From contig CAJXCD010000002.1 in assembly GCA_913051545.1 (NCBI GenBank), positions 1 to 64,000 of the forward strand: a stretch of DNA of 64,000 nucleotides, in the 5' to 3' direction. This document shows positions 1-64,000 of this stretch, piece after piece (positions within the stretch are counted from its first letter, which is position 1; each line of letters opens with the position of its first letter). The DNA comes from an uncultured Chloroflexota bacterium (lineage in GTDB: Bacteria > Chloroflexota > Dehalococcoidia > Lucifugimonadales > CAJXCD01). A program made the position numbers and the translations under genes. Below the pieces are notes generated by a model. That model was given only the letters and a program-made list of their open reading frames with translations. It made no database searches and was not told the DNA's origin.

Positions 1-1645
1 GGTTGGGGCCGCGACATATAATGTCGGCTATGTGGATATCATGGGAGATCAGGACGGTTCCATGCCGCCCCTATCTGCATGGAGCTTAATTACGAGCGAA
101 CTGGCTGAACCAGAAGTATTAATAAGTGATCTAGAGATGTCCAATTTTATATATATGGATGGGTACGAGCTCCCTGCTGAGGAATGGTCATCAATTCCTG
201 CGGCTGTCATACCTGCTATCCCCGCTGTCCCTGCTGTTACTTTCACACCTGAGAAAGCGTTTGTTGAGATACAGAAATATGGTGTTAGCGGTGTTGATGG
301 CATTATCGGAGTTAGATCAGTAACGGTTAGTCCTGACGGTGGTAACGTGTATGCAGCTGGGTATTACAGCAACGCAGTAGCAGTATTCGGTAGAGACTCA
401 TCGACAGGAGCTCTTACGTTTGTCGAGGTAAAAAAGAACGGTGTGGGTAGTGTCGACGGTCTTGCCGGTGCTTATTCAGTAACGGTTAGTCCTGACGGCA
501 GTCATGTGTATACCGCCGGGTCTCAAGATGACGCTGTAGCAGTATTTAGTAGAGACTCATCTACAGGAGCTATCACGTTTGTTGAGATGTATGAGGACGG
601 TGTGGGCAGTGTCGACGGCCTGGCCGGAGCTCATTCAGTAACGGTCAGCCCGGATGGTAGCCATTTATATGCTGCTGGATTTTATGAATACTCCGTAGCA
701 GTGTTTAGCCCTCATACCACTGATGAACCAGATCCTGTCATTATCAGGCGTGCAGTCCCTGCAATTCCGGAAGAGCCTGCATCTACGGCATATATTGGGT
801 GTGGGACAATAGATAATAAATGTATTATTTATGACAATACCCAATCCGAGTTCAAGATTCTTAAAGTGCCTGCGATCCTCGAACGCGATACAGGAGAAGT
901 TAAGGGGCACTACTTGATTGAGTTTTATGGTACGACAGGATACAGTAGCGAAATCTCGTTGGCGCCGGATACAGTGGACTTTTCAGATCAACCTGGGGCC
1001 TTCCCTGGGGGCATCGCTATATGGAAAATCGATAACACTGAGCAGAAACTAATGACTGACATATGTCGTACACTTTTTGGCACTAGCGAGTCCACTTTGG
1101 CATGGTGTAACCGAGAGACGATATCTAACAATGGAACTCTCACGCATCTTCCGGAATTCTACCCACTGTTCCCGAATATATCTGCCAACGAAGGTGGCAC
1201 TCGTATATCGAGTTTTCATCTATTCCCATGGTGGTATTCTCCTGGTCTCCCGTTTGGAGATGATATTGAGCAAGATCTTTCGGACATGCCTTACTACATA
1301 GAGCTTCCTGTTCTGGAAATTGCTCCTTACGGTACCTCCCTGTCACAGACTACGGAATTCGGTGGTGGTTCTAAGGTAGCTATTGTAACTTTGACCTTCC
1401 AATCTCTTGTCGACGAGTTAAAATCTCGAATCAGTTCAGCAAATGATTCTGGCCCGGACCAGTTGTCCAAATTCGAGACATACGAAACAAACGGTTCAGC
1501 AGAATACTCTATCCAGATTCGAAAACTCGCACTTCCAGTACCAATGACTTATGCGGATCACATCAGGCCTGGACAGATGAAGTTTGTTACTGGAGATTTG
1601 GCCGATGAAGTGCTGAAATATGGTTATCATATACATAGACGTTAG
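1..1645 (+). CDS. Propeller-repeat protein, 5' truncated by window edge
   Basis: The frame is open from the left edge through a GTG at 32, so the true start is probably outside the window. Numbered from that GTG, residues about 77-235 are three near-identical 53-residue repeats, each with SVTVSPDG followed by (V/L)YxAG and (S/N/D)AVAVF. This is the pattern of YVTN/lactonase-type beta-propeller blades. Pro/Ala-Val linkers lie on both sides of the repeat block. The remaining ~300 residues match nothing I recognise and have no catalytic motif I can name. The repeat block is GC-rich (38 of 60 bases in line 601-660), against about 25-35% in the next genes, so foreign origin or gene conversion is possible. 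It is probably extracellular by analogy, but no signal peptide can be seen. Confidence 0.75.
   Translation, partial: VGAATYNVGYVDIMGDQDGSMPPLSAWSLITSELAEPEVLISDLEMSNFIYMDGYELPAEEWSSIPAAVIPAIPAVPAVTFTPEKAFVEIQKYGVSGVDGIIGVRSVTVSPDGGNVYAAGYYSNAVAVFGRDSSTGALTFVEVKKNGVGSVDGLAGAYSVTVSPDGSHVYTAGSQDDAVAVFSRDSSTGAITFVEMYEDGVGSVDGLAGAHSVTVSPDGSHLYAAGFYEYSVAVFSPHTTDEPDPVIIRRAVPAIPEEPASTAYIGCGTIDNKCIIYDNTQSEFKILKVPAILERDTGEVKGHYLIEFYGTTGYSSEISLAPDTVDFSDQPGAFPGGIAIWKIDNTEQKLMTDICRTLFGTSESTLAWCNRETISNNGTLTHLPEFYPLFPNISANEGGTRISSFHLFPWWYSPGLPFGDDIEQDLSDMPYYIELPVLEIAPYGTSLSQTTEFGGGSKVAIVTLTFQSLVDELKSRISSANDSGPDQLSKFETYETNGSAEYSIQIRKLALPVPMTYADHIRPGQMKFVTGDLADEVLKYGYHIHRR
260..730 (+). repeat. 159-bp tandem repeat, three copies
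   Basis: Units begin at 260, 419 and 578, each at a TTT codon opening a Phe-Val-Glu tripeptide. The period is exactly 159 bp (53 codons). Copies 2 and 3 are the closest; both carry a GTGTCGACGG core. The third copy degenerates after about 705. The repeat encodes propeller blades and could vary in copy number by recombination. Confidence 0.85.
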
Positions 1646-1682
1646 ATTACGGAACTACGTATCATTCTTACGTACGGTTTTC

Positions 1683-1710
1683 TTGACCATTGCAGTTATT
1701 GGTATATAAT
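1683..1710 (+). promoter_or_regulatory. Sigma-70-type promoter for plsY
   Basis: TTGACC at 1683-1688 and a perfect TATAAT at 1705-1710 are separated by 16 bp. Transcription would start near 1717, about 30 bases before the plsY ATG at 1746. No clear Shine-Dalgarno lies in between. This is one of the two best promoter matches in the window. Confidence 0.65.
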
Positions 1711-1745
1711 CCCCGCAATTATCACAACTGTATATTTTGTATTAA

Positions 1746-2366
1746 ATGGAAACACTTATATGGGTGGCAGTCTGTTTCTTAAGTGGTTCAGTTCCATGGG
1801 CTGTTCTCATAGGTGAATGCTTTTCGAAGAGTGATGTAAGAGAGATCGGAGACGGAAATCCTGGAGCTGCTAACGCATGGAAATTAGGTGGATGGATTCC
1901 AGGATTTCTTTCAGTGGTAGTAGAGGTAGGGAAAAGTCTTGTCCCTGTATATATTGCTCTTCAAATTTTGGGTCAGCCGGACGGTTTCGTAGATCAAATT
2001 GGGTTGGCAATAATTCTCTTGGCTCCAGTACTGGGTCATGCTTGGTCTCCGTTTTTGAAGTTTAGGGGCGGGAAGGCGTTGGCAGTTACTTGGGGTTCTT
2101 GGATTTCGATTACCGGAGGTATGGCATTCCCAGTAGCACTTATAATACTAGGCCTGATACATATATTACAGAAAAATCATGCTATAACAGTCACATTTTG
2201 TCTGGTTAGCTTTCTCATAATCTTCTTGCCGTTAAACGTTCAATATTATTTAATTATGTTTTGGGTATCTAATATGGTAGTGGTAATGTATAAACACAGA
2301 GAAGAATACTCTAAAGGTTTGATATTTCGTGACTGGATCACGGGTTCTAATCGGAGAACTGACTGA
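1746..2366 (+). CDS. plsY: Acyl-phosphate glycerol-3-phosphate acyltransferase PlsY
   Basis: A 206-residue multi-spanning membrane protein that transfers acyl groups from acyl-phosphate to glycerol-3-phosphate, the first step of phospholipid synthesis. The three PlsY motifs are visible: SGSVPWAVLIG near residue 13, GDGNPGAANAWKLGG near 36, and GHAWSPFLKFRGGKA near 97. Length is normal for the family. The N-terminus matches where PlsY proteins begin, supporting the ATG at 1746 despite a weak ribosome site. Its stop overlaps the ATG of the following glycosyltransferase, so the two are translationally coupled. Pairing with a membrane glycosyltransferase suggests envelope-lipid assembly, by inference. 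Confidence 0.93.
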   Translation: METLIWVAVCFLSGSVPWAVLIGECFSKSDVREIGDGNPGAANAWKLGGWIPGFLSVVVEVGKSLVPVYIALQILGQPDGFVDQIGLAIILLAPVLGHAWSPFLKFRGGKALAVTWGSWISITGGMAFPVALIILGLIHILQKNHAITVTFCLVSFLIIFLPLNVQYYLIMFWVSNMVVVMYKHREEYSKGLIFRDWITGSNRRTD

Positions 2367-3532
2367 TGGAATTTTTTGCTGTAGTTCATGTCAGTGTATT
2401 TTTTGTACTAGTTTTGTCACTTTTGGTAACGATATCAAATTTACGTTTCATAAATTCTTTAACAGAATATTACGACCATTTGCCTGAGAGGTACTCTAGG
2501 GATCTTGTATCTATTTTAATTCCAGCTCGTAACGAAGAACGTTCCATAAGAGAATGTCTCGAGGCGTTGAGAACACAGCAATATGATCCGTTGGAAATAA
2601 TAGTTTTAGACGATAATTCGACTGATTCTACTCCTCAAATAATAAAATCCATTGCGAACGCTGATGCACGTATCAGAATGATTTACGGAGTGGTAGCTCC
2701 TGATGGATGGATAGGAAAGCAGTGGGCTTGTGAACAACTATATAAAGAAGCGAAAGGTAAGTATCTGCTTTTCGTGGATGCAGATACAGTTTTGGCTCAA
2801 GATACAGTTTCTGCTGCAGTTTATGAATCTAGAAACAAGGGGATAGATTTATTGACAGTTGTACCTCAGAGAATTGCCAGCTGTGTAACAGAGCGAATTT
2901 TGTATCCTTTTGTAGATTGGGCTATTTTTTGTTGGATGCCTATGACTACCGCACACAAAGTGAAGAACCCTTATCTATCTGCTGCATTTGGGCAATTCAT
3001 GCTTTTTACACGTGATGCATATGAAAAAATCGGACGGCATTCTGCTATAAGAAATAATCCATTGGATGATATTACGCTAGGACGTATTATCAAAAAACAT
3101 GGATTGAAGTGGATGCTGATGGAAGGTATAGGATCAGTTAAGGTTAATGCATATCCTGGTAATGTGGAGACTTTCAAGAGTTTGTCAAGGAGTATTTTCC
3201 CTGTGTTCAACTACAGCATCACTGTGTTCGCAATGTTTTCAATTGTGTTACTAGCAGTTGGTTTCATACCCATATACGACCTTGTAAGTAAACTTATAAC
3301 TTCTTCCGGAAACATGGACATCAACTTCATATCGGTTTTGTCTGTGGCACTGATAGCTGTGTCGTGGTCGGTTATTTGCCGTAAATATAATCATGGTATG
3401 TGGGTAGTTGTGTGCTACCCCGTATCTATAGCAATTATATGGCTGGTTGCACTATATTCAATGATCTCATATATTTTTAATTTAACGAATTGGAAAAACA
3501 GGAAGATTATTAAACAGAAAATTCGAGTGTAG
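2366..3532 (+). CDS. Membrane GT2-family glycosyltransferase
   Basis: 388 residues: one N-terminal membrane segment (about 5-27), a GT-A family 2 domain (about 45-280), then about three C-terminal membrane segments. Signatures are SILIPARNEERSI, DDNSTDS, the DxD-type LFVDADT, and GWIGKQWAC after the second strand. The last motif resembles HpnB and CrtQ-type glycosyltransferases of hopanoid and carotenoid pathways. The likely reaction is transfer of a sugar from a nucleotide or lipid donor to a membrane lipid, but the acceptor cannot be read from sequence. The ATG overlaps the plsY stop by one base. The gene is AT-rich (15 of 60 G+C in line 2401-2460). Confidence 0.85.
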   Translation: MEFFAVVHVSVFFVLVLSLLVTISNLRFINSLTEYYDHLPERYSRDLVSILIPARNEERSIRECLEALRTQQYDPLEIIVLDDNSTDSTPQIIKSIANADARIRMIYGVVAPDGWIGKQWACEQLYKEAKGKYLLFVDADTVLAQDTVSAAVYESRNKGIDLLTVVPQRIASCVTERILYPFVDWAIFCWMPMTTAHKVKNPYLSAAFGQFMLFTRDAYEKIGRHSAIRNNPLDDITLGRIIKKHGLKWMLMEGIGSVKVNAYPGNVETFKSLSRSIFPVFNYSITVFAMFSIVLLAVGFIPIYDLVSKLITSSGNMDINFISVLSVALIAVSWSVICRKYNHGMWVVVCYPVSIAIIWLVALYSMISYIFNLTNWKNRKIIKQKIRV

Positions 3533-3554
3533 TTGAGTATTACTTGATTAGTTT
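3527..3554. repeat. 28-bp direct repeat, left copy
   Basis: The block from 3527 to 3554 begins GTGTAGTTGAG and ends TTGATTAGTTT. It recurs at 6254-6281 in the same orientation with 26 of 28 matches (differences at 3538 and 3543). It covers the glycosyltransferase stop codon and the start of the following gap. On the minus strand it reads Lys-Leu-Ile-Lys-stop, the same C-terminus as the collagen-like gene that contains the right copy. Confidence 0.8.
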
Positions 3555-3648
3555 AATCTGGGTATGTTTTTATCCCGCCCCCAAGGTGCGAAGAAGAGTT
3601 GCCGAATTTGCGGTCCCTATCCGATAGCTTACGAAAGGATCTCCCAGT

Positions 3649-5292
3649 TTGAGCGGATACAAAATAGGAGACTATCACGAAACTTACCGAACCTTTCGAC
3701 TTGAGGCTCCAGAAAGGTTTAACTGGGCATATGAAGTTTTTGACAGATGGGCAAATGATCCGTCCAAGTTGGCAATGTTATGGGTGGGAAATGATGGTGT
3801 ATCTCGAAATATTACCTATCGTGAGCTTTCCGACCGATCCAAACTTGTCGCTAATATGCTGATAGCAAGAGGGGCGAAACCTGGAGACCGAGTTTTCATT
3901 ATGCTTCCCCGCATTGTCGAGTGGTGGGAGATAATGCTCGGCTGTATTAGGTCTCAGACTGTGTCAGCGCCCGCGACTACTATGCTGACAGCTAGAGACG
4001 TTTCATACCGCATAAATGAATCTGAAGCTAAGATAGCAATAACCGATTCTGAGAATGCTGATAAAATTAAGTCGGTAATTGACCAGTGTCCTAGCCTTGA
4101 CGAAGTGATCGTAGTGGGTGAGGCCGTTGGCCTTTCCAAATACGAGGACTTGCTCCGCTCTGTCTCCAACGACCTGCCAAACCCTAATAACCTATCTAGC
4201 GATCCAATGATGATTTTCTTTACTTCTGGGACCACTGGTAATCCCAAGATGGTTCTACACACGCATGCCTCTTACCCGGTAGGCCAGCAAATTACAGGGA
4301 AATTTTGGATAGACAACGGACCTGAGGATCTTCATTGGACCTTGGCGGACACTGGTTGGGCCCAGTGCGCTTGGACATGCCTCTTCGCACCGTGGAACAT
4401 GGGCGCAGCTGTGTTTATCTGGGATCAACGAGGCAAGTTTGATGCCGAGGGTACCGTACAGATGCTTGAAAGATACCCTATTACGACTTTCTTTGCAGTA
4501 CCAACCGCCTATAGGATGATAGTTATAGATACCAAAAGACGGATGAATACGAAGGCACTCCGCCACTGCGTTAGCGGTGGTGAACCGGTTACTCCAGAAC
4601 TCATTGAGGGATGGAAAAGAATCACTGGATTGAATATCTGGGAAGGCTTTGGGCAAACAGAAGGTGTCTTATGCCTAGCGACTTTCCCTGGCATGTTATA
4701 TAAGCCAGGATCAATGGGGGTAGCCGCACCAGGTTTTATCATGGCAGTGGTAGATCAAGGAGGCAACGAGTTGCCAGATGACGTAGAAGGTGAGCTAGCA
4801 ACTCGTATAAGTCCGGAACGTCCAGTTGGACTCTTCAAGGAATATTGGCGCAATGTAGAAGCAAATACCAAGGCTTTCCGTGGTGACTGGTATTACACGG
4901 GAGACCGTGCGTATAGAGATAGCGATGGGTATTTCTGGTTTGTTGGTCGTGCAGATGATGTTATCAATAGTTCCTCATATCGCATCGGTCCTTCGGAGGT
5001 GGAGTCGGTCTTGCATGAGCACGATGCGGTGGCCGAAAGTGCAGTAGTGGCCAGCCCTGATGATATGAGGGGAAACATCGTTAAAGCGTTTGTAGTACTT
5101 ACTGAGGGATATATGGCCTCCGATGAACTTGCCTCAAAGTTGCAGGAGTACGTTCGGAGCGCGACTGCCCCGTACAAGTATCCACGGGAGATAGAATTCC
5201 TGGAAGAACTGCCAAAGACTGTAAGTGGAAAAATCCGTCGGAATAAGCTACGTGAACGTGAAATAGAGCGAAAAATTCGCGAGTTTGAATAG
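3649..5292 (+). CDS. Acyl-CoA synthetase (AMP-forming, ACSM-like)
   Basis: 547 residues of the ANL adenylate-forming superfamily: activates a carboxylic acid to acyl-AMP and transfers it to CoA. Visible motifs are the P-loop TSGTTGNPKMV near residue 190, EGFGQTEG near 332, YYTGDRAYRDSDGYFWFVGR near 418, and the C-terminal PKTVSGKIRR with the catalytic Lys. The overall pattern fits medium-chain or acetyl-CoA synthetase-like enzymes; substrate is uncertain. The start is TTG, supported by AAAGGA at 3634-3639 nine bases upstream. Sampled lines are 42-53% G+C against 25-35% in the preceding gene. It converges on two MaoC genes only 7 bp away, suggesting a shared acyl-CoA degradation module. Confidence 0.9.
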   Translation: MSGYKIGDYHETYRTFRLEAPERFNWAYEVFDRWANDPSKLAMLWVGNDGVSRNITYRELSDRSKLVANMLIARGAKPGDRVFIMLPRIVEWWEIMLGCIRSQTVSAPATTMLTARDVSYRINESEAKIAITDSENADKIKSVIDQCPSLDEVIVVGEAVGLSKYEDLLRSVSNDLPNPNNLSSDPMMIFFTSGTTGNPKMVLHTHASYPVGQQITGKFWIDNGPEDLHWTLADTGWAQCAWTCLFAPWNMGAAVFIWDQRGKFDAEGTVQMLERYPITTFFAVPTAYRMIVIDTKRRMNTKALRHCVSGGEPVTPELIEGWKRITGLNIWEGFGQTEGVLCLATFPGMLYKPGSMGVAAPGFIMAVVDQGGNELPDDVEGELATRISPERPVGLFKEYWRNVEANTKAFRGDWYYTGDRAYRDSDGYFWFVGRADDVINSSSYRIGPSEVESVLHEHDAVAESAVVASPDDMRGNIVKAFVVLTEGYMASDELASKLQEYVRSATAPYKYPREIEFLEELPKTVSGKIRRNKLREREIERKIREFE

Positions 5293-5299
5293 GACAATC

Positions 5300-5749
5300 T
5301 CAACTGGTTTTGGGAGGAATCCCAACGATGGCTGTACCAAATACGGTTTTCTCTCCACTAGAGTTCTCGATCCACACGTCACACTCTACAAGATAGTGGT
5401 CCCCATCAACATATTTGCTGATCACCTTACCCATGCAATACATGGGCTCACCGTGAAAGTCGGGCTTCCTGTACTGAATCTCGAGTTTCCAAAGTCTTCC
5501 TCCATCGCCTACCCAATCAGTGATTAGTTGAGCTAAGAATCCAGACTTAAGTGCACCTTGGACGATGGGTTTTGGGAAACCCTGTTTACGGGCGAAGTCT
5601 TGATCGTAATGAATCTCGTGATAATCTTCAGACGCACTTGCATACATAACTAGCTGTTGGAGATCTGGACGTTTCTCCAGGGTAGGAATGGTCATACCTA
5701 CTTGAACATCTTCGTCGTATAGTTGACCGGTTAACGTATCATTACACAT
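5300..5749 (-). CDS. MaoC-like hot-dog dehydratase
   Basis: 149 residues. The hydratase-2 signature is seen as YASASEDYHEIHYDQDFA near residue 37, with the Asp and His of the R-specific enoyl-CoA hydratase active site, followed by KPIVQGALKSG. It is likely a (R)-enoyl-CoA hydratase half. Its ATG overlaps the end of the upstream MaoC gene by 8 bp. The pair probably forms a heteromer, as in split MaoC systems. It converges with the acyl-CoA synthetase and shares its higher GC. Confidence 0.85.
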   Translation of the reverse strand: MCNDTLTGQLYDEDVQVGMTIPTLEKRPDLQQLVMYASASEDYHEIHYDQDFARKQGFPKPIVQGALKSGFLAQLITDWVGDGGRLWKLEIQYRKPDFHGEPMYCMGKVISKYVDGDHYLVECDVWIENSSGEKTVFGTAIVGIPPKTS

Positions 5750-6206
5750 TAGCCAAGCCCTGATAGTAAATCTCAGTATCGCGGTCCACAGCTACCAGGA
5801 TGTTTGCCTGATTTACGAACCGATTTTCTCTGACTGCGAACAGCATGTTGCCTAAACTTCCTTCGCGTTCGTACAAGTCTATTAGACGGATCGTAACAGT
5901 TATCCTGTCGCCCGCCCGAACTTGGTCGAAGTATTCCCACTGGCTGCCACCATCAAGCACATTGGCATAAGGATTCGGGAATTCTGGAATAGCGGGACTG
6001 GGCCTAAAGAGTCTTAGGAAAGTGGGCGGGGCAACTATTCCTGCATAGCTTGAGTTATCTGCGACATGATCATCATGGTATATAGGGTTGGGATCCCCTA
6101 TAGCAGCAGCGAACCTTCGAATTGCACCTGCTTCCACAAGATGCGTTCTTGGTTTGGAGTCCTTCCCAATCGCCGCTCGCAACGAATCAGTTATTACCGA
6201 TACCAT
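5742..6206 (-). CDS. MaoC N-terminal-type (FAS1-like) dehydratase
   Basis: 154 residues with the FAS1-like dehydratase layout: EAGAIRRFAAAIGDPNPIYHD near residue 25, then APPTFLRLF, and GGSQWEYFDQVRAGDRITV near 86. This family usually lacks the full active site and pairs with a second hot-dog protein, here the downstream overlapping gene. Together they likely hydrate an enoyl-CoA formed after activation by the neighbouring synthetase. About 52% G+C in a sampled line, higher than flanking genes. Confidence 0.85.
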   Translation of the reverse strand: MVSVITDSLRAAIGKDSKPRTHLVEAGAIRRFAAAIGDPNPIYHDDHVADNSSYAGIVAPPTFLRLFRPSPAIPEFPNPYANVLDGGSQWEYFDQVRAGDRITVTIRLIDLYEREGSLGNMLFAVRENRFVNQANILVAVDRDTEIYYQGLANV

Positions 6207-6221
6207 TATTCAGCAAGTATA

Positions 6222-6265
6222 CCTCAACTTATTGGGTAGAGAATATCGACAGTGTGTAGTTGAGG
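6222..6265. repeat. Inverted repeat near right direct repeat
   Basis: CCTCAACT at 6222-6229 pairs perfectly with AGTTGAGG at 6258-6265 across a 28-base spacer. It lies between the MaoC start and the end of the collagen-like gene, and its right arm is inside the right direct repeat. Function is unknown. Confidence 0.5.
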
Positions 6266-6281
6266 ATTATTTGATTAGTTT
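6254..6281. repeat. 28-bp direct repeat, right copy
   Basis: Matches 3527-3554 at 26 of 28 positions in the same orientation. It overlaps the last codons and stop of the collagen-like gene. The two copies bracket the 2.7-kb acyl-CoA synthetase and MaoC block. Confidence 0.8.
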
Positions 6282-7604
6282 CATTACTGTGTTGCTAATT
6301 AAGTGGGAAACCCAGATGTTTTGTCCATCGAATACTACTGAATTGGGACCATCATCTACTTGTATAGTTGACACTATTGCTCCGTTGTATGCCATCACCT
6401 TGGAGATCGTGTTATCAGCATAATTTGGTATCCACATATGTGTGCCATCGAAAGCCATCGTAAAAGGGGTTTTACCAATAGGTATTGTTGTCACAACACT
6501 ATTTCCTGATGACAAGATCTTAGAACTAGTACCATCTGTGTAATTTGCTACCCAGATGTGTTCACCGTCAAATGCCACTTCAGTGGGGTCATCACCTACG
6601 CTAATAGTAGCTAATATGGTATTGTCTGATGCTAAAATTTTGCTAACGGAATCATCAAATGTGTTTACAACCCAAATATGTTTTCCATCGAATGCAATAC
6701 CTCTAGGTCCTTGACCGACTTCAATTGTGGCTGTAATGGTACCGGTTTCTGCAGATATTTTTGACACTGTACCATCGGAATTATTTGTTACCCAAATATG
6801 AAATCCATCAAAGACCAATTTCCTCGGAGATTTTCCAACTGTAATCGTAGACACAACGCTTTCTTCAGTCGCAGATATTTTTGAGACGGAGTTGTCGTAG
6901 AAATTTGCAACCCAAATATAACTGCCGTCAAATGTTAGTCCCCTAGGTCCGTCACCTACTTTAATTGTAGCCGTAATTATTTCATCGTCTATAGATATTT
7001 TTGATACTGTGTCATCAACGGAATTAGAAACCCATATGTGTGTACCATCAAAGGCTAAGGTTCTTGGCTGATTACCAACTTCAATAGATGGGTAATAGGA
7101 ATGATCCCATCTAACCAAAGATATTCTTGTAGTGTCTACTGTAGCTTCGGCATCTTTTCCTGGTTCACCGTTTAGACCATCCGATCCGGCTGGGCCCAGC
7201 GGCCCTTGATCTCCCTGTGCACCTGCAGGACCTTGAGGTCCAGTGTAACCACGAGGTCCTTGTTCGCCTTGTGGGCCTTGGTTACCTTGTGGTCCCTGAT
7301 CCCCTTTAGGACCAGTACGACCTTCTGTTCCTGGTAGTCCAGAGTTTCCCGTTTTTCCAGATGGTCCTTGTGTGCCTGCAGGACCCTGGGCTCCAGTATA
7401 ACCACGAGGACCTGGTTTCCCATCGGCGCCTTGGTCACCCTGTAAACCTTGTATGCCCTGTGGGCCTCTATCTCCTTTAGGACCTTCAGGACCTATTTCC
7501 CCTTGAGGTCCTTCTTTAGGTGTAGAACACGAAGTCCACACAAGGACAAGTAAACATAAGAGGACTTTAAGAGTTGTATGTGAAAATGTATTACTGGCAA
7601 ACAT
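6267..7604 (-). CDS. Collagen-like seven-blade propeller lipoprotein
   Basis: 445 residues. Residues 1-26 are a signal peptide ending WTSC; the Cys could be lipidated, although Trp at -3 is atypical. Residues 32-151 are 40 uninterrupted Gly-X-Y triplets (DNA 7152-7511), rich in GPQ, GDQ and GPA, with GPRGYTG occurring twice. Residues 176-445 are seven repeats of exactly 40 residues with the consensus VGxxPxxxxFDGxxIWVxN followed by SKI, a YVTN-type beta-propeller. The last repeat is 30 residues, so the strand before residue 176 probably closes the ring. The likely role is a surface rod presenting a binding propeller; the ligand is unknown. There are no catalytic residues I can identify. Confidence 0.88.
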   Translation of the reverse strand: MFASNTFSHTTLKVLLCLLVLVWTSCSTPKEGPQGEIGPEGPKGDRGPQGIQGLQGDQGADGKPGPRGYTGAQGPAGTQGPSGKTGNSGLPGTEGRTGPKGDQGPQGNQGPQGEQGPRGYTGPQGPAGAQGDQGPLGPAGSDGLNGEPGKDAEATVDTTRISLVRWDHSYYPSIEVGNQPRTLAFDGTHIWVSNSVDDTVSKISIDDEIITATIKVGDGPRGLTFDGSYIWVANFYDNSVSKISATEESVVSTITVGKSPRKLVFDGFHIWVTNNSDGTVSKISAETGTITATIEVGQGPRGIAFDGKHIWVVNTFDDSVSKILASDNTILATISVGDDPTEVAFDGEHIWVANYTDGTSSKILSSGNSVVTTIPIGKTPFTMAFDGTHMWIPNYADNTISKVMAYNGAIVSTIQVDDGPNSVVFDGQNIWVSHLISNTVMKLIK

Positions 7605-7908
7605 ATAATTTCACTCTATAAATCAGAGGCCTCGTATAGGATGGAAATTAAATAAATATTAGAAAAACACAATGTTTTTATAAATTCTCTCATCGTATTA
7701 CACTTGTATCATCCAGGATGTTTTACTTACAAGACATATTCAGGGCTTAAACTAATAGATTATTTTTCAATTGCCTGAAATAAAAATAACGAAAAAATTG
7801 TATTTGCAGCACTTGTCGCGTAAATTAAAAGCAAAAGCAATGAGTTATCCAACTACAAAACACATATGTGCTGTTGATGGATAACGATTTTTTTGATAAT
7901 ATGTTCTA
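7605..7908. other. Divergent intergenic region, 304 bp
   Basis: An AT-rich gap between the divergently transcribed collagen-like gene and the inositol-phosphate synthase gene. The only structure I can support is the nested palindrome and promoter close to the right side. I find no ORF of note and no tRNA-like fold. Confidence 0.7.
7844..7900 (+). promoter_or_regulatory. Nested palindrome and promoter upstream of ino1
   Basis: GTTATCCA at 7844-7851 and TGGATAAC at 7878-7885 form a perfect 8-bp inverted repeat. It encloses the 10-bp palindrome CACATATGTG at 7861-7870. A GATAAT -10-like box sits at 7895-7900, with TGTTGA at 7872-7877 seventeen bases upstream, so the palindrome overlaps the -35 region. 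Initiation would fall at about 7907, two bases before the ATG, with no Shine-Dalgarno, so the mRNA may be leaderless. A binding site for the HTH domain of the gene product is an attractive but untested idea. Confidence 0.5.
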
Positions 7909-9429
7909 ATGAGTAAAAATGAAAATTATGCGGCAGAAATTATAAGGCGTTTTGGTGGCCAATCTGCACTGGGTGATCTAATAGGAAAGCGTCAGAGTAC
8001 GATTCAGCACTGGGTGAAGACTGGACGAATTCCTTCCCAGTGGCACTCTAGACTTATTGACTTAGCGAGGAAAAGGGGTATATCTCTTGAGGCAGGTGAT
8101 TTAGTGGATTCAATTATTCCAGATATAGAGCCGTCTGACGGTAAGCTTGGTATTTTGATAGTTGGTTTGGGGGCAGTCGCATCAACGTTCATAGCGGGGG
8201 TAGAGCATGTTCGCAGAGGTATGGGGCAGCCAGTCGGTTCCTTAACGCAGATGTCTACTATTAGGATAGGGAAGAGATCTCAAGATAACAGTCCTCTAAT
8301 TCGTGATTTTGTTCCTTTAGCAGGTCTTGATCAACTAGTTTTTGGTGCATGGGATCCTATACCTGATAATGCTTATCAGGCGGCCATAAAATGTGGTGTT
8401 CTTGATCAGCATTCAGATATAGAACCGATCGCTGATTTCTTGAAAGATATTAAACCTATGCCTGCTGTTTTTGACAACGAATATGTTCGTCGAATAGAAG
8501 GTACAAATACAAAACAATCACTCACAAAGCTTGAATTGGTAGATGCTGTTAGAGAAGACATACTGCGTTTTAAACAGGAAAATGGTTGCGACAGATTGGT
8601 TATGGTTTGGTGTGCTTCTACGGAAAAATTTATTGTAGAGTCTGAAGTACATAGAGATCTTGAGAGTTTTGTCGGTGGCCTGCACGATAATCATGAAAAC
8701 ATCTCACCATCTATGATATATGCCTATGCTGCTCTAATGGAAGGTATACCATTCGCAAATGGAGCGCCTAATTTGGCTGTTGATACGCCCGCACTTGAGA
8801 AATTAGCTAGAGATAATGGTGTTCCAATATGTGGTAAAGATTTCAAAACTGGTCAGACTTTAGTTAAGACCGTTATAGCACCAATGCTTAAAGCCAGAAT
8901 GTTGGGTCTGAGTGGGTGGTTTTCAACCAACATTTTAGGTAATCGTGATGGTGAGGTACTTGACGAGCCTGAAAACTTTAAGACTAAAGAAGAATCAAAG
9001 CTTGGTGTTCTTGAGTATATTTTGCAGCCGGAAAAATACCCAGATCTATACGGTGATGCGTACCATAAAGTTCGGATAAATTATTATCCCCCTAGAGGCG
9101 ATGACAAGGAAGGTTGGGATAACATTGATCTCTTTGGTTGGTTAGGTAGACGTATGCAGCTCAAGATAGATTTTCTATGTTCAGATTCTATATTGGCTGC
9201 CCCGTTAGTTTTAGACTTAGTATTATTTATGGATTTGGCTAAAAGATCGGGTATGTCGGGGATACAGGAGTGGTTATCTTTTTATTTCAAAAGTCCTCAG
9301 TATGCTGAAGGACTTTATCCGGAGCACGACTTATTTATACAACAAACTAAGCTAAAGAATACCCTTAGATGGCTTATGAATGAAGACCAAATTACACATC
9401 TGGGTATGGACTACTATCGTAGCGAATAA
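7909..9429 (+). CDS. Inositol-phosphate synthase with N-terminal HTH domain
   Basis: 506 residues. Residues 79-506 are a myo-inositol-1-phosphate synthase: NAD-binding VGLGAVAST at 85-93, GKDFKTGQTLVKT, a WFSTNILGNRDG segment equivalent to the family's N-H-L-G-N-N-D-G, and APLVLDLVLF near the C-terminus. It isomerises glucose-6-phosphate to inositol-1-phosphate. Residues about 8-58 are an extra Cro/YdaS-like HTH module (FGGQSALGDLIGKRQSTIQ, then HWVKTGRIP), resembling the carph-isopro domain. The fusion is in frame with no internal start favoured by a ribosome site. The upstream palindrome suggests autoregulation, by inference. Products could feed inositol phospholipids or solutes. Confidence 0.9.
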   Translation: MSKNENYAAEIIRRFGGQSALGDLIGKRQSTIQHWVKTGRIPSQWHSRLIDLARKRGISLEAGDLVDSIIPDIEPSDGKLGILIVGLGAVASTFIAGVEHVRRGMGQPVGSLTQMSTIRIGKRSQDNSPLIRDFVPLAGLDQLVFGAWDPIPDNAYQAAIKCGVLDQHSDIEPIADFLKDIKPMPAVFDNEYVRRIEGTNTKQSLTKLELVDAVREDILRFKQENGCDRLVMVWCASTEKFIVESEVHRDLESFVGGLHDNHENISPSMIYAYAALMEGIPFANGAPNLAVDTPALEKLARDNGVPICGKDFKTGQTLVKTVIAPMLKARMLGLSGWFSTNILGNRDGEVLDEPENFKTKEESKLGVLEYILQPEKYPDLYGDAYHKVRINYYPPRGDDKEGWDNIDLFGWLGRRMQLKIDFLCSDSILAAPLVLDLVLFMDLAKRSGMSGIQEWLSFYFKSPQYAEGLYPEHDLFIQQTKLKNTLRWLMNEDQITHLGMDYYRSE

Positions 9430-9464
9430 TATATGTTCAGATTTTAAGTTTGACTTGTCTTACT

Positions 9465-9501
9465 AAAACCTTTTGAATTTATCGATATTCAAAAGCGTTT
9501 T
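9465..9501. terminator. Bidirectional hairpin terminator
   Basis: AAAAC-CTTTTGAAT (9465-9478) pairs with ATTCAAAAG-C-GTTTT (9487-9501), a 14-bp stem with one bulged base and an 8-base loop. U-rich tails result on either strand. It sits between convergent genes, ino1 (+) and the FAD oxidoreductase (-). Confidence 0.75.
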
Positions 9502-9508
9502 ATTTCAT

Positions 9509-10681
9509 CTATGCAATAACTTTGAAGTCGTAACTGTTACCATTTAAGTCACCCTCTTCAAATCTAGTAATTCTTAGTGGGTGTAAATCTAGGGTACTAG
9601 AGTATCCATTTAGAATTAATTCAGTCATACATAAGCCTACCACTGGAGACATTTTAAATCCGTGACCACTAAAACCAGTACATATAAAAAGTCCATCTAT
9701 ACCTGGAACTTTGTCTATGATTGGGTGCAAGTCAGGTGTAGACGTGTATAGTCCAGCATATCCTGTATAGAGTTCTGTATCAGCCATACTAGGAATTCTC
9801 TTTACTACCCTTGTCCAGATGTCTTCTACGTATCCCATATCCGTTTTTTGATTATAGGTGTCAGGGTCGACTTTAGATTCGATGTTGCCGTTACCTATAA
9901 GTGTAAGATTTGCCCCCTCCGGTTTGAAGTATGTCAAATTTACGAGGTCTGCAGCTGCAGGATAAGAGGGTATCTCATTACCGGAGTTACGTAATAAAAA
10001 TACTTGGTGTCTTGTTGCTTCGACTGGAATTTCAAGTCCAATGTTTTTAAATATTTTTGTACTCCATGGACCTGTGGCAATTATAGCTACTGAGGTTTCA
10101 TATTTTTCACTTGCCGTACTTATACTATTTACTCGTCCATTTTGTATATTGATCTCGGTTACTGGTGATTCGAGTAGAACTTGTGCACCAAGTTCTCTCG
10201 CTCGGGCTGAGTAGGCTAAGGCTGTACCAGAAGGGTCAGCATGTCCTGCTTCTGGTTCCCATGCTGCTATTTCACTGTCTTTGAAATTGAACGAAGGTAT
10301 TAGCTCTCGTGCTTCACTTGTTGATAACAGCTTTGAATTAATACCTAGTGAATTCTGTATAGAAATATTCTGGGTCATGCCGTTTAACGAGTTCTCGTCA
10401 CCAATAACCATGTACCCTGTCTTAACAAATGATACGTTTCCTCCCCCAACCATCTCATCCCAATTCACAAAATAAGGGTAGCTGAGTTGGGATAATTTCG
10501 TACAAATTTCCGTAGAATAGTGTGTTCGCAAAACGCCGGATGAACGTCCCGTGGAACCTGAACCAATAATATTTTTCTCCAGCAATATAGATCGCGTCAT
10601 TCCATTAAGTGCCAAGTTGTATAGAATGCTGGTTCCCATCACACCACCACCTACGACTACGGCATCAGATGTGATTGTCAT
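9509..10681 (-). CDS. FAD-dependent amine/amino-acid oxidoreductase (DAO family)
   Basis: 390 residues of the DAO superfamily (sarcosine oxidase, glycine oxidase or D-amino-acid dehydrogenase-like). The N-terminal dinucleotide-binding motif VVGGGVMGTSI is at about 9-19, a Glu (LLEK) ends the second strand, and the C-terminus has GFSGHGFKMSPVVG, where DAO enzymes contact the flavin. AAGGAA lies just upstream of the ATG. The likely reaction is flavin-dependent oxidation of a secondary amine or amino acid; substrate unknown. It is followed downstream only by the convergent terminator; the next upstream co-oriented gene is an SDR. Confidence 0.88.
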   Translation of the reverse strand: MTITSDAVVVGGGVMGTSILYNLALNGMTRSILLEKNIIGSGSTGRSSGVLRTHYSTEICTKLSQLSYPYFVNWDEMVGGGNVSFVKTGYMVIGDENSLNGMTQNISIQNSLGINSKLLSTSEARELIPSFNFKDSEIAAWEPEAGHADPSGTALAYSARARELGAQVLLESPVTEINIQNGRVNSISTASEKYETSVAIIATGPWSTKIFKNIGLEIPVEATRHQVFLLRNSGNEIPSYPAAADLVNLTYFKPEGANLTLIGNGNIESKVDPDTYNQKTDMGYVEDIWTRVVKRIPSMADTELYTGYAGLYTSTPDLHPIIDKVPGIDGLFICTGFSGHGFKMSPVVGLCMTELILNGYSSTLDLHPLRITRFEEGDLNGNSYDFKVIA

Positions 10682-10780
10682 CGGAAGTTCCTTTCGACGT
10701 GAATTTATTTAAGAGAGGTTAGTAGTTTATTGGATGTTCCATCAATCTCTCTTGATTGCATCCAATATTTATTTGGCTAG

Positions 10781-11575
10781 TTAGATTGTAGTGTTATGCT
10801 GACCACCGTCAATTGGAAGGTGTAATCCAGTTAGAAAGCCTGCATTTTCTGACGCTAAGAAACATACCAGATCCGCGACTTCTTCAGGTGTCCCAAACCT
10901 ACCAGTGGGTATCATTGCTATCCTATCATTTCTGGCTTGAGACATGTCCCTTCCATGAAAACTAGCCTGCATTTCCCAGACACCTTTAAGTCTAGTTGTT
11001 TCAATAGATCCCGGTAGGACGGTATTGACCGTTATGCCGTCTTTTGCTACCTCCTTCGAGAGTGTTTTCATAAAGGCTGCTACCGCTGTTCTAGCGACTG
11101 TAGATAATGCTAGGTTGTCTTCTGGTTGCTTAACAGATAGAGACAGTATGCTGATTATACGACCCCATCCGCGTTTCTTCATCAGTGGTAGTACGTTGCG
11201 GGAAAGTCTTACCGCACTATAAAAGCTTAAATTGAAGGCATTTGCCCAATCCTCATCTGAAAATTCAGTTGGTTGTCCTGGAGGAGGCCCACCTAGATTT
11301 ATGGTTAATATATCGATCCTTCCCCAGTGTTCCACCACTTTATTTACTAATTGGTCTATGTCTTTTTCCAATGAGAGATCAGCCTTTATTGGGTATACTC
11401 TATCCGATCCGAATTCATCTTTCATTTCAGACGCAACAGTTTCAAGATCTTGACTATTACGTGAACAAATCACAACGGACGCACCTTCTGCGGCCATTTT
11501 GGTGGCTATTGCCCTTCCCATACCTTTACTGGATCCACCCACAATTGCTATTTTGTTCTTTAATCCTAGCTCCAC
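10781..11575 (-). CDS. SDR-family oxidoreductase lacking Tyr and Lys
   Basis: 264 residues with a Rossmann fold: GGSSKGMGRAIA near residue 13 (variant TGxxxGxG), NLGGP near 95, the Ser strand SILSLS near 142, and a C-terminal GLHLPIDGGQ. The segment aligned to the catalytic YxxxK reads STVAR, so Tyr is replaced by Ser and Lys by Arg. This matches a divergent beta-ketoacyl-ACP reductase-like SDR subgroup. Activity and substrate are therefore uncertain. The start is GTG, supported by GGAGGA 6-7 bases upstream. It follows a hypothetical gene by about 30 bp on the same strand. Confidence 0.85.
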   Translation of the reverse strand: MELGLKNKIAIVGGSSKGMGRAIATKMAAEGASVVICSRNSQDLETVASEMKDEFGSDRVYPIKADLSLEKDIDQLVNKVVEHWGRIDILTINLGGPPPGQPTEFSDEDWANAFNLSFYSAVRLSRNVLPLMKKRGWGRIISILSLSVKQPEDNLALSTVARTAVAAFMKTLSKEVAKDGITVNTVLPGSIETTRLKGVWEMQASFHGRDMSQARNDRIAMIPTGRFGTPEEVADLVCFLASENAGFLTGLHLPIDGGQHNTTI

Positions 11576-11605
11576 GTAAATCCTCCAATTGGTGTCCAGT
11601 TTTAT

Positions 11606-12685
11606 TTATTGATGTGTCTTAGTAATCTCTGCTTGTACAAGAATGTTCCGAAAATTTTCGTATGTCACATTACATCCAATTAGATAGCATGTTTCGTTTG
11701 GTCTTTTCGATGTAGCATTCAATACTGGTACAGAAAGGTATTCGTTATCTGTTTCTAGAATTGAATCATTAGTTGGCCACAATTTTTGTTGTAAATCCCA
11801 AGCCTCAACTTCTAATTGAGACAAAGGTATTATTACGTCATGATTTGGGTCCGTAAATTTTGCACCAGCCTTAGCGAACAGGGCCAATGGAATACCGTGT
11901 GATTTTTCCCACAAAAATAAGCGGATGTCGTTAGTTAGTGATATACGTTCAATTAACTTCGCATCGAATAGGATTTGTCCTCCACTGACTGAAAGATCAA
12001 AGTTGTTTTCGATAGGCCTTGACCAATTTAGATGCCCTGGGATCATGGATTTCCAGTACATAGCACACTGCTCGAAGCCTTCACCAAATGCCTCTGATTC
12101 TACAGTGTTTGGATCTACAATAAATCCTCTTCTATCAATTTCATACGATATGTCATTTGCATATATGTGTGCAATTGCTAGCAAATTTAGGGCTGATGGA
12201 GGCCAGCTGTAGCCTATAACGGAACTGATATATTTAATTTCTTCATAGAGAGTACGCTTGAATTTTTCAGGTACCAGGTTCCAAAATATATTCCTTCCTT
12301 CCATATCATCATCTTCTAGAAAATGTCGAATAGGTTCTGGGATTTCAGACAAGATTGCAGGTTCGTGGTGAAGAGGAACATCATCAGGTTCACGGCATAC
12401 TATGCACCTTTTCCCCAGGGCCGCCTCACCGTGTTTTACGAGTTTACTCATTTCATCACTTTGTCTAGATGGAAAGATTATTAGTAATTCGTTCGGTTTC
12501 ATTTTATCGATTAGTTCGTGTTGTTTCTGATTTACGTCCATTTCCCAATTTAATGCTGTGTACCAGTTTGAAATACTAAATCCTTCAGCTCGTTTACGTT
12601 CAGTTGAGGGTCCATGTGCACTAGCAGCCCATGAACATGGGTGTATCATGAAATATATTTTGTCGATAGGTATACTATTATTCAT
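11606..12685 (-). CDS. Conserved-looking hypothetical protein, 359 aa
   Basis: I do not recognise the family. The protein is soluble, with no signal peptide or membrane segment. It begins with a strand-like IYFMIHPCSWAASAHGP and contains a LLIIFPSRQSDEM strand. An IVCREP segment follows shortly after. Aromatic residues are frequent in the middle (YSWPPSALNLLAIAHIY). It has normal codon use and lies 30 bp upstream of the SDR gene on the same strand, so co-transcription is likely. It is divergent from the leucine dehydrogenase-type gene. Confidence 0.7.
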   Translation of the reverse strand: MNNSIPIDKIYFMIHPCSWAASAHGPSTERKRAEGFSISNWYTALNWEMDVNQKQHELIDKMKPNELLIIFPSRQSDEMSKLVKHGEAALGKRCIVCREPDDVPLHHEPAILSEIPEPIRHFLEDDDMEGRNIFWNLVPEKFKRTLYEEIKYISSVIGYSWPPSALNLLAIAHIYANDISYEIDRRGFIVDPNTVESEAFGEGFEQCAMYWKSMIPGHLNWSRPIENNFDLSVSGGQILFDAKLIERISLTNDIRLFLWEKSHGIPLALFAKAGAKFTDPNHDVIIPLSQLEVEAWDLQQKLWPTNDSILETDNEYLSVPVLNATSKRPNETCYLIGCNVTYENFRNILVQAEITKTHQ

Positions 12686-12781
12686 ATGTAGCCTACTTTG
12701 GGATCAATGTTGAGGACTAGAGTAGACTATTACTCATAGTATGGGTTGTCAATTTATAGATATGTAAGGCAAATTTGCAAT

Positions 12782-13834
12782 ATGGAAATATTTGAATACA
12801 TGGAAAGTGAAGGACATGAACAGCTTTTGGTGTGGAGCGATCCTACAGTAGGACTCAAGGCCTTTGTAGCTATCCACGATTCCACACTTGGGCCAGCATG
12901 CGGTGGTGTACGAATTTGGCCTCATAAAAGTGAGAATGATGCTCAACTAGACGTGTTGCGTTTATCGAAAGCAATGACATACAAGTCTGCTATGGCAGGA
13001 CTGAATCTTGGAGGTGGGAAAGCGCTTATTTGGGCTGACTCTCGTAAGGATAAAACGCCTTCGTTATTACGTTCATTTGGTCGTTTTGTAGATTCTATTG
13101 GGGGGAGATATGTGACAACTGAAGATGTTGGAATGACTCCTCGGGATTTGGAGTATGTTGCTGAAGAAACTGAGCACGTTGCCGGATTGCCTTTATCTGT
13201 CGGTGGAAGTGGGGATACTTCGGTTATGACTGGGTTGGGGTTATATCTCGGAATGAAATCTTGTGCTAATGAAATCTGGGGAAATGATGATTTGAGTGAC
13301 CGAGTTATAGCAATTCAAGGTTTCGGTAATGTGGCAACTAACACTGCTAAATATCTCTTGAGAGATGGAGCCAGACTAGTAGTGGCAGATATTCACGATG
13401 ATGTATTAGTTCGTGCTAGAGAGATAGGTGCTAAGATCGTAAAGCCTGACGAAATTTTTGATGTTGAATGTGATATCTTTTCTCCGTGCGCTCTCGGTGG
13501 CGTTTTGAACTCTGAAACTATTCCTAGGCTTAAATGTTCTATAGTAGCTGGAGGCGCTAATAATCAATTATTACATACTGATAATGCCATGGAACTTCAT
13601 GATATGGGTATTCTGTATGCTCCCGATTTTGTGGTAAATGCTGGGGGCATTATTAACGTTGCGTGTGAGGTTGGTACGGAATATAGTGAATCCCGTGCAA
13701 TAGAACTCACTGAGAGAATCTATGATACTACTTCTAGGGTAATTAAGGCATCTAGACAAGAAGGTACCACTACCGTCGAATCAGCCATTCGTTTAGCCGA
13801 AGCGATAATTAGTAAGAGCTCTGGTTGCCACTAG
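12782..13834 (+). CDS. Leucine/valine-type amino acid dehydrogenase
   Basis: 350 residues of the Glu/Leu/Phe/Val dehydrogenase family: NAD-dependent oxidative deamination of a branched-chain amino acid to its 2-oxoacid. Numbered from the ATG at 12782, the Lys of MTYKSAMAG is residue 68 and the Lys of GLNLGGGKA is residue 80. These match the binding and catalytic lysines of Bacillus leucine dehydrogenase, which supports this start over an upstream TTG at 12746. The NAD-binding motif GFGNVATNTA and a C-terminal PDFVVNAGGIIN are intact. It converges on a PhyH dioxygenase gene. Confidence 0.9.
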   Translation: MEIFEYMESEGHEQLLVWSDPTVGLKAFVAIHDSTLGPACGGVRIWPHKSENDAQLDVLRLSKAMTYKSAMAGLNLGGGKALIWADSRKDKTPSLLRSFGRFVDSIGGRYVTTEDVGMTPRDLEYVAEETEHVAGLPLSVGGSGDTSVMTGLGLYLGMKSCANEIWGNDDLSDRVIAIQGFGNVATNTAKYLLRDGARLVVADIHDDVLVRAREIGAKIVKPDEIFDVECDIFSPCALGGVLNSETIPRLKCSIVAGGANNQLLHTDNAMELHDMGILYAPDFVVNAGGIINVACEVGTEYSESRAIELTERIYDTTSRVIKASRQEGTTTVESAIRLAEAIISKSSGCH

Positions 13835-13857
13835 GAATAGCTTTTGTCCTAATGATT

Positions 13858-14898
13858 CTATGAATTAGATTCTATTTCTTGTAGGACTTTCGCTGCAGCT
13901 TTGCCAGCCTCCGATTCAGGTTGTCTGATCACGGCTCTTTTCATTTGCAATATTGCTTTAGGATCACCTTGTTTTGCTAGATCTAACCCTTCCGCAAAAC
14001 CTCGGTCTGCATAGGTAGTATCCCTTGGCACAATTTCTGTTACAAGTTTTTCCCAGTAGTATTTTAGGTCATCAGTTTTCCAGTTAGCGTAGATTTGATC
14101 CCATGTTATGGGATTCAAAAGGGCCATGTGTGGCTGAAGCATATGTTCTGCTATTGGACTTGTGATGGCTTGGTATCTGTTATCTAGGGATACTCGTAGC
14201 TTGTTAGGTGTCACATTTGGTAGGGCTTTGTGAAGAGTTAGGCTATGGAATATAAGACAATCACCTATTTCATAATCGGTTGTAAGCCATGTAGCATCTC
14301 TACGTTTTTCATCAACAGTTAGAGCCCCAGCTCCAAGGGAAAAGTGGTGGTCGTATACAGTTCTAGCTTTGTGTGAACCAGGTACTAGAGCTAATCCTCC
14401 TAGCTCTTTAGGACAATCGCCTACAGGAGTCCAACAAGTGTATGTTTCATAATCTCCCTGAAAATGGACGAAATCCTGATGTGCTGGAGTCGTATGGTCT
14501 GTAAATTGCGGGAACCATAAACGTACGATTTTTTGTGGCTGGGGTAACACAGGTTCACCTACGATTTTTTCCATAGTATCTACTACAGAATGCCAATGAC
14601 CTGCACGGTGGACGGATTCTAGTTTGTATACTTCGTGGTATACGGCTGGATATTCTGGGTCTCCTTCGGTACATCTTTTCGAGATGTCTGCAATACCATC
14701 AATAGGATCGGTGTTGGGTTCGAGCCACCCGCCATTTCCTATAACCTCAAGCATATCCTTGCGCAGGTTACGCAATTTATCTGGGTCTTGAAGTTTCTTA
14801 AAAAAGAGATATCCATCCTTTTTAATACGATCTTGCAAGGCTTCGTCATCTAGCAGGATGTCGTTTGACACCTTGAATTCACCTAATTGTTTAGACAT
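13858..14898 (-). CDS. Phytanoyl-CoA dioxygenase (PhyH) family oxygenase
   Basis: 346 residues with the Fe(II)/2-oxoglutarate facial triad: His140 and Asp142 in TPAHQDFVHF, and distal His223 in LTLHKALPN. Arg235 in NKLRVSLDN is placed to bind 2-oxoglutarate. It is likely to hydroxylate a small organic substrate; PhyH relatives act on phytanoyl-CoA, ectoine, phosphonates and others, so substrate is open. GGAGG sits 8-9 bases before the ATG. There is no signal peptide. It stands alone on the minus strand, with about 150 bp of AT-rich, featureless DNA upstream. Confidence 0.88.
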   Translation of the reverse strand: MSKQLGEFKVSNDILLDDEALQDRIKKDGYLFFKKLQDPDKLRNLRKDMLEVIGNGGWLEPNTDPIDGIADISKRCTEGDPEYPAVYHEVYKLESVHRAGHWHSVVDTMEKIVGEPVLPQPQKIVRLWFPQFTDHTTPAHQDFVHFQGDYETYTCWTPVGDCPKELGGLALVPGSHKARTVYDHHFSLGAGALTVDEKRRDATWLTTDYEIGDCLIFHSLTLHKALPNVTPNKLRVSLDNRYQAITSPIAEHMLQPHMALLNPITWDQIYANWKTDDLKYYWEKLVTEIVPRDTTYADRGFAEGLDLAKQGDPKAILQMKRAVIRQPESEAGKAAAKVLQEIESNS

Positions 14899-15049
14899 AA
14901 CTAACTACCTCCGTATACTCAAACGAAATGGTCATAAATTTGTACTTGATAATACCATTTATTATAAAAATAATTGAGTGTACTTATTCAATCGTAGATA
15001 TAATCTTTATACGATGTAAATACCATAATGTATATGACAAATCACTAGG

Positions 15050-15547
15050 CTAGACGGTGTATTTACGATATGAATTGTCAGATTCAATTGAGCTATTAGG
15101 TCGGAAATATGCGTCTGGAGGGCTCCATACCAACCAGGTTAATGGCCATTCTCCCGCAATACGTGGGTATTTATCGTTCTTATGAGGATCAGGCGCTATC
15201 ATAACAAATATGTGTGCTGAAACGGCCAGAGTCATACCGGGCAAAACTAGGAATGGTCGAGCCCAAGGGTACCTTAGCCAAATCCAGCTGGTACCCACAA
15301 GTAATCCCCAAACTATGAGCCAGACTATGTCTAGGAACATTAGTACAAAAAATCCCAGAACAACAGCTACCAATCCTTTCCCTATGAACCTTCCTAATAT
15401 ATCGAAAGGGATAAGTATAAATGCGAGTACAAATGTAACCCTGCTAACTATTAAACGGGCGAACATAGTGAAAAAATCTGAAGGACTGATCGACCTCGCA
15501 AAATTGACACGTTCGTCAATGTCTTCTACGCCCCATCGCCATGTCAC
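15050..15547 (-). CDS. Hypothetical membrane protein, 165 aa
   Basis: Three to four membrane segments: about 34-52, 56-90 (long, probably two helices) and 97-116. The C-terminal 50 residues are polar with several Trp and Pro. The start is GTG, supported by GGAGGTG about 8 bases upstream. No family is recognised and no catalytic motif is visible. It is divergent from the YbaK-like gene. Function unknown. Confidence 0.7.
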   Translation of the reverse strand: MTWRWGVEDIDERVNFARSISPSDFFTMFARLIVSRVTFVLAFILIPFDILGRFIGKGLVAVVLGFFVLMFLDIVWLIVWGLLVGTSWIWLRYPWARPFLVLPGMTLAVSAHIFVMIAPDPHKNDKYPRIAGEWPLTWLVWSPPDAYFRPNSSIESDNSYRKYTV

Positions 15548-15682
15548 TAGTACGCACCTCCACCATTACTTTAATCCTAGGTTCATTTTACCATGATGTT
15601 GAAACTGTGAGGTGTGTTGCTCTATGATTTTCAGTCGTAGAGTTTGTTTTGGAGACAGACTATTTTCATTAGAGGTGATCTT

Positions 15683-16165
15683 TTGTCTAGAATTTTTGAC
15701 AGAGTTTTAAAATCCCTAGAACTGCTAGAGCAGGAGTTTAAGCAGATTGAAATCGACCCGCAATATGCGGATACGGCAGATTTTTGTTCGAAATATGGAT
15801 TTGAAATCGATTCTTGCGGGAACACGATAATAATTAAGTCAAAGAGAGGACCAAGTCTTTTCGTAGCCTGTGTAGTGAAAGGTTCTGACCGACTTGATGT
15901 TAATCATAAAGTAAGGAATTTGATGGGGGTTTCCCGTGTCTCTTTCGCATCAGCACAAGATACCACTGAATTAACCGGAATGGAGATTGGTGGGGTTACT
16001 GTTTTTGACCTCCCACATGATCTGGCTGTATATGTTGATTCAAAGATAATGGATTTGGATTATGTGATACTGGGTTCAGGTGATCGATCTTCCAAAATAC
16101 AGATTTCCCCAGATGTGTTTCATGGGATGAAGAACGTTAGTATTGTGGATGGATTATCAGTATAG
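15683..16165 (+). CDS. YbaK/ProX-like aminoacyl-tRNA editing protein
   Basis: 160 residues. The YbaK/EbsC fold is suggested by LFVACVVKGSDRLD, then NHKVRNLMGVSRVSFASAQD (the strand-helix with the key Lys), TGMEIGGVTVFDLP, and VYVDSKIMDLDYVILGSGD. Such proteins hydrolyse mischarged tRNA or bind aminoacyl groups. The start is placed at the TTG at 15683 because GAGGTGATC at 15672-15680, nearly a full complement of the 16S 3' end, lies at the correct spacing. The upstream TTG at 15644 has no such site. It converges with the SnoaL-like gene. Confidence 0.82.
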   Translation: MSRIFDRVLKSLELLEQEFKQIEIDPQYADTADFCSKYGFEIDSCGNTIIIKSKRGPSLFVACVVKGSDRLDVNHKVRNLMGVSRVSFASAQDTTELTGMEIGGVTVFDLPHDLAVYVDSKIMDLDYVILGSGDRSSKIQISPDVFHGMKNVSIVDGLSV

Positions 16166-16223
16166 AAGATATAACCTGAACACCCTCCCTAAATTTTAGG
16201 AACTAACTATTTATGTTATTTAA

Positions 16224-16694
16224 TTAATCCCTGGTTCCTGGAGGAGGAGAAATAGCGATTCCCCTTTTTTTGTAGTCCATTCCATAAATTTCTAAATTTT
16301 TCAGAGATTTGTCTTGAGGGGAAGCATAATAAGCCCATAACTCTTTAATTAATCTCGTTTCATCATCGAATATATACCACTCAGCACCACGTAAAGTTAC
16401 TCCTTGTTTTGTTTTGAAATGTGTCCATTCTATTACTGCTTCATTTTTAATCGTGTCAATCGCTATATTGTCAACTGTCCAGTAAGATCCTAATTTTTCT
16501 ACAGCTGCAACCCAGTGGTTAGCAATTGTATCGGCTCCTCGCCAGGGTCCGTCATACATATCTGGGGGGAAATAGTGGATAGCAGAAGGGATAAAACAGG
16601 AAACCATTTTATCGAAATTTGCTTCGTTACATCCTTCAAAATACGTATTTATGATTTGTTCAATATGTTTGTATTTTTCTTTAGGGGATGACAT
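16224..16694 (-). CDS. SnoaL/NTF2-like protein
   Basis: 156 residues with the NTF2-like cone-fold pattern: an N-terminal helix (IEQIINTYFEGCNEANFDKM), FIPSAIHYFPPDMY, a GADTIANHW helix, and alternating C-terminal strands with WTHFKTKQG and GAEWYIFDDETRLIKELWAYY. Family members are isomerases, hydrolases or cofactor-free oxygenase accessories; the substrate cannot be inferred. It is a single gene between the MFS transporter and the convergent YbaK-like gene. Confidence 0.8.
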   Translation of the reverse strand: MSSPKEKYKHIEQIINTYFEGCNEANFDKMVSCFIPSAIHYFPPDMYDGPWRGADTIANHWVAAVEKLGSYWTVDNIAIDTIKNEAVIEWTHFKTKQGVTLRGAEWYIFDDETRLIKELWAYYASPQDKSLKNLEIYGMDYKKRGIAISPPPGTRD

Positions 16695-16769
16695 TTAATT
16701 ACTCTCGTCGTTTCCAATTCTATAATATTAGAGATAGATGTAGTATCTACGGCTCTTAGGTCTAAATTG

Positions 16770-17960
16770 TTATCCTATACGTCTAGCCCTACTTATACCT
16801 AATCCTGTATGTTGGGTTAGTACCATTATCATAGATGTTAAGATCATTATTAATCCTATTAATTGGAAAGCTGCTGTAAAATCTAGCAAGTGTATTAAAA
16901 ATCCCGCTAGTAGAGGTCCGATTACTTTGCCAGTGTTTTTGAACGATCCAACAAATCCTAAGCTTAAACCTACATTACGTTGATCTATACCCTTGGAAGC
17001 CATCGCCAGGTTGGATGGTATGAAAAGAGCCTGCCCCACCCCTATTAATAAAGCAGGTATCATTAAATTGATACTATTTCCTGATGATGCCAGCAATATA
17101 AGTGAAAAGCTTATGGTTGTTATTCCTATACAAGTTATAACTAAATGACCAATTGCGTCTCCCAATTTTCCTCCAGCTGGACTCAGAATAAGGTGGACAC
17201 TTTCTTGTACTCCAAAGAAAATTCCGACGATGGCAGGATTAATTCCTAATGAAAGAGCATGAATTGGCAGGAATGTCTTTGTAGCGTATATTCCAATTAA
17301 TCCTGACGTAGCTAGCCCGCCAGTTATCCAAATCATTCGATTGGCCATAGTTGCCTGTATTGCTACAAATGTGTGTTTGATAGATAGTCTTTGTTTGTAG
17401 TCTTTCTTAACAATTGTATTGGGCAAAAAAAGTATAGGTATAAAAGCTAAGCTACTGATAAGACCTATTGCTGTGAAAATTGCTACAGGTTCCATATATA
17501 GAAGCATAAACCCTGCTAGGATTGGTCCAACAACATATCCTGTGTTACGTGCGATAGAAAACCACCCTATCCTTTCACCTTGATTTTGACTGGATAAATC
17601 CGCGACGTATGCGAGTGTGACTGGCCCGTATATTGCCGTAGCTAATCCGTGTAGGATTCTTATAAAGAATAGTTGATTTGGACTATCTACAAAAATGTAA
17701 GTAAATGGTACACACGCGAAGAATAACGTTCCGACTAAAAGCCATAATTTTCGTCCTTGTTGGTCTGAAAGGAAACCAGTAAGCGGTTTAATTAGCATTC
17801 CAGTTATCGTGGACACAGATACTATTAGACCGAGAAAGGCATCTCCAGCTCCCAAAGTTGCTGCATAAATTGGCAGCAATGGAGTCTTACCCATTTGGTA
17901 GGCAGCTCTTACAATAAAATCTGCACTCATAACTAGTGCAAATCCGCGTTGTTTTTTCAT
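16770..17960 (-). CDS. MFS transporter
   Basis: 396 residues with about 12 membrane segments. The MFS motif A, GFLSDQQGRKLWLL, lies between segments 2 and 3 at about 62-75. Typical of drug/metabolite proton antiporters of the DHA1/YfcJ type; substrate unknown. Its ATG overlaps the stop of the upstream Asp-box protein gene by 4 bp (ATGA), so the two are translationally coupled. Coupling with a large intracellular propeller protein is unusual. Confidence 0.88.
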   Translation of the reverse strand: MKKQRGFALVMSADFIVRAAYQMGKTPLLPIYAATLGAGDAFLGLIVSVSTITGMLIKPLTGFLSDQQGRKLWLLVGTLFFACVPFTYIFVDSPNQLFFIRILHGLATAIYGPVTLAYVADLSSQNQGERIGWFSIARNTGYVVGPILAGFMLLYMEPVAIFTAIGLISSLAFIPILFLPNTIVKKDYKQRLSIKHTFVAIQATMANRMIWITGGLATSGLIGIYATKTFLPIHALSLGINPAIVGIFFGVQESVHLILSPAGGKLGDAIGHLVITCIGITTISFSLILLASSGNSINLMIPALLIGVGQALFIPSNLAMASKGIDQRNVGLSLGFVGSFKNTGKVIGPLLAGFLIHLLDFTAAFQLIGLIMILTSMIMVLTQHTGLGISRARRIG

Positions 17961-20900
17961 GAATCGAGCGTTGTTACTATAGGTATTTCAGTACTTTGTA
18001 CATTTTTTGTGAAACGTGTCAAGTCTTCTTTGAAGACGAGATCAAGTTTATCCAATTGTACCTGTAGCTTTTCAGACAAGTTCTCGAACACATTTCTTGC
18101 TCCTTGGGTTGGGACTGCATCTGCACTTCCAGGTACACTCGCTAGTTCAGCTATCTTACGATTTAATCGTGAAGGAAGGTGTAGCATATCTGATTTACCA
18201 TCTGATTTTGTCTGGACTAACTCATTTTCAATTTCTAAGAGTTTGGATTTAATTGATCCCGCTGATTCTATTATTGTTCTATATTTTTTTGGCTCTTCTA
18301 ATTTTGATTCCAAATCCTCTATTTGCTCACGTGTTTTCCTGATGCGACCTATCGCATCATGAGTTTTAGATAGGAGGTCACGTATTTGAATAAGGAAATC
18401 TCTCTGCTCATTTAGGTCTTTTACGGTCACACTTATCTTTGGATCCGTGACAAGTTCAAAAGTTTGAGATTGATCCGTTTCCCCAATGGTTAGTTTGACT
18501 TCGTATGTACCAGGAGGTACTAATGGACCGTTCAATGCTGTTTCAAATTCTTCATCTTCAGGAATTGGTCTAGCTGGTTCATGTCTCATGTCCCAAATTT
18601 GACGATTCATGCCCTTTTCGGCACGCAGTTTGTCTTTGCAAGATTCAGACGTGAAAGTTCGTATTGTGTTCCCGTCGGAGTCGCAAAATTCCATAGAAAT
18701 TTTTGAAGAAGGTTTGTGGCTCAAATAGTATGTCACCACTACTCCATCCGGAGGATTTTTGCCGGAATCGACAAATATCAAAGTATCTTCGCCTTGGTCT
18801 GTTTTACCATCATGATATCTAGAAGGTATACCGAGACCAAGCATGTATTTGTTCCCAGCACCGTATGTTCGAGCGACTCCCATTTCGGGTGCTATGCGGT
18901 CAGTAGTAGGTGGTTTGAATAGATGGAACTTTGAACTTGATAAATCCTTATTGATCTGCCTAAGTACCTCTAGATTGTCTAACACCCAAAATGATCGCCC
19001 ATGAGTTCCTGCAATCAGGTCATTCATTTTGATTGTTAGATCGTGGATAGGTACTACAGGTAGATTTCTTTGTAGCGACTGCCACAATTCTCCGTCATTG
19101 AAAGAGACATATACTCCCGTTTCGGTACCGGCAAAAAGGAGTCCAGGTACCACAGTATCTTCTCGGATTACCCTGGTGAAGTCGTCTTCGGGTAATCCGT
19201 TCGTTATGTTGGTCCATGTTTTGCCATAGTTAGTTGTTTTATAGAGGTATGGGTGTGTGTCGTTAAATTTATACCTGGTCACTGCTAAATATGCCTTACT
19301 AGGATCGTGAGGAGAAATTTCTATTCTGTTAATAAGAGACCATTCTGGTAGATCTTTAGGTGTGACGTTTTCCCAGTTTTTAGACCCATCTCTAGAAATA
19401 TGAACTAGACCGTCATCTGATCCCGCCCAGAACACTCCTTTTTCGTGAGGAGATTCTGCCAAAGCAAAAATAGTTCCATAGTTTTCGACACCTGTAGTGT
19501 CATGAGTTATTGGTCCACCTGCTGGTCCCATCTTGGTCTTATCATTTCTTGTCAGGTCTGGACTTATCACATCCCAATTTTTGCCTTCGTTTTCGGACCT
19601 TAAGACTACGTGGGCGGCTACATAAAGTACATTGGGGTCGTGAGGGGATATCTCTATAGGATATGTCCATTGGAATCTGTATTTATTGTCTCCAACTCCC
19701 CAGCCATAGTTATACTCTGGCCACACTGATATCACACGTACTTGTCCCGTCTTGTGATCGTATCTGAGAAGAGAGTCTCCTCCACCAGGAGAGGAACCAA
19801 TAGCACCAGAATAAACGATGTTGTGGTCATCTGGTCGAACAGCGATATGCCCGCTTTCTGAAGATCCAACTACGTAACAGTCACTAAACAGAATTGATCC
19901 TTTGTACGAGCGGCTTGGAACTGCAATTGCTGTATTGTCTTGTTGGGTGCTGTATACGTGGTAGGGAGATTGATTGTCAGTAACGGCTTGGTAGAATTGC
20001 GACGTAGGTTGATTGTATATAGTTGACCATGTTTCACAGTCATTGAACGAAATAGATGCTCCACCGTCACTGCCGTGTATCAAGCGCCGTGGGTTATTAG
20101 GGTCTATCCATAAATCGTGTAAATCACCGTGCGGAGTGATTAACTTTTCAAAGTTATTACCCCCATCAGTTGACTTAAATATATTGAAACTTAGGACGTA
20201 GACTGTATTGGAGTCATTTGGGTGGGCAAATATATGGCTGTAATACCATGGCCTGGCTAGCAAAAGTCCATCTTTACTAACAAGTTCCCATGTCTCTCCG
20301 GCATCTTCTGAACGGTATATACCTTTTTTTTCAGATTCTATAATGGCCCATACTCTATTTGGCCGTGCAGGTGAAGATGTAATACCCATGCGGCCTTTTA
20401 TTCCTATTGGTAGCCCTGGGTTATTACTAATATCTGTCCACGTTGAGCCGCCATCCACAGATTTGTGTAGTCCACTATCTGGGCCGCCACTTTTTAAAGT
20501 CCACGCATAACGTTGGGCTTCCCATATTGATGCGTAGAGTATCCTCGGATTTGTTGGATCCATGTACAGATCTGCAGCTCCAGCATTATCACTCTTAAAA
20601 AGTACATGTTCCCAACTTTGTCCGCCATCATTAGATTTAAAAACACCCCTTTGCGTATTGCTACCAAATGCATGTCCTAGCGCTGCGACATAAACTACAT
20701 TTGGATTCGTAGGATGAATTCGGATACGGGAGATATGTCTAGTATCAGTGAGTCCAATATTTTCCCATGTATCTCCCCCGTCAGTTGATTTATATACTCC
20801 ATCACCATGAGATACATCGCCTCTTATGCAAGCTTCACCCGTTCCTACGTACAACACGTTAGGGTCTGATTGTGATATGGCGATCGCTCCGACTGCAGCA

Positions 20901-21121
20901 GTTTTTAAGAACCCGTCTGATATATTGTGCCAGTATGTGCCACCGTCATTAGTTTTCCAGACTCCTCCTGCACTTGCACCGAAATAGAACACCATCGGAT
21001 CTGTAGGATGACCTGTTACGGCTACCACACGACCACCTCGGTGTGGACCTATACATCTCCACTGCAAAGATTCAGTAAACAATTGTTCAATTGGATCAGT
21101 ATTTAATTGTGTGTTACCCAA
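17957..21121 (-). CDS. Large Asp-box (BNR/sortilin-like) propeller protein
   Basis: 1054 residues. About ten Asp-box motifs of the SxDxGxTW type are visible, including KSTDGGDTWENIG, KSNDGGQSWEHV, KSVDGGSTWTDI, RSEDAGETWELV, KSTDGGNNFEKL, RSENEGKNWDVI and KTTNYGKTWTNI. They span about 55-680, consistent with VPS10/sortilin-type propellers. Residues about 690-900 look beta-rich, and 920-1010 form a coiled coil (EQIEDLESKLEE region). No signal peptide precedes the first blade, so it may be cytoplasmic or exported by another route. The start is TTG with GAGG 7 bases upstream. Related proteins are annotated as glycosyl hydrolases, but Asp boxes alone do not show catalysis. Confidence 0.88.
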   Translation of the reverse strand: MGNTQLNTDPIEQLFTESLQWRCIGPHRGGRVVAVTGHPTDPMVFYFGASAGGVWKTNDGGTYWHNISDGFLKTAAVGAIAISQSDPNVLYVGTGEACIRGDVSHGDGVYKSTDGGDTWENIGLTDTRHISRIRIHPTNPNVVYVAALGHAFGSNTQRGVFKSNDGGQSWEHVLFKSDNAGAADLYMDPTNPRILYASIWEAQRYAWTLKSGGPDSGLHKSVDGGSTWTDISNNPGLPIGIKGRMGITSSPARPNRVWAIIESEKKGIYRSEDAGETWELVSKDGLLLARPWYYSHIFAHPNDSNTVYVLSFNIFKSTDGGNNFEKLITPHGDLHDLWIDPNNPRRLIHGSDGGASISFNDCETWSTIYNQPTSQFYQAVTDNQSPYHVYSTQQDNTAIAVPSRSYKGSILFSDCYVVGSSESGHIAVRPDDHNIVYSGAIGSSPGGGDSLLRYDHKTGQVRVISVWPEYNYGWGVGDNKYRFQWTYPIEISPHDPNVLYVAAHVVLRSENEGKNWDVISPDLTRNDKTKMGPAGGPITHDTTGVENYGTIFALAESPHEKGVFWAGSDDGLVHISRDGSKNWENVTPKDLPEWSLINRIEISPHDPSKAYLAVTRYKFNDTHPYLYKTTNYGKTWTNITNGLPEDDFTRVIREDTVVPGLLFAGTETGVYVSFNDGELWQSLQRNLPVVPIHDLTIKMNDLIAGTHGRSFWVLDNLEVLRQINKDLSSSKFHLFKPPTTDRIAPEMGVARTYGAGNKYMLGLGIPSRYHDGKTDQGEDTLIFVDSGKNPPDGVVVTYYLSHKPSSKISMEFCDSDGNTIRTFTSESCKDKLRAEKGMNRQIWDMRHEPARPIPEDEEFETALNGPLVPPGTYEVKLTIGETDQSQTFELVTDPKISVTVKDLNEQRDFLIQIRDLLSKTHDAIGRIRKTREQIEDLESKLEEPKKYRTIIESAGSIKSKLLEIENELVQTKSDGKSDMLHLPSRLNRKIAELASVPGSADAVPTQGARNVFENLSEKLQVQLDKLDLVFKEDLTRFTKNVQSTEIPIVTTLDS

Positions 21122-21150
21122 TTTCTAACCTCATTTAGGCGTATATTTTT

Positions 21151-21186
21151 CTAAAAGAGTGAAACGGTATCTTCTCACGCTTTTAG
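21151..21186. repeat. Hairpin upstream of Asp-box protein gene
   Basis: CTAAAAGAGTGA (21151-21162) pairs with TCACGCTTTTAG (21175-21186) at 11 of 12 positions, with a 12-base loop. It lies 30 bp upstream of the TTG start on the minus strand. There is no U-run on the minus strand, so it is more likely an operator or leader hairpin than a terminator. Confidence 0.5.
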
Positions 21187-21243
21187 GATTATGGTCAACG
21201 GATCTCAACCTTTGATTTACAAGAATCGTGTTGGTAACAGATC

Positions 21244-21271
21244 AGAATGTTCAACTAAGGGTAAACATTCT
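21244..21271. repeat. Inverted repeat downstream of ABC operon
   Basis: AGAATGTT (21244-21251) and AACATTCT (21264-21271) are perfect 8-bp arms around a 12-base loop, 40 bp past the end of the ABC substrate-binding gene. No U-run follows. It may be an mRNA 3'-end hairpin or an operator. Confidence 0.45.
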
Positions 21272-21310
21272 CAGTCCTTCCTGACACTAGAATCTGCATT
21301 TGATGTAAGG

Positions 21311-22333
21311 TTATTGTCGTTCAAAGGTTTCATATGCGGCAGTCAGGAACGAAATATCGTAAGCTGACTCATAGTCAAAAGGGTTTGGCAATGCTTCATG
21401 TTTCAGGAGAAATTCGTAAAGTGTTTTCCACTGATTCGAAGTCATCCATCCGAATCCTTGTTCTTTGGTAAGTGGACTAACAGCGTCACTTAATTCTGTT
21501 TTCAACATAAATTCCTGGTGTTCTATCGATTCATCTGGTGCGTATTTCATTACTATTTCCAAGGCTTTCCCCGGATTCGATTCAGAGAACTCCGTGGCTT
21601 TCATTGTAGCGTTTAAGAACCTCGTTACAATTTTCGGATTCGATTCTGCAAACTCCTCTAACACTATGTAGGTTAGTCCTAACATTGGTGCACCGTAGTC
21701 TTCTGGTTCCCATTCATTTATGTCAAATCCTAGTTTGCGAATTGTATCTGGTTCGTTAGATTTGAATACAGCTAATATGTCAACCTTTCCTTCAGTTAAC
21801 ACTCGTGGGTCAAATCCAGCATTGACTTCAGTTATGGTAGATCGGTCAACTCCAGTGGCTTGTAGCATCGCAACGTAGTCTGGCGGTGGGGAAATCTTGT
21901 AACCAAAAGTTTTACCTTCCCAATCATTAACGGTTTGTATCCCAGAATTTTTGAGTGCAATATAACTTTGTTGTCCTCTTTGTCCAAATAATGCAATTGC
22001 TAGTAAAGGTAACTTTTGGTCTGAACGTCGTTTTAAAACTGATGCAGCAGCAGCAGTAGTAAATTGAACATCCCCTGAAAGTAGTAATTTTGTGTGTAGC
22101 CCACCGGTAGCATGTCGTATTTCTACATCGAGGCCTTGTTCTATGAAATACCCATTCTCTTTTGCGACGTATGCAGCTACGAATGGTAAATTAGCTTGGG
22201 CTTTGTATCCTGCCATAAAAATTACTTTGTCTAATTTTTCATTATTTCTATCTGTGTTACACGATAAAAGTAGGATCGCGAAGAATAATAATAGGATCAG
22301 TGTTACAAATTTTTGGTTTAGTATTTTTTTCAT
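21311..22333 (-). CDS. ABC transporter substrate-binding lipoprotein (NMT1/SsuA type)
   Basis: 340 residues from the ATG at 22333. A lipoprotein signal peptide ends LLLSC (lipidated Cys near 25). The mature protein has the NMT1/THI5-SsuA signature PFVAAYVAKENGYFIEQGLD and a GGLHTKLLLSGDVQFTTAA segment. It delivers a small ligand (thiamine pyrimidine precursor, riboflavin, sulfonate or similar) to the permease encoded just upstream. A GTG at 22342 overlaps the permease stop. I prefer the ATG because AGGTGAT lies 5 bases upstream and gives a normal signal peptide. Confidence 0.88.
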   Translation of the reverse strand: MKKILNQKFVTLILLLFFAILLLSCNTDRNNEKLDKVIFMAGYKAQANLPFVAAYVAKENGYFIEQGLDVEIRHATGGLHTKLLLSGDVQFTTAAAASVLKRRSDQKLPLLAIALFGQRGQQSYIALKNSGIQTVNDWEGKTFGYKISPPPDYVAMLQATGVDRSTITEVNAGFDPRVLTEGKVDILAVFKSNEPDTIRKLGFDINEWEPEDYGAPMLGLTYIVLEEFAESNPKIVTRFLNATMKATEFSESNPGKALEIVMKYAPDESIEHQEFMLKTELSDAVSPLTKEQGFGWMTSNQWKTLYEFLLKHEALPNPFDYESAYDISFLTAAYETFERQ

Positions 22334-22338
22334 TTCAA

Positions 22339-23133
22339 TCACCTATTAAGAAAAGATTCATGCCAGAACAGCCAACGTTTTTCCACGTATGAAATTGTAA
22401 CTGTTAGGCAAATTCCAATAATTGCTAGTATCAATATAGCGGAAAATAAAGCAGGCATGTCAAGATTGTGATATGCCACAAACATTATACCGCCTAGTCC
22501 CCGGTTTCCACTAAAAAATTCTCCGACGAATGCTCCAATTACTGATAATGGTATCGCCACTCGGAATCCGGCAAAAACGTATGGTAATGAACTAGGTATC
22601 CTGAGATTAATAAATATTTCCCAATTAGATGCATGAACAGATTTGAACACGTCTAAAATTCCGGTGTTGATGGATCGCAAACCTATATATGTGTTTACCA
22701 TTACAGGGAAGAAAGTTATTACTGCAGCTACAAGTATGATAGGTATCATATTGAACCCGAACCATATGACTAATAGAGGTGCTATAGCGACCATAGGGGT
22801 GACCTTTACAAGTAAAGCTACGGGGTATAGGCTTCGTTCCAAGATTCTGGACAGTCCCATCAAGACTGCTGTGGCCATTGCTAAAGTAGATCCGATGATA
22901 AATCCAGCGACAGCTTCTATCAGTGTTATTCCACCGCTCGTGACTAAGTTGGAAAAGTTATTGTAAAAATGATCTATAACTGTTACTGGGGAAGGTAAAA
23001 TATATGTCGGTATTTTTGCAAGTCGTGTATACATTTCCCAAATAGCGCCTATGACAGTCATAGCTAATATAGGTGGTGCTATGTGTTGCAGGAAGTACGA
23101 TTCGCTGACGACATATTTCTTGTTATATTTCAA
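22339..23133 (-). CDS. ABC transporter permease (SsuC/ThiX type)
   Basis: 264 residues with about six membrane segments. The BPD-transporter loop is EIFINLRIPSSLPYVFAGFR, and RVAIPLSVIGAFVGEFF follows, as in SsuC/TauC/ThiX permeases. It forms the channel of the importer with the ATPase upstream and the binding protein downstream. It lies 14 bp after the ATPase gene on the minus strand. Confidence 0.88.
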   Translation of the reverse strand: MKYNKKYVVSESYFLQHIAPPILAMTVIGAIWEMYTRLAKIPTYILPSPVTVIDHFYNNFSNLVTSGGITLIEAVAGFIIGSTLAMATAVLMGLSRILERSLYPVALLVKVTPMVAIAPLLVIWFGFNMIPIILVAAVITFFPVMVNTYIGLRSINTGILDVFKSVHASNWEIFINLRIPSSLPYVFAGFRVAIPLSVIGAFVGEFFSGNRGLGGIMFVAYHNLDMPALFSAILILAIIGICLTVTISYVEKRWLFWHESFLNR

Positions 23134-23147
23134 TAGCTATATGTTCC

Positions 23148-23921
23148 CTATGCCGTCTTTGTAAATTCAAGTATTTTCTTCGTCTCCTGTATCAATTGTT
23201 GGAAGATGTCAGAGTGCTCCAGTCTTTCATTTCTTGGTCGCGGAATATTTACACGTACTTCTCCTATTATTTTAGCTGGTCTCGGAGATAGCACAATTAT
23301 CCTATCGGACATCATTACTGCCTCACGAATACTGTGGGTTACTAGTATTACCGTTTTGCCGGTCTTCTCCCATACATTTAATAGATGTTGTTGCATTGAA
23401 GATCGTGTAATTTCATCTAAGGCACCTAAAGGTTCGTCCATCAGCATAATATCGGGGTCTATTACCATGGCTCGAGCGAAAGCGACCCTCTGTTTCATTC
23501 CGCCTGATAACTGATGGGGGAAATAGTTTACGTAATCTGTCAATTCAACCGATTCTATCCATTCTAAGGCTCTACTTGATTGGTCTTGATTAGTAGATGG
23601 ATTCAACTTCAGAGGTAATTGCACATTTTTCATGACGTTCAGCCATGGTATAAGGGATGGATCTTGCATCATGAAGCCAATGTTTTTAAACCTTTGTGCT
23701 TTTTTAGGGGAATTACCGTTAATAAATATTTGTCCAATAGAAGGTTTTACTAATCCTCCTATCGTTTTTAGTAGTGTAGTTTTACCTGCGCCACTCGGAC
23801 CTACCACTGACACGAATTCGCCACGTGAAGCCTGAAGGTTTATGTCGATTAAGGTCGTTGTTTGAACATCTTTGTCCACATAGGTGTGAGATAGTCCACT
23901 TATCGAAATGTGGCCTTCCAA
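23148..23921 (-). CDS. ABC transporter ATPase (SsuB type)
   Basis: 257 residues. Walker A GPSGAGKTTLLK near 40, signature LSGGMKQRVAFARAM near 138, Walker B IMLMDEPLGALD near 158, and switch VTHS near 195. First gene of a three-gene importer operon. The start is TTG with GGAG about 10 bases upstream. No riboswitch is recognisable in the 326-bp gap upstream, so the ligand is not revealed by regulation. Confidence 0.9.
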   Translation of the reverse strand: MEGHISISGLSHTYVDKDVQTTTLIDINLQASRGEFVSVVGPSGAGKTTLLKTIGGLVKPSIGQIFINGNSPKKAQRFKNIGFMMQDPSLIPWLNVMKNVQLPLKLNPSTNQDQSSRALEWIESVELTDYVNYFPHQLSGGMKQRVAFARAMVIDPDIMLMDEPLGALDEITRSSMQQHLLNVWEKTGKTVILVTHSIREAVMMSDRIIVLSPRPAKIIGEVRVNIPRPRNERLEHSDIFQQLIQETKKILEFTKTA

Positions 23922-23949
23922 GTGTTATTACTCCAAAATATATTTATAT

Positions 23950-23976
23950 AGTGCTAGCCAATGATAGCATAGCACT
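23950..23976 (-). promoter_or_regulatory. Candidate operator upstream of ABC operon
   Basis: AGTGCTA (23950-23956) and TAGCACT (23970-23976) are perfect 7-bp arms with a 13-base spacer, about 30 bp upstream of the ATPase gene start. The placement fits a repressor site or leader hairpin controlling the importer. Confidence 0.4.
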
Positions 23977-24039
23977 CTGAAATTGCTGGGGAATCAGAAT
24001 TTGAATCATTTCAGACACAAACATAACCTTTGATATATA

Positions 24040-24068
24040 TTGACACGTAATTGCTACGTCGGTAGACT
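24040..24068 (+). promoter_or_regulatory. Sigma-70-type promoter for sdh operon
   Basis: A perfect TTGACA at 24040-24045, a 17-bp spacer, and TAGACT at 24063-24068. Transcription would begin near 24075, leaving a leader of about 170 bases before sdhA. GAGAGG precedes the sdhA ATG. Confidence 0.6.
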
Positions 24069-24247
24069 CAGAGGCGGTGCAATAATTAGAACCGAACACG
24101 CGAATATATTTGTGAATATGGTGCCATCCTTTTGTCGTACTAAGTACAGTGTTGATTAAAGATGTCTTCACGCTTAAGTACAGGGTGATATCTAAGTTGC
24201 GTTTCTCGGTTCCTAAACTCTACTTAGACTTGAGAGGCTAATATCGA

Positions 24248-25924
24248 ATGATTGACCATGACGTATTGGTTATAGGTGCCGGTCTGGCAGGTATGCGAGC
24301 TGCACTTGCTGCTAGTGAAAGTGGTGTAGATGTTGCGGTAATCAGTAAGGTTCACCCAGTACGAAGTCATTCTAATGCTGCTCAGGGTGGAATCAACGCA
24401 GCTTTAACTGATAGAGGAGATCCTTGGGAAGATCACGCCTTCGATACTATAAAGGGTAGTGATTATCTGGCTGATCAGAATGCGGTTGAGGTGATGTGTA
24501 GTGAGGCTGGCCGTGAAGTTATTGCCATGGAGCATATGGGAGTGATATTTAGCCGAGATGATGAAGGACGTTTAGGAACCCGTGCTTTTGGCGGTCAGCG
24601 TCAAGCCAGGACATTTTTCGTAGCAGACTTTACGGGACAGGCGCTACTACATGTTTTATATGAGCAAGTTTTAAAAGTAGGGGTTAGGACTTATGAAGAA
24701 TGGTTTGTTCTCTCCTTGATTGTTGAAGAGGGACAGTGTAGGGGTGCGATTGTGATGGAGATTAGAACGGGTGATATTCATGTGATTCGTGCCAAAGCAG
24801 TGATTCTTGCGACAGGTGGATTAGGAAGGGTTTTTGAGCCTAGTACCAATGCTCTGATTTGCACTGGTGACGGAATGGCTCTTGCTTACCGGGAAGGCGT
24901 TTCTCTTATGGATATGGAGATGGTTCAATATCATCCCACGACACTTAAAAGTAATGGTGCTCTCATGTCAGAAGGCGCTAGAGGCGAAGGTGCATACTTA
25001 ATTAATTCAGATGGTGAAAGATTTATGGAGAGATACGCTCCTAATATGATGGAACTCGCATCTAGGGATGTCGTGTCTAGGTCTGAACAGACGGAAATTT
25101 TGGAGGGCAGGGGTGTGGATGGTTGTGTTTTTCTTGATTGTCGTCATTTGGGTGAAAAGGTTATAAATGAGAAATTATCTCAGATAAGTGATTTGGCGCG
25201 AGATTTTGCAAATGTAGATATGTCTAAGCAGCCAGTTCCCATAAGGCCAGGTATGCATTATCAGATGGGTGGTATAAAAACTGATGTAGATGGATGTACC
25301 TCGATGAGAGGGTTATATGCTGCGGGAGAGACTGCATGTGTCAGCGTTCATGGAGGGAACCGTCTTGGAGCTAATTCGCTACTAGATACCTTGGTGTTTG
25401 GTCGTCGCAGTGGTGAACATGCCGCAAATTTTGCTAGAGGTGTGGTAGAAAGAGCGTTAAATGATGGTTTGATAGATCGCGAAAATCGTGGTATCCAAGC
25501 AATGATGGATAGGGCAGGAGAAGGTGAATTGTTTGGTTCTATACGATTGGATATGGGTAGAACCATGAATGAGCGGCTCGCTGTTTTTCGAGATGATGAG
25601 GGAATGAGAGATGCTGTGTCAAAATTAACTGAACTTAGAAATAGATTTGATTCAGTAGCCGTTACTGACAAAGGTAAGACATTTAATACTAATTTACTCT
25701 TTACTTTGGAACTAGGGTTTATGTTAGATTGTGCAGAGGCCATAGCGCTGAGCGGTTTAGAGAGGAAAGAGAGTAGAGGTGCTCATTTCAGGACTGATAT
25801 GCCTGAAAGGGATGATAAGAACTGGTTGAAACACATACTTGTGAGTAGGGGTGCTGATGGGCCAATTATTGAAAATACTCCAGTAATCATTACGCAATGG
25901 GAACCTCAGGAGAGGAAGTACTAG
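24248..25924 (+). CDS. sdhA: Succinate dehydrogenase/fumarate reductase flavoprotein subunit
   Basis: 558 residues: FAD-containing catalytic subunit that oxidises succinate to fumarate. [11 protein letters not shown] at 10-20 binds ADP; His41 in [11 protein letters not shown] is the expected site of covalent FAD linkage; YHPTT and [13 protein letters not shown] line the active site; [12 protein letters not shown] is near the C-terminal part of the FAD domain. First gene of a three-gene operon with sdhB (6-bp gap) and a CCG-domain subunit. Malate and isocitrate dehydrogenase genes lie nearby, supporting a TCA role. Confidence 0.95.
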
Positions 25925-25930
25925 GCGCAC

Positions 25931-27157
25931 ATGGAAGTCACTTTAAGTGTCAAAAGATTTGATCCGGATTCTGATCAACACTCTTCCTATAATCAAGATT
26001 ATGTTGTTGAAATGGAAGAATCAGCGACCGTTCTTGATGGATTAATTAAAGTTCGGGAAGAGGTGGACGGCACTCTGGCTCTGCGATGCTCTTGTCGTAG
26101 TGCTATTTGCGGATCCTGTGCCATGCGCGTGAATGGACAGGCTAGGCTTGCATGTAATACAAAACTAGTAGATATAGTAGATTCGGGGAAAGTTGTAGTA
26201 GAGCCTGCTGGGAACATGGAGGTTGTAAAGGATCTCGTTGTTGACTTTAGTCCTTTCTGGGATAAGGTTAGAGATGTCAAACCATGGCTTGATCCTGAAG
26301 GCCCGGACCCAGATCCTGATCAGGAATATCTGGCTTCTAATGAGGCTATGTTAGATCTCGCAGGCGTTATGGCATGTATCATGTGTGGAGCCTGCGTGTC
26401 AGATTGTACTGTACTTGAAGTCGACCCAAATTTCCTTGGTCCTGCAGCTTTAGCTAAGGCTTACCGGTTTGTGGCAGATCCACGGGACTCAGACGATGAA
26501 CCCAGATTAAGTGACCTTAACGAATACGGAGGGATGTGGGATTGCACAAGGTGTATGCAATGCGTGGAGGTTTGTCCTAAGGGAGTGGATCCTATGGGTC
26601 GAATAATGTCATTGAGAGATAAAGCTATGGCAACTGGATATACCAGTACATATGGAGCTCGTCATTCTATGGCTTTTACGAATGGGGTTAGACAGGAGGG
26701 TAGGGTTGATGAATTGAGTCTTCCTGTCCTTTCTAAAGGTGTATTCAACATCGTTGAGCAGATTAAAATGATACCTTTAGGAATTAGGGCACAGTTAGCA
26801 GGGAAACGCCCTCCGATTCTACCACACAAGAATCCTGGTCAAGAGAATGTCCGTCGAATATTCAATAGGTTAGATAAGCATGACAATTCACCCGATCGGC
26901 TAGAGATACCAACGGCAATAATTGGATTAGCTTCACCTGTAGTGCTGACATTTGTGGCTATAATTGCCTTTTTAATTCTGCAGTTTTACTGGAACTCAGA
27001 ATCTGTTTCAGGTTTAAAACCAGATGCGTATCAAAGTGGTTCCGTTGAACCTTTTACCAGATTTTCTTACTTCCATAACTGTTTCTGGTTTTATTGTGAT
27101 CCTGAAACATCAGGTTCGGAGTTGGTTGTTAATTCTAATGCAGAGGCTGAAAGATAA
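25931..27157 (+). CDS. sdhB: Succinate dehydrogenase iron-sulfur subunit with extra Cys and C-terminal helix
   Basis: 408 residues, about 160 longer than classical SdhB. [2Fe-2S] ligands are Cys55, 60, 63 and 75. The second domain has two full ferredoxin motifs: Cys149/152/155/159 and Cys205/208/211/215-Pro. Classical SdhB has Ile or Val where Cys208 stands and holds a [3Fe-4S] centre. The extra Cys predicts a second [4Fe-4S], as known for non-classical type-E enzymes. Residues 328-354 form one membrane helix after a basic linker, an unusual anchor; no separate sdhC/sdhD is present. The stop overlaps the next ATG by one base. Confidence 0.92.
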   Translation: MEVTLSVKRFDPDSDQHSSYNQDYVVEMEESATVLDGLIKVREEVDGTLALRCSCRSAICGSCAMRVNGQARLACNTKLVDIVDSGKVVVEPAGNMEVVKDLVVDFSPFWDKVRDVKPWLDPEGPDPDPDQEYLASNEAMLDLAGVMACIMCGACVSDCTVLEVDPNFLGPAALAKAYRFVADPRDSDDEPRLSDLNEYGGMWDCTRCMQCVEVCPKGVDPMGRIMSLRDKAMATGYTSTYGARHSMAFTNGVRQEGRVDELSLPVLSKGVFNIVEQIKMIPLGIRAQLAGKRPPILPHKNPGQENVRRIFNRLDKHDNSPDRLEIPTAIIGLASPVVLTFVAIIAFLILQFYWNSESVSGLKPDAYQSGSVEPFTRFSYFHNCFWFYCDPETSGSELVVNSNAEAER

Positions 27158-28047
27158 TGAAGTATGCTTTTTATCCAGGATGCGTGTCTAGAGGTGCAGC
27201 TCCTGAGCTGTATGATGCTACTGTAGAAGTGTGTTCTCGCCTTGGTATAGAGCTCGAATATGATTCTATGAGTGGGGCCTCATGTACAGGTGCCGGAATC
27301 CTTCAGGAGAAAAACCTTAAACTTGGTGACACCCTTAACGCTCGTACATTTGCATTAGCTGAGAAAACAGGACTGCCTTTAATGACTATATGTAGTACCT
27401 GCCAAGGTGTAATGTCCCAGGCCAATGACAGGTTGAAATCAGATCCTGAATATTTAGCGGAAATTAACAAATCCCTTGCTGATGAAGGGTTGGAGTATAA
27501 AGGAACTGCCGATCCTAGGCATCTGTTGTGGGTTTTAATTGAGGATGTTGGTATTGAGAAAGTTAAATCGCTTGTTGTTAAACCCATGACCGGATTTAAG
27601 GCAGCACCATTTTATGGGTGTTATATAGTTAGGCCTTCTTCTGCCCTAGGCTTTGAAGAGAATCCAGACAGGCAGGATTCTCTGGAACAAGTCATAGAAG
27701 CAGTTGGGGCTGAAGTGGTGGATTTTCCTGGAAAGACACTTTGTTGTGGCTTCCCGATCGTAATGATAAACGAGAAGAATGCTGTTAAAATGGTTGCTAA
27801 TCATACCACAGATGCCAAGGATCTAGGGGCAGATGCGATGGTTACTCCTTGTCCTCTGTGTCATCTAAACTTGGATGGTTATCAGCCTCAAGCTGCTTCG
27901 ATGGCCAAACGTCCTATAGATCTGCCGATACTCCACTTGCCTCAAATGTTAGGTTTGGCTATGGGCATCAATCCAAAGGATATGAGACTTAACGGTCACA
28001 TGGTTTCAACTAAAAAGATGCTTACCAAAGTTGCAGTTTCACCTTAA
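27157..28047 (+). CDS. sdhE: CCG-domain (HdrB/SdhE-like) subunit of succinate dehydrogenase
   Basis: 296 residues with two cysteine-rich CCG domains. The first is Cys9, Ser42-Cys43 and Cys79-x2-Cys82, so its CC pair is degenerate. The second is complete: Cys155, Cys196-Cys197-Gly and Cys232-x2-Cys235. CCG domains bind a non-cubane [4Fe-4S] cluster in HdrB. In type-E succinate:quinone reductases this protein replaces the haem-containing anchor. It is translationally coupled to sdhB (TAATG). The symbol follows archaeal/epsilonproteobacterial use and is not the FAD assembly factor of E. coli. Confidence 0.9.
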   Translation: MKYAFYPGCVSRGAAPELYDATVEVCSRLGIELEYDSMSGASCTGAGILQEKNLKLGDTLNARTFALAEKTGLPLMTICSTCQGVMSQANDRLKSDPEYLAEINKSLADEGLEYKGTADPRHLLWVLIEDVGIEKVKSLVVKPMTGFKAAPFYGCYIVRPSSALGFEENPDRQDSLEQVIEAVGAEVVDFPGKTLCCGFPIVMINEKNAVKMVANHTTDAKDLGADAMVTPCPLCHLNLDGYQPQAASMAKRPIDLPILHLPQMLGLAMGINPKDMRLNGHMVSTKKMLTKVAVSP

Positions 28048-28081
28048 GGGGTGACTACTATGAATTTAATACAGTGCTAAG

Positions 28082-28528
28082 CTAGATATTTAATGCTTTG
28101 GTTGGTTCTGTGATTGCAGTTGGGTTATCTCGCCAAATTTCCGGTTGGACGTCGATATACAATTCAATTTCGTTGCCGTCAGGATCCGATATGTAAACGC
28201 TATGTGTAACATGGTGGTCTGCGGTTCCTGCGATTGGCACATCTGATTCCCGTAACTGCTTAATCGCAGATCGCAGTTCTTCATCAGTATTTCCTATTTT
28301 AAGTCCGAAATGGTACATACCTATCCGGGGATTTTTTGGTATAGGAGTAGCATAATGACCTGCTTCGATTATTAACAGTTCGTGGTGTGTTCGTCCTGAT
28401 GAAAACATCACTGCCTTGTCCTCAATTATGGCGACTCGCTTCCAACCCAGGATATCTTTGTAAAATTCAGAGGATTTTCTCAAGTCGCGTACATAGAGTA
28501 CAATATGTCCGAGTTCTTTAACTTCCAA
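28082..28528 (-). CDS. VOC-family (glyoxalase/extradiol dioxygenase-like) protein
   Basis: 148 residues, two beta-alpha-beta-beta-beta modules. Metal-ligand candidates are His8 in LGHIVLYVRD, a His in GMYHFGLKI, and Glu in DPDGNEIELYID. Members are lyases, isomerases or dioxygenases acting on small molecules; the substrate cannot be told. The start is TTG with a weak ribosome site. It converges with sdhE and lies 11 bp downstream of mdh on the same strand. Confidence 0.85.
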   Translation of the reverse strand: MEVKELGHIVLYVRDLRKSSEFYKDILGWKRVAIIEDKAVMFSSGRTHHELLIIEAGHYATPIPKNPRIGMYHFGLKIGNTDEELRSAIKQLRESDVPIAGTADHHVTHSVYISDPDGNEIELYIDVQPEIWRDNPTAITEPTKALNI

Positions 28529-28539
28529 TTATTTACTTC

Positions 28540-29475
28540 TTACTTATTTGAATTGTCCATAATGCTGATTAGTTCTTTCACTGCATCAGCTGATTTGGAA
28601 AGAGCAGAAATTTCCTCGTCTGTAAGAGCGAACTCAATAATTTCTTCTACACCGCTAGAGCCGAGCTTCACAGGTACTCCTACGTATAAGTTATTGATTC
28701 CATACTGACCGTTTAGCATAGCAGTGCATGGGAGTATTTCTTTCTTATCTAAAAGGATAGATTCTACCATTTGGGTGATAGCTGCTGAGGGAGCGTAATA
28801 AGCGCTTCCTGTTTTTAGTAGTCCTACGATTTCCGCTCCGCCATCTTTCGTGCGTTGAATTAATTCATTTAGACGCTTTACAGGAATAAGTTTAGTGATA
28901 GGAGTCCCGCCAACTGTTGTACTTCCGGCAACGGGAACCATAGTGTCACCGTGTCCACCTAAAACCCATGCAGATATGGCCTCGACAGAAACATTTAGTT
29001 CTGCGGCAATAAATGATCTAAATCTAGCGGTGTCCAATATACCGGCCATTCCTACTACTCTATGGCTTGAAAATCCACTCACATATAGAGCTTGTTGAGC
29101 CATAGCATCAAGTGGGTTGGTGACTATCAAGAGGATACAGTTTGGGGATTTTGAAACAGCGTTTTCAACAACATCAGTGACGATTTTCATGTTTGTTAGA
29201 AGTAAGTCATCTCTTGACATACCTGGTTTTCTAGCTATACCTGAAGTGACAACGACGATGTCGGAGTCGGAAGTTTCGTCATACCCATTTGTTCCAATTA
29301 CTGATGCATCGCTTTTAACCACTGGTCCTGCTTCAAGCATGTCTAGGGCTTTGCCTTGTGGCAGTCCGTCTACTACGTCAACTAGTACTACGTCAGCATA
29401 TCCTTTGTCAAAAATACGTTGTGCAGTTGTGGCACCTACATTTCCCGCTCCCACCACTGTGACTTTATTTCGCAA
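28540..29475 (-). CDS. mdh: Malate dehydrogenase (LDH-like type)
   Basis: 311 residues. NAD-binding [13 protein letters not shown] at about 9-21, Asp at the second-strand end (LVDVVDG), substrate arginines in [20 protein letters not shown], and catalytic His in [10 protein letters not shown]. The Arg in GMSRDDL argues for malate rather than lactate. Interconverts malate and oxaloacetate. The start is TTG with GGAAGG 7-8 bases upstream. Clustered with sdh, icd and the transcarboxylase operon. Confidence 0.94.
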
Positions 29476-29557
29476 TTTTTTACCTTCCTTGCAATAGTCT
29501 AAGTTTTATTGAAGAATTCTTGTAATTCAAGATCATCATATTAATGTAATAATCGTA

Positions 29558-29866
29558 TCATTTAACTTGGTACCTGGTTAGGTATTCGTCCAGCAACTGT
29601 TCTGCTTTATCTCTGATTTGAGTTTCGAATGGTTTGGCATAAAACGGCAGGTTTGCACAAAAAACTATTTTATCTTCAGTCAACTCTATATAGCCACTGA
29701 TGGTAATGTTGTTACTTGAGATTGAAAATTGAAGGATATTATTTTCCCAATCACTTTCGATATTGGAAGCTTTATCACCAAATTGTTTAGTTAGATCATT
29801 AATCACTCTGTCCACAATAAGTTTCGCGGAATGTACGGAGGTGTTATGTAATCTATCAATTTGCAT
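29558..29866 (-). CDS. Polyhydroxyalkanoic-acid-system-like small protein
   Basis: 102 residues. The pattern matches the small PHA granule-region family: N-terminal helix with AKLIVDRVINDLTKQFG, strands NNILQFS, GYIELTEDKIVFCANLPF, and a C-terminal helix IRDKAEQLLDEYL. The function of that family is poorly defined. No PHA synthase is in the window, so a link to storage polymer is not supported here. It sits between mdh and icd on the same strand. Confidence 0.65.
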   Translation of the reverse strand: MQIDRLHNTSVHSAKLIVDRVINDLTKQFGDKASNIESDWENNILQFSISSNNITISGYIELTEDKIVFCANLPFYAKPFETQIRDKAEQLLDEYLTRYQVK

Positions 29867-29975
29867 ACGGAAAACCTTAGATATAGTCTCCTTGGCAGTT
29901 GCACATTTTGCTTTCTGATAGCACTATGCACTTACTCAATATCTCATGCTGGAATCAAGCTTGTAGTACATGAAC

Positions 29976-31187
29976 TTATTGAGAGTCTATGTAATTCTCC
30001 CACCGAGAATCTAATGAAGAGTCTTCGACAGTTGACATCACATAAGAACCGAAATCTTCGCTGGTGGCACCATTGCTTCGTCCGGTAATAGATATAGTGC
30101 GTTCGTACATGCCACAGATGTCGATTGCTTTATGAAGCCGCGATCCTTTTTCTTCAAACCCTATATGTTCTAGCATCATGGCGGCAGCTCTCAAAAGCGA
30201 ACTTGGATCCGCAAAAATATCTCGGCCTTCGTCGACCATTCTAGGTGCACTGCCATGGATCGCCTCGAACATCGCGTATTTTTTACCTATGTTTGCACTG
30301 CCTGCTGTTCCAACCCCACCTTGTATTTCGGCAGCTTCGTCTGTAAGTATGTCTCCGTATAAGTTTGGTAAAACCAGGACTTGGAACTGATCTCTTCTGG
30401 CTTTGTCGAGTAATTTCGCCGTCATGATATCTATATACCATCCATCCCACTCTATATCGGGATATCGTTTCCCGATTTTTTTCGCAGTGTCTAAGAATTT
30501 TCCGTCCGTTGTTTTAACTACATTAGCTTTTGTGACAACAGTTACTCGTGTCTTGCCAGTACGCTTTGCATGCGCAAATGCTGCTTCGATTATTCTTTCT
30601 GATCCAGGAGATGTTATTACACGAAAATCAATTGCAAGATCAGGAGTAACATTCACACCTTGACTTCCTACAGCGTAGAGATCTTCAGTATTTTCACGGA
30701 AAAAAGTCCAGTCTATATCTTCTCTAGGTATTCTCACTGGCCGAACGTTTGCGAAAAGGTCTAACTCTTTTCGCATGGAAACATTCGCACTTTCGATGTT
30801 AGGCCAACCATCCCCTTTCTCGGGTGTGTGGGTAGGCCCTTTTAATGTTACATGGCATTCCTTAATCACAGCGAGAACATCATCTGGTATAGATTTGTTA
30901 TGTTTTGCTCTGTTTTCTATTGTGAGCCCTTCTACTGTCTTGAACTTTATCTTGCCTTGAGATTCTTCGTCACTAAGCATATGTTGTAGAACCTTTTGAG
31001 TAGCTAAGCTGATTGTTGGGCCTATTCCATCCCCTCCAATCATTCCTATAACTATAGGACTTAGTCCCGAGTAGTCCGTCCATTCTTGTTCTTTCAGAAG
31101 AAGATCTACTCGTCGTATTTGTTGTTCTAGTAGCTTACCGAAATGTTCTTTGGCAGATTCAATTGCATTTATGTTCGACAATTCCAT
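29976..31187 (-). CDS. icd: Isocitrate dehydrogenase (isocitrate/isopropylmalate family)
   Basis: 403 residues. MIGGDGIGPTIS starts the family core at about 48. GPTHTPEKGDG and NVSMRKELDLFANVRPVR carry the phosphorylatable Ser region and substrate arginines. NLYGDILTDEAAEIQGG holds the metal-binding aspartates, and FEAIHGSAPRM binds the nucleotide. Oxidative decarboxylation of isocitrate to 2-oxoglutarate is most likely. An N-terminal extension of about 40 residues is predicted helical. AAAGGAA precedes the ATG. Cofactor preference (NAD or NADP) is not decided. Confidence 0.88.
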   Translation of the reverse strand: MELSNINAIESAKEHFGKLLEQQIRRVDLLLKEQEWTDYSGLSPIVIGMIGGDGIGPTISLATQKVLQHMLSDEESQGKIKFKTVEGLTIENRAKHNKSIPDDVLAVIKECHVTLKGPTHTPEKGDGWPNIESANVSMRKELDLFANVRPVRIPREDIDWTFFRENTEDLYAVGSQGVNVTPDLAIDFRVITSPGSERIIEAAFAHAKRTGKTRVTVVTKANVVKTTDGKFLDTAKKIGKRYPDIEWDGWYIDIMTAKLLDKARRDQFQVLVLPNLYGDILTDEAAEIQGGVGTAGSANIGKKYAMFEAIHGSAPRMVDEGRDIFADPSSLLRAAAMMLEHIGFEEKGSRLHKAIDICGMYERTISITGRSNGATSEDFGSYVMSTVEDSSLDSRWENYIDSQ

Positions 31188-31230
31188 TTCCTTTCAGTTA
31201 TAGCTGTTAAATATTAGTGTGCAAACCTTG

Positions 31231-33051
31231 TTAGGTTTTTAGTATAGCTAGAACATCATTTTTTAAAACTTTAGATCCTGGTTCGTGCTTAATCTCTTTA
31301 ATAGTTCCATCGATAGGTGATGGTACAGATGTCTCCATTTTCATTGATTCAAGCACAGTGATCGTTTCTCCTTTGTTCACTTTTTGACCTGCTTTTACAA
31401 TGTTCTTAACTACTATTCCTGGTAATGGAGCTAGTACTTCGTTATTTCTACGGACATTATTAGACTTGGGTTTATCCGGTGAAACTAATTCTGTAGATTG
31501 ATCTCTTATTCCAGTTATCGAATTAACGGGGTCTACTTCTACTAGATAACATTTCTCTCCGACGTAAACGTTAAACATTTTAGTTTTGTCACTTTTATGA
31601 AGTGCAGCACTAGAATCATTGCTATCTGAAACATTACCTGTGTCCGATGGATTTGAGATATCTTTGATCTCTTCTGGGATTGGGTCTACTCCATATTTTA
31701 TTCGAAGGAAGTTCAATCCTAGGGTAGGGTATAAGGCATAGATTAGAATATCATCAATATTTTCAGAGAGTTCCTTAATAGCTTCCTGTGACTTCTCGAT
31801 TTCCGGTTCAGCAAGATTTCCAGGACGTTCGGTAATGGGAGTGTTTCCTTTTTCATAATCTGCAAGTATCACTTTGGTGATACTATCGTCAATCTTCGCT
31901 GGCGAACGACCATACAGGCCATATACATAATCCTTAATCTGATTACTAATCATTTGGTATCTGCCAAAGAGTACGTTAGATACGGCTTGAGACCCAATCA
32001 TTTGGCTCATAGGGGTAACCAATGGTGGATACCCGAGCTCTTTACGTATAACGGGGATCTCATCTAATACCTCTGACAATCGGTCGGTTGCTTCAGCCTC
32101 TCTAAGTTGAGCTGTGAGATTAGTAGTCATTCCTCCAGGGATTTGATGTTGGAGAACTTTCGTGTCTATTACAGAAATGTTAGGGGTATCCAATAATGGT
32201 CTATACGTTTGCAAAACTGATTCCATGTAATCATCGACTAGAGCGATTTTATCTAAGTCAATGCCTAGGTCTTTATCTCTGCCCTTTAGAGATATGATCA
32301 ATGGTTCTATTGCAGGCTGAGCAGTTCTGAGTGCTAATGGTGCCAGACAGGTATCAACCACATCTACCCCAGCTTCTATCGCCTTCAACACTGTCATGGA
32401 TGCCATACCACTTGTATAGTGAGTGTGCAGCTGTAGCGGAATATCTAATGAATTTTTCAGAGATGACACTAATTCGAAAGCATCGTACGGTGAAAGTAAC
32501 CCCGCCATATCTTTTATACAGATGCTGTCAGCACCCATGTCTTCAAATACTTTGGCTTTATCTAAATAATATTGTAGGTTGTATATTGAGCCGCCCATCG
32601 ATCCTTCCTCGGTCACGGAGTAACATAAAGTCAGTTGAAGATGTTTGCCGGATTGATTTACAGACGTGGCAGCACGTTCTAAATTTCTCTCATCGTTTAA
32701 CGCATCGAATACTCGAAAAATGTCTATCCCAACATCACCAGCTCTATCTATAAATGCTTCTACTACATCATCTGCATAGTTGCGGTATCCGACTAGGGAT
32801 TGTCCTCTGAGTAGCATTTGAAGAGGAGTTTTTGTAATCAGTTTTTTAAAAGTGCGAAGACGTTCCCATGGGTCTTCATATAGGAAACGCATTGCGACAT
32901 CGAATGTAGCTCCACCCCAGACTTCCATGGAGTGAAATCCGATAGAATCCATATCCTGGGCGATAGGAGTCATATCAGTAGTTTTCAATCGAGTTGCTAG
33001 AAGGCTTTGATGGCCATCCCTAAAAGTCGTATCTGTGACCTTTACCGCCAT
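31231..33051 (-). CDS. Carboxyltransferase 5S-type subunit fused to biotin carrier domain
   Basis: 606 residues. The N-terminal HMGL-like carboxyltransferase barrel has DTTFRDGHQSLLATR near 6 and LHTHYTSGMA with metal-binding His near 210. This is the oxaloacetate decarboxylase alpha / pyruvate carboxylase B / transcarboxylase 5S family. A linker of about 100 residues leads to a biotinyl domain, with the biotin Lys571 in ESMKMETS exactly 35 residues from the C-terminus. It carries carboxyl groups between pyruvate/oxaloacetate and the neighbouring CoA-dependent subunit. No biotin carboxylase or membrane decarboxylase beta subunit is nearby. It overlaps the small upstream gene by 10 bp. Confidence 0.9.
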   Translation of the reverse strand: MAVKVTDTTFRDGHQSLLATRLKTTDMTPIAQDMDSIGFHSMEVWGGATFDVAMRFLYEDPWERLRTFKKLITKTPLQMLLRGQSLVGYRNYADDVVEAFIDRAGDVGIDIFRVFDALNDERNLERAATSVNQSGKHLQLTLCYSVTEEGSMGGSIYNLQYYLDKAKVFEDMGADSICIKDMAGLLSPYDAFELVSSLKNSLDIPLQLHTHYTSGMASMTVLKAIEAGVDVVDTCLAPLALRTAQPAIEPLIISLKGRDKDLGIDLDKIALVDDYMESVLQTYRPLLDTPNISVIDTKVLQHQIPGGMTTNLTAQLREAEATDRLSEVLDEIPVIRKELGYPPLVTPMSQMIGSQAVSNVLFGRYQMISNQIKDYVYGLYGRSPAKIDDSITKVILADYEKGNTPITERPGNLAEPEIEKSQEAIKELSENIDDILIYALYPTLGLNFLRIKYGVDPIPEEIKDISNPSDTGNVSDSNDSSAALHKSDKTKMFNVYVGEKCYLVEVDPVNSITGIRDQSTELVSPDKPKSNNVRRNNEVLAPLPGIVVKNIVKAGQKVNKGETITVLESMKMETSVPSPIDGTIKEIKHEPGSKVLKNDVLAILKT

Positions 33052-33293
33052 GACGTTTTTCCCGTCCTAGTATTTGCGGTTCGGGATGGCGAAAATGGCG
33101 GAAATTTCCAATAGCGAATCATGTTAGTATCTGCGTGGTAAGAATTTTCATGCTTCCACATGTTTAGTTTGTTCCGCAGGAGATTCCTTTGCACACTTTC
33201 TATGTGAGAATCGTAATCAAGGTCTAGAAACGCTTGAACCGCTCCCACAATAGCTGTAAGTGTAGAAGAATCAATGGGATCATCTGTTGTCAA
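33042..33293 (-). CDS. Small carboxylase-associated subunit
   Basis: 83 residues. The helix TLTAIVGAVQAFLDL and the basic C-terminus ending SWR resemble small epsilon/gamma-type proteins found between carboxyltransferase genes. The likeness is only by pattern. The TTG start overlaps the stop of the upstream gene (TTGA) and its 3' end overlaps the next start by 10 bp, so it is translationally coupled at both ends. That strongly supports a real gene with a structural or assembly role in the complex. Confidence 0.7.
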   Translation of the reverse strand: MTTDDPIDSSTLTAIVGAVQAFLDLDYDSHIESVQRNLLRNKLNMWKHENSYHADTNMIRYWKFPPFSPSRTANTRTGKTSWR

Positions 33294-34834
33294 AGCGGGA
33301 TACTCCCATGCTTTTTCGGTGGGAGCATATCTCGTTTGTTGTCAAGCATTTCAAGTGCATGAATAATGTGTAACCTAGTGCTTGAGGGATCGATCACATC
33401 GTCTATCATTCCCAAATTAGCAGCGATGTAGGGGTTCATCAATTTATCCTCATAATCTTCAACTAATTCTTTGCGTCGCTTATCAGGGTCATCTGAATTC
33501 TTAAGCTCTTCACGGTGAATTACGTTTACGGCTCCTTCTGCCCCCATAACAGCTATATGACCAGACGGCCATGAAAAATTCACGTCTCCTTTGAGGTTTT
33601 TGCTACTCATTACTATGTATGCGCCTCCATAGGCTTTGCGGGTTAGTATACTGATTTTTGGAACAGTTGCTTCAGCATATGCATAGATTAACTTGGCTCC
33701 ATGACGGATTATTCCACCATATTCTTGTTGTGTGCCTGGCATAAATCCTGGAACGTCTATAAATGTGACTAGAGGAATATTGAAAGCATCACAGAATCTA
33801 ACAAACCTAGCTGCTTTCACGGATGCGTTTATGTCTAATACACCTGCTAAAAATTGGGGTTGTTGCGCTACTATCCCAACAGTTCTACCGTCCATTCTAG
33901 AAAATCCGACTAGTATATTTTGGGCGAACGACTTATGTATTTCCATGAAATCTTCATTATCTACTACTCTATTAATTATATCTAACATATCGTAAGGCAG
34001 TTTGGGGTCATCAGGTATTATGTACGGTAGGGCTTCATCTCGACGAGCAGGGTCATCTTTTGAATTTGTACGAGGCGGTTCTTCACTGTTATTCTGAGGC
34101 AGGAAGCCTATGAGTCGCCTAAGTTCTTGGAAACATTCCTTCTCAGATTCCAGCGCGAAATGTGCTACGCCACTGATTGATGCGTGGCTGTTTGCTCCAC
34201 CTAATTCTTCGTGGGTTACTTCTTCTCCGGTAACAGATTTAATGACGTCAGGCCCAGTGATATACATTTGACCTATCCCATCCACCATCATTATAAAATC
34301 TGTTAGCGCAGGGGAGTATGTTGCTCCTCCTGCAGCTGGACCTAATATAGCTGATATTTGTGGGATTACCCCTGATGCTCTGGTGTTTCTATGAAATATT
34401 GAACTGTACCCTGCAAGGCTCTCAACACCTTCCTGTATTCTGGCTCCTGCCGAATCTATTAGTCCAACCATCGGGGCTCCAGTACTCATTGCGTGGTCCA
34501 TCACTTTACATATCTTTTTTGCAACCACTTCGGAAAGGGAGCCACCCATAACAGTGAAATCCTGCGAATATACGAAAGTTAACCTGCCGTCAACTTTACC
34601 GTATCCTGTCACAACGGCTTCAGCCAGTCCCGATTCAGCCGATCGTTCTACGGCAAATGGATCGAGTTCTTGAAAGGTGCCTTGATCTAGCAAGAGTGAT
34701 ATTCGTTCTCGTGCCGTAAGCTTACCCTTTTTGTGTTGCGCTTCAACACGGCGCTGTCCACCACCAGAACGAGATTTATCTCTTAACTCATTCAGTTCAT
34801 CTTGCTTATCATCAATTACGCGACGGATCACCAT
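33290..34834 (-). CDS. CoA carboxyltransferase (12S/PccB/MmdA type)
   Basis: 514 residues with two crotonase-like halves. KGKLTARERISLLLDQGTF opens the N-half. The oxyanion-hole region GARIQEGVESLAGY and the C-half QEYGGIIRHGAKLIYAYAEA are standard for propionyl-CoA carboxylase beta / methylmalonyl-CoA carboxyltransferase. First gene of a three-gene operon. With a fused 5S-biotin protein and no biotin carboxylase, the most economical role is methylmalonyl-CoA:pyruvate transcarboxylase. Propionyl-CoA carboxylase with a distant carboxylase subunit is the alternative. Confidence 0.92.
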   Translation of the reverse strand: MVIRRVIDDKQDELNELRDKSRSGGGQRRVEAQHKKGKLTARERISLLLDQGTFQELDPFAVERSAESGLAEAVVTGYGKVDGRLTFVYSQDFTVMGGSLSEVVAKKICKVMDHAMSTGAPMVGLIDSAGARIQEGVESLAGYSSIFHRNTRASGVIPQISAILGPAAGGATYSPALTDFIMMVDGIGQMYITGPDVIKSVTGEEVTHEELGGANSHASISGVAHFALESEKECFQELRRLIGFLPQNNSEEPPRTNSKDDPARRDEALPYIIPDDPKLPYDMLDIINRVVDNEDFMEIHKSFAQNILVGFSRMDGRTVGIVAQQPQFLAGVLDINASVKAARFVRFCDAFNIPLVTFIDVPGFMPGTQQEYGGIIRHGAKLIYAYAEATVPKISILTRKAYGGAYIVMSSKNLKGDVNFSWPSGHIAVMGAEGAVNVIHREELKNSDDPDKRRKELVEDYEDKLMNPYIAANLGMIDDVIDPSSTRLHIIHALEMLDNKRDMLPPKKHGSIPL

Positions 34835-34951
34835 ATTTGAATTAGTACCAGCCTAATGAAATAATCGACTCCAAGTTACCATTATAATCGGAGCTGAGCA
34901 AGGATTCTAGCTTCTGAGGCACATAATCGTAGGGGTTTATGAAAATAGGGG

Positions 34952-34957
34952 TAGAAT
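34952..34957 (+). promoter_or_regulatory. Possible -10 box for leaderless folP
   Basis: TAGAAT lies exactly where initiation about seven bases downstream would coincide with the folP ATG at 34964. No Shine-Dalgarno is visible and no good -35 is present, so this is only a candidate leaderless promoter. Confidence 0.3.
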
Positions 34958-34963
34958 AGTGGC

Positions 34964-35836
34964 ATGTCACATGAACTGTCTCTTTCAAATAAATCAGAGG
35001 AAATTAAGATAGGTCGTAGGAATTTCAGTTGGGGATCACGCACTTTTGTAATGGGTGTTATAAATGCCACTCCTGATTCCTTTTCAGGTGATGGTTTGGC
35101 GAGCTCTGTAGATTCTATGCTTAGCAAGGCTAGGAATTTCCAGGATTTAGGGGCAGACATTATTGATATTGGAGGTGAGTCGACCCGCCCACCTGGGTTG
35201 TACGCAGGTTCGAAGCCAGTTTCACTTAATGAAGAGTTGTCGAGGGTGATACCAGCAATTGGTATTTTGGCGCAAGATTTAGATATACCTATAAGTGTTG
35301 ATACTTACAAGGCCGAAGTAGCTTCTATGGCTTTAGCTTCAGGGGCATCGATGGTTAATGATATTTGGGCGTTGCAGCGTGACCCTGACATGAGTTCGGT
35401 AGTAGCTAGTGCGGGTGTGCCAGTCGTACTTATGCATAATCAAGGAGGAACTAATTATAAAGATGTAGTAACTGAGATAATCGAATCCTTATTTATGCTT
35501 ATTGAGGATGCCGTTGGCAAAGGAGTAGAAAGAAAGAACATTATAATTGACCCTGGCGTGGGATTTGGAAAGACTGCGGAGCAAAATCTTGAGGTAATTA
35601 GACGATTACAGGAATTCAAAAAATTAAACTGTCCGTTGCTGGTAGGGGTATCTCGTAAGTCCACAATAGGTTATGTTTTAGATCTGCCGGCAGATCAACG
35701 TGTTGAAGGGACAGCGGCATCTGTTGCGTTATCCATCGCGGGGGGTGCTGATATTGTTAGGGTTCATGATGTTAAAGAGATGATCAGAGTTTCAAAAATG
35801 AGTGATGCTATTGTGCGTGGATGGAGAAACTCTTAA
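34964..35836 (+). CDS. folP: Dihydropteroate synthase
   Basis: 290 residues: condenses 6-hydroxymethyl-7,8-dihydropterin diphosphate with 4-aminobenzoate. Motifs: VMGVINATPDSFSGDG near 28, IDIGGESTRPP near 65, IIDPGVGFGKT near 195, GVSRKSTIGYVL near 226, and a C-terminal RVHDVKEM. Length is normal. It is coupled to folK through a TAATG overlap. Confidence 0.95.
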   Translation: MSHELSLSNKSEEIKIGRRNFSWGSRTFVMGVINATPDSFSGDGLASSVDSMLSKARNFQDLGADIIDIGGESTRPPGLYAGSKPVSLNEELSRVIPAIGILAQDLDIPISVDTYKAEVASMALASGASMVNDIWALQRDPDMSSVVASAGVPVVLMHNQGGTNYKDVVTEIIESLFMLIEDAVGKGVERKNIIIDPGVGFGKTAEQNLEVIRRLQEFKKLNCPLLVGVSRKSTIGYVLDLPADQRVEGTAASVALSIAGGADIVRVHDVKEMIRVSKMSDAIVRGWRNS

Positions 35837-36324
35837 TGCTTAACGAAGTATACCTTGGGTTAGGTTCTAATATGGGTGATAGACATTCAAATGTGAGACA
35901 GGCTTTGGGTCTCATTAGTAGTATTGCTGATAACCTCACGGTTTCAAATACTTATGAAACATTTCCCCAAGGATTTCGATCACAGCCTCCTTTTCTCAAT
36001 GCAGCTTGCAGATTATGGACCAATATGAATCCATTCGAAATGATGAGGGTATTGTTCGAAATACAATTCAGTATGGGTGTGAAGGCTCCTCTTTTAAACG
36101 GTCCTCGTCCGTTGGATATTGACATCCTAATGTATGGGAATCTTGTAATTAATGCTCCTAATCTTGTTCTTCCTCATCCCCGAATGCATGAGAGAAGATT
36201 CGTTCTGGAACCATTGTCGGAAATCGCACCATCTTTGACACATCCGATTCTGAAACTTACAGTGGCTGAACTACTAAGCCAACTAGATGGTACAACGGGG
36301 ATTAGATGGTGTTTCGAAAATTAA
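35836..36324 (+). CDS. folK: Hydroxymethyldihydropterin pyrophosphokinase
   Basis: 162 residues from the ATG at 35836, which overlaps the folP stop as TAATG and has GGAG at 35823-35826 nine bases upstream. An upstream ATG at 35821 is less likely. Motifs: VYLGLGSNMGDR, GPRPLDIDILMYG and LPHPRMHERRFVLEPL, the ATP and pterin-binding loops. It supplies the substrate for FolP. Confidence 0.94.
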   Translation: MLNEVYLGLGSNMGDRHSNVRQALGLISSIADNLTVSNTYETFPQGFRSQPPFLNAACRLWTNMNPFEMMRVLFEIQFSMGVKAPLLNGPRPLDIDILMYGNLVINAPNLVLPHPRMHERRFVLEPLSEIAPSLTHPILKLTVAELLSQLDGTTGIRWCFEN

Positions 36325-36353
36325 GACTAATAAGTGTATCGACTTAATAGTCT
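36324..36353. terminator. Hairpin between convergent folK and Trm112-like gene
   Basis: AGACTAATAAGT (36324-36335) pairs with ACTTAATAGTCT (36342-36353) at 11 of 12 positions around a 6-base loop. It covers the ends of both convergent genes. U-runs are weak, so termination efficiency is uncertain. Confidence 0.55.
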
Positions 36354-36523
36354 GAAGTCGGCAGGAGGTTTGGTATAGAGTCTTCAATGGGGTAAACGGT
36401 TTGGTCATTAGAACAATGTAGGGTTCCTTCAAGTATTTCCCCATTTTCTTCAGTAGTTATTCGCAATGAGAGTTTACTGTTACATAATGGACATACCAGT
36501 ATTTCCATAAGTTCAGGTTTCAA
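36344..36523 (-). CDS. Trm112-family zinc-ribbon-like small protein
   Basis: 59 residues, easily missed by length cut-offs. It reads MKPELMEILVCPLC near the N-terminus, then LEGTLHCSNDQTVYPIEDSI and PNLLP, the Trm112/YcaR pattern. Cys residues are CPLC and a single later Cys (second pair incomplete, as in YcaR). The TTG start at 36523 is preferred: GAGGG lies about 9 bases upstream and the N-terminus then matches the family. Trm112 proteins bind and activate methyltransferases in eukaryotes and archaea; the bacterial role is less clear. Confidence 0.85.
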   Translation of the reverse strand: MKPELMEILVCPLCNSKLSLRITTEENGEILEGTLHCSNDQTVYPIEDSIPNLLPTSDY

Positions 36524-36612
36524 TATGCTAACCCTCTATGTCTGCCACCGTTTTCCCGCATATTAGAGCCGATTTGCCCAAGTAAAAGTAGTTTCCCGAG
36601 TACTTGTAATTA

Positions 36613-37119
36613 TTATCCATTTCCAAGTGATTTTTCAAATAATAGGTCCAGTATGTCAGATAAGAACAATACGATTATTCCTACAATCACAATAGCATTA
36701 TATCCCGATAAACTCTGTATAGTTTTGGTAAATATACTTAATCGTTTTGCAGGATCCTTTGTTTGCATCGTTTCGAGTGCCCTAGATTGTCTCCTTTGTG
36801 ACTCTACTTGTATAAACATCCATATTGAAAGTATAGCCTTAAAACCAAGGGTGATGACATAGGGTGATCCAACTCCGTCCTCCGTAAGTCGGTCCGTTGC
36901 CAAAACAACGCCTGTTGCTATTAATGTAATAATGCAAGTATTTACAATATTTTGAAATGTTGATGCTAAATTGAGACCAGCTGTGCTATCACGATTTTCA
37001 TAATCTGAGGAAAACGGACGCAATACCAACAGGTAAAATATACTCCCGCCTACCCATGTCACAGCGGATATAGCATGCAACCAGGTAACTACAAGCATAA
37101 ATATGTCCTTAATTGTCAT
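36613..37119 (-). CDS. CopD-like four-helix membrane protein
   Basis: 168 residues with four membrane segments. The start, TWLHAISAVTWVGGSIFYLL, carries the conserved His and Trp-Val-Gly-Gly of CopD/DUF2269-type proteins. Others have metal or haem-related roles; none is demonstrated here. It lies 70 bp downstream of a TlpA-like gene on the same strand, a plausible redox/copper context. Confidence 0.75.
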   Translation of the reverse strand: MTIKDIFMLVVTWLHAISAVTWVGGSIFYLLVLRPFSSDYENRDSTAGLNLASTFQNIVNTCIITLIATGVVLATDRLTEDGVGSPYVITLGFKAILSIWMFIQVESQRRQSRALETMQTKDPAKRLSIFTKTIQSLSGYNAIVIVGIIVLFLSDILDLLFEKSLGNG

Positions 37120-37189
37120 ATATGCTCATTTCCGTATGCTTCATTGTGATGCTTTTTTTAAGTAGACGGGAATAGATTATTCACAAGAA

Positions 37190-37699
37190 TTACTTGGAAG
37201 CCAATTCCAGCAATTTTTCTGAATCAAGCATGCCTGTCCATTTTTGGACTACCTGGTGATCTTGATTCAAAAAAATAGTTGTTGGGAATCCTTGTATTTC
37301 ATATTTTACTACCAGTTCGGTATCGTAGGTCATGCCTAGTGTGTAAGTCAGATTTAGTTCGTTAACAAATTGCTGCCCATCCTCGAACGTATCAAAGCCA
37401 GGAACTTGAATGCCTATTAGTATTGTGTTCGCTTCTTTTAGATACTCTGAGGCAGATTCGAAGTCAGGTATTTCTAGTCGGCAAGGAGGACAAGATGGAT
37501 ACCAAAAATTCAATATCATTTTTTGTCCTTCGTAATCGGATAATTTTGCAATATCTCCACTTCGGTGATTCACGTTTTCGAATAATTTTATATCAAATGG
37601 GTAAGCCGAATCAGGGCTAGTTTGTTCGATCCATTGTGAGCAGTGGACAAAAGATACAAATACTGCGAAGGATGTAATGAACAGTTTCAATAATGTCAA
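37190..37699 (-). CDS. TlpA/ResA-like thiol-disulfide oxidoreductase
   Basis: 169 residues: an N-terminal signal anchor (about 1-20), then a redoxin domain with active site WYPSCPPCRLEIPDF near 75 and the cis-Pro loop GFPTTIFL near 141. It acts outside the membrane to reduce disulfides or mature cytochrome c or copper sites. The TTG start has GGTGATC one base away. An in-frame TTG at 37690 is also possible. Confidence 0.86.
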   Translation of the reverse strand: MTLLKLFITSFAVFVSFVHCSQWIEQTSPDSAYPFDIKLFENVNHRSGDIAKLSDYEGQKMILNFWYPSCPPCRLEIPDFESASEYLKEANTILIGIQVPGFDTFEDGQQFVNELNLTYTLGMTYDTELVVKYEIQGFPTTIFLNQDHQVVQKWTGMLDSEKLLELASK

Positions 37700-37756
37700 A
37701 GATCACCAAAAATATTATTAAAGATTAATTGACTAATGGTAGTGAATAGATCCTAT

Positions 37757-38986
37757 TTATTCTATTTCTTCCATAAGTTTTTCTGCGTGTTCCATAATTA
37801 TCTTCGACCGATCGGCTGCTATTCCAATATTAGAAAGGTATAATCTTAATACGTCCCTAGGGTCAGTAGTTCCGGAATATGTACCTCCAAGTCTAGTACG
37901 CTGCGTGGATGTGACTTCCGTAGTTACAGATGCCACAAAATGGGCGTCTTGAAGGGCGCCACGAATCTTCTCGCTATTCAAATGTCCTTCTAGTTCGGGG
38001 GCAACAGAAATCATCACGCGTACGATGGCTTTTTCAATGTGGTATTTACCAATTTCCTTCAATACTGTATTAGTGGGGTCAATATCATCATTTCTTATTT
38101 GTACAGGTATTGTCACAAAATTTCTAGCGTCAACTTCATGAAATTCAAAATGCTTTAGCCTGTGTCCTGTATAAGCTGTCGGGTCTAGTTCAATTATACA
38201 GAATCCTTTTGGGTCTTTTTCTTCTCCAAAATCTACTCTTTGAATGCTGCCTGAGTACACTATACGTGGATTTGTTCCCAGCTGTTGGTATTTGTGTACG
38301 TGACCAAGCGCTACATAATCAAATTGAGGCAACCCCACTGCACTCTTAAGTAAAACATGGTCTCTGCCTAGCATCATCCACTGTTCAGATCCTGTTGATG
38401 CATCTCCAACTGAGACGTGACCCGCAAAAATGGCTGGAAGTTTGGGGTCTAAAGACTCTGCTTGTATACGAATAAGTTCAGTTAATTTGTGCTGAATAGT
38501 TTCATTCAATTTTTCTTGCGTCATACCACGCGTTTCTTCACGAGCTAGGAAATTACTGCGCCGTATCCATGGAAGGGATACGATTTGTATGGGACCGTCG
38601 TTAGTGGGTATGACCTGTGTAGTTATAGAGTCGCCAGTGTATACTTTACTCACGCTTAATGTGGGAAAAATCTCTAAAGCTGAAGCTCGACTCGTTACCA
38701 ATGGCATATCGTGATTTCCTACCACCAAGAAAGTAGGGATTCCTTCAGAAGATAGCCTGATTATTCTCTTTGCAAATTCTCGTTGGTGCGTTTGATTAGG
38801 GTCACGATTTTTGTATGCATCCCCACAAAATAGGGCTAAGTCAACACGAGTATCAATAGCGTATTCGACTAGTTCATCAAGTGTTTGGAGAAAATCACCT
38901 AGTCTTGTAGATAGACCCGTGTCCGGATCTGTTCTACCGTAGTTTTCTACTCCTATATGGACATCTGCGAAGTGTAAGATTCGCAT
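37757..38986 (-). CDS. sbcD: SbcD/Mre11-type DNA exonuclease
   Basis: 409 residues. All metallophosphoesterase motifs are present: HFADVHIG near 5, FCGDAYKNR near 55, VGNHDMP near 94, FAGHVSVGD and ALGHVHKY near 225. The C-terminal third is the capping domain. With SbcC it processes hairpins and double-strand break ends. No sbcC neighbour is visible; the adjacent genes are a TlpA-like protein and glyS. Confidence 0.88.
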   Translation of the reverse strand: MRILHFADVHIGVENYGRTDPDTGLSTRLGDFLQTLDELVEYAIDTRVDLALFCGDAYKNRDPNQTHQREFAKRIIRLSSEGIPTFLVVGNHDMPLVTSRASALEIFPTLSVSKVYTGDSITTQVIPTNDGPIQIVSLPWIRRSNFLAREETRGMTQEKLNETIQHKLTELIRIQAESLDPKLPAIFAGHVSVGDASTGSEQWMMLGRDHVLLKSAVGLPQFDYVALGHVHKYQQLGTNPRIVYSGSIQRVDFGEEKDPKGFCIIELDPTAYTGHRLKHFEFHEVDARNFVTIPVQIRNDDIDPTNTVLKEIGKYHIEKAIVRVMISVAPELEGHLNSEKIRGALQDAHFVASVTTEVTSTQRTRLGGTYSGTTDPRDVLRLYLSNIGIAADRSKIIMEHAEKLMEEIE

Positions 38987-39083
38987 ATTATCCTCGCTTG
39001 AGATGTTTACACTTATCTCTTATAAATGCGTATTTTTAAGACTAGGCCGCGCTGACAACATCCCCACGGAAATTAGTAGCTTA

Positions 39084-40457
39084 TTACTCTAATTTGTTTC
39101 TAAGTTCTTTAGTTAGGTTAGCAATAGGCACTCTGATTTGGGACATTGAATCTCGTTCTCTGATGGTAACAGATTTATCGTCTAGTGAGTCGAAGTCAAC
39201 TGTTACACATAGGGGAGTTCCTACTTCGTCTTGTCTACGATACCTTTTGCCTATGCTTTGGGCATCATCATATTGAATCATACCCGTTATGTTTTCAGAT
39301 TTTCGAACCGTTTCGTGTACCTCTTTAGCTAGAGGGACAAGATTCTCATTTCGGCTTAATGGCAATACAGCTATTTTTACAGGTGCAAGTGATGGATGTA
39401 TTTTCAGAACTACTCTGCTCTCTTTTTTTCCAGATCCACTTAGTATTTCCTCTTCACTGTATGCATCTACTAAAAATGTCATGACTGCTCGATCAGTTCC
39501 GAAAGTTGGTTCAATAACATATGGCATTATATGTTTCCCAGTTTTGTCATCAAAATACGAAAGAGATTCTCCACTACTATCGGTGTGGGCTCGCAGGTCG
39601 AAATCAGTTCTGTTAGCTATACCACTGATTTCTCCCCAACCCCATGGGTAAAGGTACTCTATATCGCATGTTCCTGTAGAGTAATGTGCCAATTCGTTGG
39701 GTTCATGATCACGGAGTCGTAATTTCTGAGGATTTACACCTAGATTCGTGTACCATTTTTGGCTATCAGCGATCCAAGATTTATGCCATTTGTCAGCATC
39801 TTTAGGATCAACGAAAAATTCAATTTCCATAATTTCAAATTCTCTGGTTCTGAAAATGAAATTACCGGTAGTAATTTCATTTCGGAATGCTTTCCCAGTT
39901 TGTGCAATTCCAAAGGGTAACTTGCGGCGAGTTGTAGTAATTATGTTGTTGAAATTAACGAATATGCCCTGGGCTGTTTCAGGTCTGAGAAAAGCCTCAC
40001 TAGCCGTATCTTCTACCGGTCCAATAGTGGTTTTGAACATTAGATTGAACATTCGGGGTTCGGTTAATGAACCACTACATTGCGGGCATACTAGAGGTGT
40101 GTCAGGTGAGTTTGTGTCCTCGGTGTTTGTGGATGAAATATGGTCTTCCCTGTATCGTCGTTTACAGTCTGTACACTCAACAAGGGGATCCGTAAACCCA
40201 TCAACATGTCCGCTTGCTTTCCACACCTCTGGATGCATTAGTATAGATGAATCTATACCTACTACATCGTCTCTACCCCACACCATTGTTTTCCACCAAG
40301 CATTCTTTACATTATTTTTTAGCTCTACACCTAGAGGACCATAATCCCAAGTGCTGGCTAAACCACCATATATCTCGCTGCTTTGAAATAAAAACCCTCG
40401 TCGTTTACACAAGGATACAATTTCACTTAATTTCAAAATTGAAGGCGTTTGAGACAC
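39084..40457 (-). CDS. glyS: Glycyl-tRNA synthetase (single-chain class II)
   Basis: 457 residues. Class II motif 1 region GPLGVELKNNVKNAWW, motif 2 FRNEITTGNFIFRTREFEI, motif 3 near GTDRAVMTFLVDA, and a C-terminal anticodon-binding domain (VKIAVLPLSRNE). A Cys4 zinc-like insert, CTDCKRRYRE and CPQCSG, follows motif 1. This is the alpha2 type, unlike the alpha2beta2 enzyme of many bacteria. The start is GTG with AGGGG upstream. I see no T-box in the 216-bp leader. Confidence 0.94.
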   Translation of the reverse strand: MSQTPSILKLSEIVSLCKRRGFLFQSSEIYGGLASTWDYGPLGVELKNNVKNAWWKTMVWGRDDVVGIDSSILMHPEVWKASGHVDGFTDPLVECTDCKRRYREDHISSTNTEDTNSPDTPLVCPQCSGSLTEPRMFNLMFKTTIGPVEDTASEAFLRPETAQGIFVNFNNIITTTRRKLPFGIAQTGKAFRNEITTGNFIFRTREFEIMEIEFFVDPKDADKWHKSWIADSQKWYTNLGVNPQKLRLRDHEPNELAHYSTGTCDIEYLYPWGWGEISGIANRTDFDLRAHTDSSGESLSYFDDKTGKHIMPYVIEPTFGTDRAVMTFLVDAYSEEEILSGSGKKESRVVLKIHPSLAPVKIAVLPLSRNENLVPLAKEVHETVRKSENITGMIQYDDAQSIGKRYRRQDEVGTPLCVTVDFDSLDDKSVTIRERDSMSQIRVPIANLTKELRNKLE

Positions 40458-40562
40458 ATTAACCCCTAAGTTCCTAGTATATCCTCTAAGTATCCTAAAC
40501 TAAGGCGGTAATTGTATCAACGTAAGTGAATCTCTACCGCTGTAATAAACTAGTACTTTTAA

Positions 40563-40582
40563 AAATTACATAAATGTAATTT
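40563..40582 (-). terminator. Weak hairpin after hppA
   Basis: AAATTACAT and ATGTAATTT are perfect 9-bp arms around two bases. On the minus strand the stem runs into a short U-run, downstream of hppA and upstream of glyS. The stem is AT-only, so it is weak. Confidence 0.4.
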
Positions 40583-40673
40583 ATCCCACCGATACTTTAA
40601 TCAGATTTCAAATTCAGAATCTTTAGCCGTCGCTTAGTAATATACGAAAAAGTTTATGTCAGTGTCGTCTAGA

Positions 40674-42782
40674 CTATAAGAAAAGGGGTGCAAATACTAA
40701 GGCTACCATCGACATAAGTTTTATCAGTATATTTAGGGATGGTCCTGAGGTGTCCTTAAAAGGATCTCCTACAGTATCACCCACAACTGCTGCTGAATGT
40801 TGGTCAGATCCTTTACCGCCTAAATTACCTGCTTCTATATACTTTTTAGCATTATCCCAAGCTCCGCCTGCATTAGCCATCATGATTGCCAGTAAGAATC
40901 CAGTCCCAATAGCACCTATTAAGAGACCTCCTAGGGCTTCAGCCCCTAGAATTATACCAACTAAAACAGGAGTAATTATTGCCAGTAATCCAGGTAGTAC
41001 CATTTCACGCATAGAACCTGTTGTGCTTATGTCAACTGCACGGGCATGATCCGCTTCAGCTTCACCCTCCATTAGACCTGGGATTTCTCTGAATTGCCTT
41101 CGTACCTCTGTTACCATTGAATTAGCAGCTCTACCAACAGCTTGCATGGTTAAGGCTGAGAACATGAATGGAGTGATGCTACCGATGAGTAGACCCATAA
41201 CCACTTTTGTTTCTAGAAGGTTGAATGTTTCGATTTTAATGTCTGTAATCTCAGCGTATGCCGCCATTAATGCAAGGGCCGTTAAGACGGCTGAACCTAT
41301 TGCAAATCCTTTGCCGGTCGCAGCAGTGGTATTACCTAGTGAGTCTAAAGCATCAGTTCTTTCCCTGACTTCGGAACCCATATGAGCTTGTTCTGCAATT
41401 CCTCCTGCATTGTCAGCAACTGGCCCGTACGCGTCTGTAGCAAGAGTTATACCTAACGTCGATAGCATTCCTACTGCTGCTAAAGCAACACCATATGTTC
41501 CAGCTAAATCGCTAGCGAGCCACATCGCTATTACTACGGTTAGCCCAGGTATTAAGGTGCTTAGCATACCAAGACCAATACCACCTATGATCACTGTTGC
41601 AGGACCCGTTTCTGCCTGTTTTGCTAAATTAACAGTGAAACGATACTCATATGAAGTATATACTTCAGATGATGTACCGATGATTTGTCCTGCTACTAGT
41701 CCAACTACTATGACCCAAAAAAGGTCGAAAGGTAGATTCATTAAGTATATTGCTATTCCAGTTCCTATAAGAACAAGTGTCCCTGCTCCGAAAATACCGG
41801 TTCTTAGTGCCCAAAGTAGTCGTCCCATACTAGCACCTTCACCCGTTCGCACTAGGAAAGTACCAAGTATTGAGGCTCCAATACCGATTGCTGCTATCAG
41901 TATAGGCAGGACAAATAATGATGCGTCAAAACTGCTAGAAACATCTGATTTGCCTTCAAGTTCGGAAACAGATTTGAATTCACTTATAAGGCTTGATGCT
42001 ACTGAATTATCAGTAAGTAAGAACCCAGCTCCCACAGCAGCTAATGCTATAGCTGCGATTATTGAACCTACATAGGATTCGAAGAGGTCGGCGCCCATGC
42101 CTGCAACGTCGCCTACATTGTCGCCTACATTGTCTGCTATCGTTGCCGGATTTCGTGGGTCATCTTCAGGTATTCCTGCTTCAATTTTTCCAACCAGATC
42201 GGCTCCAACATCTGCTGCTTTTGTGTATATTCCTCCACCCACTCTGGCAAATAGGGCTATTGATGACGCGCCGAAACCAAAACCAGCAACTATACTGAAA
42301 TCTCGGAAAATTAAGTACATCAGTGTCACACCGATTATACCTATACCTACGACACAAGCTCCCATAACTCCACCGCTGCTAAATGCTATCCTAAGTGCAG
42401 GATTTAGTCCTTGCTGGGCTTTTACTACTGTTCGGGTGTTGGCACGGACAGCAATACTCATTCCTATATATCCTGCCAAAGCTGATCCTATAGCCCCAAC
42501 AAGGTATGCTATTGCTGTGGATGGTATGGATCTCTCAGTTCCCACCCTGTCTAGTATGTCGTAGTCAATGAAAACTGCTAGTATGATTACAACTGCTAGA
42601 ACAAAAAAGGCAAGAAATCTATATTCTCGAGACAGGAATGCTACAGCTCCCTGTTGAATGGCTTTTCCTATAGATCTGACTGATTCATTTCCCTCATCCT
42701 GACGAAGTATTTTCAGTGTTTGGATTAGGGCGAATATCAGACTGACCACTCCTGCACCGATTGCTATATATATTATGCTCAA
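40674..42782 (-). CDS. hppA: Membrane-bound pyrophosphatase, K+-dependent type
   Basis: 702 residues with about 16 membrane segments. The PPi site is [18 protein letters not shown] near 190, followed by [20 protein letters not shown] second acidic site lies near the C-terminus ([13 protein letters not shown]). It couples PPi hydrolysis to ion pumping. [10 protein letters not shown] has Ala and Gly at the positions that are Lys and Thr in K+-independent enzymes, so K+ dependence is predicted. H+ or Na+ specificity is not settled by sequence. The start is TTG with GGAG 8 bases upstream. Confidence 0.95.
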
Positions 42783-42831
42783 TACTATATCTCCAAAAAA
42801 AAACTCCCGTTAATTAGAGAGTGTGATTTAG

Positions 42832-42878
42832 GGTAGTTTAGCTACCTGCTGTCAAGCTACCATACGCAGTTTAGCGTA
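42832..42878. repeat. Paired mini-hairpins upstream of hppA
   Basis: GGTAG-TTTAG-CTACC (42832-42846) and TACGC-AGTTTA-GCGTA (42863-42878) are two short perfect stems that share an AGTTTAGC core. They lie 50-95 bp upstream of hppA, in the 180-bp gap before rnhB. They may be paired protein sites or a leader structure. Confidence 0.4.
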
Positions 42879-42962
42879 GTCAAGGATTGTGGTGGTTTCT
42901 TAGTGGTCCAATTTTGGAGAATTATACGATCTAATCAAAAATAACTTTCAGATAATGGTACG

Positions 42963-43613
42963 TTAATTTTTGCTAGGTTGTTTAATAGGTGAGAATGAGA
43001 ATCTGTGTATAGTGCATGGCCCCAGAGCCTGTAGTTTGTATTTGTGCTCTAATGTTCCATACCCCTTGTGTTTTGCAAATCCATAACCAGGATATATTAA
43101 ATCATAATCGGTCATCATTTTGTCGCGAGTTACTTTAGCTATCACAGATGCAGCTGCTATTGATAGACATTTTGAATCACCTTTTATTATTGGCTTTTGA
43201 GGAATATTTACCTCGGGTAACGGGAATGCGTCGAGGAGTAAAAAGTCTGGAGTGATTTGCATTTGACATATTGCCCTCGTCATTGCCAGTCTAGTAGCTT
43301 CAGCGATCCCCAACTCGTCGATTTCTTTAGAAGTACTAATCCCTGTACCTACCCCTAATGCATTTTTTAGGATATATGTCATCGCATATTCACGTTGTTT
43401 TGGACTTAGTTGTTTACTATCTCTAATATATTTTGTCCATTCACCTTTGGGATTTGCACGAAGTACGACTGACCCAGCAAGTACGGGTCCAGCGAGTGTT
43501 CCTCTACCAACTTCATCTACACCGGCAATTAAACTATATCCTTTTGATTGCAACTCGGCTTCTTCGTGGTATGACGGTGCTCGGATGTTTGATGTTTTAC
43601 ATTTTCGAATCAT
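42963..43613 (-). CDS. rnhB: Ribonuclease HII
   Basis: 216 residues. GVDEVGRGTLAGPVLAGSV near 32 holds the Asp-Glu pair. DSKQLSPKQRE, LLLDAF and DSKCLSIAAASVIAKVTRD supply the remaining acidic and Ser/Lys residues. It cleaves RNA at ribonucleotides embedded in DNA. Lies about 110 bp downstream of mnmA on the same strand. Confidence 0.95.
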   Translation of the reverse strand: MIRKCKTSNIRAPSYHEEAELQSKGYSLIAGVDEVGRGTLAGPVLAGSVVLRANPKGEWTKYIRDSKQLSPKQREYAMTYILKNALGVGTGISTSKEIDELGIAEATRLAMTRAICQMQITPDFLLLDAFPLPEVNIPQKPIIKGDSKCLSIAAASVIAKVTRDKMMTDYDLIYPGYGFAKHKGYGTLEHKYKLQALGPCTIHRFSFSPIKQPSKN

Positions 43614-43723
43614 GATTTAATTTTATATATGATGAAACAGATGTATTCTTTATTGCAAATTGATTACTGACGGCAAATTTGGTATATACGCATATCTAAT
43701 TTCGGACACGTTTCAGGGTTAGT

Positions 43724-44857
43724 TTATTTAGAAAATTTACCGACAGCGTTGATCTCGGTATCCTGGGGATGTTCAGTTGGTTCATATATTTCAATAATGC
43801 CTCCGGCAACCAGTTCGTCACCATTGTAGAACACAACCGCCTGCCCGGGAGTTACAGCACGCTGGGGCGTGTCAAAATGTACTTCTGCCCAAGCTCCCTT
43901 GTTTATCAGCATGGCAGGTGATTTAGAGGCTTTGTACCGGATTTTCGCAGAAACTTTTATAGGTGCTTCGGACGATATTCCTGATATATAATTCATGCCG
44001 GATGCCCACAAAGTGGATCTGTAAAGTGCGTTCTCCGGACCTATAGTTACTTGGTTTGATTCCGGGTCAATCTTTGTTACATACATTGGCTCCGTAGTGT
44101 TACCATCTAGTCCTAGTCCTCTCCGTTGACCAATAGTAAAAAATTGTAATCCTGTATGTTTGCCAACCATCGTACCATTAGTGTTAACAATTTCACCCGC
44201 ATGGTTTTCGGTTCGTTGTTGTATGAATTCACGGTAGTTACCACTAGGAATAAAACATATTTCTTGGCTGTCAGGCTTGTCAGCTACTAGCAAGTTGGCT
44301 TTAGTTGCTATTTCACGAATTTCTTTTTTAGAGTATTCCCCAACAGGAAGGAGCAATTTAGAGAGTTCGTTTTGAGTTATCGTGTAAAGAACATAGGATT
44401 GATCCTTGTCTGGGTCTGTACCTACCATTAGTCTTGATATTGCCCCATCACGTTTAATTCGAGCATAGTGACCAGTAGCAATGAAATCAGCGTCTAGAAA
44501 TAAGGCTCTTCTCAGAAGAAAATCAAACTTGATCTTATCGTTGCATGCCAGGCATGGGTGGGGAGTGCGTCCCTTTTCATACTCTCGGCAGAAATAATCA
44601 ACTACGTGTTCTTGAAATTCTCTTTCGAAGTTTTGGATATAGTGAGGAACGCCTATGGTTTGACACACCCTGCGGGCGTCTTCTATATCTTCGACTGAAC
44701 AGCACTGTTTGTTTTGTGGGGGAACGTCATCACGCTGGGTGGTCCAAAGCCTCATGGTAACGCCTATAACGTCATACCCTTCTTCATGAAGTAGTAATGC
44801 CGCTACTGACGAGTCTACACCGCCACTCATTGCTACAACTACTCGACCTTTGCTCAT
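43724..44857 (-). CDS. mnmA: tRNA 2-thiouridylase MnmA
   Basis: 377 residues from the ATG at 44857. PP-loop VAMSGGVDSSVAALLL starts at residue 6. Catalytic cysteines are in LACNDKIKFDF and SQEICFIP. It forms 2-thiouridine at position 34 of Lys, Glu and Gln tRNAs. An upstream in-frame ATG at 44893 would add 12 residues, but the chosen ATG gives the usual N-terminus and has a GGTAGG 8 bases upstream. Confidence 0.94.
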   Translation of the reverse strand: MSKGRVVVAMSGGVDSSVAALLLHEEGYDVIGVTMRLWTTQRDDVPPQNKQCCSVEDIEDARRVCQTIGVPHYIQNFEREFQEHVVDYFCREYEKGRTPHPCLACNDKIKFDFLLRRALFLDADFIATGHYARIKRDGAISRLMVGTDPDKDQSYVLYTITQNELSKLLLPVGEYSKKEIREIATKANLLVADKPDSQEICFIPSGNYREFIQQRTENHAGEIVNTNGTMVGKHTGLQFFTIGQRRGLGLDGNTTEPMYVTKIDPESNQVTIGPENALYRSTLWASGMNYISGISSEAPIKVSAKIRYKASKSPAMLINKGAWAEVHFDTPQRAVTPGQAVVFYNGDELVAGGIIEIYEPTEHPQDTEINAVGKFSK

Positions 44858-44937
44858 GTAAAAAAGCCTACCATAGGTACTGGGACCTATCAACCTAAAT
44901 GTAGTGCTGACAAAGTTAGTATGGTGCTGATAGAATC

Positions 44938-45177
44938 ATGTGTAATCAAGATGCGTATGTGGCCGTTTTAAGGAGGCACAAGTTGGCTTATTCGGAGATG
45001 GAGTCTATAGATTCTGGGCTTAAGTTTAAGACAATAAGTGGAATAATGGTAGAGACTACAGGTGTAACTATTCAGGTTGAATCCACAGATATTTATGTGC
45101 ACGAGGTAACTATTACCGAAGGAATTGGGGAGGGCAATCAGTATCTCCACAACCTTGATTCCGCAGAGCTACTTTAA
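44938..45177 (+). CDS. Small hypothetical protein, 79 aa
   Basis: Starts about 80 bp from the divergent mnmA start. The sequence alternates hydrophobic and polar residues in the second half (TTGVTIQVESTDIYVHEVTI), suggesting a small beta sheet. No family recognised. It precedes the DUF4178-like gene on the same strand by about 110 bp, so it may belong to the same island. Coding nature is plausible but not proven. Confidence 0.5.
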   Translation: MCNQDAYVAVLRRHKLAYSEMESIDSGLKFKTISGIMVETTGVTIQVESTDIYVHEVTITEGIGEGNQYLHNLDSAELL

Positions 45178-45297
45178 GTATAGCGATGGTCTGATGTTGT
45201 GTGATCTGTAGATTGTTTCAAATGGTGTATACTTCGATCACTGGTCAACTAGCTTGACGTTTGAATGCTGACCTTTCAAATGAGATAGGTGTCTGTT

Positions 45298-45876
45298 GTG
45301 TTGAACTCGTTTAAGTCGCTGTTAGGCGTAAGAAAGAAGTCGACTTCGGGTGTTGAATCGCCGATCGATAGCATAAAAGATGCTGTGATAGGTGATGTAT
45401 TTACGATTACAGGACTTTCTATACAATTTGAAGATTTGTACCTCATTATTGAAAAAAAGGACCGTTATGAGAGTGAAGCAGGTAGTTGGCATGAGGCATT
45501 GGGATCAGATGGTGCTAATAGTTTGTGGTTGCAGTGGTCTGATGCAGATAGTGTCCAAGTATCTGCAATGATTGATGATAAGCCTGTAGGTCTTTCAACC
45601 TTGGGGATTAATGAGTCAGACTTGCAGAGAATGGATGATGAACACTCGATAGACAATACCATTATATTCGACGATATAAAATTTTCCTACCAGCAGAGTA
45701 GAGAGGCTTTTCACTTTCCAAACGGTCAAGGTCGAGGTCAAGGTTTTTACATATGGGAGTTCGCCAGTGAAGATCAAGCACGGCTAATTTCAGTAATTAA
45801 ATGGGAAAATACGCCATTCCAAGTGTATTTTAGTGAAGTAGTTCCGTTAGAAAACGTTACCGTCTACAAGAGTTGA
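45298..45876 (+). CDS. DUF4178-like protein
   Basis: 192 residues from the GTG at 45298; a GTG at 45289 is also possible. AGGTG lies six bases before the chosen start. The pattern IGDVFTITGLSIQFEDLYLI, GSWHEALGSDGANSLWLQWS and a C-terminal YIWEFASEDQARLISVIKW fits DUF4178: small beta-rich domains with a conserved Trp-Leu-x-Trp. DUF4178 genes often sit beside DUF350 genes, as here (28-bp gap). Function unknown; a membrane-associated role is inferred from context. Confidence 0.72.
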   Translation: MLNSFKSLLGVRKKSTSGVESPIDSIKDAVIGDVFTITGLSIQFEDLYLIIEKKDRYESEAGSWHEALGSDGANSLWLQWSDADSVQVSAMIDDKPVGLSTLGINESDLQRMDDEHSIDNTIIFDDIKFSYQQSREAFHFPNGQGRGQGFYIWEFASEDQARLISVIKWENTPFQVYFSEVVPLENVTVYKS

Positions 45877-45904
45877 TACTAATAAGACATATTGGAGGGA
45901 ACCA

Positions 45905-46816
45905 ATGATAGATATCTTAGTAAACAATTTAGAATTTTTCCCGACAGGGCTTGTCTATGTTGTCTTAGGTATTTTGGTGTTGTTCATAGCTAAAGTAGTC
46001 CAAGATTTCTTCACCCCATATAAAATTGGAGATCAACTTAGCCAAAAGGACAATGTAGCGTTAGGTGTTAGTATCAGTGGATATTATCTCGGTGTGATCG
46101 TAGTATTTCTCGGAGCTGTTTACCAACCTCTAACAGTGATTAGGGATGATGGGATAGGTTTCACGTCAACTTTTGGCTTGGAGGTAGTGGAGGTTGGGTT
46201 GTACGCTTTAGTCGGTATTTTTGTTCTTAACCTGGCTAGGATTGTAGTTGATAGATTGGTACTTTATGAATTTGATGTAAAAAATGAAGTTATAGAGAAC
46301 CAGAACATCGGTGCAGGTGCGGTAGAATTAGGTGTATATATTTCTGTTGGACTGGTTATCGCAGCATCTATCGCTGGGTCTGGCGGTTCTGATTCGACTC
46401 CCGTAATAGACAGTGTTATCAGATCTGCAGCATTTTTGATATTTGGGATGCTGGTTTTAGTATTATTCACAATATTTTATGAATATACGACTTCCTTTAG
46501 TATCCACGAGCAACTATCTCAACAAAATATATCAGTGGGTGTAGCCTTATCCGGAAATCTAATAGCTATAGGAGTGATTGTATTTAAGGCAGTATTTGGA
46601 GAATTTATTGGATGGTCGGAGGGGATAATTGGATTCCTGGTTTTCGCAATAATAGGCTTCATACTCTTGTATGTTGTACGAGTCGTAGTAGATTTAGTAC
46701 TTCTGCCTGGAACGAAAGTGTCAGAGGAATTAGCCAAAGACCGAAATTTAGGAGTAGGGTTTATTGAGGGAAGTGTTGTAATTAGTGTAGCTATGATTCT
46801 GAATTTCGCTATTTAA
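45905..46816 (+). CDS. Duplicated DUF350 membrane protein (YjfL-like)
   Basis: 303 residues with about eight membrane segments. Four related half-motifs show internal duplication: DQLSQKDNVALGVSISGYYL near 41, NEVIENQNIGAGAVELGVY near 126, EQLSQQNISVGVALSGNL near 206, and EELAKDRNLGVGFIEGS near 276. This is two DUF350 domains. GGAGGG precedes the ATG. DUF350 proteins such as E. coli YjfL occur with DUF1190 lipoproteins, DUF4178 and K+ channels; all of these have counterparts in this island. Confidence 0.88.
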   Translation: MIDILVNNLEFFPTGLVYVVLGILVLFIAKVVQDFFTPYKIGDQLSQKDNVALGVSISGYYLGVIVVFLGAVYQPLTVIRDDGIGFTSTFGLEVVEVGLYALVGIFVLNLARIVVDRLVLYEFDVKNEVIENQNIGAGAVELGVYISVGLVIAASIAGSGGSDSTPVIDSVIRSAAFLIFGMLVLVLFTIFYEYTTSFSIHEQLSQQNISVGVALSGNLIAIGVIVFKAVFGEFIGWSEGIIGFLVFAIIGFILLYVVRVVVDLVLLPGTKVSEELAKDRNLGVGFIEGSVVISVAMILNFAI

Positions 46817-47816
46817 TAACTGTCTCGTCAAATGTCTGGGCTTTGTGAATCATTTCCATTTCTGAGAATTCTTTTTCTGTTTGAATCATGTATGAAACGC
46901 CTGTTTCTATCACTTGGTTAATCAGACATTCATCTATACGATCGTGATCAGCAATTGGTGCTATGAGTTCTTCAAAAAACTCTTCATCCTGGATCGCGTT
47001 ACGCCAGTCAATATTTAGATCTTTTGGTGATGTTTCAGACATGATTTTCAAGAAAATCAGACTGACTGCATCTAATCTTTCGGTTTCAAGGGTTTGTATT
47101 ATCAAATTTGCTCCACGTCCGGTTCCGAATTCCACCTCATTTGTGTCTTTGTCATATAGTACATCTTCAAAAATATTGTATTGAGAAAGTTGCGCTTGCA
47201 TGTGATCCAGAACATCGTTTATTTCACATTGGCCTTTGTTTGAGAGCGAAAATGTATTTGGTGGATTACTTACATCAACCATCCCTTTTCCATGAAGTCT
47301 ATTTACAACATCTATGAATTTCGAACATGTATCAAGGTTAATTAACCGGTTTGGTAATTCATCCTCCACGTTTATAAAGTAAAGTAAGGCGTATTCTTGC
47401 AACCATTCTATTAGTGTATTTCGGTCTTCCCAGGTACCTGTCCTTACAGCATAATCTAATGGGGTATACCGTTGTTCTAAGACCATGGAGAAAATCCCAT
47501 CTGCTGTTGTGTACACAGGATCATTTGGATGAATCTCTGTATGATCAGGCGACAGAAATTTTAGCGAACATCGACCTGCTTTATTATCTGCAAATATTTG
47601 TACTAATACGTCATAAATATCGAGCAAATCAGGGTTGGTATGAATATCCAGGCATGATTTTATGACGTATTTATTTTCTTCGGTAACTCTGAAAACTCTA
47701 TTAAGCATATCCTTTACGGATGCATTATTGGCTATAGAGGTCGGTAAGGTTACGATGAAAGCATCCTCTGATTTCATGTTCTGCAGTCTTATTTGTAGTG
47801 TTAAATCAGATATCAT
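46809..47816 (-). CDS. Hypothetical protein, 335 aa
   Basis: No family recognised. The protein is soluble, acidic and mostly helical after residue 110. Residues about 30-105 alternate strand and helix, with LKFLSPDHTEIHPNDPVYTT. The middle has a winged-helix-like stretch (NRLHGKGMVDVSNPPNTFSLSNKG). It converges with the DUF350 gene, overlapping by 8 bp, and lies just downstream of the DUF1190-like lipoprotein gene on the same strand, so it is probably part of the minus-strand half of the island. Confidence 0.7.
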   Translation of the reverse strand: MISDLTLQIRLQNMKSEDAFIVTLPTSIANNASVKDMLNRVFRVTEENKYVIKSCLDIHTNPDLLDIYDVLVQIFADNKAGRCSLKFLSPDHTEIHPNDPVYTTADGIFSMVLEQRYTPLDYAVRTGTWEDRNTLIEWLQEYALLYFINVEDELPNRLINLDTCSKFIDVVNRLHGKGMVDVSNPPNTFSLSNKGQCEINDVLDHMQAQLSQYNIFEDVLYDKDTNEVEFGTGRGANLIIQTLETERLDAVSLIFLKIMSETSPKDLNIDWRNAIQDEEFFEELIAPIADHDRIDECLINQVIETGVSYMIQTEKEFSEMEMIHKAQTFDETVIK

Positions 47817-47826
47817 GCTGTTGTGA

Positions 47827-48639
47827 TTAGGAAACGCCTATTATTCTTTGTCCACCACCATAACCTCTGAATCCTCCACCTCTACTTCCTCGTGATCCGT
47901 AAGCACTCCTACTGGTTGATCCCCAGCTACTCCTCACGCCCGTACTACTTGATTTGAAATTACCTGTAGATTTTTGAGTGGACATGTATTTCTCTCGAGC
48001 ATTACTGACGTTCTTGCCCGATGAAGTATATTTGGACCCCGCAAAAGACTTTTGGCGTGAGAAGTACTTACTATTAGTAGATACTTGAGATCTATAACGA
48101 GAAGTCCTTCTATACATATCGCGCTGGCGCTTTAGACCGGGAGCTGCTGTTGGGGGAGTGTGGTAGTAGTAACCCCTTGGAACAAATGCTGATCCTACTA
48201 AATATCCAAAAAGAAACCCACTACCGCCAAATCCGTTATTGTAGTATCCATTTGCTCCGTACCCTCTCATGCCATGATTGTTATCTTGACCTTCAGTAAT
48301 CGAAAACAGTAAATCATCGTTTTCTGGATCCGCATTTGAGTCGTTATTAAGGTCTTCCCAGCCTTCCACAATAAGTCCGTTCTCATCGTTTTTGGCCAAT
48401 ATTAGTATCAGACCATCACCTTCATAAATTTCGTTTACCTCACGCTCAAAATCGGAAGCACTTTTAGACCTTTTGAAAGCGTCTTGAACAGCATCCAAAT
48501 TAATCCTGCCAGCTGCACCATCTGTAGCTGCCCATTCTTCGTAGGTTGGACCTATGCTACAAGCGGCTATAGCCGGTAGCGTCATAGCCATGGTCCCAGA
48601 CATCGCTTGAATTCCGATTCTCTTAAATTTAGTTCCCAT
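47827..48639 (-). CDS. DUF1190/YgiB-like lipoprotein
   Basis: 270 residues from the ATG at 48639, which has a perfect GGAGG 8 bases upstream; an in-frame upstream start at 48678 lacks one. The signal peptide ends AIAAC, a good lipobox. The mature part begins acidic and polar. It then has a Gly/Phe/Tyr-rich hydrophobic strip (GSGFLFGYLVGSAFVPRG). The tail is Ser/Arg/Gly-rich, ending SRGGGFRGYGGGQR. This three-part layout resembles DUF1190 proteins YgiB and YjfM, partners of DUF350. It is the best candidate client of the adjacent SecA paralogue. Confidence 0.65.
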   Translation of the reverse strand: MGTKFKRIGIQAMSGTMAMTLPAIAACSIGPTYEEWAATDGAAGRINLDAVQDAFKRSKSASDFEREVNEIYEGDGLILILAKNDENGLIVEGWEDLNNDSNADPENDDLLFSITEGQDNNHGMRGYGANGYYNNGFGGSGFLFGYLVGSAFVPRGYYYHTPPTAAPGLKRQRDMYRRTSRYRSQVSTNSKYFSRQKSFAGSKYTSSGKNVSNAREKYMSTQKSTGNFKSSSTGVRSSWGSTSRSAYGSRGSRGGGFRGYGGGQRIIGVS

Positions 48640-48743
48640 ATTTTTGCCTCCTATAACCCCGTTTCTAACATTCGTCACATTTTCACACAGATTTCTTATT
48701 AAGTTTGTTGATGACCGTATTATTATTTCTATACATTGGGTAC

Positions 48744-51700
48744 CTATACTAGTATTTCATGGATATCTTTGAGTATCGTTGGTTCAAAAATTTGCCTGCA
48801 AGGAGTTTTTGGTTGTATTCGAAAAATCCTCGGTAGGAATGCTTCTACTATTTCATTTTCTAACTGTTTTTCAGCAGTTATCACGTGTCCAATGAATTCA
48901 GTGACAGTTTTCTTTTGTCCATATCCACATAATTGAATACTTAATAGCACATCACGTATAAGGGAATTGTGGTTTATTCTAAGATCGTCCACAGTTTTTA
49001 TAAATATTTGTTTAGACACTGTGTCAAATTCTTTTGGGCCTATGTAATCTCTCAGTTTATTTAACTTATGTGACAATAGGGTAATTAAGCTGTCTTGCAT
49101 CTTTGGTATTCCTAGTCCCCAAAGATTCTCTACATCAATTTCGAATTCTCTTTCTAATTCCTCTGAAAATGCATCGAAAAGAGTAGGGTACTCGTTAATA
49201 TTTGGCGAGTGAAAATACTGTTTTGTTAGGCTTTCTGATCGCTGTTCCACAGAGGTCATACATTTTTCGAAAAACGAATGCGATTCCAGGGTTTGTTTGC
49301 GTAGATGGTTGAAGAAAGCATCTCTTTTTTCTATCACAAAATCAAATTCATGTGTAATGTTGCGGCTTTTTACATTTTCTGACTCAATAGTGGATTGGAT
49401 ATTTTTTATCCAATCTTGAAGCAAGGTGCCTTCATCATGGCGTAAATGTATGCCTCTTTTTTTTATGGAATGGGGCTTACGTGAGTTACTGAATGCCAAT
49501 AGGTGGTCTTCATAAGATATTATAAATCTTGCCGAACCTAAATTTCCTTGCCTGGCCGTACGCCCTCTGAGTTGAAGGTCAACGCGTCTTGATTCGTTTA
49601 ATTCAGAACCTATTACGTATAAGCCAAATCTGCAATCTATATTTTTGCAAGTTTTGCTTGGCTTGGGTGAGTTACCTTTAGTCACAATCGTTTGAAGGTT
49701 TTCACCTGTGTTTTCACGAATCCACTTAATATCTTTTATTTTAGACAGTTCAGATTCTAAAGTGCGAGCTTCTTCTGTACTCCGGTAATGAAATATTATT
49801 GATCCTGCGCCCTTTGATAAATGTTCTACAGCCATCGCTGCGTAATTAGAAGCAATTCTTTTATTAAGGTCTGGATCCATCAGGATGTCTGTACCTCGAC
49901 CAGCCATATTTGTTGCCAATGTAACTGAACCGTATGATCCAGCCGTCTTAACTATTTCGGCTTCTTTATCATTGTTAACTGCATCGAGCCTTTTGTAATT
50001 TATGTTATTTTCAGTGAATAGAGTACCTAGTTCTTCAGATTGTTCCACCGTAATTGTTCCTATTAGTACGGGTATCCCAATCTTTTGGCACTGTTGGGTT
50101 TGCATCACTATTTCGTTAAGTTTGTCGATTTTGGAATCAAATATCATTGTCGGTAGATCTACCCTACGGTTTTTGTACGTAGGGGAGACCGATACTGTTT
50201 CTAGTCCATACGCTTGTTGGAATTCGATTTCAGAATCCCGTGCTGTTCCTGTTATTCCTGATAGGTGACTATACTTAAGCATTAATCCTCTAACCGAAAT
50301 TTGCCCAAGAATGTCAGTGTCTGGCGTTATTCCCAGCCCTTCTTTAGCTTCTAGGGCTGCCTGAAGACCGAATTGATATTTGTTGTCAGGACGTCGGCGG
50401 CCTGTCAGTCTGTCCACTAGAAATATATTTTCATCTGATACAACGTAATGCACGTTTCGCTTAAGTAGCGTATAGGCACGTAGCATTTGATTCACTTGGT
50501 TTATTTGGGTATGTCTGTATTCTATGCGAGTTTCTAGGTTTTCTAAATGCCTCTGTTTTTTATCAGGTGACATTAATTTTGATGAATTCACACCGTCTAT
50601 TTTGAGTTCGAGATCTTCTGTGTGAAATATATCGCCTAATGTTGATTCAACTAGTTTGTGTCCGCGTTCAGTGAGGGTCACCGTTTGTGAGTCGTTGTTT
50701 AATAAATAAAAGAGGTTTTTTGTGAGAAGATTTGGTACATAGTTTTCATTTGAGGCAATCAAATTATTAATGCTTTTGATAGTTTTCCGGGATTTACTTA
50801 ACTGTCTTATTAGAACAGGGCTTTCAGGATTAGATAACATTATCTGGGCAAGTAATTCTGTTTGTGTTGAGTTATTAATCGGGCTAGATTCGATTGCCCT
50901 TTCGATTCCGCGTATCACTTGAAACTGTCTTTGGATTAAATCTTCTATAAGGGACTTTATTCTTAGTAAAGATCTTGGTTTTTTGGTAGGGCTGCTACCG
51001 ATTATCAATGGAGTAGATGCTTCATCTATCAAAGCTTGATCAGCCTCGTCAACTATTGCTACATCTAATTTCCCTTGGATAGGTTGAGTAGTTGAATCAT
51101 TAAGATTGTCCCGTAGCATGTCAAACCCTATTTCACGGAGAGTTCCATATAAGATGGTTGATTTATATGTCTCTCGTCTATCCTGATACCCCATATTGCT
51201 AAGTAGTGTTCCCACGGTAATGCCGAGAGACTCGTACAAAGAGCTTAATCTCGATACGTCTCTGAGAGCCAGGTAGTCATTTGCGGTAATTATGTGTACT
51301 TTGCGGCCACTTATGGCGTGCATGATTCCAGCGAATGCTGCTGCTATCGTTTTTCCTTCGCCGGCGTCCATTTCGACTACAGTATTATCTAATAAATATT
51401 GTCCGGCTCTAATCTGTTCGTCGGATGCACGAAATTCCGACACATGAGGTATTTTCAAAGATATTGATTTGTAAAAATTTGAAGGGAGCATAATATTGGA
51501 ATCTGAAAGTATTTTTCTCGATTCTTTCACATACACAATGTTTTTGATGATACATTCTTCGGCATCATCTAAGACCTTTGAACCGAATATAGAATCTACG
51601 GATCGACCAGATTCGTGGTCACCTAAGAAAAAATTATTTGTATATGAATTTTCCGAAGGGTTGTTTGTTCTTCTGGCAACTATTTTTTCTGCTATGGAGA

Positions 51701-51893
51701 GGTAAGAGTCAATTTTTCTGTTCCGAAATTCACCACTGAAAATTTTCCAAATGCCCAGTCTGCGATTTATTGACTCATTAGCAATACCAAACACATCCTC
51801 AATCAGTTGTTTAGACAAAGGTATTTTGGATTCTCTAAAACTTGAAATTGTAGTTTTTAGTTCTATATCAGAGTATGAAGAGTAATTTTTCAT
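48744..51893 (-). CDS. Divergent SecA-like translocase ATPase, 1049 aa
   Basis: Core SecA motifs are recognisable but altered: Walker A EMDAGEGKT at 174-182 (usual MKTGEGKT), Walker B DEADQALIDEASTPLIIG near 282-299 (usual DEVDSILIDEARTPL), ATNMAGRGTDI near 675, and ESRRVDLQLRGRTARQG (usual RGRAGRQG). An N-terminal extension of about 90 residues precedes the Q-motif. The C-terminal helical part is long and lacks the usual Zn-binding SecB tail. The whole is about 150 residues longer than ordinary SecA. It is therefore likely an accessory SecA (SecA2-like) exporting specific substrates; no second secA or secY is in the window to compare. Confidence 0.9.
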   Translation of the reverse strand: MKNYSSYSDIELKTTISSFRESKIPLSKQLIEDVFGIANESINRRLGIWKIFSGEFRNRKIDSYLSIAEKIVARRTNNPSENSYTNNFFLGDHESGRSVDSIFGSKVLDDAEECIIKNIVYVKESRKILSDSNIMLPSNFYKSISLKIPHVSEFRASDEQIRAGQYLLDNTVVEMDAGEGKTIAAAFAGIMHAISGRKVHIITANDYLALRDVSRLSSLYESLGITVGTLLSNMGYQDRRETYKSTILYGTLREIGFDMLRDNLNDSTTQPIQGKLDVAIVDEADQALIDEASTPLIIGSSPTKKPRSLLRIKSLIEDLIQRQFQVIRGIERAIESSPINNSTQTELLAQIMLSNPESPVLIRQLSKSRKTIKSINNLIASNENYVPNLLTKNLFYLLNNDSQTVTLTERGHKLVESTLGDIFHTEDLELKIDGVNSSKLMSPDKKQRHLENLETRIEYRHTQINQVNQMLRAYTLLKRNVHYVVSDENIFLVDRLTGRRRPDNKYQFGLQAALEAKEGLGITPDTDILGQISVRGLMLKYSHLSGITGTARDSEIEFQQAYGLETVSVSPTYKNRRVDLPTMIFDSKIDKLNEIVMQTQQCQKIGIPVLIGTITVEQSEELGTLFTENNINYKRLDAVNNDKEAEIVKTAGSYGSVTLATNMAGRGTDILMDPDLNKRIASNYAAMAVEHLSKGAGSIIFHYRSTEEARTLESELSKIKDIKWIRENTGENLQTIVTKGNSPKPSKTCKNIDCRFGLYVIGSELNESRRVDLQLRGRTARQGNLGSARFIISYEDHLLAFSNSRKPHSIKKRGIHLRHDEGTLLQDWIKNIQSTIESENVKSRNITHEFDFVIEKRDAFFNHLRKQTLESHSFFEKCMTSVEQRSESLTKQYFHSPNINEYPTLFDAFSEELEREFEIDVENLWGLGIPKMQDSLITLLSHKLNKLRDYIGPKEFDTVSKQIFIKTVDDLRINHNSLIRDVLLSIQLCGYGQKKTVTEFIGHVITAEKQLENEIVEAFLPRIFRIQPKTPCRQIFEPTILKDIHEILV

Positions 51894-51945
51894 CTTTTTA
51901 TCGTCTGACTATATAAGTATTGATAGGTAAGGCTTTTATTCCCTT

Positions 51946-52665
51946 TTAAATACTATATTGTGATTGTACTACGTTGTTCATATAAGTAGTCAATTCAAGA
52001 TTTGTAAGTCTGTAGACGCGTCTATAGATTTCAATAACAATAGTCTTTAGTGTCAATTCAGATGGTGGAACAAACTTATTAATTGGTTGCAACACTAGTT
52101 TTAATGGTCTAGCACCAAGTCCCTGTACAGCTGGTTGAAGATATTCAAAATCTGCTACGAATGATCCCCAATCATCAGTGTATTTTTTAAATAACCAACT
52201 ATCATGTTCAACTTCAGATACAAGGTAATCAATTAATTTATACCCACCTTTATCATACTCATTTTCCCTAGAATCGGAATTCAGTTGCTCCAGCATGTAT
52301 GATTTCAAGTTTGAATATACACCTCTTCCTCTAACGGAATTGTGTACTGCCGAATAAAGTAATATTCCTATATTTGTAGTTTTAATATATGCACCAATTA
52401 CCACGCCAGTTAATTTGTTAGAACTAATGGACACAGATACGTGAGGTACAATTAGATCATCAGTTTTCTTTGATGTTGTAAGCTTAAAATCATTGAAAGA
52501 TTCCACCTTGTTTATGCCTAGTTCGGTTACTAAAAAATCGTGTACGTTCAGGATAAATGAGCTATCAGTTTCGTCAGCCATCTGGTAGTGAGTTGAGTCT
52601 TTTTTAATAGGTAGCACTAATATCGTTTCTCCTGTCTTGGATCGTTGGTTTCTTACGTCCGTCAT
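51946..52665 (-). CDS. GNAT-like acetyltransferase domain protein
   Basis: 239 residues. The segment YSAVHNSVRGRGVYSNLKSY fits the acetyl-CoA-binding motif A of GNAT enzymes, with Arg-Gly-x-Gly and a following helix. The preceding strands (VSISSNKLTGVVIGAYIKT, TNIGILLYSA) match a GNAT sheet. The N- and C-terminal parts are unrecognised. Its ATG at 52665 overlaps the end of the upstream adenylate-forming gene by 62 bp, an unusually long overlap; a start at 52581 would remove most of it. It probably acetylates a protein or small metabolite. Confidence 0.6.
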   Translation of the reverse strand: MTDVRNQRSKTGETILVLPIKKDSTHYQMADETDSSFILNVHDFLVTELGINKVESFNDFKLTTSKKTDDLIVPHVSVSISSNKLTGVVIGAYIKTTNIGILLYSAVHNSVRGRGVYSNLKSYMLEQLNSDSRENEYDKGGYKLIDYLVSEVEHDSWLFKKYTDDWGSFVADFEYLQPAVQGLGARPLKLVLQPINKFVPPSELTLKTIVIEIYRRVYRLTNLELTTYMNNVVQSQYSI

Positions 52666-53875
52666 CTATTCTTTCGACGTTTTCAAAGGCTAACCTCAAA
52701 TCGAAAAAATTTGCACCTATTAAATATGTCAAATCTGGTTCTTGGCTAAGGATTCGGTTTCTAATTTGGTTCGCTTCAGTAGATTTCCAAGACGGTAGAG
52801 TAATGGTTAGTGTCTCTATAGGGTTTTTAGTTAATACGACTTCCATAGGACCTGTACAATCTTGATTTTGGTAAGCACAATTGAGCAAAGATTCGAAAGA
52901 TATATTTACCCCTAGAATTGAAGTCGAGCAATCAATTCTTCCTGTAATATCTACTCTTGGAAATAAAAGGCCACACGGACAACTTCCTGGTTTGACTACC
53001 ACTGTGTCGTTTAAGGGATACCTTAGTAATGGCAAGCCTTCTTGATTAAGGGTGGTGATTAGTATGTCACTATCGAGGCTTTGGTTGTCAGAACAACGTA
53101 CTTCAAAAAGATTTTGATCTGTGAATAAGTGAATCCCTTGATGAGCACCACATTCGATGCCTAGTGCAGACGTTTCTGATGCGCCGTAATAAGAGAATAT
53201 TTCAATCCCCGAACTATCCTCTAATTCTTTTTTCTTTTTGTCTGCAAACATTTCGCCAACGTAGATAACCTTTTCCAGAGGATGACCATTCCCTTTTCTA
53301 AAGTGATGAGTTAGAAATGGGATTAACCGGTCTAAAATGGAGGGTATAGTTATTATTACAGTTGGCTTTAGTACTGATAAATCGACTGCTGTATCGTATG
53401 GGTTTATCGATGCAAAATATGCGTAGGATTCCTCAATTCCTAATTTTTCGAGAGCCTTGGTGAAGGAAGCCATTAGTGTTAATGGCCCGGTGTCTACACA
53501 CGCCACACTGTCAGTCTTACCTATACGACATGTACTAAACAGTCTTGCTAAAAAATTGGTTTCGACTAGGTCGTCATGAGGAGTAATGAAACGTCTTTTT
53601 CGTGTGCCTGTGGTACCTGATGACGTTTCTATATCTATAATCTCAGGGCATACAGAGACACTTTCATTAGAGACAGACTCAAGGGTATCTGGTGTCATAA
53701 CAGGCAGGTTTTTCAGTATTTCTAATGGGTTTTCCTCTTGAATATTGCGGAGAGATATCCCAGCTCTGTCATATATCGTGCGATGGGTTTTAAATGTAGA
53801 AAAAGAATAGAGCATTGTTTTTTTAAGTTGCTCCATTGAGTAATCATCAACATTACCGAGTGTCGTAATTGACAA
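52604..53875 (-). CDS. PaaK-like adenylate-forming enzyme
   Basis: 423 residues of the phenylacetate-CoA ligase/LuxE-like group. P-loop ETSSGTTGTRKRRF near 93, YYGASETSALGIECG near 228, LLRYPLNDTVVV, the CPCG pair near 303, and ITGRID near 319. It should activate a carboxylate as an acyl-adenylate. The acceptor may be CoA, a carrier or a protein as in LuxE. The start is TTG with GGAG 7 bases upstream. It lies between the K+ channel and GNAT-like genes. Confidence 0.82.
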   Translation of the reverse strand: MSITTLGNVDDYSMEQLKKTMLYSFSTFKTHRTIYDRAGISLRNIQEENPLEILKNLPVMTPDTLESVSNESVSVCPEIIDIETSSGTTGTRKRRFITPHDDLVETNFLARLFSTCRIGKTDSVACVDTGPLTLMASFTKALEKLGIEESYAYFASINPYDTAVDLSVLKPTVIITIPSILDRLIPFLTHHFRKGNGHPLEKVIYVGEMFADKKKKELEDSSGIEIFSYYGASETSALGIECGAHQGIHLFTDQNLFEVRCSDNQSLDSDILITTLNQEGLPLLRYPLNDTVVVKPGSCPCGLLFPRVDITGRIDCSTSILGVNISFESLLNCAYQNQDCTGPMEVVLTKNPIETLTITLPSWKSTEANQIRNRILSQEPDLTYLIGANFFDLRLAFENVERIDDGRKKPTIQDRRNDISATY

Positions 53876-53894
53876 TTTTAGTCTCCGACAAAAT

Positions 53895-54971
53895 TTAAAT
53901 CAGCATCCTCTGGAAATCTTGCCATTCGTACCTGTTCTTACTTATATACACCAATCCATCTCCTCTGTTAATTTCCAGGTCGTTAAAGCCTATTTTTATG
54001 TTGCCATCTCTTACTACTCCTACTAACACAACTCCATTATCTAATAGCTTTTTAGCGATACCAGTGTAGTTTCCAGTGACGCTCGAATCACCTGTTACAG
54101 TAGCGCTTGCTAGAGTTTCTTCTATCTCTGTGAGATTGCTAGTAACAGCTTGGGTAAGTAGGTTGACTCCTGGATCTTGTGCTTCTTGAACAAGAAGGTT
54201 ATTGGCTACTTGTAACGTGTACACTAGAGATACTCGGTCTGAAACATTGAAAAGAACATTATGCTTTGGGTCCATTGCTTCGACCACGAGACTAACTTTA
54301 GGATTTAGATGCTCTATTAAGAAGGCTATGGATGCTACAAGGCTGTCGCTCCTAGGATCGTCATAACTGCTGCTAAGTACAATCGCTTGATTTGCCTGGC
54401 TAATGTTTGCCCTCTGAAAAGTTTCTTTCTCTAATGGAGACCCTTTAATATAAGTTACGTTTGGGATCGAGAATGGCAATTCATCCAGGTGGTCTGTGAC
54501 TAACACCACTTCATTTTGACTATGTCTTGGATCCCTCGTGTATTCTTCTATTATTTGCCTGACTCTTGCCTGGCTGGGAAAATTGACTATAACCAGATGT
54601 CCCGATGCTTTCGACTTGCCCATACCTCTTCTCTCCTTGTGACGCATGTCTACGATCCAATCTAATGAAACTCCAATTACTGTAGTAAAGGTCGTTAGAC
54701 CAAGAATCACGATAAATACAATTGTTCCGATTCTTGCTCCTACTGATACGGCATGGAGTTCACCATATCCTATGGTAGTGATTGATATGAAGCTGTACCA
54801 AATGCTATCCCATATAGTTAATGATGGATTTATGGCTCGGTCAAAAATGTAGAATGTGATAGTGTTTCCAATTATGCTTAAGAGAAGTACGGCAAATAGA
54901 GCAGATATTCTTATGCCCCTGCGCCGTTTTATAGATCTGATCAGTCTAGATATGGAGTAAAAAACTTGCAT
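53895..54971 (-). CDS. Two-TM K+ channel with RCK (TrkA-N) domain
   Basis: 358 residues from the ATG at 54971; an upstream TTG at 55025 would overlap the preceding gene by 47 bp. Membrane helix 1 (about 20-45), selectivity filter TTIGYGE, helix 2, then an RCK domain starting GHLVIVNFPSQARV. The usual Gly-x-Gly of the RCK Rossmann loop is replaced, so nucleotide binding may be lost. A C-terminal RCK-C-like domain follows. It would conduct K+ under ligand control. Channels of this kind are known beside DUF350 genes. Confidence 0.85.
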   Translation of the reverse strand: MQVFYSISRLIRSIKRRRGIRISALFAVLLLSIIGNTITFYIFDRAINPSLTIWDSIWYSFISITTIGYGELHAVSVGARIGTIVFIVILGLTTFTTVIGVSLDWIVDMRHKERRGMGKSKASGHLVIVNFPSQARVRQIIEEYTRDPRHSQNEVVLVTDHLDELPFSIPNVTYIKGSPLEKETFQRANISQANQAIVLSSSYDDPRSDSLVASIAFLIEHLNPKVSLVVEAMDPKHNVLFNVSDRVSLVYTLQVANNLLVQEAQDPGVNLLTQAVTSNLTEIEETLASATVTGDSSVTGNYTGIAKKLLDNGVVLVGVVRDGNIKIGFNDLEINRGDGLVYISKNRYEWQDFQRMLI

Positions 54972-54978
54972 AATAAAT

Positions 54979-55833
54979 CTACTCAGATAGTTTCCCCAGA
55001 GCGATGTGGTACTTCGTTCGTTCAATCACTGTGTCGTCAGTATTGATTCGTAAAAGTGGTTGCACATAGTTCAGTAAAGATGTCACTATCAGTTTACCGC
55101 TCGATGATATTTCAAATAGGTATTGGTCATTATAGACTACCCAGCGTTTAAGGTTTGTTGTGTGTCCCAAAAAGCCGAATTCATCGACCATGTAGATGTC
55201 CAATTGCGGAATGTGTGACAGAGAGTGACTTCGTCTAAAAGTGATTGCTAATCTAATTTGCTTTGGTAGCAATGATTCGTCTATTTCATCTGATGCTATA
55301 ACTAGAATGTCAGGATTTAGTTGGTTGATTCGGTCGTAAGGTAGCATTGAACCGTCATTCACAAAAACGTGAGATTGTATACCGATGTAACCCATAATTG
55401 TACCTATTTCAGCTGCAAAATTTCTCCTGATGGGGTCCGTTAGTACTATAGCGTTACGTATGTCAACAATAGGTAAAGTATCACGTAATGCGTCTCTAAA
55501 GATGTCATATCTTCGACTAGTTTCCTTGCTTCCTTCAACGACAGGAATATTTCTGGAGGTTTGACCTAAGAGACGTCCAGTTATCCATTGCACTTTTGAT
55601 GGGTTAGTTACCATGTCCACAAGAGACCGAGTTCTTAGTATGTCAATTGGAGTGCTAGGAATTGATACAATATCGCTTATAGATGATATATGACCAATTC
55701 CTTGAAGCTTGTCTTTGTAGAATGTGGTTTTGGATGCGCATTCAATTATTTTATTGAGCTGACAAAGTATGTTTGCAGGGCGGTCATATATAGTGTTTGT
55801 TGATAGGCTAGTTGTTTTGTTAGGATGATTCAA
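54979..55833 (-). CDS. Degenerate PaaK/LuxE-like adenylate-forming protein
   Basis: 284 residues. The N-terminus has the PaaK/LuxE opening (CASKTTFYKDKLQG, then IPSTPIDILRTRSL), and the C-terminus has NDQYLFEISSSGKLIVTSLL and PLLRINTDD. The ATP-binding Ser/Thr-Gly loop present in its neighbour is not intact (ITGRLLGQTSRNIPV), and the C-terminal domain is missing. It may be an inactive partner of the second PaaK-like protein or bind a similar ligand. The start is TTG. It is separated from the channel gene by only a few bases. Confidence 0.65.
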   Translation of the reverse strand: MNHPNKTTSLSTNTIYDRPANILCQLNKIIECASKTTFYKDKLQGIGHISSISDIVSIPSTPIDILRTRSLVDMVTNPSKVQWITGRLLGQTSRNIPVVEGSKETSRRYDIFRDALRDTLPIVDIRNAIVLTDPIRRNFAAEIGTIMGYIGIQSHVFVNDGSMLPYDRINQLNPDILVIASDEIDESLLPKQIRLAITFRRSHSLSHIPQLDIYMVDEFGFLGHTTNLKRWVVYNDQYLFEISSSGKLIVTSLLNYVQPLLRINTDDTVIERTKYHIALGKLSE

Positions 55834-55904
55834 TTTGTAGATTCCATTTTGGTTAGTTCAGGTATTAGTATTCTGATCAGTATCAATTTCTAGTTTGTAG
55901 TGTG

Positions 55905-57299
55905 TTAATTATTGAGTTCTATTACCACAATCCCTGCTTGATGCCCATCCCCGTTACATTGATTGTATCTTGCAATGATATGGTCTCTAGAATCGAGGAT
56001 TTTTCTAGAGACATCATGCGCTGATTCTGAAAATTGTTTAGCCAGAGTCGAATCCAAGTTCCATTCCATATCCACTGAGCAATTTAGTCCTTCGGTTTCA
56101 CATACTTTTATGTACTCTGTCTTTAATTTATTGAACGCTTCGTTAGTCTTATACAGTACTGCTGTTACCATAAATCTATTTGACAAATAGAGACCTAGCT
56201 CATTGTCAAATACCTGTATTAAATCAACGAATGGTATCCACCCCTCCATAGCAAAAAACAGATTCTCAGGAATATCTTGGGATACCCTGTGATAGTAAAA
56301 ATCTTCCTCTATTACTGCCATACGTACCGGAACTGAAAGTTTAGATTTGTATCGAAGGAGTTCTTCACATTGTGTGTCCATCAGAAAGAGGAACGGAATG
56401 TTTCCATTTGTTGCGTCTACCAGTATGGATTTGTCTTCGACTTCGTAAATTAATGCGGTATGTTGCCAGTATCGCATATATTTTTTAGAGAAGCTAAAAT
56501 CGAAAGAAACTAGTAGATCTCTCAGCTTTTCTTCTGGCACCGGGTTTGGTACATATGGGCCTGCTATTAAAAACTCCGATTTTAACCCGTAATGGTCTGT
56601 TAAAAATTTTAATGCCTGAACTTTTTCTGAGCATATACCACCTCCAGAATTTTCCATTATCGCTTGGATGGTTTCATCGCCAGACTTATACGTTATATAA
56701 TTCCCGCTGAATCTCGAATAGTTTTCAAAATCACTACTCCATATTTTTTTAGACAATGCTCTTAGAAATTTCAGTTTTGATTCTGATGTATTCAGCCCTA
56801 AGATTGATTGTGCGGTATACGACCCATATTCCTCTTCGATAATGGAAGTTACAAATTTTATATATTCGTCTTTTCTAAGATCCCATCTTCTACGGTTGAA
56901 TCCTTTCCAGTTACGATCATATCCAACTCCTATTCTGTCAATATCAATGTTTATTAATTCAAAGGTTTTAGAATTTATGGTCATGGGTACAGTGCCTAAG
57001 ACATCATCGAGGGATACCCGCTCAGAATTCTGTTCGAAAGCCACACCATTGTAGATTCCCTTGAGGTTGCCGTAATCATCACTCAAATAGACATAGTCTT
57101 GTATTGCTGTAAGTGATGTGGACGAATTAGGAGTTATCCTGTTTTGTGATTCAAGTTCTATCGCTGAAGCGTGCTTTAAATATTTTTCCAATAATTCTCC
57201 GAGGGAGAAATTTCGATCTCGATTTTCTATCCTTATAGCGCATTGTCTTCCTGAAACCGTGTCATTTATTCTTAATATAGTGTTCTCATGATTATCCAT
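55905..57299 (-). CDS. Transglutaminase/NAT-like cysteine protein
   Basis: 464 residues. Residues 219-300 contain Cys223 in SGGGICSEKVQAL, His280 in RYWQHTALIYEV and Asp295 in SILVDATNGN. Order and spacing (57 then 15) match the Cys-His-Asp triad of transglutaminase-like and arylamine N-acetyltransferase folds. The N-terminal 200 residues and the C-terminal domain are unrecognised. It could be a peptidase, an acyltransferase or a protein crosslinker. It is the first gene of the minus-strand island and follows the VWA gene by 143 bp. Confidence 0.65.
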   Translation of the reverse strand: MDNHENTILRINDTVSGRQCAIRIENRDRNFSLGELLEKYLKHASAIELESQNRITPNSSTSLTAIQDYVYLSDDYGNLKGIYNGVAFEQNSERVSLDDVLGTVPMTINSKTFELINIDIDRIGVGYDRNWKGFNRRRWDLRKDEYIKFVTSIIEEEYGSYTAQSILGLNTSESKLKFLRALSKKIWSSDFENYSRFSGNYITYKSGDETIQAIMENSGGGICSEKVQALKFLTDHYGLKSEFLIAGPYVPNPVPEEKLRDLLVSFDFSFSKKYMRYWQHTALIYEVEDKSILVDATNGNIPFLFLMDTQCEELLRYKSKLSVPVRMAVIEEDFYYHRVSQDIPENLFFAMEGWIPFVDLIQVFDNELGLYLSNRFMVTAVLYKTNEAFNKLKTEYIKVCETEGLNCSVDMEWNLDSTLAKQFSESAHDVSRKILDSRDHIIARYNQCNGDGHQAGIVVIELNN

Positions 57300-57442
57300 T
57301 TAGTCTCCATTGAGGCATATAGGTATTTTTTAAGTATCGTTCGATTTGATGGTTTTTTTCGTTAGGATTAGAGGGTTATTACAATTTCCAAACCTAATTT
57401 CAGAACGTGCCTCAATATTTTTTGTATCGTAGTATATATAGT

Positions 57443-60400
57443 TCAGGTAGTTAAACGACGGTACAGGTATAACATTCTACGTGGAAGTGTATTTATGTCA
57501 TCCAGTACTTCATAGCCAATATCTTCGCACATAGTTTTTAGGTAATCATGCCCATTTTTATCTACTGTTAGGCAAAATGCGGTTATGTCTTTGTCCCTAG
57601 CTTCGTCCAATGCCTTTTTGGTGTCATGAACCGCGTATTCTTTTTCCACTCCTTCTCTACTGTAGCCACGATCTTGGGGTCGTCCGTCACTTATTAGGAA
57701 TAGGATTTTAGTTCTTGCATCTTGAGACTCCAGTTTGGTAGTAGCGTGTCTTATTGCCGGACCCATCCTGGTAGCGTGCATTGGTGCGACGCGGTCTATT
57801 CTGCGTTTGACTGTATCCGAGAACGCTTCTTCTATGTCTTTAATGGTATAAAATTCAACATTTTCTCTGCCATATCCAGAGAACGCATATATTCCGTATA
57901 CATCTCCTATTGTTTCTAATGCATTAATAAGTAAAACGACAGCTTCCTTTTCGAGATCAATGATTCGTTTATAGGACCGTCTAGTCCCTTCTCCACGTCT
58001 TGCTCTGAGCCAAGCCATATATTCGGTTTGGTCATTAGGAGCTTCCCATTTATCATCCGGATTCCTTGTCTCTTCAATTGCCTCTGCTGTAGATGCACTG
58101 GTATCTAAGAGGAAAATAACTGCCACATCCCTCTGTACCTTGTTTCTTCTCCAGTACAATTTTTCACTGGGTCCGGAACCAGTTTTAATGTCTATCATCG
58201 CCTCGATTGCGTCATCGATATCTATATCTTCTCCATCCACTAACTTACGTACTTTCCGTAATGTTTCTGGTGCCATTAGTTCAAATTGTCTTCGTATTTG
58301 ACCTACTAACGCTCGGTAATCGTGTAGTGTTGCACTGTAGTATTCAGGGTTACCTTCCTCCATGTTCTTATGTTTAATTATGCACCAACGAGGTTTGTAG
58401 TCGCCAGCTCGGAAATCCCATTCGTCATACACAAAAGATTGATGTTCAGATGGGTCGAGAGCTCCTCCTTTTTCTTCTACGTGAAGATTGTCTACTTTGC
58501 CAGATAGTTGATCGGTATCCAGTCTAGAAGATGCTTCTTTAAGAATATTACTAGCAAATTGACTAGATGAGGATGTAGAACGGCTATTCTCGACGTTGTT
58601 CACATCGGCACTTTCTTTTAATAATTCCTCTATCATTTCCTGAGTAATTTCAACTTGGTTTTGATCATTTTTTTCGGATTCATTTTCGTTACGTAGAGCA
58701 GACAATAGTTGAACTAACTCTGGTTTAAAATCACCTCGATAATCTACGTTCTGAACACTTTCATATTGATTTTCATCAGCATTATTTTCTTCCTGTTTCT
58801 TAGCTTGAGATTTGATTATATCTCGAAGAACATCTTCATCTTTTGGTTGATCAATGTCTTCTTGAGACTCACTATTTGAGTCCAAATCCTGCCATTCGTC
58901 ATCGCTTAAATCTTCGTTAGGTACTTGGGATAGCATTGAATATATTCGGAGTGTTGCTTCTGCAGAATCTTCTACTAGCGCCCCGATAGTACGGAAATTT
59001 CTAAGTATGAGTGACATGTTCTTAGCTACTTTTGAATATTTAGACGGGACAGGAATTACTGTATTTTGCTTTAAACTCAAAAGCACTAAGAATTCAACTA
59101 ATGCTTCGCGTGCAGGTAACGATTTGATTTTGGGACGAGTAGAGATAGAGTCTGTTTGAATAGTATTGTATGACTGCTTTAACCCTAAGTAATTTTTCTT
59201 AATGATGCTGTCTATTCTGTAATCTTCGACAACAGAGAATATGTCTAAGGCAAGTTGCTTGTCGTCAAATAGCCGGAAGAACCTTTGCATGTCTGTTACA
59301 GAATGTGGATTGGAGATTAGTGTTGCAGGAACATATTTCTCCGAATTTTTAAGCATGGATGACTCCGAATACCGATTTTCCAGTTCGCATCTCAAGTCGC
59401 TAAAAATAGTCGAAGGTCGCTCGAATTTAAACCCAAAACTACCAAATTCTAAGTGGCCAACTTGGTGAGTAGATACTACCTTCAACCAAGCAAAATTATC
59501 GATTTTATGACTGTATCTGTCTATAAGTGAAGGAAGATATACTATGGATCCTTCAGTGGATGGGGATTCATTTGATATCCATCCGATATTTTTGTCTACT
59601 AAGTCTTCACTGGGTGCAATTTGAATTTCTGATCCTGCTAAGGCTTGGCAATACATTTCTATTAAATGCTTAACTTTCTCGAATTCCACGCTTGATGACA
59701 AAGACTCTATTACTTGTTGGGAATGTGATGATTCCACTCTGAAAAAAGAGACTCCGGCATCAATGTTTTTCAGGAGAATGTTTAATCCTTCCTTGTGCCA
59801 CCTTTCAATTTGGCCAATATCAATTCTTTGTAGGTTATTGGGTGCTGTAAGAACGAATTCACTGGTTGCTTCAGTCGAAATAGTTAACAATTGCTCTGCA
59901 AGGCCTATTATTTGTCCTTGAATCGATTGGTCAATTAGTGAAAGAGATTTTGACAGCTGGAGTGTGGTAGAAGGAATATTTGATGAATTTTCAGATTCTT
60001 GAAAACACGATATTATATCCAGAAATCGTGGACGTTGAAGTGCATGTATTTCGGGAAGCATTTCAGATGAAATTTTCAAGAAACTAGGCACCTCTTTCCA
60101 ATTAGTTTCTAAGAGGATAGATGAGATTGATAGAATGGCTGTTTTGTTTTTGTCTAGTGAAGTGAATACTTTTTTGCAGTGATCGAGGCAGTCGATAGCC
60201 GTATCAATCGATTTTAAGGATATAGCATCTAGGAAATTTACAAATGTTTCCATCTCCATCATTGAGAGTGAAGATACTAATTCAGGACTGCTATTAAAAA
60301 ATTTCGAGGCCAGTCTTCCCGATTTCCATGTCTCTTTATATAACGTATGACCAAAATTAGCCCAGGTTTCTATATGCCTTGACCTAAGTTTAGTCATCAC

Positions 60401-60730
60401 GTTAGGGCTAGCTTGAAAATAACTGGTGGCAAGTTGCGGTGATTTTTTACACAGGTTGGCTCCGCAATGTGACCACTTTACGAAGTAAGTGTGAGGTATC
60501 AGATTTGCTATTTGGGAACTACTATAAAAATACGAAGCGGCAGTTTCCCATGACCTACTAGTTTGATTAGCTAAACTTAATCCTAGGTTTGCCCAAACGT
60601 TTAATTCATTGAGATCTTTTGTGGTTGAAATTATTTCCAAGGCAGATTCGAATTCCTCAATGAGCTTTGTAGGGTGTTTTAGTAACTCAGACAATATTGT
60701 ATTGTCAATCTCTTTGTGTTTCTGCGTCAC
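57443..60730 (-). CDS. VWA protein of the CbbO/NorD type
   Basis: 1095 residues. The N-terminal 400 residues form helical repeats of about 35-40 residues with recurring Trp-x3-Gly and YFxxSP patterns. A long acidic linker lies near 600-700. The C-terminal von Willebrand A domain has a full MIDAS: DTSAS at 876-880, a Thr in ATRMGP, and Asp in ISDGRP. CbbO/NorD proteins work with a CbbQ/NorQ AAA+ ATPase to remodel a target enzyme (rubisco, nitric oxide reductase). Such an ATPase is encoded upstream. The start is GTG overlapping the Nudix stop (GTGA). Confidence 0.88.
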   Translation of the reverse strand: MTQKHKEIDNTILSELLKHPTKLIEEFESALEIISTTKDLNELNVWANLGLSLANQTSRSWETAASYFYSSSQIANLIPHTYFVKWSHCGANLCKKSPQLATSYFQASPNVMTKLRSRHIETWANFGHTLYKETWKSGRLASKFFNSSPELVSSLSMMEMETFVNFLDAISLKSIDTAIDCLDHCKKVFTSLDKNKTAILSISSILLETNWKEVPSFLKISSEMLPEIHALQRPRFLDIISCFQESENSSNIPSTTLQLSKSLSLIDQSIQGQIIGLAEQLLTISTEATSEFVLTAPNNLQRIDIGQIERWHKEGLNILLKNIDAGVSFFRVESSHSQQVIESLSSSVEFEKVKHLIEMYCQALAGSEIQIAPSEDLVDKNIGWISNESPSTEGSIVYLPSLIDRYSHKIDNFAWLKVVSTHQVGHLEFGSFGFKFERPSTIFSDLRCELENRYSESSMLKNSEKYVPATLISNPHSVTDMQRFFRLFDDKQLALDIFSVVEDYRIDSIIKKNYLGLKQSYNTIQTDSISTRPKIKSLPAREALVEFLVLLSLKQNTVIPVPSKYSKVAKNMSLILRNFRTIGALVEDSAEATLRIYSMLSQVPNEDLSDDEWQDLDSNSESQEDIDQPKDEDVLRDIIKSQAKKQEENNADENQYESVQNVDYRGDFKPELVQLLSALRNENESEKNDQNQVEITQEMIEELLKESADVNNVENSRSTSSSSQFASNILKEASSRLDTDQLSGKVDNLHVEEKGGALDPSEHQSFVYDEWDFRAGDYKPRWCIIKHKNMEEGNPEYYSATLHDYRALVGQIRRQFELMAPETLRKVRKLVDGEDIDIDDAIEAMIDIKTGSGPSEKLYWRRNKVQRDVAVIFLLDTSASTAEAIEETRNPDDKWEAPNDQTEYMAWLRARRGEGTRRSYKRIIDLEKEAVVLLINALETIGDVYGIYAFSGYGRENVEFYTIKDIEEAFSDTVKRRIDRVAPMHATRMGPAIRHATTKLESQDARTKILFLISDGRPQDRGYSREGVEKEYAVHDTKKALDEARDKDITAFCLTVDKNGHDYLKTMCEDIGYEVLDDINTLPRRMLYLYRRLTT

Positions 60731-61311
60731 AAAATATCCTTTTTACTGGAGTTATGTATCAGGGTTAGTAGTTGGTAAAGTATGTTTGCGGTGGCTCCGT
60801 ACACTAAATTGCCCTTGTAAGCGTATGCTGGTTTAGTTACTATTTCCCCTGCCTCAAATTTAGAATCATATCTTAATGATGCAGGTTTGGAGAGTTCGAT
60901 TAATGGTATTTCAATTATATTTTGGACTTCTTTTGGGTTAGCTTTGAATGGGTAAGATTCACGAATTGTTCCAACCACAGGGCTTATTAAATAATTGGTG
61001 TTAGTAACTGTATCGTCTAGTTCGCCTAGAATTTCTACGTCATTGGGCTCAATGCCCATTTCTTCATTGGCTTCTCGGAGTGCTGTGTCCCATGAATTCC
61101 TGTCAATAGATTCTTTTCGGCCTCCTGGCAAAGAAATTTCTCTTTTGTGATCTGTTACTAATTCACTCCGTCTATTTAACAACATGTGTGTTATGTCTGA
61201 CTTTGGGTATATTAGTAGTAACACGGAAGCTGAAACCATTGTGGGATTATTAATCGACTTTTTTACTCTTGATGATAAGGCATTTCTAGTGAGGTTTACC
61301 AAGTCATCCAT
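60727..61311 (-). CDS. Nudix hydrolase (CoA pyrophosphatase-like)
   Basis: 194 residues. The Nudix box reads GGRKESIDRNSWDTALREAN then EEMGI, with the catalytic REANEEMG. The upstream LPGG and the spacing resemble the NudL/CoA pyrophosphatase subgroup. It would cleave CoA or acyl-CoA to 4'-phosphopantetheine and 3',5'-ADP. Translationally coupled to the VWA gene. CoaE, two genes upstream, makes CoA, so this block deals with CoA turnover. Confidence 0.87.
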   Translation of the reverse strand: MDDLVNLTRNALSSRVKKSINNPTMVSASVLLLIYPKSDITHMLLNRRSELVTDHKREISLPGGRKESIDRNSWDTALREANEEMGIEPNDVEILGELDDTVTNTNYLISPVVGTIRESYPFKANPKEVQNIIEIPLIELSKPASLRYDSKFEAGEIVTKPAYAYKGNLVYGATANILYQLLTLIHNSSKKDIL

Positions 61312-61495
61312 TTTTCAATCCTGAATGTGTATGTGTGAACCGATTACTATAGTAGCTAGAAGGCATCGTTAAATTTTTAGTCTCGTTTTAATTCAGATAA
61401 TTCAGTGTTTTTAGATGTATTCTATTTAAAAACTAAATCATATAAATGCCAGATTGCCACTTCTTGATCTTCTGATTTTGGTGAAAATACTGTAT

Positions 61496-62413
61496 TTACT
61501 CAAAAATAGAGGAGATCACTTCCTCAACAGTGCGGTGGATAGAGAAATCATCAGTGATTGCCCAATTTACCGCCACTTGGCAAGCACGTCTGGGACTTAT
61601 GCCTTGTGTCATAAGTTTGCCCGCATATATCAGCAGTCTGGTACTAGCACCTTCTGAAAGGCCATGTTCTTTGAGGTTGCGGACCTTTTCTCCTAGGCGT
61701 GCTAGTTGGTCGGCAGTTTGCTTATTAACTCCCGACTCATGTCTGATTATGTCAGATTCTATGTCTCTGGGTGGCGGATCAAATTCAATGGCAATGAAAC
61801 GTTGGCGAGTACTGTGTTTTAAATCTTTCAAAGCGGTTTGGTATCCAGGGTTATAAGACATCACTAGTAAGAATCCTTCGGCTGCTTCAATAAGCTCACC
61901 ACGCTTTTCTATCGGTAAAATCCTTCTATGATCCGTAAGGGGGTGAATAAGTACTGTAGTGTCTTTGCGAGCCTCTACAATTTCATCTAGATAACATATA
62001 CCACCTGATTTTACTGCTCTGGTTAGAGGTCCGTCTATCCATTCGGTACTATCTCCTTGCAATAGGTAACGTCCAACTAGATCACTAGCCGTGAGATCTT
62101 CGTGGCAGGCAATAGTTACTAGAGGTAGATTTTGCCCACTGTTTTTGGACGATTTATTACGTGATAAAGAAGACTTTTGTGAGGAGTGTTTTTTAACTTT
62201 AGTGAGAGGTTTACCCAGCTTGTAAGACATGTATTCGACGAATCTTGTTTTACCCACGCCGGTAGGACCCTTAAAAAGGATAGGTATTTTTTGCTCATAT
62301 GCTGCTTGAAAAAGCTCTACTTCATCCCCTATAGGTAAATAAAATGGTTCTTCAGAGAGAAAGTATTCTTCTACGATGTAACTTTGGTACAGTGTTTGAG
62401 TTGTTGTGTTCAT
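61496..62413 (-). CDS. MoxR-type AAA+ ATPase (CbbQ/NorQ subgroup)
   Basis: 305 residues. Walker A GPTGVGKT at 49-56, Walker B GGICYLDEIVEA near 138, sensor region LVMSYNPGYQTALKDL near 183, and a C-terminal helical lid. A Ser/Lys-rich insert (KKHSSQKSSLSRNKSSKN) interrupts the segment after Walker A. It probably partners the CbbO/NorD-type VWA protein. ATG shares one base with the coaE stop (TAATG). No rubisco or nitric oxide reductase is in the window. Confidence 0.9.
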   Translation of the reverse strand: MNTTTQTLYQSYIVEEYFLSEEPFYLPIGDEVELFQAAYEQKIPILFKGPTGVGKTRFVEYMSYKLGKPLTKVKKHSSQKSSLSRNKSSKNSGQNLPLVTIACHEDLTASDLVGRYLLQGDSTEWIDGPLTRAVKSGGICYLDEIVEARKDTTVLIHPLTDHRRILPIEKRGELIEAAEGFLLVMSYNPGYQTALKDLKHSTRQRFIAIEFDPPPRDIESDIIRHESGVNKQTADQLARLGEKVRNLKEHGLSEGASTRLLIYAGKLMTQGISPRRACQVAVNWAITDDFSIHRTVEEVISSIFE

Positions 62414-63045
62414 TAAACATCTTCTCGTTTATTTTTAAGTGCAATATGTTGATTCCATATCTGTGAAACGGTGTGTTCTAAGTCATTTAGATTCCCACTA
62501 TTGTCTATTATTACGTCAGCATACTTTTTTCGTTCGCTTTGACTGGTCTGTGCTCTAATTGTTTCGTTTATCATCTCCATAGATATATTGTTCCGCTTTC
62601 TTAGTCTTTCCACAACCATTTCCGGAGGTGAGTCTGTTACCCAAATCTCATTTATGAGCGATGTCCAGGCTTCGTCTCGTATAATCGCTTCCACTAGCAA
62701 AGGAATCTCTATGACTAAAACTTCAGTTCCTCCTTTGGAATGCTGTTGTATTAGGTTTGTAATTAGCTTCTGTACTTCCGGGTGGACTAATGAATTTAGT
62801 TTATTCAGAGCTAATCCGTCACTAAACACAATCTCTCGAAGTTTAGAACGGTCAATATCTCCGTTCGATCTAAGTATTTGATGTCCAAATTCGGATACTA
62901 TTTTGCTCCATGTTTGAGTCCCGTATATGTATGTCTGGTGGGCAAGTTCATCTGCATAGACCAACGGAGCCCCAAATCCCGAGAGGATTTTTGAGACTTC
63001 AGTTTTTCCGGTACCTATTCCACCCGTCAGTCCGATTACGAGCAT
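62413..63045 (-). CDS. coaE: Dephospho-CoA kinase
   Basis: 210 residues: phosphorylates dephospho-CoA in the last step of CoA synthesis. P-loop GLTGGIGTGKTEVSKIL at 5-21, then YADELAHQ, VHPEV and IEIPLLVE near 118, and RKKYADVIIDNSG near 176. Length is normal. First gene of a minus-strand operon with the AAA+ ATPase. Confidence 0.94.
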   Translation of the reverse strand: MLVIGLTGGIGTGKTEVSKILSGFGAPLVYADELAHQTYIYGTQTWSKIVSEFGHQILRSNGDIDRSKLREIVFSDGLALNKLNSLVHPEVQKLITNLIQQHSKGGTEVLVIEIPLLVEAIIRDEAWTSLINEIWVTDSPPEMVVERLRKRNNISMEMINETIRAQTSQSERKKYADVIIDNSGNLNDLEHTVSQIWNQHIALKNKREDV

Positions 63046-63193
63046 TCAGACCACTTAAATACAGATTCACGCTATTTTAGCATAAGATCATTCTCAAGTT
63101 GTAAGATATCATTACAGGGTTATTTTTCTTACACCCTCGTGCGAATTAACCTGATTTTAGAGTGTTGGTAGTTATTGGGTACACCCTCTGGGT

Positions 63194-63219
63194 TATAATA
63201 CCGGGGAAAGATTTGGAGG
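63194..63219 (+). promoter_or_regulatory. selA -10 box and ribosome binding site
   Basis: A perfect TATAAT lies at 63194-63199 and GGAGG at 63215-63219, eight bases before the selA ATG. No convincing -35 is present at normal spacing. A repeated TACACCCTC upstream is of unknown meaning. Confidence 0.5.
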
Positions 63220-63227
63220 CCAAAGAT

Positions 63228-64000
63228 ATGGCGGCCGAGTTCCGAAAATTACCCAGCGTAGATAGTATCCTGTCGGATGAGAGGATAAAGGATCTTAGTG
63301 ATAAATACTCTCGCCTAGTAGTAGTTTCGGTTGTTAGAACTCAACTCGATTATGCAAGGAAATTATTAAAGGAGGGTGGTCACTTACTTGAAGTCGAAGA
63401 GCTTGTGACATCAGTTTTAGATAGTGTAAATCAACATTGGTTTCCATCACCTATCCAAGTTATTAATGCTACCGGCGTTATTTTACATACCAATCTTGGG
63501 CGCGCTCCTTTGTCTATTGAGGCGTTGGATTCCATCCGTCAGTCAAGTATGGGTTACAGTGACTTGGAATTCGATACCGGTACCGGACGTAGAGGTTCAC
63601 GACACTCCTACGCAGCAAGAATTTTGTCCCATCTAACTGGTTCCGAGTCCGCTATCGTAGTAAACAACAATGCATCTGCAATTATGTTAGGACTAGTAGC
63701 TATAGCATCTGGGTCAGAAGTTATTGTCTCTCGCGGGGAGTCTCTTGAAATAGGTGGTGGGTTCCGCATTCCGGACGTTTTAAAACAAAGTGGTGCTACT
63801 CTGATAGAGGTTGGAACTACAAACCGCACTTACGTTAACGATTATGAGGATGCCGTATCTGATCGCACTGGGGCGATTTTGTCTGTGCACTCCAGTAACT
63901 TTAAAGTTACTGGATTCACGCATTCACCATCTCTATTAGAATTGGTAAACCTTGGTCGTAAACATAACATTCCCGTTCTTCATGACCTGGGAAGTGGTTC
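63228..64000 (+). CDS. selA: L-seryl-tRNA(Sec) selenium transferase, 3' truncated
   Basis: About 257 codons run off the right edge with no stop. A PLP enzyme that converts seryl-tRNA(Sec) to selenocysteyl-tRNA(Sec). The N-terminal domain starts MAAEFRKLPSVDSIL. Signatures: NATGVILHTNLGRAPLS near 84, NNNASAIML near 146, SRGESLEIGGGFRIPDV near 167, EVGTTNRTYVNDY, and VHSSNFKVTGF. The Lys that binds PLP lies beyond the window. The gene implies that this organism makes selenoproteins; selB and selC would be expected nearby, outside the window. Confidence 0.93.
   Translation, partial: MAAEFRKLPSVDSILSDERIKDLSDKYSRLVVVSVVRTQLDYARKLLKEGGHLLEVEELVTSVLDSVNQHWFPSPIQVINATGVILHTNLGRAPLSIEALDSIRQSSMGYSDLEFDTGTGRRGSRHSYAARILSHLTGSESAIVVNNNASAIMLGLVAIASGSEVIVSRGESLEIGGGFRIPDVLKQSGATLIEVGTTNRTYVNDYEDAVSDRTGAILSVHSSNFKVTGFTHSPSLLELVNLGRKHNIPVLHDLGSG

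Follow-up and report, generated by a model that had tools for sequence, protein, structure and literature searches.

A conserved palindrome in the promoter of HTH-fused ino1 suggests autogenous repression by an inositol-3-phosphate synthase in Chloroflexota

The window analysed here, the whole 64-kb stretch of Chloroflexota DNA, carries ino1, whose predicted product joins a DNA-binding type helix-turn-helix (HTH) domain to an inositol-3-phosphate synthase. The features of the gene and of the 304-bp intergenic region before it are as follows.

7909-9429, + strand: ino1, HTH-fused inositol-3-phosphate synthase, 506 aa
7930-8088, + strand: carph-isopro HTH domain, apparently Cro-like (NF046037, 59.3 bits, cut-off 38)
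8146-9369, + strand: myo-inositol-1-phosphate synthase domain (PF07994, E 2.6e-95, residues 80-487; PF01658, E 3.9e-32)
7844-7851, unstranded: left arm of an inverted repeat singled out in an earlier note; not conserved
7861-7870, unstranded: inner palindrome of the same note, CACATATGTG; not conserved
7878-7885, unstranded: right arm of the inverted repeat; overlaps the -35 hexamer and the operator
7874-7879, + strand: -35 hexamer TTGATG; in orthologues, T at column -8 in 50/50 and G at column -6 in 46/50
7882-7898, + strand: predicted operator TAACGATTTTTTTGATA; 10/12 to the orthologue consensus, left half 6/6, right half 4/6
7897-7902, + strand: -10 hexamer TAATAT, 17-bp spacer; T at column +20, the last -10 base, in 50/50 orthologues
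7908-7910, + strand: transcription start predicted from the -10 box, on the ATG or no more than about one base away

The synthase part is complete; both of its families score above their gathering scores (PF07994, 320 bits; PF01658, 111.1 bits), and the catalytic domain matches 7nwr, which we take to be a Bacteroides-type inositol-3-phosphate synthase, with an E-value of 8.9e-162 over residues 71-496. At the level of sequence, the predicted synthase keeps conserved blocks such as GKDFKTGQTLVKT. Its score for the mycothiol-type INO1 model TIGR03450 is 31.4 bits, far from the equivalog cut-off of 638. The gene has no other relative in its own genome, and no relative was found in the viral contigs searched. 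In 247 genomes of the order, all 34 carph-isopro domains above the cut-off lie in ino1. On the other side of the intergenic region, a divergent gene (6267-7604, - strand) encodes 445 aa in which, by eye, 'VANxxDxTVSKI' repeats come after a collagen-like Gly-X-Y stretch; its product is probably a secreted beta-propeller-like protein.

The predicted full-length fold was poor (mean pLDDT 67, with residues 312-429 poorly modelled), and the structure search was therefore made with a model of the HTH domain only. This 79-residue model (mean pLDDT 76.5) has the helix order of the five-helix Cro/CI type. In Foldseek, Cro proteins rank first, at an E-value of 0.035, and no match reaches 0.001; the top VIA-align row is 3bd1, with Z 7.6 over 62 residues at 2.3 Å, a Z below 8 not being decisive. 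The HTH sequence also matches 3bd1 (E 0.0013), and these weak but consistent structure rows, together with the sequence match, point to a Cro-like domain. HTH-bearing enzymes such as HppE, whose HTH has to our knowledge no proven DNA role, also occur among the VIA-align rows. An HTH within an enzyme thus proves nothing alone, and the argument for DNA binding has to come from an operator.

The earlier note had proposed autorepression by the fused HTH through a nested palindrome over the promoter. The palindrome is real: two 8-bp arms, GTTATCCA and TGGATAAC, are exact reverse complements and enclose the perfect 10-bp palindrome, with centres 1 bp apart. As described there, the structure overlaps the -35 hexamer, the right arm covering its last two bases; it also reaches four bases into the conserved operator described below. 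The window contains no second nested pair of this kind, against a chance expectation of 0.38 ± 0.66 (60 copies of the window simulated with a first-order Markov model). Within the 304-bp intergenic region, a nested pair arises with P = 0.014, some 8-bp repeat of this kind with P = 0.37 and some 10-bp palindrome with P = 0.52, so that statistical support is weak and near chance level.

Conservation upstream of orthologues, the test named in the earlier note itself, went against this palindrome. Neither arms nor core have a copy in the 120 nt upstream of any of the 51 other HTH-ino1 orthologues (51/51), whose proteins are 71-79% identical and none of which comes from the genus or family of the window. 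A different palindrome is conserved there, at a fixed promoter position. Despite its promoter overlap and its intergenic P of 0.014, the nested palindrome (7844-7885) is rejected on conservation as the operator of the fused HTH, and we regard that reading as highly improbable. This case shows that a conspicuous palindrome at a promoter may mislead when its weaker-looking neighbour is the conserved site.

Orthologues were drawn from two sources. In genomes of the same order, 203/250 gave some ino1 match, mostly of the distant mycothiol type; of 313 from public genomes, the best 80 were kept. From 110 loci, 20 duplicates and one locus with its N-terminus cut off were removed, leaving 52 genes with the HTH, 31 without it and 6 partial ones. 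TAACGA-N5-TCGTTA is common to the orthologue upstream regions, and we scored its best match out of 12 within 150 nt upstream. At least 10/12 is reached in 44/52 HTH-fused genes and 0/31 HTH-less ones, and at least 9/12 in 47/52 and 1/31, respectively; 26 HTH-fused genes have 12/12. Of the six genes with unclear N-termini, which were set aside, none reaches 10/12. The contrast gives a Fisher P of about 1e-15 ignoring phylogeny, by which it is confounded because most HTH-less controls come from other phyla; the one HTH-less control from the same order, an extra locus outside the discovery set, scores 7/12.

Eight of the 52 HTH-fused genes fall below 10/12: one (L028) has a 4-nt spacer and others carry TTGGTA as right half. 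L059, the single HTH-ino1 whose palindrome is clearly different, shows by eye a divergent, wider one, CTAACGG-N11-CCGTTAG, overlapping the usual place. Three loci outside the discovery set score 12/12, 12/12 and 9/12. The cultured Tepidiforma flava has a 12/12 site, and in one public metagenome-assembled genome the HTH-fused copy has a 12/12 site and the HTH-less copy none.

The operator was also sought from the DNA alone, with a pattern made of the -35 T.G, the operator and the -10 T. In 400 genomes of the phylum, this pattern has 6 matches, all (6/6) preceding an HTH-fused ino1 by no more than about 70 bp. The exact operator occurs solely at ino1 in five contiguous genomes (G020, G024, G191, G194 and G196), and six genomes without HTH-ino1 contain no exact site. 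At ino1, the genome of the window and two others (G018, G164) have neither an exact nor a one-mismatch copy, as their variant right halves would lead one to expect. In a regulon search of 16 genomes, one-mismatch sites were in many of them no commoner than in a reversed-pattern control; in the genome of the window, relaxing the pattern yielded 3 exact matches and, with at most one mismatch, 36/44 strand matches against 55/61 for the control. No further targets are therefore claimed.

This distribution bears on the reading that another regulator binds the conserved palindrome, with a structural role for the HTH in the enzyme. Operator binding by Ino1 is a prediction, and some enzymes do contain an HTH, as the HppE rows illustrate. 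However, all six DNA-first matches accompany HTH-fused ino1, the operator occurs as one copy per genome and at no HTH-less ino1, and the recognition segment RQSTVQHWAxTGRIP of the HTH is strongly conserved. A separate regulator is therefore unlikely, and binding by the fused HTH itself is preferred.

In the window, the conserved site is a degenerate copy of TAACGA-N5-TCGTTA, a few bases from the nested palindrome. At local composition, P is 0.000355 for a score of at least 10/12 in any of the seven registers whose ends fall 8-14 nt upstream of the start. The degenerate right half, with 4/6, is a point against the autorepression model; it reads TTGATA here and TTGGTA, also altered, in four related SAR202-like loci (L002, L003, L005 and L007).

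A second operator-like site, TAACGAAAAAATTGTAT, lies at 7787-7803, 95 bp before the main operator, with a weak score of 9/12; it is not significant as an auxiliary site, a score of at least 9/12 anywhere in the region having P = 0.16 by chance. A more distant Chloroflexota locus (L156) has tandem operators ahead of HTH-ino1, at distances of about 60 and 28 nt. Ino1 enzymes are tetramers, and two pairs of HTH domains could hold the conserved operator as primary site and either 7787-7803 or the left arm at 7844-7851 as auxiliary one. The 9/12 score and the tandem sites of that one distant relative would suit such an arrangement, but the chance level of the score and the lack of a consistent second site in orthologues make it improbable. 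Autorepression through the single conserved operator remains our preferred reading.

Aligned on the palindrome, the upstream regions of 50 of the 52 HTH-fused genes (L028 and L059 were left out) show random sequence, then T-T-G-A-C, the palindrome and T at +20. These columns are -35 and -10 boxes 17 bp apart with the operator between them. The operator columns of low-scoring rows carry a slight circularity, being best-match registers; the register was chosen independently of the -35 and -10 columns. In the window, likewise, the operator fills the 17-bp spacer and shares the first two bases of the -10 hexamer. A general promoter scan returned four other sites against 2.6 expected; the TTGATG/TAATAT pair is not listed because it falls below the threshold of that scan. 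An RNA hairpin formed by TAACGA-N5-TCGTTA is rejected on position, because the palindrome lies upstream of the predicted start, inside the promoter.

The -10 box proposed in the earlier note is borne out, with six bases between TAATAT and the ATG at 7909, which puts the predicted start at the initiation codon; its claim that no Shine-Dalgarno sequence precedes ino1 agrees with a crude score of 0. In 43/52 orthologues the start codon lies 10-14 nt after the operator, and initiation is therefore predicted at the start codon; in eight others the distance is 24-109 nt, and L059 has no clear site. A Shine-Dalgarno match of four or more bases is found in 9/43 short-gap genes against 7/8 genes with the longer distance, and several of the nine may be operator sequence. 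The distance from -10 box to ATG and the missing Shine-Dalgarno sequence support a leaderless ino1 transcript, as the note had suggested.

The place of the operator also bears on the sign of regulation. A protein bound between -35 and -10 usually excludes polymerase, and the site lies between these boxes and overlaps the -10. This argues against activation, even though the sign is not readable from sequence and IpsA activates ino1 in corynebacteria (PMC3899939). We judge activation to be very unlikely, and repression is the reading we retain.

Sequence comparison thus shows the fusion of enzyme and HTH, and a predicted operator that has a set place in the promoter and is confined to HTH-fused ino1. 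On this basis it is very probable that ino1 is autogenously repressed from a leaderless promoter by its own Cro-like HTH, acting on TAACGA-N5-TCGTTA between -35 and -10. The N-terminal carph-isopro HTH would bind the 17-bp palindrome as a dimer and block RNA polymerase, so that the synthase would limit its own supply. We infer this binding, dimerisation and repressive sign, as well as a control of repression by an enzyme ligand, which may be substrate, NAD or an inositol phosphate; ino1 expression would then follow the demand for inositol lipid. The mechanism proposed in the earlier note is backed by the comparison and is probably right, and the operator it named is probably the wrong one.

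The genome encodes one CDP-alcohol phosphatidyltransferase, nearest to archaetidylinositol-phosphate and phosphatidylinositol-phosphate synthases and below both cut-offs (160.4 of 180 and 134.5 of 170 bits, respectively), and two inositol-phosphatase family genes. The product of Ino1 therefore most likely enters inositol lipid.

In the same order, another family was noted, with an HTH_17/excisionase-type domain fused to mycothiol-type ino1 in three loci (790-2187, - strand, in L141; L142 and L143). In eight more (L144-L150 and L152), the gene just upstream of mycothiol-type ino1 encodes an HTH_17 protein, about 306-320 aa long. Like HTH-fused ino1, this family couples a DNA-binding domain to the enzyme, but the HTH is unrelated, the ino1 class is another and there is no TAACGA operator; it is an independent HTH-ino1 coupling. 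By eye, the HTH_17 genes of L144, L145, L147-L150 and L152 are preceded by repeated GGAA(T) words, often as direct repeats such as TTAGGAATAATTAGGA in L149, and it is possible that they form a direct-repeat operator. More tentatively, and with somewhat less than even confidence, the enzyme could be its own metabolite sensor: an active-site ligand would free the HTH from the one operator dedicated to it, and the supply of inositol-lipid precursor would be set with no separate regulator. Such coupling would then have evolved twice in Chloroflexota, with unrelated HTH domains on the two ino1 classes.

Among solved structures, 7nwr resembles the catalytic domain of Ino1, but its match starts after query residue 70 and no counterpart of the HTH is aligned. 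The closest solved folds to the HTH are the Cro proteins of Xfaso 1 (3bd1), N15 (6on0) and P22 (1rzs), which bind short promoter palindromes as free-standing phage repressors, whereas the HTH of Ino1 is fused to an enzyme. A literature search found no paper on an HTH-fused inositol synthase, and a brief one on the carph-isopro HTH found nothing; this HTH family now gains a concrete predicted DNA target.

Control of ino1 through a palindrome is also known for IpsA of Corynebacterium, a LacI-type activator that responds to myo-inositol; IpsA is a separate protein of the LacI family with several targets (PMC3899939). Another parallel is PutA, a trifunctional proline dehydrogenase with a ribbon-helix-helix (RHH) domain, which represses its own gene and, like Ino1, carries an N-terminal DNA-binding domain on an enzyme (PMC5293562). 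HTH-fused Ino1 likewise unites the two functions in a single polypeptide and has a conserved operator in its own promoter. PutA differs in its RHH fold, its catabolic role, its put regulon and its membrane switch, Ino1 having a Cro-like HTH, a biosynthetic role and apparently one target (PMC5293562). Autogenously repressing enzymes are thus already known, and HTH-fused Ino1 probably adds a new member: an inositol-biosynthesis enzyme would join this short list in a mostly uncultured lineage, where the 12/12 site of the cultured Tepidiforma flava makes the model directly testable.
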